DNA of 26,398 nt from a virus. Every line of letters starts with the position of its first letter. Position 1 is the first letter of the stretch. The notes under the pieces are model-generated. The model saw only the letters and a list, made by a program, of their open reading frames with translations, had not been told where the DNA came from and did not search any database. The stretch spans positions 1 through 26,398 of the IMG/VR virus record IMGVR_UViG_3300023099_000017; one strand, 5' to 3'. Below, one piece after another: positions 1-26,398 of this stretch. Made by a program: the position numbers and the translations under genes.

Positions 1-117
1 GCTCTGGGCTCCACCACCGGACACCACATCCTGTTTTGGGCTCTGGAAGCCTACAACAACACCAGCGGTGCTTCTCAACTCGTTCTGGCCCGTGTCGGCC
101 AGGGCACGATGCCGTAA
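1..117 (+). CDS. 3' end of a gene upstream of the major capsid gene (partial)
   Basis: An open frame enters from the left edge and stops at TAA 115-117. It gives the last 38 residues of a protein ending in VGQGTMP. It lies 12 nt before the major capsid gene on the same strand. In tailed phages that slot often holds a scaffold, protease or head decoration protein, but the visible fragment is too short to choose. No motif is recognisable. Confidence 0.6.
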   Translation, partial: ALGSTTGHHILFWALEAYNNTSGASQLVLARVGQGTMP

Positions 118-129
118 GGGGCTTCACAC

Positions 130-1185
130 ATGAAACTCGATCCCCGATCCTTCTCGGCGGAAGTCGTCGCCAACAGCAAGATTCACCAAAAGTGGTGGAG
201 CGAGCTGTCGGTGAATCGCCGTCACTTCCACAACACCGAGGACTACTACGCCTCGTTGTCCAACGGCGCGGCCATCCTGCCGCGCGACGCCTGGCAAGAC
301 CTCGACGCCACGACGGTTCGCGTGATGCGCGCCGACGAGGGCGAGGCCTGGATGCGGTACCTGATGCCGCTGGCCAAGTCGGTCAACGTGGGCAAGCTGG
401 TCCACCTCTATCGGACGTCCAGCGACCTCGCGAACCCGGTCAACCGCTCCATGAGCGGCCAAGTCCCGCAGGCGCTCGACAAGGTCCAGTACACCTATGC
501 GGGCGCTCCCGTGCCGATCTTCACCCACGGCTACGGTCGCGAGTGGCGCGAAATGGAAACCCTGCGCTCGGAGGGCTTCGACGCTCTGTCGGACGATCAG
601 GAAGCCAGCGCCGCGAAGATCAAGCGCGACATGGCCCTGTACTGCCTGGATGGTGACGCCACCATCTCGGTCAAGGGCTACAAGTCGTACGGCATTCGGA
701 CCCACCCGAACTCCAAGACGATCAACGTCGGCCCCTCGGGTGCCAACATCGACCTGACCTCGACCTCCACCACCGCCACCGCAATCGTCAACTTCTTCTC
801 CCAGACGGTCGGCGCGGCGATGGACTCCAACTACATCAACGAGAAGATCGTCGTTTTCGTCTCGCCGCAGATCTTCCGCAATCTGGACCGCCCCATCTCG
901 GACGGCGCCGGCTTGGTTCTCGGCACGATCCGCGAGCAAGTCCTGAAGGGCTCGCGCGTGGCGGCTATCGAGGAGACCTTCGAACTGACGGGGAACTCGT
1001 TCTTCGCCTTCGTTCCGAACCCCAAGTACATCCAGCCCATTGTCGGGATGGCTGTCGGAACCACGGCGATGCCGCGTCAATACCCCATGGCCAACTTCCA
1101 GTTCTTGCTGGCCGGCGCGATGGGTCTTCAGATCAAGGTCGATGCGAATAACCGGGGCGCCGTCTTCTACAGCATCTCGACCTAA
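130..1185 (+). CDS. Major capsid protein (HK97-fold, DUF6260-like)
   Basis: This 351-residue protein is probably the major head subunit that forms the icosahedral shell. Its length and general layout match the phage capsid family annotated as DUF6260/encapsulin-like: a short N-terminal arm, a long helix-rich middle (about residues 130-170), and a C-terminal half of alternating beta strands and glycine turns ending in FYSIST. The family call rests on remembered similarity, not a search. An AAGGGG Shine-Dalgarno sits about 8 nt before the ATG. A strong terminator follows directly at 1219-1249, as expected for a very highly expressed virion gene. The connector and neck genes downstream support a capsid role. 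No separate decoration or protease domain is visible. The long antisense ORF at 124-1080 is a codon-bias shadow. Confidence 0.85.
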   Translation: MKLDPRSFSAEVVANSKIHQKWWSELSVNRRHFHNTEDYYASLSNGAAILPRDAWQDLDATTVRVMRADEGEAWMRYLMPLAKSVNVGKLVHLYRTSSDLANPVNRSMSGQVPQALDKVQYTYAGAPVPIFTHGYGREWREMETLRSEGFDALSDDQEASAAKIKRDMALYCLDGDATISVKGYKSYGIRTHPNSKTINVGPSGANIDLTSTSTTATAIVNFFSQTVGAAMDSNYINEKIVVFVSPQIFRNLDRPISDGAGLVLGTIREQVLKGSRVAAIEETFELTGNSFFAFVPNPKYIQPIVGMAVGTTAMPRQYPMANFQFLLAGAMGLQIKVDANNRGAVFYSIST

Positions 1186-1218
1186 GCCACCTCGGCGGCA
1201 TCAGTAAGCGTTATGGCG

Positions 1219-1249
1219 AGGGCGGGGGTCACACCCCGCCCTTTTCTTT
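1219..1249 (+). terminator. Rho-independent terminator after the major capsid gene
   Basis: A perfect 8-bp stem, GGGCGGGG (1220-1227) with CCCCGCCC (1234-1241), closes a 6-nt loop and is followed by TTTTCTTT. The A-T pair 1219/1242 can extend it. This is a canonical intrinsic terminator for plus-strand transcription. It ends capsid transcription before the oppositely oriented gene at 1315-2193. Confidence 0.88.
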
Positions 1250-1314
1250 GGCCGCGCCTATGGCATGTCTTCGCCTTCAGAGGGGCACGGTCCCCACTAA
1301 GGAGAACGCGATTA

Positions 1315-2193
1315 TCAGTCGTATTTTCCTGGCGGCATGACGGCCCACCGGTCGCAGTCGTCTAGCGAAACAGTCCCGATCTTGGAATAGTCTTGACGGT
1401 TGATCGGGTGGGCGCATTCGCCGAACTCGCGCTTGCCGACCGTCCGCCAATGCATGGGCGAACCGTCGTCATGCTGTGCTTCGTCGTAGGTCAGGCTGTC
1501 GCCCTTGTAGAGGAAGAAGAACTGATCGCCGATCTTCACGCCAAGCTCGGCGTTGTCGTTCGTGACCCACTGGACGTCTCGCGCGCGCAGCAGACGGGGC
1601 TTGGTGCGCTCTTGCGCCCTGGCCGCCTCCATCATGGTCTTGACGTCCTCAAGCGTGAACGTCTCCCCCTCGATCAGTGCAACGGTCCCAAGCGCATCGC
1701 CGATCAGTTGTTCGTTGCGGTCCATCACGCCCAGCTTGGAGAAGTCGAACTCCGAGGCGGGGATTTCGGTGGGAGCCATGGGGACTTCCTTCGGGACGAA
1801 GATGCGGTTGAACTTCTTCGGGTCGGTGTACTCGGCCGCCGCGATCTCCTCGGGTGTAGCGAGGCGGAAGCTGCGCGCCGCGTACATGCGGTCGTCTTCA
1901 AGCGCGAGAACGGCAATGTTGGTCAGGCCGGGCGACGTCCCCGGCGCAGTCCCCTTAACCAACCTGACCTTTGAGTCGGGGTCGTACAAGTTGACCACGA
2001 AATCGCCTTCCACAAACTCCCCTGTCTTGGCGTAGAGTTCGAAGCGGGACGACATCCAGCTTTCTCCGATGCCCTCGACGTGGATGTCATTAGCCAGCGC
2101 TGCCCCTCGGACAGTATAGACCTGACCGAGCGTCAGAGGGCTATCGCCAGGGTTCACGCACTTCACGCGGTCGCCTACTTCAAACTTGGGCAT
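1315..2193 (-). CDS. Hypothetical protein with N-terminal SH3/KOW-like module
   Basis: This 292-residue protein is encoded against the surrounding head genes. I start it at ATG 2193 (MPKFEVGDRV) because GGAGAA lies just upstream. The longer frame back to 2334 would run into the upstream gene. Residues 3-52 (GDRVKCVN, LGQVYTV, WMSSRFEL) resemble the small 'GDxVxCV...GxxYxV...RFE' beta-barrel modules common in phage accessory proteins. Residues about 60-113 look like a degenerate second copy (GDFVVN, SKVRLVKG, RSFRLA), and a third tryptophan-rich segment lies near the C-terminus. No catalytic motif is visible. It follows 2216-2494 with a 22-nt gap and is probably transcribed from the promoter at 2538-2566. 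The function is unknown. An early host-interaction protein is a guess from its regulation only. Confidence 0.78.
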   Translation of the reverse strand: MPKFEVGDRVKCVNPGDSPLTLGQVYTVRGAALANDIHVEGIGESWMSSRFELYAKTGEFVEGDFVVNLYDPDSKVRLVKGTAPGTSPGLTNIAVLALEDDRMYAARSFRLATPEEIAAAEYTDPKKFNRIFVPKEVPMAPTEIPASEFDFSKLGVMDRNEQLIGDALGTVALIEGETFTLEDVKTMMEAARAQERTKPRLLRARDVQWVTNDNAELGVKIGDQFFFLYKGDSLTYDEAQHDDGSPMHWRTVGKREFGECAHPINRQDYSKIGTVSLDDCDRWAVMPPGKYD

Positions 2194-2215
2194 GATGGTT
2201 CTCCGGTTGGTGGGG

Positions 2216-2494
2216 TTAGGCGACTTCGAACCAATTGAAGTGGTCGCAGAAGGCCACATCAACCCATGCCATTGCGGCTTCTGGGGTCTCATACAGGCGC
2301 GAAGAAATGCATGACCCCGGAAGGGAGCTTTCAATGAAGGTCCATGAAACCGCCCAGCGCCTCGACGACGTGGCGGCGTCTGGGTAGACGCCTACTATGC
2401 GATGAACGCAATCAGCCGAGTCCAGCATAATCCAATCGAGGCTGTCCCGATGCCACTCACAGCGACGGCGCTTGAGGTCTTCAATCGAAATCAT
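2216..2494 (-). CDS. Small hypothetical protein, first gene of the reversed cassette
   Basis: This 92-residue protein begins MISIEDLKRR. The start at 2494 is chosen because the frame's only earlier in-frame Met (2566) lies in the promoter -35 element, so it would not be on the transcript. AGAGAGA upstream could be the ribosome site. The protein is rich in Trp, Cys and acidic residues in its C-terminal half (ends HFNWFEVA). It has no membrane segment, signal peptide or recognisable domain. It is the promoter-proximal partner of the 292-residue protein. Nothing in the sequence fixes a function. Confidence 0.65.
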   Translation of the reverse strand: MISIEDLKRRRCEWHRDSLDWIMLDSADCVHRIVGVYPDAATSSRRWAVSWTFIESSLPGSCISSRLYETPEAAMAWVDVAFCDHFNWFEVA

Positions 2495-2537
2495 TGGGCT
2501 GTCTCTCTGGCTAAGCGGCGGCGACCGCGTTAGCGAG

Positions 2538-2566
2538 ACTGTAGCGATGTGAAGGCCGATCTGCAA
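2538..2566 (-). promoter_or_regulatory. Sigma70-type promoter for the reversed cassette
   Basis: Read on the minus strand, TTGCAG (2566-2561), a 17-nt spacer and TACAGT (2543-2538) give a well-spaced -35/-10 pair. The predicted start is near 2531, about 37 nt before the ATG at 2494. The stretch TACAGTCTCG is repeated exactly at the second minus-strand promoter (26134-26162), which makes this much more credible than a chance match. Confidence 0.72.
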
Positions 2567-2575
2567 CCCGCTTGT

Positions 2576-2603
2576 TTGTCGTTGTGCTGCGTTTAGGTAT
2601 TGT
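2576..2603 (+). promoter_or_regulatory. Possible divergent promoter restarting late transcription
   Basis: TTGTCG (2576-2581), a 16-nt spacer and TATTGT (2598-2603) lie upstream of the plus-strand gene at 2653. The capsid transcript ends at 1249, so head and neck genes from 2653 onward need a promoter or antitermination, and this is the best candidate in the 158-nt gap. The match to consensus is only moderate. A small hairpin, GCGGC/GCCGC (2614-2618 and 2624-2628), follows in the leader. Confidence 0.35.
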
Positions 2604-2652
2604 CCCCCGGTAAGCGGCCCTTCGCCGCGTCACCGCTACAAGGAATTTCACC

Positions 2653-3057
2653 ATGACGAAGCGCATCCGCGTGAAACTGAAGCTGCCGACCGAGACCGCC
2701 ACCGGAACCGGTGTGTACGGCAAGGACGGCGTTGAATATCCGGTCGGCACGGTTCTGACGCTGCGGGAAGGCCAGACGTTCGAAGAAAGCGGCCTGATCA
2801 ACAAGGCCGATCCCCTGGACGGCGACGTCACGGAGGCCCATGAGCCTGTGACCAACCCGGCCGCCGAGCCCGAAGCTCCTACCGCGACCACCGGCTACAC
2901 CGTCACCGAGTCCGAGTCGGCCGGCTGGTGGGTCATCACCGACAAGGACGGCGCCCAGGTCGGCCCGAAGCTGCGGAAGGCTGATGCTGATGCGTTCTCG
3001 GCCCTGAAGCCCGACGAGCAAGACGAGTACGCCGCCCAGCACGTCGAAGCGGTCTAG
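2653..3057 (+). CDS. Hypothetical head-region protein
   Basis: This 134-residue protein starts at ATG 2653 behind an AAGGAA site. It is acidic, with a beta-rich N-terminal part (about residues 1-55, including VGTVLTLREGQ), a Pro/Glu/Ala linker (about 67-78), and a small C-terminal domain carrying TESESAGWWVITDKDG. I do not recognise the family. Its position between the capsid and connector genes suggests a minor virion or head-stabilising role. It is separated by only 3 nt from the next gene, so the two are probably co-translated. Confidence 0.72.
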   Translation: MTKRIRVKLKLPTETATGTGVYGKDGVEYPVGTVLTLREGQTFEESGLINKADPLDGDVTEAHEPVTNPAAEPEAPTATTGYTVTESESAGWWVITDKDGAQVGPKLRKADADAFSALKPDEQDEYAAQHVEAV

Positions 3058-3060
3058 GTC

Positions 3061-3318
3061 ATGCCTGGCTATCTCGTTGATTACGTCAACGGCCAGGGCG
3101 TTTACGCCCGCGTGGGGGCCGCTGGCGTGTTTACGGTGGCTGGCCAAGGCGTGGCGATCACGGCTGGCACTGCCGGGACTGTCACCCTGACCTTGTCAGG
3201 CGGCGGAACTCTGATCGTCACTGTCCCTGTGGGTACGACCATCTTGCCCCTGTCGATCGGTGCCTTTGCTGTCGGCACGGCCACGGGGGCGACCGCGCAG
3301 GCATTGTTCGCCACCTAG
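3061..3318 (+). CDS. Small Gly/Thr/Val-rich protein, possible head decoration
   Basis: This 85-residue protein is almost entirely beta-prone: runs of Thr, Val, Gly and Ala, with no Cys, Trp or Lys and very few charged residues. That composition is typical of small phage surface or decoration proteins, but no family is recognised. It begins 3 nt after the preceding stop and has only a weak ribosome site, so it probably depends on translational coupling. A long hairpin follows 29 nt after its stop. A decoration role is inferred from position and composition alone. Confidence 0.65.
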   Translation: MPGYLVDYVNGQGVYARVGAAGVFTVAGQGVAITAGTAGTVTLTLSGGGTLIVTVPVGTTILPLSIGAFAVGTATGATAQALFAT

Positions 3319-3347
3319 CGCGACAATCTGCCCCAGGTTGTGGCAGG

Positions 3348-3390
3348 AACGGCAGGCCCTAAGCCTCGTTTTGGCTTGGAGCCTGCCGTT
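3348..3390 (+). terminator. Long hairpin / attenuator before the head-fibre gene
   Basis: AACGGCAGGC (3348-3357) is perfectly complementary to GCCTGCCGTT (3381-3390). The stem continues inward through AAGCC/GGCTT with one C-A mismatch, giving about 18 paired positions around a 7-nt loop. A short T-rich tail (TTTGT) follows. It lies inside the head operon, so partial termination or mRNA processing is more likely than full termination. Confidence 0.65.
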
Positions 3391-3409
3391 TGTATGTGGG
3401 GGAGCGAAA

Positions 3410-3979
3410 ATGTACGCATGGTCTACGCCGAGCGAAGCGGCGGCATCCCCGAACCTCGCGCCCTACGCCCTAAAGACAGAGATTCCAGTTCTCACGCCGT
3501 ATGCGCTCAAGACCGAACTCCCTAGCCTTTCGGGATATGCACTAACCTCCCAGATTCCCAGCCTTGCGGGCTATGCTCTAACGTCGGCTATCCCATCGCC
3601 TGCGTCGTCTGCGCCGCCTTCTGTGGCCGATGCCAGCGCCAAGGGGGCCGCGACACAATACGCGCTCGCGGACCACACGCACGCCTCCAAGACGCGCAAG
3701 GACCGAGTCCAGAGCGATGCGGCCGGGCTAATCACTTGGACGTTCAATCCCGCCTTTGACGTCGGCGTAGTCCCAAGGGTTTGCGCGATTGCCGAGACCA
3801 CTTCCGGCGTTACGGATGTCATCAACGTCCAAGTGGAAGGCACGCCCACGAACACAGGCTGCACCCTTCGCGTGACGCGCACGCAGCGATCAGTCGTCGC
3901 CTTAATCGGGCTAACGATCCTGTCGATCCCATCATCTCCGGGCGCGACCTGGGTTCACTGCTTTGCGGTGACTTCCTAG
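3410..3979 (+). CDS. Probable head fibre protein with 12-residue tandem repeats
   Basis: This 189-residue protein starts at ATG 3410 with GGGGAG 6 nt upstream. The longer frame from 3260 overlaps the previous gene and the hairpin. Residues 17-64 are four gapless 12-residue repeats (PYALKTEIPVLT, PYALKTELPSLS, GYALTSQIPSLA, GYALTSAIPSPA), the pattern of a trimeric fibrous stalk. An ALADHTHA motif, common in phage fibre proteins, follows near residues 84-91. The rest is a beta-rich C-terminal knob (about 95-189). The location among capsid and connector genes, away from the tail-fibre cluster, points to a fibre on the capsid surface rather than on the tail. A tail fibre cannot be excluded. Confidence 0.7.
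   Translation: MYAWSTPSEAAASPNLAPYALKTEIPVLTPYALKTELPSLSGYALTSQIPSLAGYALTSAIPSPASSAPPSVADASAKGAATQYALADHTHASKTRKDRVQSDAAGLITWTFNPAFDVGVVPRVCAIAETTSGVTDVINVQVEGTPTNTGCTLRVTRTQRSVVALIGLTILSIPSSPGATWVHCFAVTS
3458..3601 (+). repeat. Four tandem 36-bp repeats in the head-fibre gene
   Basis: The segment encodes four exact-length 12-residue units with consensus (P/G)YAL(K/T)(T/S)x(I/L)Px(L/P)x. Copies 1-2 resemble each other most, as do copies 3-4, which suggests stepwise duplication. Codons differ between copies, so the repeat is conserved mainly as protein. Confidence 0.85.
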
Positions 3980-4040
3980 CTGGTTTGCCGCTAAGCCGTT
4001 CTAGCGCTAAATGGGGTTCACACCTCAAGGGATGGCGCAA

Positions 4041-4541
4041 ATGGGCTATGGCGACGACACTGAGTTCAATGCGTGGCTCTCAGCTCGGGGCTATTCGCTC
4101 CCAGCCTCGCCGCCGACCGCCGCTCAACTGCGACAGATCGGTTCCGACTACATCGACGGCACGTATGGGAACCGCTTCACGGGATACCCCACCGGGGGTT
4201 TTGCTCAAGAGCGCGCATGGCCGCGAACGAACGGCATCACGACCAACTGTCAGCCGATCCCGGCCGACGTCATTCCCTTGGCGGTCATCAACGCCTCGTA
4301 TGCGGCGGCCTATCAAGAGGCCGTGGCCCCCGGTTCTCTGAGTGTGACCACCGGCTCTGAAGGCGCCATCAAGCGCGAGAAGGTCGGCCAGCTAGAAGTC
4401 GAATACGCTGGGGCCTCGTCGTCGGCCTCCATCGTCACGACCTCGCCCATCCTGTCGTCGGTTGACGGGCTTCTCGCGCCCTACCTGCGGCCTGATCCGA
4501 ACACGTTTTCGCCGCTTCTGCTGCTGGCTATCGGAGAATGA
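4041..4541 (+). CDS. Head-tail connector / gp6-like adaptor (DnaT-like family)
   Basis: This 166-residue protein belongs by pattern to the phage family usually named 'DnaT-like ssDNA-binding protein', which sits in the HK97 gp6-like head-tail adaptor slot. The signature runs from GYGDDTEFNAWL to GSDYIDGTYG and ends in a helical C-terminus (residues about 80-110, then VDGLLAPYL). I choose ATG 4041 because AAGGG (4027-4031) is 9 nt upstream; ATG 4011 has no ribosome site and ATG 4032 abuts AAGGG. The protein probably forms the ring below the portal. Its stop overlaps the next start (ATGA, 4538-4541), so the connector proteins are translationally coupled. Confidence 0.75.
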   Translation: MGYGDDTEFNAWLSARGYSLPASPPTAAQLRQIGSDYIDGTYGNRFTGYPTGGFAQERAWPRTNGITTNCQPIPADVIPLAVINASYAAAYQEAVAPGSLSVTTGSEGAIKREKVGQLEVEYAGASSSASIVTTSPILSSVDGLLAPYLRPDPNTFSPLLLLAIGE

Positions 4542-4867
4542 GCGCCTTCAACTACGCCCGCAGCCAAGCCCTTGCCGAAAAGCTCATCACGCGCTTCGGC
4601 CAAGTCGGCAAACATCGACGCGGCGCAACCGATACGCCCATCAAACTGGCCGTGCTCGAATACACCGCCCGCGAGATGGACGGGACGCGGGTTCAAGTCG
4701 GCGACCGGCGTATCTACATCAGCCCCATTGGTGCGCCGTCCGACATCAAGGCCGGTGACAAGATCATCGACGCGGCTGGCGTTCCGTATGTCGTCGTTGT
4801 GGCCTCTCCGCTATCGCCTGCGGGCATCGTGGCGTATTGGGACGTCCAGGGCCGGGGGCCGCGCTAG
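4538..4867 (+). CDS. Head closure / head-tail adaptor protein
   Basis: This 109-residue protein starts inside the ATGA overlap with the gp6-like gene. It has an N-terminal helix (about 3-20), then a compact beta-barrel-like part with KLAVLEYTAR, RIYISPIG, KAGDKIIDAAGVPYVVVV and AYWDVQGRGPR. That order, and the location just after a gp6-like adaptor, fit the head-closure (Hc1, HK97 gp7/SPP1 gp16-like) proteins that seal the DNA channel and provide the tail docking site. The assignment is from size, fold pattern and order. A search for remote structural homologues would test it. Confidence 0.65.
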   Translation: MSAFNYARSQALAEKLITRFGQVGKHRRGATDTPIKLAVLEYTAREMDGTRVQVGDRRIYISPIGAPSDIKAGDKIIDAAGVPYVVVVASPLSPAGIVAYWDVQGRGPR

Positions 4868-5947
4868 ATGCCCTCCAAGGCCTCCGTATTTGAGAAGCTT
4901 CTTGATCAGTACGCGCCCGGCCTAGCGCGTGAGTTTCGCAACGCCATCGCCGACGTTGCTAAGACGGCCGACCGCCAGCGGATGCTTGCGGCCCTTGAGA
5001 ACGGCAACATAGAGCAAGCGGTTGCTGCGGTTGGTCTAGACCCTCTCGACTTTGGCGGCTTCGAAGAGTTGTTCCGCCAGGCCTTCATTGACGCTGGACG
5101 GCGCGAGGCCGCCGACATGCCGCTTATGGAGGGCAACTTCGGCCAGCCGATCCGAATGCGGTTCAGTGGGCGCCATCCTGTCGCGGAAGATTGGCTCCGA
5201 GAACACGCCGCATCCATGCTGACCGAAGTGGTGGACGACACAAAGGCCGCTATGCGCGCCACGATGGCCAGGGGGCTTGCGGAAGGCAAGAACCCGACCG
5301 CTATAGTCCCCGAGGTCGTGGGGCGCATTAACCGGACTACAGGCAAGCGAGAGGGTGGCGTTCTGGGCCTAACAACGGCTCAAGAGCAGTGGGTTGCCAA
5401 TGCTGAGCGTCAGATGGCCAGCGGAGACCCTGCCGAGTTGAGCGACTACCTCGGTCGCGAGCTTCGGGACCGCCGCTTTGACCGATCCATCGCCAAGGCC
5501 TTGCGCGACGGGAAGCCGGTTCCGAAGGCTACGGCGGATAAGGCGCTGGCCTCTTATCGCAACCGCCTCTTAGCCTACCGCGCCAAGGTCATCGGTCGAA
5601 CAGAGACCATGACGGCCCTTAACAAGGGCGCTTACTCCGCATGGGAACAGGGCGTGGCCGATGGCACATATCAGGCTGACCGCATCCGCAAGGCCTGGAA
5701 GGATTCCCATGACATCCGTGTCCGCCATGATCACGCGGTTCTAGGGTCGCGTTCGGCTATCCCGTTCAACGAGCCGTTTGTCTCGCCCAACGGAGATCGG
5801 ATGATGTATCCCATGGACCGAAGCCTCGGGGCTCGGGCTCAGTCGATCATCGCTTGCCGCTGTTGGGTCATCTACTCGTACGCCAATGATAACGCGCCCG
5901 TATTCGACAGCCGAGGGCGCATCGACTTCTTCAAGGACGTTGCGTGA
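4868..5947 (+). CDS. Minor head / head morphogenesis protein (SPP1 gp7, Mu F-like)
   Basis: This 359-residue protein starts immediately after the previous stop. Residues about 235-335 carry the signature of the phage Mu F / SPP1 gp7 head morphogenesis family: RTETMTALNKGAYSAW (244-259), then WKDSHDIRVRHDH (277-289), a GxxxxxPxD-like stretch (309-317) and a terminal CRC (330-332). The N-terminal half is helical with DUF-type character. These proteins are packaged in the procapsid, interact with the portal and influence DNA ejection. The gene normally follows the portal gene and precedes the capsid; here it lies after the connector genes, which is unusual. It overlaps the next gene by 1 nt (TGATG). 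Confidence 0.83.
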   Translation: MPSKASVFEKLLDQYAPGLAREFRNAIADVAKTADRQRMLAALENGNIEQAVAAVGLDPLDFGGFEELFRQAFIDAGRREAADMPLMEGNFGQPIRMRFSGRHPVAEDWLREHAASMLTEVVDDTKAAMRATMARGLAEGKNPTAIVPEVVGRINRTTGKREGGVLGLTTAQEQWVANAERQMASGDPAELSDYLGRELRDRRFDRSIAKALRDGKPVPKATADKALASYRNRLLAYRAKVIGRTETMTALNKGAYSAWEQGVADGTYQADRIRKAWKDSHDIRVRHDHAVLGSRSAIPFNEPFVSPNGDRMMYPMDRSLGARAQSIIACRCWVIYSYANDNAPVFDSRGRIDFFKDVA

Positions 5948-6486
5948 TGGTCGCGAAGTTTTCGGACCTCGTCACGCAGTTCTGCAAGGAAACGCCCGAA
6001 CGAATGACCGCTGTGTTCCGTGACAGCATCCAGACTTTCGTTGAGGTGATGCAGGAACCTGGGCCATCGGTAGCGACAACGAAGATGGCCATATCGCGCG
6101 GCAAGTTGAGTAAGGGGCGGCGAGCAAGCAAGAAGCAGTATGGCCCCATTTCCAACCCCGGAGGGTATGGCAACCTCCCTGTTGATACAGGGTTCCTCCG
6201 CGCTTCCCTGGTCGCCACGCTTGGTAAAACCCCCTCGGGAACGCTTCGGGATAATCCTAGTGGGCGCCGTCGAAGCTATGACCCATCCAAGATTAACCTG
6301 ACTATCGCCCAAGCGACGTTGGATGAGGGCATCAGTTTCGCCTATACGGCTTCGTACGCGTACTATGTCGAGATGGGATCGCGTGGCCATGCGGGCAGGC
6401 GGTTTGTTGGTCTAGCCGTGCAGCGATGGCCGCAGATTGTAAGTCGCTCGGCTCGTCAGTTGGAATATCGGGTGAACAATGGCTGA
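5947..6486 (+). CDS. HK97 gp10-like neck / tail completion protein
   Basis: This 179-residue protein carries the hallmarks of the HK97 gp10 family: an early helical part (1-36), PVDTGFLRASL (78-88), a variable loop, and the C-terminal YAYYVEMGSRGHAGRRF block. Such proteins act at the head-tail interface or in tail completion. I start at ATG 5947, which overlaps the preceding TGA; GTG 5944 is an alternative adding one residue. The C-terminus overlaps the next gene by 8 nt. The neighbouring head closure and tail terminator genes give the classic order for the neck module. Confidence 0.78.
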   Translation: MVAKFSDLVTQFCKETPERMTAVFRDSIQTFVEVMQEPGPSVATTKMAISRGKLSKGRRASKKQYGPISNPGGYGNLPVDTGFLRASLVATLGKTPSGTLRDNPSGRRRSYDPSKINLTIAQATLDEGISFAYTASYAYYVEMGSRGHAGRRFVGLAVQRWPQIVSRSARQLEYRVNNG

Positions 6487-6883
6487 TCAGGCTGACATCT
6501 ACGCCGCATTGAAGGCCAAGGCCGATGCTGTGGCCGCTGCATTGGATCTGCCCGCGTCAATCGATGACGCCAGTTTCACGCCCCCTTTCGTTGATGGCGA
6601 TCTTCCGCCGTTCCTCCGCTTCGACTTCTTCAACAATGCGCCATTCTGGCAGGGCTTGAACCAAGGCCGCATTGATCAAGGCCTGATGCAGGTAAACGTG
6701 ATCGTCGGATATGGCTTCGACCGCCAAGACGCCTACGCCTACGTTGACCAGATCATCGCCCTTTACCCCAACGCCGCACGCATCGGGGGAGTTGTGAAGG
6801 TCCAAGGCGCAAGCTGGGTTGCGACGCCGATAGTCGAACCCGACCGGACAACGTATCCTGTCACCGTTTCGTGGTCTGCCTGA
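6479..6883 (+). CDS. Tail terminator protein (DUF4128-like)
   Basis: This 134-residue protein fits the tail-terminator family of siphophages (lambda gpU/DUF4128 type). It has an N-terminal helix (ADIYAALKAKADAVAAAL), a central strand pair (PPFLRFDFF; QGLMQVNVIVGYG), a helix (DAYAYVDQIIALYPN) and final strands (KVQGASWVATPIVEPDRTTYPVTVSWSA). It would cap the growing tail tube and join it to the head. It sits exactly between the gp10-like gene, which it overlaps by 8 nt, and the tail tube gene. A 56-nt gap with a weak GC-rich inverted repeat (6882-6908) precedes the tube gene. Confidence 0.75.
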   Translation: MADQADIYAALKAKADAVAAALDLPASIDDASFTPPFVDGDLPPFLRFDFFNNAPFWQGLNQGRIDQGLMQVNVIVGYGFDRQDAYAYVDQIIALYPNAARIGGVVKVQGASWVATPIVEPDRTTYPVTVSWSA

Positions 6884-6939
6884 CCCGGAAAGCCCATGAT
6901 CCGGGGTCGGGCGCCCCTACAACCCGAATGGAGCCTTAA

Positions 6940-7413
6940 ATGGACTACTCCACTAGCAATGGGGCGAAAATCAGCGTCGGCCCCGCCAACTCCGTTGCCA
7001 ATGACGCCACCGCCTATGGCGCTATCACCTATACCGAGATCATCGGCGCGGAAGACATCGGCGAACTCGGCGACGAGTCGGAGGTCGTGCCGTTCACGCC
7101 GCTTTCCGCTGACCGCGTCATGAAGCTCAAGGGCTCGCGGGACGCTGGCGACTTGGCCTTGGTCGTGGGCTACAGGGCCGACGATGCTGGGGCTATCGCT
7201 CTGGCCGCCGCCGAGCAAACCAATTTCCAGTATCCGTTCAAGATCGAACTGGATGACGCCCCGGCTGGCGGAACGAACACCATTCGATATTTCCGCGCCC
7301 TGGTGAACTCGGCGCGCGATACGATTGGCGCGGCCAACAACGTCAACCGGACCAACTACAACCTTCCGGTGACGTCCAAGGTCGTGAAGGTCGCCGCGAC
7401 GGCTGGCGCTTAA
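6940..7413 (+). CDS. Major tail tube protein
   Basis: This 157-residue protein starts at ATG 6940 after a GGAG site. It has the length and composition of a siphophage tail tube subunit: beta-rich, with SNGAKISVGP at the N-terminus, IGAEDIGELGDESEVVPFTPL in the middle and a strand-rich C-terminus (TIRYFRALVNS, NYNLPVTSKVVKVAA). Copies stack as rings around the tape measure. The flanking tail terminator and frameshifted chaperone fix the assignment. The hairpin plus T-tract at 7418-7483 just after its stop would give this gene its own abundant transcript. Confidence 0.82.
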   Translation: MDYSTSNGAKISVGPANSVANDATAYGAITYTEIIGAEDIGELGDESEVVPFTPLSADRVMKLKGSRDAGDLALVVGYRADDAGAIALAAAEQTNFQYPFKIELDDAPAGGTNTIRYFRALVNSARDTIGAANNVNRTNYNLPVTSKVVKVAATAGA

Positions 7414-7417
7414 TTCG

Positions 7418-7483
7418 GAGCCGGATCAACCGGCCCGTCCCCATCAACTTCAAGTCGGGAGGTAGCGCCTTCCGGCTCTTTTT
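7418..7483 (+). terminator. Terminator/attenuator between tail tube and chaperone genes
   Basis: GAGCCGGA (7418-7425) pairs perfectly with TCCGGCTC (7471-7478), and TTTTT follows at 7479-7483. The 45-nt interior can fold further (CCCG 7434-7437 with CGGG 7456-7459). The structure ends 14 nt before the chaperone ATG. Partial termination here would lower chaperone expression relative to tube protein. Confidence 0.6.
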
Positions 7484-7497
7484 ACAGAGAGCAAACC

Positions 7498-8115
7498 ATG
7501 TCCCTTGCAGGCCTGAACACCACCCCGATTCATGAACGCGGCATCGTCTACCATGTCGAATATGACCACCTGAAGCGCGACGCCGCTGGCCAGGCGGTCT
7601 ATGAACGCATTGGGGGCACGGACGAAGACCCCGAGTTTGGCCCCGTTATCCTGCGCACCGAAAAACTCATGAACGGCGACAAGCCTGTTGAGCTGATCAT
7701 CGCAGGCCCCGACAGCGACCGCGTTTCCTTGGCGCAACTGGCGACCTTCGACATTCAGCGCCGCGCCGCTTTCGACGAGCGGCCGGTGAGCACGCAGGAA
7801 AGCCGGGACAGCAACGTCATGCGGTGGGCGGGCGCCGTCATCGGCTGGAACAACGTGCCGCGCGGGTGGGTGGAAGCTTACGACCCTAACGACCCCGCCC
7901 AGGTGGCCACGGCTGATGACCCCATCGCCTACAGCGACAAGAACGCGCGGGCCATGTTCAATCAGGCCGGCATGACGTGGCTAGGACAGAAGGTCGATAA
8001 GCTGCTGATGGAGCGCAACCGTTTTTTGCCCTCAGGCTCGACGAACTCCGAGCCTTCGCCACCGCCGTCGCCAAAGCGCCCGAAGCTCGCCCGCCCGCGT
8101 TCCCGGCCTGCCTAG
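7498..8115 (+). CDS. Tail assembly chaperone, zero-frame product (gpG-like)
   Basis: This 205-residue protein lies in the G position between tail tube and tape measure genes. The zero frame reads normally to about residue 177 and then turns into a Pro/Ser/Arg-rich tail (PSPPPSPKRPKLARPRSRPA), which is typical of out-of-frame sequence. The informative C-terminal domain is instead in the -1 frame. Cytoplasmic chaperones of this type coat the tape measure before tube polymerisation and are absent from the virion. RTEKLMNGDKP and the W-rich middle (MRWAGAVIGWNNVPRGW) are noticeable, but I cannot name a Pfam family. The ATG lies in AAACCATG, with an AGAGAG ribosome site. Confidence 0.75.
   Translation: MSLAGLNTTPIHERGIVYHVEYDHLKRDAAGQAVYERIGGTDEDPEFGPVILRTEKLMNGDKPVELIIAGPDSDRVSLAQLATFDIQRRAAFDERPVSTQESRDSNVMRWAGAVIGWNNVPRGWVEAYDPNDPAQVATADDPIAYSDKNARAMFNQAGMTWLGQKVDKLLMERNRFLPSGSTNSEPSPPPSPKRPKLARPRSRPA
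8022..8055 (+). promoter_or_regulatory. -1 programmed ribosomal frameshift signal
   Basis: The heptamer T TTT TTG (8022-8028) is set in the correct X XXY YYZ register of the 7498 frame. After a 5-nt spacer, AGGCTCG (8034-8040) and CGAGCCT (8049-8055) form a perfect 7-bp stem with an 8-nt loop. GGAG (8010-8013) upstream may act as an internal Shine-Dalgarno stimulator. All the parts of a bacterial -1 frameshift site are present. Confidence 0.9.
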
Positions 8116-8396
8116 ACTACCTTTGGAACTGGTATCGCGCCCTCGGGGCCACGCGGACCTCATCGGATGGCTTCGTCGGCGCAATCCTGTGGTCTGAGAT
8201 CAACGCCTATAGCGATGCGATGCCAGTTCCCATGCGCTTTTGGGAAAAGGAGCTAGTGCGCGAACTCGACGACATCGCGCGGGGTATTTGGATGGGGGCG
8301 AAAACGGGCGATAAGGGGCCTAAGCTCGTCTCGCTCAAGGATGGGGCTGGCGTCAATGCCCTGTTCGGCCGTCTAGAGGCCAAGAAGAACCGCTAG
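8028..8396 (+). CDS. Tail assembly chaperone, -1 frame extension (gpGT-like)
   Basis: After slipping at 8022-8028 the ribosome would read on in the -1 frame to TAG 8394-8396, adding 122 residues and making a fusion of about 299 residues (join 7498-8028, 8028-8396). The added domain begins ALRLDELRAF and contains PPAFPACLDYLWNWYRALG, WSEINAYSDAMPV, FWEKELVRELDD and IARGIWMG. This proline-rich start, then W-x-W, then WSEI and a late W-E pair is the pattern seen in T-domains of siphophage chaperones. The frame has no good start of its own. It ends 11 nt before the tape measure ATG, as expected for the T part, which binds tube protein while the G part binds the tape measure. Confidence 0.88.
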   Translation, partial: ALRLDELRAFATAVAKAPEARPPAFPACLDYLWNWYRALGATRTSSDGFVGAILWSEINAYSDAMPVPMRFWEKELVRELDDIARGIWMGAKTGDKGPKLVSLKDGAGVNALFGRLEAKKNR

Positions 8397-8407
8397 GAGA
8401 TACCCGG

Positions 8408-10228
8408 ATGGATCAGCTTGCGCGCCTTGGTGTCGTATTCAGTTCCGATGGGTACGACGTGTTGGCCAAGCAGCTTAACGCCCTGCCTGGGCAGTCCAAG
8501 GCGGCCGAGACTGCGACCGAACAGCTAACAGATTCCACTAAGAAGGCCGCCTCCGGGGTCAAGTTGTACTCCGGGGCGCTCGGTGAGAACGACGCCCACG
8601 TCAAAGCCTTCATCGCCAATCAGAAGGCCCTGAAGGTCGCCAACGACAACGCCGCGAAGTCGATGAACGTGGCGCGATATGCTGGTTTGAACTTGGGTAG
8701 AAACCTGGCGGATGTTGGTGTTCAGGCGGCGGGCGGGATCAATCCATTAATGATCCTTATTCAGCAGGGGCCACAGATTGCCGACGCGTTTCAAGCCGCC
8801 TCTCTTGCTGGGGTCAGCTTTAGGCAGGTTATCGCGGGCATGGTGGCGCAGGTGGCTCCGCTTATTGCGACCTTCGCGCCGTGGCTAGCTGGCCTCGCGG
8901 CGGTAGGCGCTGCCGTCTACGTGCTCAACCGCGCTCACGAGGAGCACATCAAGCGCATCGATGCAGTCAATAAGTCCATCGACGACATGAACGACAAGCT
9001 TGTGAAGGCGTCGCCATGGCTCATCGATACGGCCAAACAATCGGACTTGGCTGCGGAAGGGACCAAGAACTTTCACGCGTGGGTCGAGAAGAACACGAAG
9101 GCCCTTAAGGACTATGCTGGATCGGCGCGAGATGCCGCGATTGAGCTTGCGCGCCTGAATGTGTGGACGGCCAAAAACGACCAGCAAAAGCTGGTTGATG
9201 AGAACTTCAAGGTCGTTGGCGGCGCTCCTGTCTACAAGGGCAAGGGGAGCGGCCCATTTGGCTGGATCACTGGCGACCTCGACAAGGGGTTCAAAGAGTA
9301 CGAGGCCAGCGCGAAGAAGGCTGCGCAGAACGTCAAGGCCACGCAAGCCGAACTTGAAATGATGCTTTCGGCGCCTACGTCGGCATTCGGTGAAGCGCCC
9401 AAAAAGACCCGCGCTCTCAGCCAGAAGGACAAGAACCGCGCCGCCGCCATCGCTGATGGGAGGTTCAAGTCGTCGGGTGGCAAGGTCATCGACCTGGCCA
9501 GCATCGCCACGGTTGGACAAGAGAACTACACGCCCGGCCATCTGAACAAGTTTAGCCCTGGCGGCGACCGGACCATCGGCGGCGATCCCATGGTTGATAG
9601 CGCCGAGGAGGCGTCGAAGAAGCTTCAGGCGATCCAAGATCAGCGCGCCAAGGACCGCGTAGAGAGCGAGAAGCGCATGTGGGATGGCTTGGTCGCCCTG
9701 TCGTCCAGCGGCAACAAGAAGCTCGCCGCGATCGGTAAGGCGGCGGCTATCGCACAAGCCACGATTGACGGGATCAACGCGGTCCAAAAGGCGCTGTCGG
9801 CCTTCCCGCCGCCGTTCAACATCGCGGCGGCGGCTCTGGTCGGTGGCCTAGCGGCTGCGAACGTGGCGAAGATTGCGGGCGTGAAAGGCTTCGCAACAGG
9901 CGGCTATACGGGCGACGGCCCGGTGGGGCGACCGGCTGGCGTCGTCCATGGTCGAGAGTTCGTAGTCAACGCCGCCGCGACAAACCAGAACCGCGCCACG
10001 CTAGAGGCCATGAACGCCGGTCGGGCTATCCCCAAGAACCCGATGAACGACAACGGCGAGTCGAAGCGTCCGATTGTCTACGCGCCGCGCTACAGCATGG
10101 GGAACGGCAACCTCGTAACCGAGCGCGTCTACGCTGATTTTGACCGCCGCATCGCCCAAGACCGAATGGACATGGAGCGCCGTATTCCGGCTATCGTGGC
10201 CAAGCATACGAACGACAAGGGCCGCTAG
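8408..10228 (+). CDS. Tail length tape measure protein
   Basis: This 606-residue protein starts behind a strong AGGAGA site. Its N-terminal region is helical. The INPLMILIQQGPQIADAFQ motif (111-129) is characteristic of the prophage tape measure family (TMP_2 type). A hydrophobic region at about 139-172 could insert into the inner membrane during ejection. The middle is Lys/Ala-rich and helical. The C-terminal end has GFATGGYTGDGPVG and GVVHGREFVVNA, another common tape-measure signature. No peptidase or lysozyme domain is visible. At about 1.5 A per residue the length predicts a tail of roughly 90 nm, short for a siphophage; that figure is an inference from a general rule. Confidence 0.9.
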   Translation: MDQLARLGVVFSSDGYDVLAKQLNALPGQSKAAETATEQLTDSTKKAASGVKLYSGALGENDAHVKAFIANQKALKVANDNAAKSMNVARYAGLNLGRNLADVGVQAAGGINPLMILIQQGPQIADAFQAASLAGVSFRQVIAGMVAQVAPLIATFAPWLAGLAAVGAAVYVLNRAHEEHIKRIDAVNKSIDDMNDKLVKASPWLIDTAKQSDLAAEGTKNFHAWVEKNTKALKDYAGSARDAAIELARLNVWTAKNDQQKLVDENFKVVGGAPVYKGKGSGPFGWITGDLDKGFKEYEASAKKAAQNVKATQAELEMMLSAPTSAFGEAPKKTRALSQKDKNRAAAIADGRFKSSGGKVIDLASIATVGQENYTPGHLNKFSPGGDRTIGGDPMVDSAEEASKKLQAIQDQRAKDRVESEKRMWDGLVALSSSGNKKLAAIGKAAAIAQATIDGINAVQKALSAFPPPFNIAAAALVGGLAAANVAKIAGVKGFATGGYTGDGPVGRPAGVVHGREFVVNAAATNQNRATLEAMNAGRAIPKNPMNDNGESKRPIVYAPRYSMGNGNLVTERVYADFDRRIAQDRMDMERRIPAIVAKHTNDKGR

Positions 10229-10954
10229 ATGGATCAGATCACCCGTAACCTTCTTGTGGTGGAAGAGGGGCAATGGCGACTTTCCGGCGCGCTGGACAGC
10301 GGCGGCACGACCGAGGACGGCGAGAACCAATATCGGCGAGCTGATGGCGGTGGCCGGTGGGTCTATGAAAGCTCCATCATCCTGACCACGGATAGCGAGG
10401 TGCGGCTTTACGAGTCCCTCTTGCTGCGGTGGAGCCTTGGCTATGACATCGCGATTGTCTCGCGCATTGGTGGCCCGCTCATGCTGGGCTTTGTGACCAG
10501 TGGAGAGACGATCCTGGTCCCCTTCTCGGATGGCTCGACCTTCTCGGACGGAACACTTTTCGAGGGCTCGGAGGTCGGAACGGCCTTTTTGGTCGATGAT
10601 GCAGCCAGCGGCGCGACCTCCTACCGGGTCCAAATCGAAGGGGCGCCGAGAACCCTTCAGGGCGGCGAGCCCTTCACCATGACAGGCGACAAGTACCGCG
10701 ACCGCCTTTACGGCGTGGCCAGCGTGCTAAGCGAAGAGGCGGCCGGCGAAGCCACGATTTACACCATCCTAGCGGCTCCTCCGTTGCGCGAGCCTTATGC
10801 GGCGGGAACCGAGGTCGATTTTGATAACCCTCGGGTGGTCATGCGGCCGAACCTGACCGATCCAGGCGTTTGGCCCTCCTATAAGGACGTTTTCAGGAAC
10901 GCCCGTGTCCCGGTGTCTTGGACCGAAACCAAGAGGATCAGCGATGGCCTTTGA
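10229..10954 (+). CDS. Distal tail-like / minor tail protein
   Basis: This 241-residue protein begins immediately after the tape measure stop, in the slot for distal tail (Dit) or first baseplate protein. It is beta-rich, with repeated Gly-Ser-Thr turns such as FSDGSTFSDGTLF, and no membrane or catalytic motif. The C-terminal part has NPRVVMRPNLTDPGVWPSYKDVF. I do not recognise a specific Pfam family. The role at the tail tip, bridging tube and hub, is inferred from gene order. It overlaps the next gene by 11 nt. Confidence 0.68.
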   Translation: MDQITRNLLVVEEGQWRLSGALDSGGTTEDGENQYRRADGGGRWVYESSIILTTDSEVRLYESLLLRWSLGYDIAIVSRIGGPLMLGFVTSGETILVPFSDGSTFSDGTLFEGSEVGTAFLVDDAASGATSYRVQIEGAPRTLQGGEPFTMTGDKYRDRLYGVASVLSEEAAGEATIYTILAAPPLREPYAAGTEVDFDNPRVVMRPNLTDPGVWPSYKDVFRNARVPVSWTETKRISDGL

Positions 10955-11543
10955 CAGCGACGCCTCTTACGTCCCCGATACGACGAATTACGGAATCTTC
11001 TTCCTGATGCGCCAGGGGGCGGACCCGGCTGAATGGCTGCGGCTTTGGTCGGGAAACTATGACATCACCATTTCGGCGGGCGCGGTCGATACCACGGGGG
11101 GCGTTTATTCCGGCCTCGATTTTCCGCTGACCATCCCTGAGCTTGAGGGGTGCTTGAACGGCCAAACCTCGTCGGGCGAGTTCACCATGTCGGGGGTGAG
11201 CGAAACCGCAATCAGCCTTCTTGCCGAGGACAGCGACGAAGTCATCGGCTCTCGCATCTTCATGGGTGTGCAGGACTTCGCGCCGGGCTGGATTCCGATT
11301 GGCGAAGTGTCTTGGCCGTTCCGCGCTTACGCCGGGCGCCCTAAGAGCGCGGGCCGAGGGGGTGACAACAACATCACCTATTCGATGTCGCTTCCGTGGC
11401 AAACGGAGTTCTATGACCGCAATCAGGCGTCCCTGTCGTATTGGTCGCCGGTTTCCCAGCGCCGACGCCGCGCAAACGACGCCTTCTTTGATGAAACGGT
11501 CAAGATGGCGCAAGGCCAGGTGCTTACGTGGATGATCTTCTAG
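10944..11543 (+). CDS. Minor tail / baseplate protein
   Basis: This 199-residue protein starts at ATG 10944 (MAFDSDASY), preceded by AAGAGG; the longer frame from 10905 has no site of its own. The sequence contains FFLMRQGADPAEWLRLWSG, YSGLDFPLTIPELEG and FAPGWIPIGEVSWPFRAYAGRP. The general layout recalls the DUF2163-type baseplate proteins that precede a peptidase-like gene and the hub in alphaproteobacterial siphophages and gene transfer agents, but that likeness is weak. It overlaps neighbouring genes at both ends (11 nt and 16 nt), consistent with a tightly coupled tail-tip operon. Confidence 0.65.
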   Translation: MAFDSDASYVPDTTNYGIFFLMRQGADPAEWLRLWSGNYDITISAGAVDTTGGVYSGLDFPLTIPELEGCLNGQTSSGEFTMSGVSETAISLLAEDSDEVIGSRIFMGVQDFAPGWIPIGEVSWPFRAYAGRPKSAGRGGDNNITYSMSLPWQTEFYDRNQASLSYWSPVSQRRRRANDAFFDETVKMAQGQVLTWMIF

Positions 11544-11956
11544 CCAAGCGGGTTTTGGGCCACGCTGCCCAAGCCGCACGCACGCCGTTCAGCTACGCGA
11601 CGGGCCACGACTGCGCGCAACGGTTCATCGGGGATTGGGTGCTTGCGGAGGTAGGGCTAGACCCTGCGAAGGCATGGCGGGGGCGCTACCGGACGGGGTT
11701 GGGCTGTCAGCGCCTTCTGCGACGCTCTGGCGGGCTTGTGGCGGTCCTTGCCGAGGCCTTGGAGGGCGTGGGTCTGGTCAGAACCGAAAACCCGGCCCTT
11801 GGTGACGTCGGGGCGGTCATGATGCAGAGTGAATACCGCATCGAGCCGGTGGGCGCTCTCATGGGGCCAGATGGTTGGCTATCCCTCACGGGGCGCGGTA
11901 TCAGATCAACTCAGGCTGACCGCTTCGTCGCCGCTTGGAGCGTTCCTCATGGCTAA
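11528..11956 (+). CDS. DUF6950-like tail tip protein
   Basis: This 142-residue protein starts at GTG 11528 inside the previous gene. It follows the pattern of DUF6950 phage proteins: PFSYATGHDC (20-29), then WVLAEVGLDPAKAWRGRY (37-54), GDVGAVM in the middle and a final AWSV. In tail-tip clusters of alphaproteobacterial phages this slot is commonly occupied by an NlpC/P60-like peptidase. A Cys follows Asp here (DC, 28-29), but there is no second histidine of the catalytic set, so an inactive or structural relative is likelier than an active peptidase. Its stop (TAA 11954-11956) overlaps the start of the hub gene. Confidence 0.72.
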   Translation: MDDLLAKRVLGHAAQAARTPFSYATGHDCAQRFIGDWVLAEVGLDPAKAWRGRYRTGLGCQRLLRRSGGLVAVLAEALEGVGLVRTENPALGDVGAVMMQSEYRIEPVGALMGPDGWLSLTGRGIRSTQADRFVAAWSVPHG

Positions 11957-14000
11957 GGCCTTCAAGAAGGTTCTCGCCTTCAACGTGTTCGGCGTCGGCG
12001 GCTTGCTCATCAAGTCGTTCCTCAAGAAGCCGAAGATCCCGCCCGGTAACGCGGTGAACGAAAAGCAGCCGCGCCCGGTTCGCAAGCTCGCCTTTGGGGT
12101 TACGCGGGTGAGCGGGGCTTATGCCAAGCGCCAGAGCGTCGGGAATGTGTTCGTCCAAATCTTCGCCTATCCCGAAGGCACGGGGCCGGTCGATCACTAT
12201 GGCCGCGCATGGCTGAACGAGGACGAGGTTAAGCCGCTCGGCGCGTGGTTTCAGGAACTCGACGACGGCCGATACGAGACCGGCCGCGCCAAATATTACG
12301 AGCGCTTCGGCCTGATGGTGCAGACCGCTTATGCGGAAATCATCGGCTCAACGTGGGGCTGGACGGCGCAGCACTATGGGACCGGCGTTCCGTCAAACAT
12401 GCTCATCCTTGAGCACGGCAAGAAGGAAGACGCGCAGAAGCAATTCCCCGCCGGTCAGCAAACCGAAATGACGCGCGAGGCTTTCTATAAGGCTTACGAT
12501 TGGCGCAAGGACGACACGGCGGGCGGGGTCGGCCCTCAACGTCGATACGCTCCCGGCTCCACGCTGGCCGAAATGGATGCGGCTATGGCGACGTGGGAAG
12601 TTACCACCAACCCCGTTGTTGGGCTGGTGAACGTCGAATGGCAGCTCTACGGGGCCGATTGGGATGAGTGCTTTGCGCCCGCCCTCGATATCCTGACGGC
12701 CGAAGCCGACGTCTGCGACGAGATGGTTTTGCACCGCAACGGTTCGTCACAAGTCGCCGGAACCGCCAACCCCGGAAGCGCCGTCACGCTTCTTGACGCC
12801 ACCGGCTTGACGAACGGCTCCGTTCTCAACATCGGCGGAAAGAGCCTGAACGTCCTTAGTGTCGTCGGGAACGTCGTGACCTTCACGGCTCCCTTCGCCG
12901 ATAAGATGCCGATCTTCGCGCCCGCTCGGTGGGTGAATGCGGTCGCGGTCTACGGCAAGCGCTATGAGATCGGCATCCAGTGGGAGGCAGACACGCAGCG
13001 CAAGGAAGTGCGTGACCTTTTCATCGAGGCCATGGACGGGCATTTCAGCATTCGGGCCGATGGCGCGTACATCATCCGCGCCGGTCACTACTACGCCCCC
13101 ACGATCATCTTTGGCGCCGAGGAGATCATTGATTGGGAGTTCGACCCTGGCCCGCAGATCGGCGAGGCCCCTAACGTCCTGACGCTGTCGTTCAAAGACC
13201 CGGTGACGGGCTACAAGGACACCGACACCGACGAGTTGCGCAACGAAGATGACATCCTCGTCGCGGGCCGTGAGGTGGTGGATGACTTCTCGCCGGAGGG
13301 GGTCTTGAACGACAGCGCCTTGAAGCGTCTGGCCAAGATCAAGATGAGTCGCGACCATTCGGGCATGGTCTCCGTTCGAACTCCGCTTTCCGCGCGCCGT
13401 GGTTTTGGTGAGCGGTTCATTGGCCTGCGTGTTCGCGGATGCGTCGATCTCCACGACGCCGTCATGGAAGTGACCGAGCCGCCGCGCATCAGCCTGCAAG
13501 ACACCCCGTCGATTACGTGGACCGGAAAGCTAGTTGATCCTGTTCGCTATGATTGGAACGCGGCGACCGAAGAGGGCAACGGCCCGGTCTCTGGGTATTT
13601 CGCGAGCGGCGATCCTCTTGAAGCCCCCACCATCGACAGCATCGAGGGTATTTACGAAGACCCCTCGTCGGGCGGCTCTGGCGTGCGCGCTCACATCGTC
13701 GCTACCGGGCCAGATCGAACGGACTTGACGTGGTATTATCGCTGGCGGGTTGCGGGGGCAGATCTTTGGACCTCCCGCAACGCTGACGACATCGACGAGG
13801 GGACGGGCGTCGGGCTGGATACGGGTGAGTTCCTGCCCGTGGGCGTCGATATCGAGTTTCAAGTGGCGTATGAGACCGGGGGGCGTACCCTTTCGCCATG
13901 GTCGGCCACTGAGATATTCAACACCTCTGTGGACACTGGACGCCTAGATTTCCGGTATCCGAAGAATAGCGGCCTTCTCACCACTGTAGGGATGACTTGA
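11949..14000 (+). CDS. Large tail hub / central baseplate protein
   Basis: This 683-residue protein is the largest of the tail-tip cluster. ATG 11949 (MAKAFKKVLAF) is chosen over the in-frame ATG at 11829, which lies deep inside the previous gene. The N-terminus carries a short hydrophobic helix (about 9-23) with flanking lysines. The main part (about 45-550) is beta-rich with many aromatic residues (VFVQIFAYPEG, YGRAWLNEDEVKPLG, VEWQLYGADWDECF) and resembles hub proteins at the end of the tail. Residues about 560-655 look like a fibronectin type III domain (WYYRWRVAGADLW, EFQVAYETGGRTLSPWS). The role is to close the tube and carry the fibres. It is inferred from order and size. Confidence 0.75.
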   Translation: MAKAFKKVLAFNVFGVGGLLIKSFLKKPKIPPGNAVNEKQPRPVRKLAFGVTRVSGAYAKRQSVGNVFVQIFAYPEGTGPVDHYGRAWLNEDEVKPLGAWFQELDDGRYETGRAKYYERFGLMVQTAYAEIIGSTWGWTAQHYGTGVPSNMLILEHGKKEDAQKQFPAGQQTEMTREAFYKAYDWRKDDTAGGVGPQRRYAPGSTLAEMDAAMATWEVTTNPVVGLVNVEWQLYGADWDECFAPALDILTAEADVCDEMVLHRNGSSQVAGTANPGSAVTLLDATGLTNGSVLNIGGKSLNVLSVVGNVVTFTAPFADKMPIFAPARWVNAVAVYGKRYEIGIQWEADTQRKEVRDLFIEAMDGHFSIRADGAYIIRAGHYYAPTIIFGAEEIIDWEFDPGPQIGEAPNVLTLSFKDPVTGYKDTDTDELRNEDDILVAGREVVDDFSPEGVLNDSALKRLAKIKMSRDHSGMVSVRTPLSARRGFGERFIGLRVRGCVDLHDAVMEVTEPPRISLQDTPSITWTGKLVDPVRYDWNAATEEGNGPVSGYFASGDPLEAPTIDSIEGIYEDPSSGGSGVRAHIVATGPDRTDLTWYYRWRVAGADLWTSRNADDIDEGTGVGLDTGEFLPVGVDIEFQVAYETGGRTLSPWSATEIFNTSVDTGRLDFRYPKNSGLLTTVGMT

Positions 14001-14001
14001 T

Positions 14002-14637
14002 ATGACGATCACGGTTAAGGACGCGGCCGGGACTGACGTTGTCCTGAAAACCGCCGAAGAGGTCGCGGCCCTAGTCGATGGGGATGCCGCCGACGCCGCA
14101 TATGTCTCCGGTTCCGGCAAGACCATCGGCATTCTCAAAGGCATCTTTGGGAAGCTGTCGGCCCTGCTTACGGTGGGTGGTCAGTCGGCCCACGATGCGG
14201 CGATCACCGGCAACCCTTTGCGCATCGGTGGCCGGGCGAGAACGAGCAACATCACCGCCGTGTCGAACGATGACGCGGTTGACGCGGTCATGTCGATCCA
14301 GGGGCAGCTTATCACCAAGCCATACGCAGTTCCTGAGGTCGATTGGCAGGCCAACGGTACCTACGCCTCGACGTCCAATACCGCTGTGAAGGCTGCGGCT
14401 GGGGCGGGCGTGAGAAACTATCTGACGTGGCTAACCATCGCCCCGGACCCGAATGTGACCTTCGTCGAAGTGCGAGACGGATCGACGGTTATCTTCAAGC
14501 AAAAATGCGGGAACGCGGGGTCGACTGAATTCACATTCCCGACGCCACTTCGCACAACCGCCAACACCGCCCTCAATATCGCTGGAAATGACACAACCAC
14601 GGTTTACTGGTCGGCTGGCGGCTATACCGGTTCATAG
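14002..14637 (+). CDS. Structural tail-tip / upper baseplate-like protein
   Basis: This 211-residue protein starts 1 nt after the hub stop. The first 110 residues are Ala/Asp/Thr-rich. The second half is a compact beta domain: EVDWQANGTYASTSNT, AAAGAGVRNYLTWLTIA, VEVRDGSTVIFK, TFPTPLRTTANTALNIA and AGGYTGS. The order 'AAAGAGxRNY ... DGxTVI ... FPTPLRxTANTALN ... GYTG' occurs in many phage structural proteins, usually annotated as baseplate or hypothetical. No enzyme motif is present. Its place between hub and fibre genes suggests it links the receptor-binding proteins to the tip. Confidence 0.72.
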   Translation: MTITVKDAAGTDVVLKTAEEVAALVDGDAADAAYVSGSGKTIGILKGIFGKLSALLTVGGQSAHDAAITGNPLRIGGRARTSNITAVSNDDAVDAVMSIQGQLITKPYAVPEVDWQANGTYASTSNTAVKAAAGAGVRNYLTWLTIAPDPNVTFVEVRDGSTVIFKQKCGNAGSTEFTFPTPLRTTANTALNIAGNDTTTVYWSAGGYTGS

Positions 14638-14647
14638 GAAAGCAAAA

Positions 14648-14845
14648 ATGGCGCAACCGAAACTCAAGGTCGAGAGCAAGGCTTTCGACGCCGACATGAA
14701 GGGCTGGCACGTCAACGGGGTGTTTGACGACCCCTCACCGGACGGAATCACCGTTAGCGGACGCCACTTCATTCCGGTGGACGATGAAAACGCATCCAAT
14801 GCGGACCTTCTAGCGGCCATCAAGGCTCAATACGGGCTCGCGTGA
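14648..14845 (+). CDS. Small hypothetical protein
   Basis: This 65-residue protein starts at ATG 14648 after AGGAAAG; the in-frame ATG at 14588 lies within the preceding gene. The sequence is acidic and hydrophilic, with VNGVFDDPSPDGITVSG in the middle and a helical end (NADLLAAIKAQYG). No family is recognised. A position between structural tail genes could suit a fibre assembly chaperone or a minor structural protein, but the sequence itself does not show which. Confidence 0.65.
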   Translation: MAQPKLKVESKAFDADMKGWHVNGVFDDPSPDGITVSGRHFIPVDDENASNADLLAAIKAQYGLA

Positions 14846-14870
14846 CCTAAGCCCCGACAGCATGTAGGTT

Positions 14871-14898
14871 GCGCGCTCAAGTCACACTCAGAGCGAGC
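14871..14898 (+). promoter_or_regulatory. Hairpin in the leader of the tail fibre gene
   Basis: GCGCGCTC (14871-14878) pairs with GAGCGAGC (14891-14898), with one mismatch, around a 12-nt loop. The structure ends 7 nt before the fibre ATG, close enough to overlap the ribosome site. There is no T-tract, so translational control is more plausible than termination. Confidence 0.35.
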
Positions 14899-14905
14899 GC
14901 CCTGC

Positions 14906-16885
14906 ATGTCTGCGATTAACGATGCCGGAAAGGCCTGGCTGTCCGATTACAACGTACCCGGTGTGCCATCGAGCGGGGAAAAAGACCCGCCGAAGGCCGA
15001 GGGGCGCAACCTTTTCGCGCTGATCGACACGACTATCAACTCAGTCATCAACGGCACGATTGAGGGCAACGCTACCCTCTACGCCCTTCGGTCCAGTCTC
15101 TTTGCCGACCTCGCCCATGTGGCCGGTAGCGTTGGCATCGTCTACGCAGACCCAACGCCAGCCTACAACGGCTTCTACCTCAAGAGCGGGGCCTCCGGTT
15201 CGGGGGCTTGGACGCTCTATTACGTCTCCCTCGCGCCCGCATCCGATGCCGAGGCCATCGCTGGAACCATCACAACGAAGGCCGTCACCCCGGCCAGCCT
15301 GAAAGCCGCCAGGGCCATTCTTCCGCAGCTTCAGACAGTGAACGCCACAGACACCGGCACGCTTGGGGATAATGCACTATGGGCCGTGGCAGGTTCCTCC
15401 TACGTCCTGCGTGGCGTCAATGTCCGCAATGTCCCGCTCTATGTCGGCCGCGACGGGTTCACATATGCCCGCCTTGCTCCGACCAGCTTCCTCGCGTCAG
15501 AGTCCGCGACCTTCCTCCTGCCGCAGGTCGCTATTGATCTAGGAGCCCGTGGGGGCGTGTTCAGCGTCCGCAAGACCGGAACGACGTTCTACAGCTACAC
15601 CTCGACCCAAGACGGCAAGTTCACCCTTCCATATCGGGCTTGGGACTCGGCGCCCGTCGCCAACAGCGGCTTGCGCGGCCAGCTTCTCGCGGCAGAGAAT
15701 CGCCTAGAGGTCCACATGCAGTATGGGCAGTCGTGGGAAACGCACCCCATGAACACGCCCTCCGCCCCGTTCACTGTCGATGGCGAGGGCTATCAGGCCT
15801 ACACCTTCCAGAACGCGTTCGGCGATCCGCTGCAATATGTCGGAGTCGAAAGCCAAATCTCCCTGATCGTCGGCTTCATGGGTATTGGCCCTGGCGTTGG
15901 GCAGTCGATTGGGTCCGTCGCTACCGAAACCTTGGCCCGAGTTCGCCGGGATCTGGCCTATCAGATGCGCTCAATCCTGAACTGGTCGGCGGCCTATCCT
16001 GGCTATACGTGGGCGCAACTGCGGCCGGGCTCCGAGCCATGGACGGCCCTGGTTGGATACATCGCCGCCACCAAGACCTATGCGGCCAAGTACGGCCTGA
16101 CGCCTTGGTTCCGAGCTGTCGGAATCACCGAGGGCGCGGCGGGAAGCTCGGTGGACCCCGTCAACGCTTCGACGGCTATGGCCACGATGTGCAGCGACTT
16201 TGACGCCCTGGACGTCAACAGCGGCGGCGACGCCCTGCAATTCTTCTTCGACGTGACGCCGGCCATATCGGAAGACACCGTTCCTTACGCGCAGTCGTGG
16301 CAACAAATCGCCTTCTGCCGCGCCAACGCCAACGGGCGGACTTGGATGCACGGGCCGCGCTACCAGTTCCCGTATGTCGATAACATTCACTACACCCCCA
16401 AGGGCTATGCGAAGATCGGCGAACAGACGGCTTGGGCAAAGCATGTGGTCTTGGACCGAAAGCAGTCCTGGGCGCCGTTCTGGCTGACGTACACGGGCGC
16501 TAATCCCAACATCACCGTTAGCGGCTCGACCGTCACCATTCAGGTCAATTCGCCCATCGGCTATACGGGCGCTGTCATGCGGGACACGACCACCATTCAG
16601 GCCGCAACGAACGATGGCCTTTCGGTTCGCGTCGGCGGCACGCCCCGCACGATTTCCAGCATCACCCTCAACACGACATCGATTGTCATCACCCTGTCGG
16701 CGGCCATCGCGTCGTCAACGGCGGTTGAGGTGTCCTATTGCGCTTATGGCGCTGGCGCGGTGTCTGGAACTCACTCGGGCGTCTGGGGTAATCTGAAGAA
16801 GGTTGGCCCTGCCTCGCGCTTCTTCTCAGGCGAAACCATCGACGCTTGGCTTGTCCCCTTCAAGGAAACGGTAACGGCAGCATGA
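14906..16885 (+). CDS. Tail fibre/spike with SGNH-hydrolase-like esterase domain
   Basis: This 659-residue protein is the main receptor-binding candidate. Residues about 1-140 form a virion-attachment part that contains ITTKAVTPASLKAA, common in phage fibres. Residues about 265-515 look like an SGNH/GDSL hydrolase. YGQSWE (273-278) matches block I with nucleophile candidate Ser276. VGITEGAAGSS (405-415) may supply the oxyanion region. DNIHYTPKGYAKIG (492-505) is a clear Asp-x-x-His block V (D492, H495). Such domains deacetylate surface polysaccharide. The remainder (about 520-659) is beta-rich and probably binds receptor or trimerises. The start at 14906 has only a weak ribosome site. Activity is inferred from three short motifs, not demonstrated. 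It overlaps the next gene by ATGA. Confidence 0.78.
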   Translation: MSAINDAGKAWLSDYNVPGVPSSGEKDPPKAEGRNLFALIDTTINSVINGTIEGNATLYALRSSLFADLAHVAGSVGIVYADPTPAYNGFYLKSGASGSGAWTLYYVSLAPASDAEAIAGTITTKAVTPASLKAARAILPQLQTVNATDTGTLGDNALWAVAGSSYVLRGVNVRNVPLYVGRDGFTYARLAPTSFLASESATFLLPQVAIDLGARGGVFSVRKTGTTFYSYTSTQDGKFTLPYRAWDSAPVANSGLRGQLLAAENRLEVHMQYGQSWETHPMNTPSAPFTVDGEGYQAYTFQNAFGDPLQYVGVESQISLIVGFMGIGPGVGQSIGSVATETLARVRRDLAYQMRSILNWSAAYPGYTWAQLRPGSEPWTALVGYIAATKTYAAKYGLTPWFRAVGITEGAAGSSVDPVNASTAMATMCSDFDALDVNSGGDALQFFFDVTPAISEDTVPYAQSWQQIAFCRANANGRTWMHGPRYQFPYVDNIHYTPKGYAKIGEQTAWAKHVVLDRKQSWAPFWLTYTGANPNITVSGSTVTIQVNSPIGYTGAVMRDTTTIQAATNDGLSVRVGGTPRTISSITLNTTSIVITLSAAIASSTAVEVSYCAYGAGAVSGTHSGVWGNLKKVGPASRFFSGETIDAWLVPFKETVTAA

Positions 16886-17631
16886 CCACGACCATTGACC
16901 TTGGCGTTCAACTGACCGCCGCCTCGGACCTTCCCGCGCTCGGGGACTTCCGAACCTACTTTCAATCCATCTCTGATGTCGTCGCGATCTGGCGGTTTGA
17001 TCGCTCCGACCTCTTGACCCTGGCGAGCGGGAAAATCTCACAGGCCAATGATTGGCTTGGCGGGGCCGCGATCCTCCCCCAGGCTACCGATGCAAAGCGG
17101 GGAACGCTCGTCTACGACGCGACGCTCGGCCGCAACGTCATGTCGCTAAGCCGAGCGGCCGGGGCCAACTACACGCAGTCGGGTGGTTCGGCGATGGACA
17201 ACGCCAACCCCTGGACCATGATCGTTGTCCACAAGCCCGCGACCTACGACTTTGGGACCGTTGCCCAGATCGGCGCGACATCAGCCCTGATCACCACGAC
17301 AAGCGGCGGAAACCCCGTTCTGTCGGCGGGAACTGGCGGAGCCTCCATCGCAGACCAACCCCAGAGCGTCACGGGATGGAACCGGCATGTAGGCTCGCAC
17401 CCCGGCGGCAATTCCATCCGCCAGCAAATCGGAGGCCGCTCTATCCTCACCAACACCGGGGGTGCGGTCCCGACAGGAACGGGTTTGGTGATCGGAAACA
17501 ACACCCCCGCCGCCGCTTATGGCGGGTCCATTGACCTGATCATGGCCATCAAGTCCCAGGACATTCTGGCCGATCCGACCTCTGACTTTTACCTCAACGT
17601 CAAAGCGTTTCTCGACGCGCGCGGAGTCTGA
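16882..17631 (+). CDS. LamG/concanavalin-like tail protein
   Basis: This 249-residue protein is coupled to the spike gene by ATGA. Its pattern resembles jelly-roll (LamG-type) modules found in phage fibres: ISDVVAIWRFD near the start, NDWLGGAAILPQAT, a WTMIVVHKP strand, an RQQIGGRSI turn, and IMAIKSQDI near the end. The last residues (FYLNVKAFLDARGV) parallel the end of the 275-residue protein at 18178 (LFNWFEPYRTAVGV), so the two may be distant paralogues. A role in sugar binding at the tail tip is inferred. There is no membrane or signal sequence. Confidence 0.65.
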   Translation: MTTTIDLGVQLTAASDLPALGDFRTYFQSISDVVAIWRFDRSDLLTLASGKISQANDWLGGAAILPQATDAKRGTLVYDATLGRNVMSLSRAAGANYTQSGGSAMDNANPWTMIVVHKPATYDFGTVAQIGATSALITTTSGGNPVLSAGTGGASIADQPQSVTGWNRHVGSHPGGNSIRQQIGGRSILTNTGGAVPTGTGLVIGNNTPAAAYGGSIDLIMAIKSQDILADPTSDFYLNVKAFLDARGV

Positions 17632-17633
17632 CC

Positions 17634-17834
17634 ATGAAGCCTTCACCAAACGCGCTCTGGCTCTGGACCTCGCCCAAGGGCGGCTCCTATCACGAACAGG
17701 TGGACAGCCAAGCCCCCGCCGATGCTCCCGAAAAGGAGCGCTATCGTTACCGCCTTCGCGACCAAGAGGGCGACAATCACGGCCCATGGAAAGCGGGCCG
17801 CGCTCCGAAGTCCAAAGCCAAGAAAGGCGAATGA
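17634..17834 (+). CDS. Small basic hypothetical protein
   Basis: This 66-residue protein starts after a GGAG site and 2 nt behind the previous stop. It begins with a tryptophan-rich patch (LWLWTSPKGGSYHEQ) and ends with a Lys/Arg-rich tail (GPWKAGRAPKSKAKKGE). The middle (YRYRLRDQEGDNHGPW) is charged and probably partly disordered. I recognise no family. Its setting inside a fibre cluster suggests a structural linker or chaperone, but the sequence does not settle this. Confidence 0.65.
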   Translation: MKPSPNALWLWTSPKGGSYHEQVDSQAPADAPEKERYRYRLRDQEGDNHGPWKAGRAPKSKAKKGE

Positions 17835-17835
17835 G

Positions 17836-18165
17836 ATGAGCTATCCGCTCCCCGCGAACCCCGAAAATGTCGGCATCATGATCGCGACCGGCCTCGTTGG
17901 CGATCCGCCTCCGTTGGCCACTTTCTCCGCGCCCTTGCGCTTCACCGCTGGCGCTGCGGCTGATACCGCAATCGCCACGCTCTCCAATCCGATTTCGGGC
18001 GAGACTTTGGCGTTGGCGCCCGCAGATGGCCGAGTCCGATGGGATGGAAACGTTCTTGAGGTCGGAGGCACGGCAACGCCTACGGCGACGACGCTCTACT
18101 ACACCGTGACCCGCACCAAGAATGGCGTTTCGTTTTCCCAGACGATCACCATCAGCGCCGTCTAA
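17836..18165 (+). CDS. Short fibre-cluster protein sharing its leader with 18178-19005
   Basis: This 109-residue protein starts at ATG 17836, 1 nt after the previous stop and behind AAAGG; the longer frame from 17722 is a shadow of the preceding gene. The first 22 residues (MSYPLPANPENVGIMIATGL) closely match the N-terminus of the next protein. The rest is a small all-beta, Ig-like domain (LRFTAGAAADTAIATLSN, LALAPADGRVRWDG, TATTLYYTVTRT, SFSQTITISAV). A shared leader followed by different C-terminal domains is what would be expected if the leader docks either protein on the same virion site. Confidence 0.68.
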   Translation: MSYPLPANPENVGIMIATGLVGDPPPLATFSAPLRFTAGAAADTAIATLSNPISGETLALAPADGRVRWDGNVLEVGGTATPTATTLYYTVTRTKNGVSFSQTITISAV

Positions 18166-18177
18166 AGGACAATCGAC

Positions 18178-19005
18178 ATGAGCTTTCCGCTTCCGATCAC
18201 GCCCGAGAATGTGGGGATCATGGTCGCCCTCGACCTTATACAGGGCGGGGGGGTGGTCTACGACCCAGACGCCACGGCCCTGTTTGCCCGTATGACGGTT
18301 CAGCCGGACGCGACGCGTAAGCAGTTGATCTCCGACCGCTTCGTGGCAGGCAAGGCCAAGTCTTTCTGGGCCAAGCTGGACGCCATCTGGGTCCACGCCG
18401 CTCACACCTCCGAGGCGGGGCGTTTCAACTGGCTGGGCAACGTCTACAACTGCACGCCTTTCAACTCGCCGGCCTTCACGACCGATCGCGGGTTCATGGG
18501 TGATGGCTCGTCCAGCTACCTTTCCACAGGCTTTAATCCAGCGACTGCCGTCTCCCCTAAATTCACGCAAAACAGCGGCTGCATGGGCGTTCGCAGCAAC
18601 ACCGACAACGCCGCCAACGGCTCGTTGGCTGGGTTTTTTGACACGACACTGAGCGTGGGAACGAGCATCAATCCGCGCGCGACGGGCGACGCCATCACCG
18701 GGCGACTAAACTCGGCCGCCAGCACGAACTTTGGCGTGTCTTCATCGTCCATTGGCATGTTCGCCATGAGCCGGGTCGATAGCGCTAATATCTCCGCCTA
18801 TCGCCAGGGGTCGTTGGTGTCTTCCGCTGCTTCAGCATCCACCGCCCCGCCGAGTGGCGCATTCCGCCTGGGCGCCATCACAGATGCGAGTTTCCGCGCC
18901 TGCCAATTTTCCATGGGCTGGATCAGCTCGGGCCTGACCGCCCAAGAGCATCTGGACCTTTTCAACTGGTTCGAGCCGTACCGCACGGCCGTAGGAGTGA
19001 CCTGA
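18178..19005 (+). CDS. LamG-like fibre protein with shared N-terminal leader
   Basis: This 275-residue protein carries the leader MSFPLPITPENVGIMVALDL at residues 1-20. A conserved segment, FARMTVQPDATRKQLISDR, follows at about 36-54; it recurs in tail proteins of alphaproteobacterial phages, as best I can recall. The body (about 85-265) looks like a jelly-roll: DRGFMGDGSSSYLSTGFNP, SINPRATGDAITGRL, FRLGAITDASFRACQFSMGWIS and an ending LTAQEHLDLFNWFEPY. That layout matches LamG-type tail-tip proteins that bind surface glycans. No catalytic residues are evident. The next gene starts 1 nt after its stop. Confidence 0.68.
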   Translation: MSFPLPITPENVGIMVALDLIQGGGVVYDPDATALFARMTVQPDATRKQLISDRFVAGKAKSFWAKLDAIWVHAAHTSEAGRFNWLGNVYNCTPFNSPAFTTDRGFMGDGSSSYLSTGFNPATAVSPKFTQNSGCMGVRSNTDNAANGSLAGFFDTTLSVGTSINPRATGDAITGRLNSAASTNFGVSSSSIGMFAMSRVDSANISAYRQGSLVSSAASASTAPPSGAFRLGAITDASFRACQFSMGWISSGLTAQEHLDLFNWFEPYRTAVGVT

Positions 19006-19006
19006 C

Positions 19007-19279
19007 ATGACCGTTCAAGCCTGGCTGGTGTTCACCCCAGCCCAACGCGCCGCCGCTATCACCGCGAGCGAAGAGACCGACTTCAAGGTCCATCCGCGCG
19101 CAATCGACAACCCCCTGGCCAATCAACTTGGCGACCCCGTCGTGATCGTCGGCAACAGCGTTGCGCCGGCGCGGATCTTGAACGACCCCGACTATGCCCC
19201 GGTCTGGGCTTCGGCGCTGTCTGGATATCCGATCCGTACCTTGGACAGCGACGTGCTGTTCGCACCATCGGTGGACTAA
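19007..19279 (+). CDS. Small hypothetical protein ending the fibre cluster
   Basis: This 90-residue protein starts at ATG 19007 behind GGAG, 1 nt after the preceding stop. It begins with a helix (FTPAQRAAAITASEE), then has a strand-rich middle with a DPVVIVGNSVAPARIL segment and ends LDSDVLFAPSVD. I do not recognise the family. It is the last gene before a hairpin-rich gap (19280-19377), so it closes the receptor-binding transcription unit. Confidence 0.65.
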   Translation: MTVQAWLVFTPAQRAAAITASEETDFKVHPRAIDNPLANQLGDPVVIVGNSVAPARILNDPDYAPVWASALSGYPIRTLDSDVLFAPSVD

Positions 19280-19290
19280 CCACCCCAACG

Positions 19291-19311
19291 CCCCTGCATC
19301 ATCTGCGGGGG
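19291..19311 (+). terminator. Probable terminator at the end of the tail-fibre unit
   Basis: CCCCTGC (19291-19297) pairs with GCGGGGG (19305-19311), 7 bp with one G-U, around a 7-nt loop. It lies 12 nt after the stop at 19279. The following TATCTT is only moderately T-rich, so termination may be partial. Confidence 0.55.
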
Positions 19312-19323
19312 TATCTTGCACTC

Positions 19324-19358
19324 AATGGCGCGGCGCGTGATACGTTAGCCGCGCCATT
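19324..19358 (+). promoter_or_regulatory. Perfect 11-bp inverted repeat before the lysis region
   Basis: AATGGCGCGGC (19324-19334) and GCCGCGCCATT (19348-19358) form a perfect stem with a 13-nt loop, followed by no T-tract. GCGCC (19351-19355) could instead pair with GGCGC (19361-19365), so two exclusive folds are possible. A weak promoter (TTGCAC 19316-19321, 17 nt, GATACG 19339-19344) overlaps the repeat. An operator or leader switch controlling the downstream genes is plausible. Confidence 0.5.
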
Positions 19359-19377
19359 CCGGCGCAGGGGATAGACC

Positions 19378-19584
19378 ATGGATAACGACGAACTGGCGGA
19401 TACCTTCCGCGATGCCCTGACCGAACTTCACTCCAAGATCGACAGCAGCGACCACCCGAAGAAGGCCCGCCTTCAGCGGCTCGCCAAGGTCGCTCACGGC
19501 GCCCTCCAAGACATCGGCGAAATCGTCAACGACGAAACCGGGTCGGGCGAGATTCAAGCTCGCGCCGGCGACCCCAAGGACTGA
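19378..19584 (+). CDS. Small acidic helical protein
   Basis: This 68-residue protein starts at ATG 19378. The leader contains CGCAGGGG 7 nt upstream, an 8-mer found at the same distance before the gene at 20855. The protein is predicted to be mostly helical (DELADTFRDALTELHSKID, KARLQRLAKVAHGALQDIGEIV) with a hydrophilic tail. There is no membrane segment and no recognised family. As the first gene of the lysis-region unit it could be regulatory, but this is only positional. Confidence 0.65.
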   Translation: MDNDELADTFRDALTELHSKIDSSDHPKKARLQRLAKVAHGALQDIGEIVNDETGSGEIQARAGDPKD

Positions 19585-19588
19585 CGAC

Positions 19589-20134
19589 ATGGACCCGGTG
19601 TGGTTTGATCCTGTCAGCATCGGGTTTTTCCTGCTGAGCGCGGGGGCCTTCGCGGTCTCCGCGCTTTTCTCTACGCGCCAAAATCGCAACGTCGCGGCCT
19701 TCATGGTGATTATGTGGGCTGCAACGAAGGTCTGGAATTACAAGACCGGGACCGATGCGCAAATCTATCTCGACACGCTGCTGGCGCTCTTGTGCGGCTT
19801 GCTAAGCGTCTACGTCATGGCCAAAGAGCGGCGCTCTAAGTGGCCGCTGGGCGTTCTCTTCGTCATGGTCACTTGGTGTTTGATGAACGCGGCGTACTCC
19901 GAGCCTGGCCGCGATTATGGGCCACAGGTGAGGACGGCATATCAAATCGCCTCTAACGTGCTATTCGGGGTTGCGTTAATCGTTGCGGCTATACCGGGAG
20001 CACGTCATGGGACCTTGGTTGTTCGCCGCCTTCTCGGTGCTCATCCTAAGCCTCGCCCTCGTCCTACTTTGGGTGCTGGATGGGGTCGGGAAGCGCCCGG
20101 CGCGGTCTCAAAGCGTGAGACCAAAGGTCGATGA
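19589..20134 (+). CDS. Polytopic membrane protein, lysis region
   Basis: This 181-residue protein follows an AAGGA site. Hydrophobic segments at about 9-28, 36-50, 61-77, 86-103 and 118-135 indicate four or five membrane passes. After residue 139 the protein becomes Arg/Pro/Gly-rich (PKPRPRPTLGAGWGRE), a sharp change in composition. That is exactly where a second, out-of-frame membrane ORF (20007-20150) begins, so the tail may be under little constraint. It is a holin or antiholin candidate by position, but larger than most. It overlaps the next gene by 4 nt (ATGA). Confidence 0.65.
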   Translation: MDPVWFDPVSIGFFLLSAGAFAVSALFSTRQNRNVAAFMVIMWAATKVWNYKTGTDAQIYLDTLLALLCGLLSVYVMAKERRSKWPLGVLFVMVTWCLMNAAYSEPGRDYGPQVRTAYQIASNVLFGVALIVAAIPGARHGTLVVRRLLGAHPKPRPRPTLGAGWGREAPGAVSKRETKGR

Positions 20135-20150
20135 ACGAGAGCACCCCTGA
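20007..20150 (+). CDS. Nested small single-pass membrane protein
   Basis: This 47-residue frame lies inside the end of the 19589-20134 gene and runs over the start of the next one. It has a good ribosome site: GGGAG followed by 6-8 nt and ATG 20007. Translation gives a clear membrane helix (LFAAFSVLILSLALVLLWVL, about residues 5-24) followed by a basic cytoplasm-like tail (GKRPARSQSVRPKVDEREHP). Short, single-pass proteins nested in lysis genes are common in phages. It could be a holin regulator or a small holin-like protein. It was judged real because of the start context, the hydrophobic pattern and the poor-looking parent frame over the same DNA. Confidence 0.6.
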   Translation: MGPWLFAAFSVLILSLALVLLWVLDGVGKRPARSQSVRPKVDEREHP

Positions 20151-20463
20151 TTACTGGATGATGCGCCTCTATATCGTGCTCGCCGCGACGGCCGGCGCGG
20201 TAACGGGGGCGCTCATCGACAAGAGCCTGACGCTGCAAGGTAAAATGACGGCCTTCTTCATCGGCCTGACCGCGTCAATCTTCATCGTCCCGCTTGTCTT
20301 GGGCCGCTTTATCCCTGGAACCACGTTGACACCGGAGGCGGCGGGCATCTTTTATCTGGCCGCGACCTGTGCAAATGCGGCTTTACCACCCTTTATCCGT
20401 TTCGTGTCGAAGCGCGCTGGCGACCCGCTGGCGTTCCTTCGAGCCAAAGGCGGCGATCAATGA
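20131..20463 (+). CDS. Three-helix membrane protein, holin candidate
   Basis: This 110-residue protein begins at ATG 20131, four bases before the previous stop ends, behind AAAGG. Three hydrophobic segments (about 10-30, 39-60 and 70-92) and a charged C-terminus (SKRAGDPLAFLRAKGGDQ) give the class I holin architecture. Its length and place upstream of the endolysin agree with that. Two other membrane genes nearby are rivals, so the holin cannot be picked out by sequence alone. The next gene overlaps by ATGA (20460-20463). Confidence 0.62.
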   Translation: MNESTPDYWMMRLYIVLAATAGAVTGALIDKSLTLQGKMTAFFIGLTASIFIVPLVLGRFIPGTTLTPEAAGIFYLAATCANAALPPFIRFVSKRAGDPLAFLRAKGGDQ

Positions 20464-20801
20464 GCATGTTTCCTGCGATCCTGAACGCGGCCTTGGGGGC
20501 GGTGATCTTCGTTGGGGCCATTTTGGCGGTCCACAACTACCAAGACGAGATGGACGCCTTTGACCGTTTCGTGCTGGCGGGTATCGCCGGGTCCATGCTG
20601 ATCGTCACGCCAGCCCTGTGGGACAGCCATTCGCCGTTTGACGGTTGGTCCTACAACGTCTCCCGCGCCTTCTTCGCAGCCTTCTTCGTCAAGCGCTTCA
20701 TCGTGCCTGTCGTGTGGAAGTGGAAGGCCAGGGCGCGCGAGGATATTCAGCTTGCGCAGAGCGGACGCCGCATGGCCGACCGCTTACACCGCAAGCTCTG
20801 A
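20460..20801 (+). CDS. Small membrane protein, lysis region
   Basis: This 113-residue protein is coupled to the previous gene by ATGA. It has about three hydrophobic segments (5-27, 37-54 and 69-88) and a strongly basic, hydrophilic C-terminus (KWKARAREDIQLAQSGRRMADRLHRKL). It could be a holin, an antiholin or a superinfection-exclusion membrane protein. No family is recognised. A promoter and an RBS-masking hairpin separate it from the next gene, so it ends a sub-operon. Confidence 0.62.
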   Translation: MSMFPAILNAALGAVIFVGAILAVHNYQDEMDAFDRFVLAGIAGSMLIVTPALWDSHSPFDGWSYNVSRAFFAAFFVKRFIVPVVWKWKARAREDIQLAQSGRRMADRLHRKL

Positions 20802-20802
20802 T

Positions 20803-20829
20803 TTGACGGCGCCGCTCGCTCGGTAGATT
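20803..20829 (+). promoter_or_regulatory. Caulobacter-type promoter before holin/endolysin genes
   Basis: TTGACGG (20803-20809), a 12-nt spacer and GGTAGATT (20822-20829) match the Caulobacter housekeeping consensus (TTGACGS, 10-14 nt, GCTANAWC) well: all seven -35 positions and six of eight -10 positions. It lies 26 nt upstream of the 20855 start, so holin, endolysin and spanins could be transcribed separately from the earlier membrane genes. Confidence 0.55.
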
Positions 20830-20830
20830 G

Positions 20831-20851
20831 TCGCCCTGAACGCAGGGGCGA
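20831..20851 (+). promoter_or_regulatory. Hairpin that masks the ribosome site of the 20855 gene
   Basis: TCGCCCTG (20831-20838) can pair with CAGGGGCGA (20843-20851), 8 bp with a single bulged G and an AACG loop. The paired 3' strand contains the AGGGG ribosome site 7 nt before the ATG. Folding would hinder translation initiation, a plausible timing device for lysis. Confidence 0.5.
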
Positions 20852-20854
20852 GAC

Positions 20855-21091
20855 ATGACACCTACCGACATTCGCGCGACCATCGCCTTACTCGCGCCCT
20901 ATGCCACCATTGTAGCCGCTATGGCCTTCGCTAAGTCGGGGGTCGATGCCACCATCATCTCGCTTGTTGCGGGCGGATGTCTTGCGGCCATTGATCCGCG
21001 CCGGGGGCAATCGGCCGGGGCTTCGACAACGACGGTCCAGACTGAAGATCCGGCCTCGACAACGACCATCAAAACGGAGCCGCAGAAGTGA
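20855..21091 (+). CDS. Candidate holin (two-helix) next to endolysin
   Basis: This 78-residue protein starts at ATG 20855. Two hydrophobic segments (about 7-25 and 30-46) separated by a short KSGVD turn give a class II holin-like layout. The C-terminal 30 residues are hydrophilic and Thr-rich, with two TTTxxTE repeats (STTTVQTEDPASTTTIKTE). It is the membrane gene closest to the endolysin, overlapping its GTG by 4 nt, the most common position for a holin. Its promoter and RBS hairpin fit controlled timing. I regard it as the best single holin candidate, without proof. Confidence 0.65.
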   Translation: MTPTDIRATIALLAPYATIVAAMAFAKSGVDATIISLVAGGCLAAIDPRRGQSAGASTTTVQTEDPASTTTIKTEPQK

Positions 21092-21534
21092 CCCCATCCG
21101 CCAAGATCACCACCTTCATCAAGGGCTTCGAAGGCTTGCGCCTCAAGGCCTACATGCCGACGCCGAATGACGTTCCAACGATCGGCTACGGTTCCACCGG
21201 CCCCGATATCAAGATGGGCATGACGTGGACACAAGCCCAAGCCGATGCCCGGTTCGCGGCAGATCTGGCGAAGTTCTCGGGCAAGGTGGCCGCGCTCCTC
21301 GGTACCGCACCGACCACGCAAAGCCAGTTCGACGCCATGGTCAGCTTCGCTTACAACGTCGGATATGGCGACGGCGGTCTGAAGACCTCAACCCTGCTAC
21401 GGATGCACAAGGAAGGCGACTATGCCGGGGCAGCGTTGCAGTTCGCCAGGTGGAACAAGCAGGCCGGAAAGGTTCTGAACGGCCTGACCACACGCCGCGC
21501 CGCCGAGGCTGCCATCTATCGCGGTGACGCATGA
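21088..21534 (+). CDS. Endolysin, GH24 lysozyme (T4/P21 type)
   Basis: This 148-residue protein is a glycoside hydrolase family 24 lysozyme that cuts the MurNAc-GlcNAc bond of peptidoglycan. It starts at GTG 21088, overlapping the holin-candidate stop. FEG (14-16) gives the catalytic Glu15, followed by AYMPTPNDVPTIGYGSTG (21-38), which contains the conserved D28/T31 region and the TIGYG motif. QSQFDAMVSFAYNVG and the terminal LTTRRAAEAAIYRGD complete the family pattern. It has no N-terminal signal-arrest-release segment, so it relies on a holin for export. The length is normal for the compact GH24 endolysins. Confidence 0.92.
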   Translation: MTPSAKITTFIKGFEGLRLKAYMPTPNDVPTIGYGSTGPDIKMGMTWTQAQADARFAADLAKFSGKVAALLGTAPTTQSQFDAMVSFAYNVGYGDGGLKTSTLLRMHKEGDYAGAALQFARWNKQAGKVLNGLTTRRAAEAAIYRGDA

Positions 21535-22094
21535 TCGCCGCCGCTTTCACCTTCCTCAAGTCCCCCTTGGGCCGTTGGACGTTCGGGCTTCTCGGCCTCG
21601 TGTTGGTCGCCGTCCTCATCTACCACGGCGGGGTTTCGGCCGGCATAGACCGAGAGCGGGCCGCGAATGCTAAACTTCTAGCGGCGGCAGAGGCCAAGGC
21701 CTCCAAGATCGCAAAGGCCTCTGACAAAATCACCGTAGAAGCGATGGACCGTCACACCGCAGACGTTGCCCGCATCAACGACCTGACCTCACAACTGCAA
21801 CAGAAGGTGGAAACCTATGTCACGCCTCAAGCTGATCGCCGCTGCGTTATCCCTGCTGGCTATGTCCGCCTGCGCGACGCAGCCGGTGCTGGTGTCGCTC
21901 CCGTTCCCGCAACCGCCGGTCAATCTCTCGACGCCGATTCCGGTTTGGTCCTCTCTGACCTCGCAAGAAACGACGTCGCGAACGCCGCCGCCTTCAACAC
22001 CGCCATTGCGGAAATAAAGGCCTGGCGCGGTTGGTACGCCGCCCAGGCCGAACTTTGGTCAAAGAACACCAAGGCGCCGCAACCCGCGCCCTGA
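21531..22094 (+). CDS. Inner membrane spanin subunit (Rz-like)
   Basis: This 187-residue protein is coupled to the endolysin by ATGA (21531-21534). It has an N-terminal membrane helix (about 16-35, GLLGLVLVAVLIYHGG), then a long Ala/Lys-rich periplasmic coiled-coil part (about 40-95), then a less ordered Pro/Ala-rich tail. That is the i-spanin layout. A lipoprotein ORF sits inside it in the +1 frame, the classic Rz/Rz1 arrangement. It links to the o-spanin to fuse inner and outer membranes at the final lysis step in Gram-negative hosts. At 187 residues it is somewhat longer than lambda Rz. Confidence 0.85.
   Translation: MIAAAFTFLKSPLGRWTFGLLGLVLVAVLIYHGGVSAGIDRERAANAKLLAAAEAKASKIAKASDKITVEAMDRHTADVARINDLTSQLQQKVETYVTPQADRRCVIPAGYVRLRDAAGAGVAPVPATAGQSLDADSGLVLSDLARNDVANAAAFNTAIAEIKAWRGWYAAQAELWSKNTKAPQPAP
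21817..22017 (+). CDS. Outer membrane spanin lipoprotein (Rz1-like), nested
   Basis: This 66-residue frame lies wholly inside the i-spanin gene in the +1 frame. It begins MSRLKLIAAALSLLAMSAC, a short basic lipoprotein signal with cleavage before Cys19. Methionine at -3 is slightly atypical for a lipobox. The mature part is short and Pro/Ser/Thr-rich (LPFPQPPVNLSTPIP, TPPPSTPPL), as in other Rz1 proteins. AGGTGG upstream serves as ribosome site. It would be anchored in the outer membrane and bind the i-spanin across the periplasm. Confidence 0.85.
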   Translation: MSRLKLIAAALSLLAMSACATQPVLVSLPFPQPPVNLSTPIPVWSSLTSQETTSRTPPPSTPPLRK

Positions 22095-22121
22095 CCGCTC
22101 CCAGCAGGTGAGCGCACAAAC

Positions 22122-22155
22122 GAAAGCCCCCGAGCATCACGCTTCGGGGGCTTTC
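22122..22155. terminator. Bidirectional terminator between convergent operons
   Basis: GAAAGCCCCCGA (22122-22133) and TCGGGGGCTTTC (22144-22155) form a perfect 12-bp stem around a 10-nt loop. ACTTTCT follows on the plus strand and GTTTGTG on the minus strand. It lies between the spanin stop (22094) and the stop of the converging minus-strand gene (22185), as a terminator for both operons should. Confidence 0.85.
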
Positions 22156-22184
22156 ACTTTCTCAGCGCTTGGTCTGTGCCCTAA

Positions 22185-22502
22185 TTAGGCATCGTGCTTG
22201 GCCCCCGTGAAGTCGCGGATGAACGTCCGCAGTTCGTTGTCGATGAACTCCATCCGCCGCAGGTCGTCGTCGGTGGGCTCCGCGCCGTCGTCCATGATTG
22301 TCATGATCGTGTGGAAGACGTGCTGGGCGCCCGCGAAGAAGGCCATGCGCATCTCGCGCAGTTGATCGGCTGGCGCGTCGTGCAGATCGCAGGCCAGACG
22401 AAGGCCGATCCATCCGGCCTCCATCAGCTTGCCTTCGTCGGTCAGGGCCACGCTGATCTTCTTCAGCAGTTCCGGGTCATTGATCGTGTTCGGATCGGTC
22501 AT
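22185..22502 (-). CDS. Hypothetical acidic protein, last gene of the minus operon
   Basis: This 105-residue protein starts at ATG 22502 behind a very strong AAGGAGGGG site; the frame back to 22565 would run into the upstream gene. It is helical and acidic, with WIGLRLACDLHDAPADQLREMRMAFFAGAQHVFHTIMTIMDDG in the middle. That block resembles small phage and mobile-element helical proteins of unknown function with repeated Met and Asp. No DNA-binding motif is visible. It is the promoter-distal gene and ends just before the bidirectional terminator. Confidence 0.7.
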   Translation of the reverse strand: MTDPNTINDPELLKKISVALTDEGKLMEAGWIGLRLACDLHDAPADQLREMRMAFFAGAQHVFHTIMTIMDDGAEPTDDDLRRMEFIDNELRTFIRDFTGAKHDA

Positions 22503-22515
22503 TGTTCGCCCCTCC

Positions 22516-22698
22516 TTATTCCGCCATCCAGGCGTGCTTCTCGTCGGTCGTGGTGGTCTCGGCATCGTCGAACGTGGCGTACTTGGTCGCGTCGGGATGC
22601 ATGTTGGAAATGTTGCGCTTGTCGGCCTCGGTCAATTCGACCATGAGGGGCTTTCCAAGCTCGCATTCGATCCATTGATCGCCGTGCTTCACTCGCAT
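22516..22698 (-). CDS. Small acidic hypothetical protein
   Basis: This 60-residue protein starts at ATG 22698 with GGAGAG 6 nt upstream. It starts MRVKHGDQWIECELGKPLMVELTEADKRNI and ends in a highly acidic, Thr-rich stretch (DDAETTTTDEKHAWMAE). The N-terminal half looks like a small beta unit. An overlapping frame (22499-22744) lacks this normal composition and is rejected. No family is known to me. Confidence 0.65.
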   Translation of the reverse strand: MRVKHGDQWIECELGKPLMVELTEADKRNISNMHPDATKYATFDDAETTTTDEKHAWMAE

Positions 22699-22740
22699 GA
22701 GTCACTCTCCAGGGCCGGATAGCGCCAGCCGTCGCATTGC

Positions 22741-22902
22741 TCATCGCCGCTTCACCGGGGGCCGCTCGGGCTCCGCGTCCTCATCAGCGGGCTTAACGGG
22801 ACCGTGAAGGGCTTTGGCGGTCTCGACAGACAGCCCGAGCTGAGCGGCTACGTGAGCCCAGCGCGTTACCCCGTTGATTGTGCATCGGCGCACGACTTCC
22901 AT
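22741..22902 (-). CDS. Small protein with possible helix-turn-helix
   Basis: This 53-residue protein starts at ATG 22902, 8 nt after the stop of the 22911-23033 gene; the longer frame back to 22992 would overlap that gene. INGVTRWAHVAAQLGLSVETAKALHG (about residues 9-34) has the spacing of a helix-turn-helix: helix, AAQLGLS turn and second helix. The rest is Pro/Glu/Arg-rich (KPADEDAEPERPPVKRR). It may be a small DNA-binding regulator, but the evidence is one motif in a short protein. The ribosome site (TACGGA) is weak, so coupling to the upstream gene is likely. Confidence 0.55.
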   Translation of the reverse strand: MEVVRRCTINGVTRWAHVAAQLGLSVETAKALHGPVKPADEDAEPERPPVKRR

Positions 22903-22910
22903 TCCGTAGT

Positions 22911-23033
22911 TCACGCGAAGAAACTCCGAATGGTCAGGACGATCCACGTCCACAGACCGCAGTTGATGAGCACGGCGAGAAAGAGCCGCCAACGAACTTC
23001 GGTGCGTCCTGGGACGCGGCCCGGTCGAAACAT
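22911..23033 (-). CDS. Tiny single-pass membrane protein (40 residues)
   Basis: A 40-residue frame begins at ATG 23033 behind GGGAGG, an excellent ribosome site 6-8 nt away. It has a basic N-terminus (FRPGRVPGRTEVRWR) followed by one membrane helix (LFLAVLINCGLWTWIVLTI) and ends TGA 22911-22913, 8 nt before the next start. The frame fills an otherwise empty gap in a tightly packed operon. Comparable tiny membrane proteins accompany many phage early regions. The role is unknown; inhibition of a host membrane protein or exclusion of other phages are possibilities only. Confidence 0.62.
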   Translation of the reverse strand: MFRPGRVPGRTEVRWRLFLAVLINCGLWTWIVLTIRSFFA

Positions 23034-23044
23034 GTCTTGCCTCC

Positions 23045-23266
23045 CTAAGTGCGCCGTCTAGTCGCGGCTTTGTTCTGAGTGCCTAGTAGAAGTTCAATCG
23101 CCGTTTCAATGTCGGCAATCTCTCGATGCAGCGACGCAACGTCGCGGAACAGATCGTCTTGGTGGAGAGACCCATCTATTGAGCCGTAGAACTCTTTCTT
23201 GCTTTCTCGGCGGATGGTTTGAAGCGCCCGAAGTTCGCGCCGTAGGCAGGCTATGGCGGCGTCCAT
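23045..23266 (-). CDS. Small helical/coiled-coil protein
   Basis: This 73-residue protein starts at ATG 23266 after GGGGAGAG. It has two long amphipathic helices (about 1-25, AACLRRELRALQTIRRE region; about 38-62, DLFRDVASLHREIADIETAIELL) joined by a GSIDGS turn, so it is likely a helical hairpin or coiled coil. The tail is Arg-rich (AATRRRT). No family is recognised. It follows the RecT-like gene by 15 nt and probably shares its transcript. Confidence 0.65.
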   Translation of the reverse strand: MDAAIACLRRELRALQTIRRESKKEFYGSIDGSLHQDDLFRDVASLHREIADIETAIELLLGTQNKAATRRRT

Positions 23267-23281
23267 CGGGCGCTCTCCCCG

Positions 23282-25012
23282 CTACCCTTCCGCCAAACGC
23301 TTGACGATCAGGGCGACCGTCTGCGTTAGGCTTTCTTGGCTGGCGGCGGGCATACGGCCAAAGGTCAGCGAGCCCTTGAGCTTCAGGAACGCCGAGTTGA
23401 CGGCCTTGGAGCCTTCCGCACCAGCGGCTTGCGTGTCGGCCCAGAGCCGGAAGAACGATGGCGAGTCGGTGTGAGAAGGCGGCGACTTCAGGCCCACGGC
23501 GACGGCGTACATGGCGCGCCGGAAAGCGGCCTTGTCGTCGTAATCCAGCTTTTTGAAGTCGTCGCCGTTGTAGATGCCGGGCAGCTTTTGCTGGATGGTC
23601 CCGAACTCCGTAGCCGTGCGCAGATCGGCCAGGATGGCGGATTGCCACTCGGGGAGGTCTTCTTCGACCTCTTCGGCCAGCGGCTCGGGGTGAGCTTCGT
23701 ACTCGGGAAGCTTGGCGAACTCGTCAAAGTTCACCCGCTGGAAGGGCTCGCCGTCGATATAGGATTGGGCGCAGTCGTCGGAGCCGATCTCCTCGCCGGC
23801 CAGGGTGTATTCGGCGCCGCGAGGGGCGGGGCCGGGGCATTGCTCCAGGGGATGCCATTCGCCGTCTTCATCATCGGCGAGGCCTGCCATTGCCTCGGCG
23901 ACCGTTGCCGTTGCAGGGATGGGCTTGTCGCCGGGAAACTCGTCGTCGGCGGTCTCGACTTCAGCATCGTCTGCGCGGTCCACGACGTCGCCCGGTTTCG
24001 TCGGGTGCATCGTGTAGCGCGCCAGTTGCGCCGCGCCCTTCTCGCCAGCGTTCGAATGCTTCTCGCCGTCCTTGTAGGTTGGCACGCGGCCCGCGTCGCT
24101 CACGGGATCGCCCGCAAGCATGTAGATCACGCCAGCCGGGGCTGGGCCGTTGATCTCGTCGCGAGCCTTAGGCGGGGAGACTTTTGCGGGTTCGATTTCC
24201 GCCTCGATGACCACGCCGTCTTCATCATGGCCGCTTGCGCCGTTGATGGTGGCCTCGATGCCTGCCCGGTCGAAGCCTTCACCGCCTTCCTGATTGCCCG
24301 CCAGCTTGGCGCCAAGATCCAGCTTTCGGCTCTTGGGAGCGGACTCGATAGCGTCGTCGCTCTCCCAGCGGTCTTCAGGGGTGTACGTGCCCAGGATGAC
24401 GCCCGAACGATAGAACCTAGCCCATTCGCGAACGCCCCGATTGCGGAGCATCCGTCGCCAGCTTGCGGGGCTGGACCATGGAGAACCTGACTTGGTGGTC
24501 TCCCAGCCGCCCACGTAGCCCTCAACAGCCTTGGGGCGCCCCTTGCTGTCGCAGATCGTCACGCCGTTTTCATCGACGGCGGTAACACGGATCGCGAGGA
24601 GCTTTCCTTCGCCGGGCGGACCTTCGACGAAGCCGTTAATCTTTCCGTCCCAAGCCCCGTACTCGCCTTCGAACTCGTATCCCAGCGTGCCCTGGATAGC
24701 AGCGTCAACCACCTTGCCTTCGAACATGATGCGGCCATGCACGAAGCTGCATCCCTGGCCGACCATGACGGGGTCCATATTCATGCGGTCAGCCCATCCC
24801 GCGATCAGGAACGCACGGGCTTGGATGGTGTCGAAGTCCATGCCGCTGGTGATCGTGTCGGGCAGGATTTGGGCCTTGGCCATCACAGTGGCCACCCGGC
24901 CCAGATGTTCAAAGCGCGCCGTGTCCATGATGGCTACGGGGGATTGAACGACGAGGCGGTGCGGCCTGGCCACGACGACGTTTTGCGATGGCGTGTTAGT
25001 TTCTTCGGACAT
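23282..25012 (-). CDS. RecT-like single-strand annealing protein with long C-terminal extension
   Basis: This 576-residue protein starts behind GAGGAT 10 nt after the exonuclease stop. Residues about 30-220 match the pattern of RecT-like annealing proteins of alphaproteobacterial phages: FEHLGRVATVMAKAQILPDTI, TIQARAFLIAGWADRMNMDPVMVGQ, a FVHGRIMFEGKVV segment and SPWSSPASWRRMLRNRGVREWARF (177-200) before TPEDRWESDD. It would load on single-stranded DNA and pair it with a complementary strand. RecT is usually 250-370 residues. The extra 225-576 is acidic and contains two related 49-residue segments (289-337 and 394-442) plus a helical end (455-576). Pairing with an adjacent exonuclease supports the RecE/RecT-type reading. 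The extension has no assigned function. Confidence 0.78.
   Translation of the reverse strand: MSEETNTPSQNVVVARPHRLVVQSPVAIMDTARFEHLGRVATVMAKAQILPDTITSGMDFDTIQARAFLIAGWADRMNMDPVMVGQGCSFVHGRIMFEGKVVDAAIQGTLGYEFEGEYGAWDGKINGFVEGPPGEGKLLAIRVTAVDENGVTICDSKGRPKAVEGYVGGWETTKSGSPWSSPASWRRMLRNRGVREWARFYRSGVILGTYTPEDRWESDDAIESAPKSRKLDLGAKLAGNQEGGEGFDRAGIEATINGASGHDEDGVVIEAEIEPAKVSPPKARDEINGPAPAGVIYMLAGDPVSDAGRVPTYKDGEKHSNAGEKGAAQLARYTMHPTKPGDVVDRADDAEVETADDEFPGDKPIPATATVAEAMAGLADDEDGEWHPLEQCPGPAPRGAEYTLAGEEIGSDDCAQSYIDGEPFQRVNFDEFAKLPEYEAHPEPLAEEVEEDLPEWQSAILADLRTATEFGTIQQKLPGIYNGDDFKKLDYDDKAAFRRAMYAVAVGLKSPPSHTDSPSFFRLWADTQAAGAEGSKAVNSAFLKLKGSLTFGRMPAASQESLTQTVALIVKRLAEG
23687..24148 (-). repeat. Two gapless 49-residue repeats in the RecT-like protein
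   Basis: Copy 1 (residues 289-337, DNA 24002-24148) and copy 2 (394-442, DNA 23687-23833) both start GPAPxG and end HP with identical length. I count 18 of 49 identical positions, including YxLAG, YxDGE and AxLxxYxxHP. The copies are old (low identity) and separated by an acidic Pro/Asp linker. This is divergence from an internal duplication, not a recent copy. Confidence 0.72.
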
Positions 25013-25022
25013 GTGATCCTCG

Positions 25023-26066
25023 TTAGAAGGCTTCGGAAAGGGTAGGGGTTACGGCCAGTTCCAGCGGCGCCACCTCGGGCAGTTCGCCAGCTTCGACCAT
25101 GCGGGTGACGTTATCGGCCGCCCATTTGGTGAGGCCTCCGGGGACTTCATCGTCATCATAGGTCGCCCAATGCCCCGTATGGTAGGCGTGGGCGAACTTC
25201 GACAAGGCGACGCGGAACATCATATGTCCCGCCATCATGTCGAATGTCCCGAGCGGCTTGTGATTGATGCAGTGCGGCCGGCTGCTTTCGATGAACAGCA
25301 AAACGAAGTCCTCAAACGTCGTCTTGGTGACGGCCCGCAAAGCCTCGTCGATCATGGCCATCTGAATATGATAGCCGTGGTCAGTGATCGCCTTTCGCGC
25401 GCCTTGAGCGGAGGCGTCGGCGCAAGACTTGGGGTCGATCACCATCAACGAGTCGAGCGAGATTACGTCAGGCCGAACCTTGACCCACACGTCCATGAAT
25501 TGGCCTTCGAAGCCGGGCTGGACCGGCCATCCGCCCAGAGGCACGCGGACCTTGAAGAAAATGGAATGCTCCATCAGCCCCCGAAGAATGCCCTTCTTGA
25601 CGTTGGGGTGAGCAACGAGCTGATCCCCGCACCGCTTCAAGGCCTGCATGTCGTCGGGGGTTAGGGGCGTCATCTTGTCGGCAATGACGCCCTTCTTCCA
25701 TTCCTGCGCCGCCTTGGTCTTGTAGTCGTTGAACTCGACAGGCCGGATTGCGAACAGCTTGGAAAACTCAGCTTCGCCCGCGATCAAGTGATGCAGGGCT
25801 TTGCCGAAATTGAAGTGGGTCTTGGAGACGTGCGGCGCCCGATCAGGATTGAGATAGAAGCTATCCCAGGCCTTCAGCAAACAGCCCTTCGGGTTCACGA
25901 TCTTGCGGAGAAAGCTCGACGACACTTCGATGCCGTCGCAGATGCCGCCGTGATAGGAAAGGCCCTCGCCCTCCATCGGAATGCCCGAATAGATGCCGGG
26001 TTCAGTAATCCTTTCCCCATCCCAGGGGCGGACGAGGGCGCGCACATCAAGCGGCGTGGTGGTCAT
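25023..26066 (-). CDS. PD-(D/E)XK exonuclease (RecE/lambda Exo-type, DUF3799-like)
   Basis: This 347-residue protein starts at ATG 26066 after AAGGAC, about 60 nt downstream of the predicted transcription start. The nuclease core shows GKALHHLIAG (88-97), a Glu at 166 (GLMEHSIFF), RPDVISLDSLMVIDPKS (198-214, giving D211-x-K213 as catalytic DxK), and HIQMAMIDEAL (233-243, the QxxxY-type helix). These fit the lambda-exonuclease/RecE-like branch of PD-(D/E)XK enzymes that resect double-stranded ends to leave single strands for the annealing protein encoded next. I cannot tell polarity or multimer state from sequence. The length is normal for phage members of the family. Confidence 0.85.
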   Translation of the reverse strand: MTTTPLDVRALVRPWDGERITEPGIYSGIPMEGEGLSYHGGICDGIEVSSSFLRKIVNPKGCLLKAWDSFYLNPDRAPHVSKTHFNFGKALHHLIAGEAEFSKLFAIRPVEFNDYKTKAAQEWKKGVIADKMTPLTPDDMQALKRCGDQLVAHPNVKKGILRGLMEHSIFFKVRVPLGGWPVQPGFEGQFMDVWVKVRPDVISLDSLMVIDPKSCADASAQGARKAITDHGYHIQMAMIDEALRAVTKTTFEDFVLLFIESSRPHCINHKPLGTFDMMAGHMMFRVALSKFAHAYHTGHWATYDDDEVPGGLTKWAADNVTRMVEAGELPEVAPLELAVTPTLSEAF

Positions 26067-26133
26067 GTTTTTGTCCTTGGCTGTGTTCGCTGGCGAGGGC
26101 GAAGCGGAGACCGTGAGGCCTCCGCATAACGAG

Positions 26134-26162
26134 ACTGTAGACCTGTGGTGTAGGGTCTACAA
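26134..26162 (-). promoter_or_regulatory. Promoter for the exonuclease/RecT-like operon
   Basis: On the minus strand TTGTAG (26162-26157), a 17-nt spacer and TACAGT (26139-26134) form a well-spaced promoter, with a start near 26127. The -10 and its downstream sequence (TACAGTCTCG) are identical to those at 2538-2566. The -35 overlaps the stop codon of the KGG-protein gene. Confidence 0.75.
26137..26160 (-). promoter_or_regulatory. Inverted repeat between -35 and -10 (candidate operator)
   Basis: GTAGACC (26137-26143) and GGTCTAC (26154-26160) form a perfect 7-bp inverted repeat with centres 17 bp apart, lying within the promoter spacer and both elements. That geometry fits repressor binding that blocks polymerase. 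The copy of this promoter at 2538-2566 lacks the repeat, so the operator may act only here. Confidence 0.5.
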
Positions 26163-26357
26163 GCCGTCTTTCTTCGGGATGCGCGAGGTAGCGCCGCCCT
26201 TGGCGCCGGCCGAAGCCGCAAGGTCGGGGTTCTTGAAGAACGACCGCTTTTCCTTGGGTACGCCAGCGCCACCCCTGCGGGCCATCTCGCGTTGGCGCTC
26301 GGGATCTTTGGCAGCGATGGCGGCGAACCCGCGTAGGGCCTTGGGTTTATCGGTCAT
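26157..26357 (-). CDS. KGG-motif stress-induced-like small protein
   Basis: This 66-residue protein starts at ATG 26357 after GAGGAA. It carries GFAAIAAKDPERQREMARRGGAGVP (10-34) and SAGAKGGATSR (49-59), the repeated Gly-Gly/KGG pattern of the general stress-protein family (PF10685-type, like YciG/GsiB). Residues 41-45 (FKNPD) separate the two motifs. Phages and plasmids often carry KGG proteins of unknown function. It precedes the recombination operon promoter, and its TAG stop overlaps the -35, so it may end a separate transcript. Its likely start overlaps an upstream frame by ATGA. Confidence 0.72.
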   Translation of the reverse strand: MTDKPKALRGFAAIAAKDPERQREMARRGGAGVPKEKRSFFKNPDLAASAGAKGGATSRIPKKDGL

Positions 26358-26398
26358 GTGTGTTCCTCGGTTGCTCGCGCACGGCACGCGGTGCTGGC
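26354..26398 (-). CDS. Possible 3' end of an upstream minus-strand gene
   Basis: A frame entering from the right edge reads 14 codons (ending TEEHT) and stops at TGA 26354-26356, which overlaps the KGG-protein start as ATGA. Such overlaps are typical of real gene pairs. The visible part is too short for any identity, and chance is possible. Confidence 0.35.
   Translation of the reverse strand, partial: ASTACRARATEEHT

Follow-up and report, generated by a model that had tools for sequence, protein, structure and literature searches.

The reversed two-gene cassette behind the capsid gene of this phage shares a 14-bp site, (C)TACAGTNNYGYTW, with the recombination operon at the other end of the fragment. 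We consider it fairly likely that this site is recognized by a regulator that the phage group encodes itself, most likely a repressor of the early operons. The cassette is probably controlled together with the recombination operon, in one network of early genes, and not with the virion genes around it. This rests on the common control sequence, on the status of the cassette as an insertion, and on a domain of its larger protein that other phages encode in their early regions. Systems of this kind are already known. A small literature search found no published description of this particular site or its set.

The window, that is, the whole stretch of DNA analysed, is the complete IMG/VR record IMGVR_UViG_3300023099_000017 (26,398 bases), a tailed-phage fragment from an uncultivated virus. 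Its plus strand carries capsid, head and tail genes, and the minus strand of its right end carries the recombination operon, which encodes exonuclease VIII and a RecT-like protein (Table 1). The profile matches bore out the exonuclease and RecT calls of the original prediction. It had also placed the cassette between the capsid and connector genes: the reversed reading frames do lie behind the capsid gene, but a small plus-strand gene comes next and the connector is further on.

Table 1. Features of the window and sites in the close relative G001 (positions are those of the window unless marked G001)
Feature	Position	Strand	Remarks
Capsid gene	130-1185	+	DUF6260, phrog_771
Terminator-like hairpin with T tract	1218-1243	+	Lies behind the capsid gene and faces the reversed cassette
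Cassette gene 2	1315-2193	-	292 aa
Cassette gene 1	2216-2494	-	92 aa; matches no known family
Cassette leader	2495-2530	-	GCGGTCGCCGCC...AGCCAGAGAGA, before ATG 2494; resembles leader at G001:34144-34190
14-bp control site CTACAGTCTCGCTA	2531-2544	-	Before the reversed cassette; PWM 20.7; in relative G001:44829-44842
TTGCAG hexamer	2561-2566	-	Originally read as -35; present, not common to the relative's other sites
Possible divergent promoter TTGTCG-N16-TATTGT	2576-2603	+	Toward head genes beyond the cassette; by eye
Small gene beyond the cassette	2653-3057	+	
Connector, head-tail adaptor Ad1	4011-4541		
RecT-like annealing protein	23282-25012	-	Long C-terminal tail; phrog_561, E 6e-12
RecE-type exonuclease VIII	25023-26066	-	phrog_412, E 1e-46
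Recombination-operon leader	26067-26126	-	9-bp hairpin, ACACAGCCAAGGA before start codon; from sequence and fold
14-bp control site CTACAGTCTCGTTA	26127-26140	-	Before the exonuclease/RecT operon; PWM 20.3; in relative G001:19446-19459
TTGTAG hexamer	26157-26162	-	Originally read as -35; ends the KGG gene (codon TTG, stop TAG)
Small KGG-motif protein	26157-26360	-	Upstream of the exonuclease; PF10685
Site	G001:19459		Before exonuclease operon
Site	G001:21427		Before second minus-strand operon
Two sites	G001:22900, 26454		Before two plus-strand gene starts, replication region; inverted relative to gene
Site	G001:31251		Before internal minus-strand start
Tandem pair of sites, 32 bp apart	G001:34236, 34204		Before long minus-strand operon
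Site facing away	G001:34417		Beside winged-helix gene
Site	G001:44842		Head cassette

Conservation of the motif in a close relative

The original prediction reported TTGYAG-N17-TACAGT-CTCGYTA on the minus strand at 2538-2566 and 26134-26162, and this pattern does occur exactly twice in the window. Shuffled sequence is expected to hold zero matches, a figure that overstates the case because the pattern was taken from the data. In a gapless comparison, the two 36-nt stretches share 25 identities, a level that about 64 diagonals reach over all position pairs of the window. Within the intergenic DNA only (~1.3 kb), the motif pair was the most similar of all pairs. A pair as good was present in 6 of 200 shuffled intergenic sets (family-wise p ~0.03), and 1 of 2000 shuffles was as good for the motif pair alone. 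Within the window alone, the pair goes only modestly beyond chance. It is absent from the canonical sigma-70 matches listed for the window.

A scan of viral contigs with the shorter motif gave 12 stretches. The flanking sequence of the window was present in only two, both on IMGVR_UViG_3300023076_000001 (51,515 bases; hereafter G001), which carries both window sites. This record is probably near complete: on the window, both of its ends fall within one gene region, where they meet. Both sites were kept almost letter for letter in this close relative, despite the exchange of the genes behind them. The conserved blocks span ~140 nt at the head cassette, with two substitutions, and ~96 nt at the recombination operon, with one; all three substitutions fall in the 17-nt spacer between the hexamers and none within the 14-bp sites. 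The genes adjoining both blocks are swapped between the two phages, with the exchange exactly at the block edges. The counterpart of cassette gene 1 in G001 is an unrelated 83-aa reading frame, and the G001 exonuclease is diverged or replaced. Recent common ancestry could explain part of the block identity, because the two genomes show 94-98% identity in other parts.

Nine sites, mainly at early operon heads

G001 holds both window sites and seven more, and all nine fit the 14-bp CTACAGTNNYGYTW. On a scan with a position weight matrix, the nine scored 18.6-20.8 bits and the next best 11.7, with matrix and consensus built from these same nine sites; the background from related phage loci predicts 0.2 sites per 51.5 kb above 13. 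Exact CTACAGTNNYGYTW was found five times in G001 and not at all in 27 other records (~1.09 Mb), comprising 25 capsid-related phages and two phages sharing the cassette domain. The reversed pattern had no matches in G001, and shuffled sequence gave ~0 matches to CTACAGTNNYGYTW. In the searched pieces of G001 the core TACAGT occurs nine times, and TACAGTNNYGYTW is common to six. The nine-site set comes from one genome, the only close relative found with a full early region.

All eight sites in the early region of G001 are intergenic, compared with 17% of the DNA there by our own gene model (p ~1e-6), and intergenic placement played no part in deriving the consensus. The cassette site is intergenic as well. 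At most sites a start codon follows 34-60 nt downstream. The tie that the original prediction drew between the cassette and the exonuclease/RecT operon stands as a common control sequence, which in G001 also heads other early operons; its reading as a promoter pair is not supported.

Several sites are followed by a common leader, GGTCGCCGCC...CAGCCA...GAGA/AGGA. A search with the ribosome-binding part of this leader, leaving out the site, had the same operon heads among its matches. The sites at G001:22900 and 26454 are inverted, yet the leader still follows 37-41 nt on. Upstream, these two inverted sites (L031:6887-6900 and 10441-10454 in our locus numbering) have a further sequence in common, CTCTCGGCTA on the minus strand; its plus-strand reading is the ribosome-binding leader TAGCCGAGAGGA. 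In the viral-contig scan, the cassette leader was found only in G001. The recombination-operon leader (window 26070-26170, minus strand) has an unusually stable RNA fold with two tandem hairpins (z -4.2), and Rfam gave no match in the window. The dyad TTGTAGACC...GGTCTACAG was dropped as a candidate operator, being absent from the cassette copy.

Operator or promoter

The original prediction took the shared elements for the -35 and -10 hexamers of a promoter. Judged by the whole set of sites, an operator for a phage regulator is the better reading. If the two window copies were ordinary host sigma-70 promoters of one early class, with TTGYAG as -35, TACAGT as -10 and a conserved start region, the exact spacing of 17 at both places would be explained, and so would the confinement of all three substitutions to the spacer. 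TACAGT also fits a TAnnnT -10, GCTACAGT matches 6 of the 8 positions of the Caulobacter RpoD -10, GCTANAWC (PMC8144410), and seven of the nine sites are oriented with their gene. However, TTGYAG is present at 2 of the 9 sites; the other seven in G001 have no such hexamer at 17 nt (0-2 of 6 matches). At the recombination operon the hexamer is the end of the KGG reading frame, the core is inverted at two operons, and conservation runs 7 nt past the supposed -10. We therefore regard host promoters of this kind as an unlikely account of the set, while at the forward-pointing sites TACAGT may double as a -10. A search of 84,980 genomes of bacteria and archaea gave no match to the fuller motif, TTGYAG-N17-TACAGTCTCGYTA, and the motif is therefore no general host promoter. 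Nor was the motif found in the loci of the capsid relatives with the core at 0-1 mismatch.

The asymmetric, contiguous motif at operon heads that lack a conserved -35 would also suit a promoter for a single-subunit RNA polymerase or sigma factor encoded by the phage. This is very improbable given the inverted sites at two operons; moreover, G001 gave no Sigma70_r4 match in a search whose controls worked, and no RNA_pol match in one run without a positive control. Slightly less improbable, but still a poor candidate, is the idea that the conserved blocks are recombination linkers, kept identical by gene exchange at their borders and without a role in transcription. Exchange exactly at the edges of both blocks and the 94-98% identity elsewhere speak for it, but it does not account for nine intergenic sites in one genome that are similar, not identical, and mostly at a like distance from starts. 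Chance similarity of two unrelated intergenic stretches is the least credible account: the family-wise p of the window leaves some room for it, but the nine sites of G001 separate cleanly from background.

If the site is an operator, a dimeric regulator would bind over the start region of each operon. We infer a dimer because the core, ACA-N4-TGT, has approximate two-fold symmetry and the site is used in either orientation; the halves CTACA (upstream) and YGYTW (downstream) are only loosely symmetric. All operons bearing the site, the cassette included, would then be held or released together. The cassette would be a set of accessory genes inserted behind the capsid gene together with a control region and leader of early type, and the terminator after the capsid gene would insulate it from late head transcription.

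The reversed cassette

In most of ~60 capsid relatives, the next head gene, a small plus-strand gene, directly follows the capsid gene, and phiLM21 is arranged likewise; in this comparison L061 was not looked at separately and L078 was left unresolved. Minus-strand reading frames in L062, L063, L067 and L069 were rejected as reversed cassettes, as they overlap plus-strand head genes. On this comparison, most capsid relatives lack the cassette, which is an insertion. The G001 cassette is accompanied by an HNH gene, and in L066 and L076 the minus strand right behind the capsid gene likewise carries an HNH gene related to it. Given these HNH genes at one and the same junction in three phages, the position behind the capsid gene is a recurrent insertion point. 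Further HNH-type genes lie behind the capsid gene at L014:6232-6741 (minus strand) and L082:3424-4146 (plus strand, HNH-like by eye only), and the HNH-type genes at this junction are mostly on the minus strand.

Cassette protein 2 is 33% identical overall to its G001 counterpart, with the N-terminal part in common. Its C-terminal domain of ~85 aa is common to other phages: it stands alone in Stenotrophomonas phage CUB19 (91 aa), and it occurs in jumbo phages; in L003 and L004 it lies next to recombination genes, and in Bcep176 it sits in an early methylase/HNH/recombinase region. Its neighbours include Erf-, YqaJ- and NinB-like genes and a Sak4-like gene, named by reading their translations. 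The predicted structure of cassette protein 2 had a mean pLDDT of only 32. Among the roles that the original prediction offered for the cassette, neither host takeover nor exclusion gained support from any result of this analysis.

Behind its capsid gene G001 also has a plus-strand terminator-like hairpin, of different sequence. Window 2567-2652, the other half of the cassette intergenic block, is identical in G001, and the head operon may restart there after the terminator at 1218-1243. For the cassette itself no terminator was found on the minus strand, the hairpin with T tract behind the capsid gene being on the plus strand only. One could imagine the cassette as a timer, transcribed early and, for want of a minus-strand terminator, running antisense into the capsid gene; the capsid would then be blocked early on, until the regulator turned the early operons off. 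We give this role only a slim chance. The G+C content of the cassette is near the phage average (0.60 vs 0.62).

Candidate regulators and known systems

G001 encodes two candidate regulators beside the three-site cluster, a winged-helix protein (G001:34526-34822) and a small Cro-like HTH protein (G001:35690-35884). The winged-helix candidate has a weak MarR_2 match and a predicted H-H-H-E-E fold (pLDDT 66), with matches to winged-helix folds, none of them with a strong E-value. The Cro-like candidate has an HTH_3 match just below the cut-off. Closer relatives of the G001 early gene and of the candidate regulator were searched for and none was found. An integrase is usual for immunity repressors and is not required for a temporal repressor. 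A search of G001 gave no PF00589 match, and without a tyrosine integrase a repressor of the lysogeny type is not assured.

A common site at the heads of several early operons and its intergenic placement are what a repressor-operator regulon would present. Phage phiC31 has conserved inverted repeats at its early promoters. As there, one operator family heads several early operons, although the symmetry of the site is weaker here. Stoperators have a fixed orientation relative to transcription, and many lie in transcribed regions, whereas the G001 sites are of mixed orientation and mainly at operon heads. In mycobacteriophage L5 and its Cluster A relatives, an immunity repressor acts at operators and stoperators (PMC9283540, PMC6550527). 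The likeness is a short, partly asymmetric repeated site and, putatively in our case, one phage regulator over many transcription units. The differences are that G001 has nine sites, most at operon heads with a leader and in no fixed orientation to transcription, that no integrase was found in it, and that its repressor is a candidate drawn from sequence.

The cassette also resembles morons, accessory genes with transcription of their own, independent of the phage genes around them (PMC6469090): it lies between conserved head genes on the opposite strand, is absent in most relatives and has its own control region. It differs from them in carrying a control region of the same early type as the phage's own, in that no terminator was found on the minus strand, and in a G+C near that of the phage. 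HNH homing-endonuclease insertions are described at phage gene borders (PMC10448857), and the same capsid junction holds an HNH gene in G001 and at least two other phages, but the cassette of the window has none.

These results provide a concrete early-gene control site and a putative regulon map for an uncultivated phage. They suggest that a gene pair lying in the virion region can remain under early control even as exchange alters what lies behind the site, and that a timing class could be assigned to unknown proteins before any experiment.

Recombination genes and possible host

The capsid and RecT relatives of the phage are mostly in Alphaproteobacteria. Relatives of RecE and RecT (L103-L105) occur in two genomes of Caulobacteraceae, the family of Brevundimonas, with 52-55% identity for RecT, and hint at a host in that family. 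The two genomes hold no 14-bp sites, as expected if operator specificity changes between phages. Within the RecT-like protein (window 23282-25012, minus strand), the C-terminal 302 residues are 97% identical to G001, whereas the annealing domain differs, phrog_561 in the window and PF03837 in G001, which makes this a module swap within one gene.
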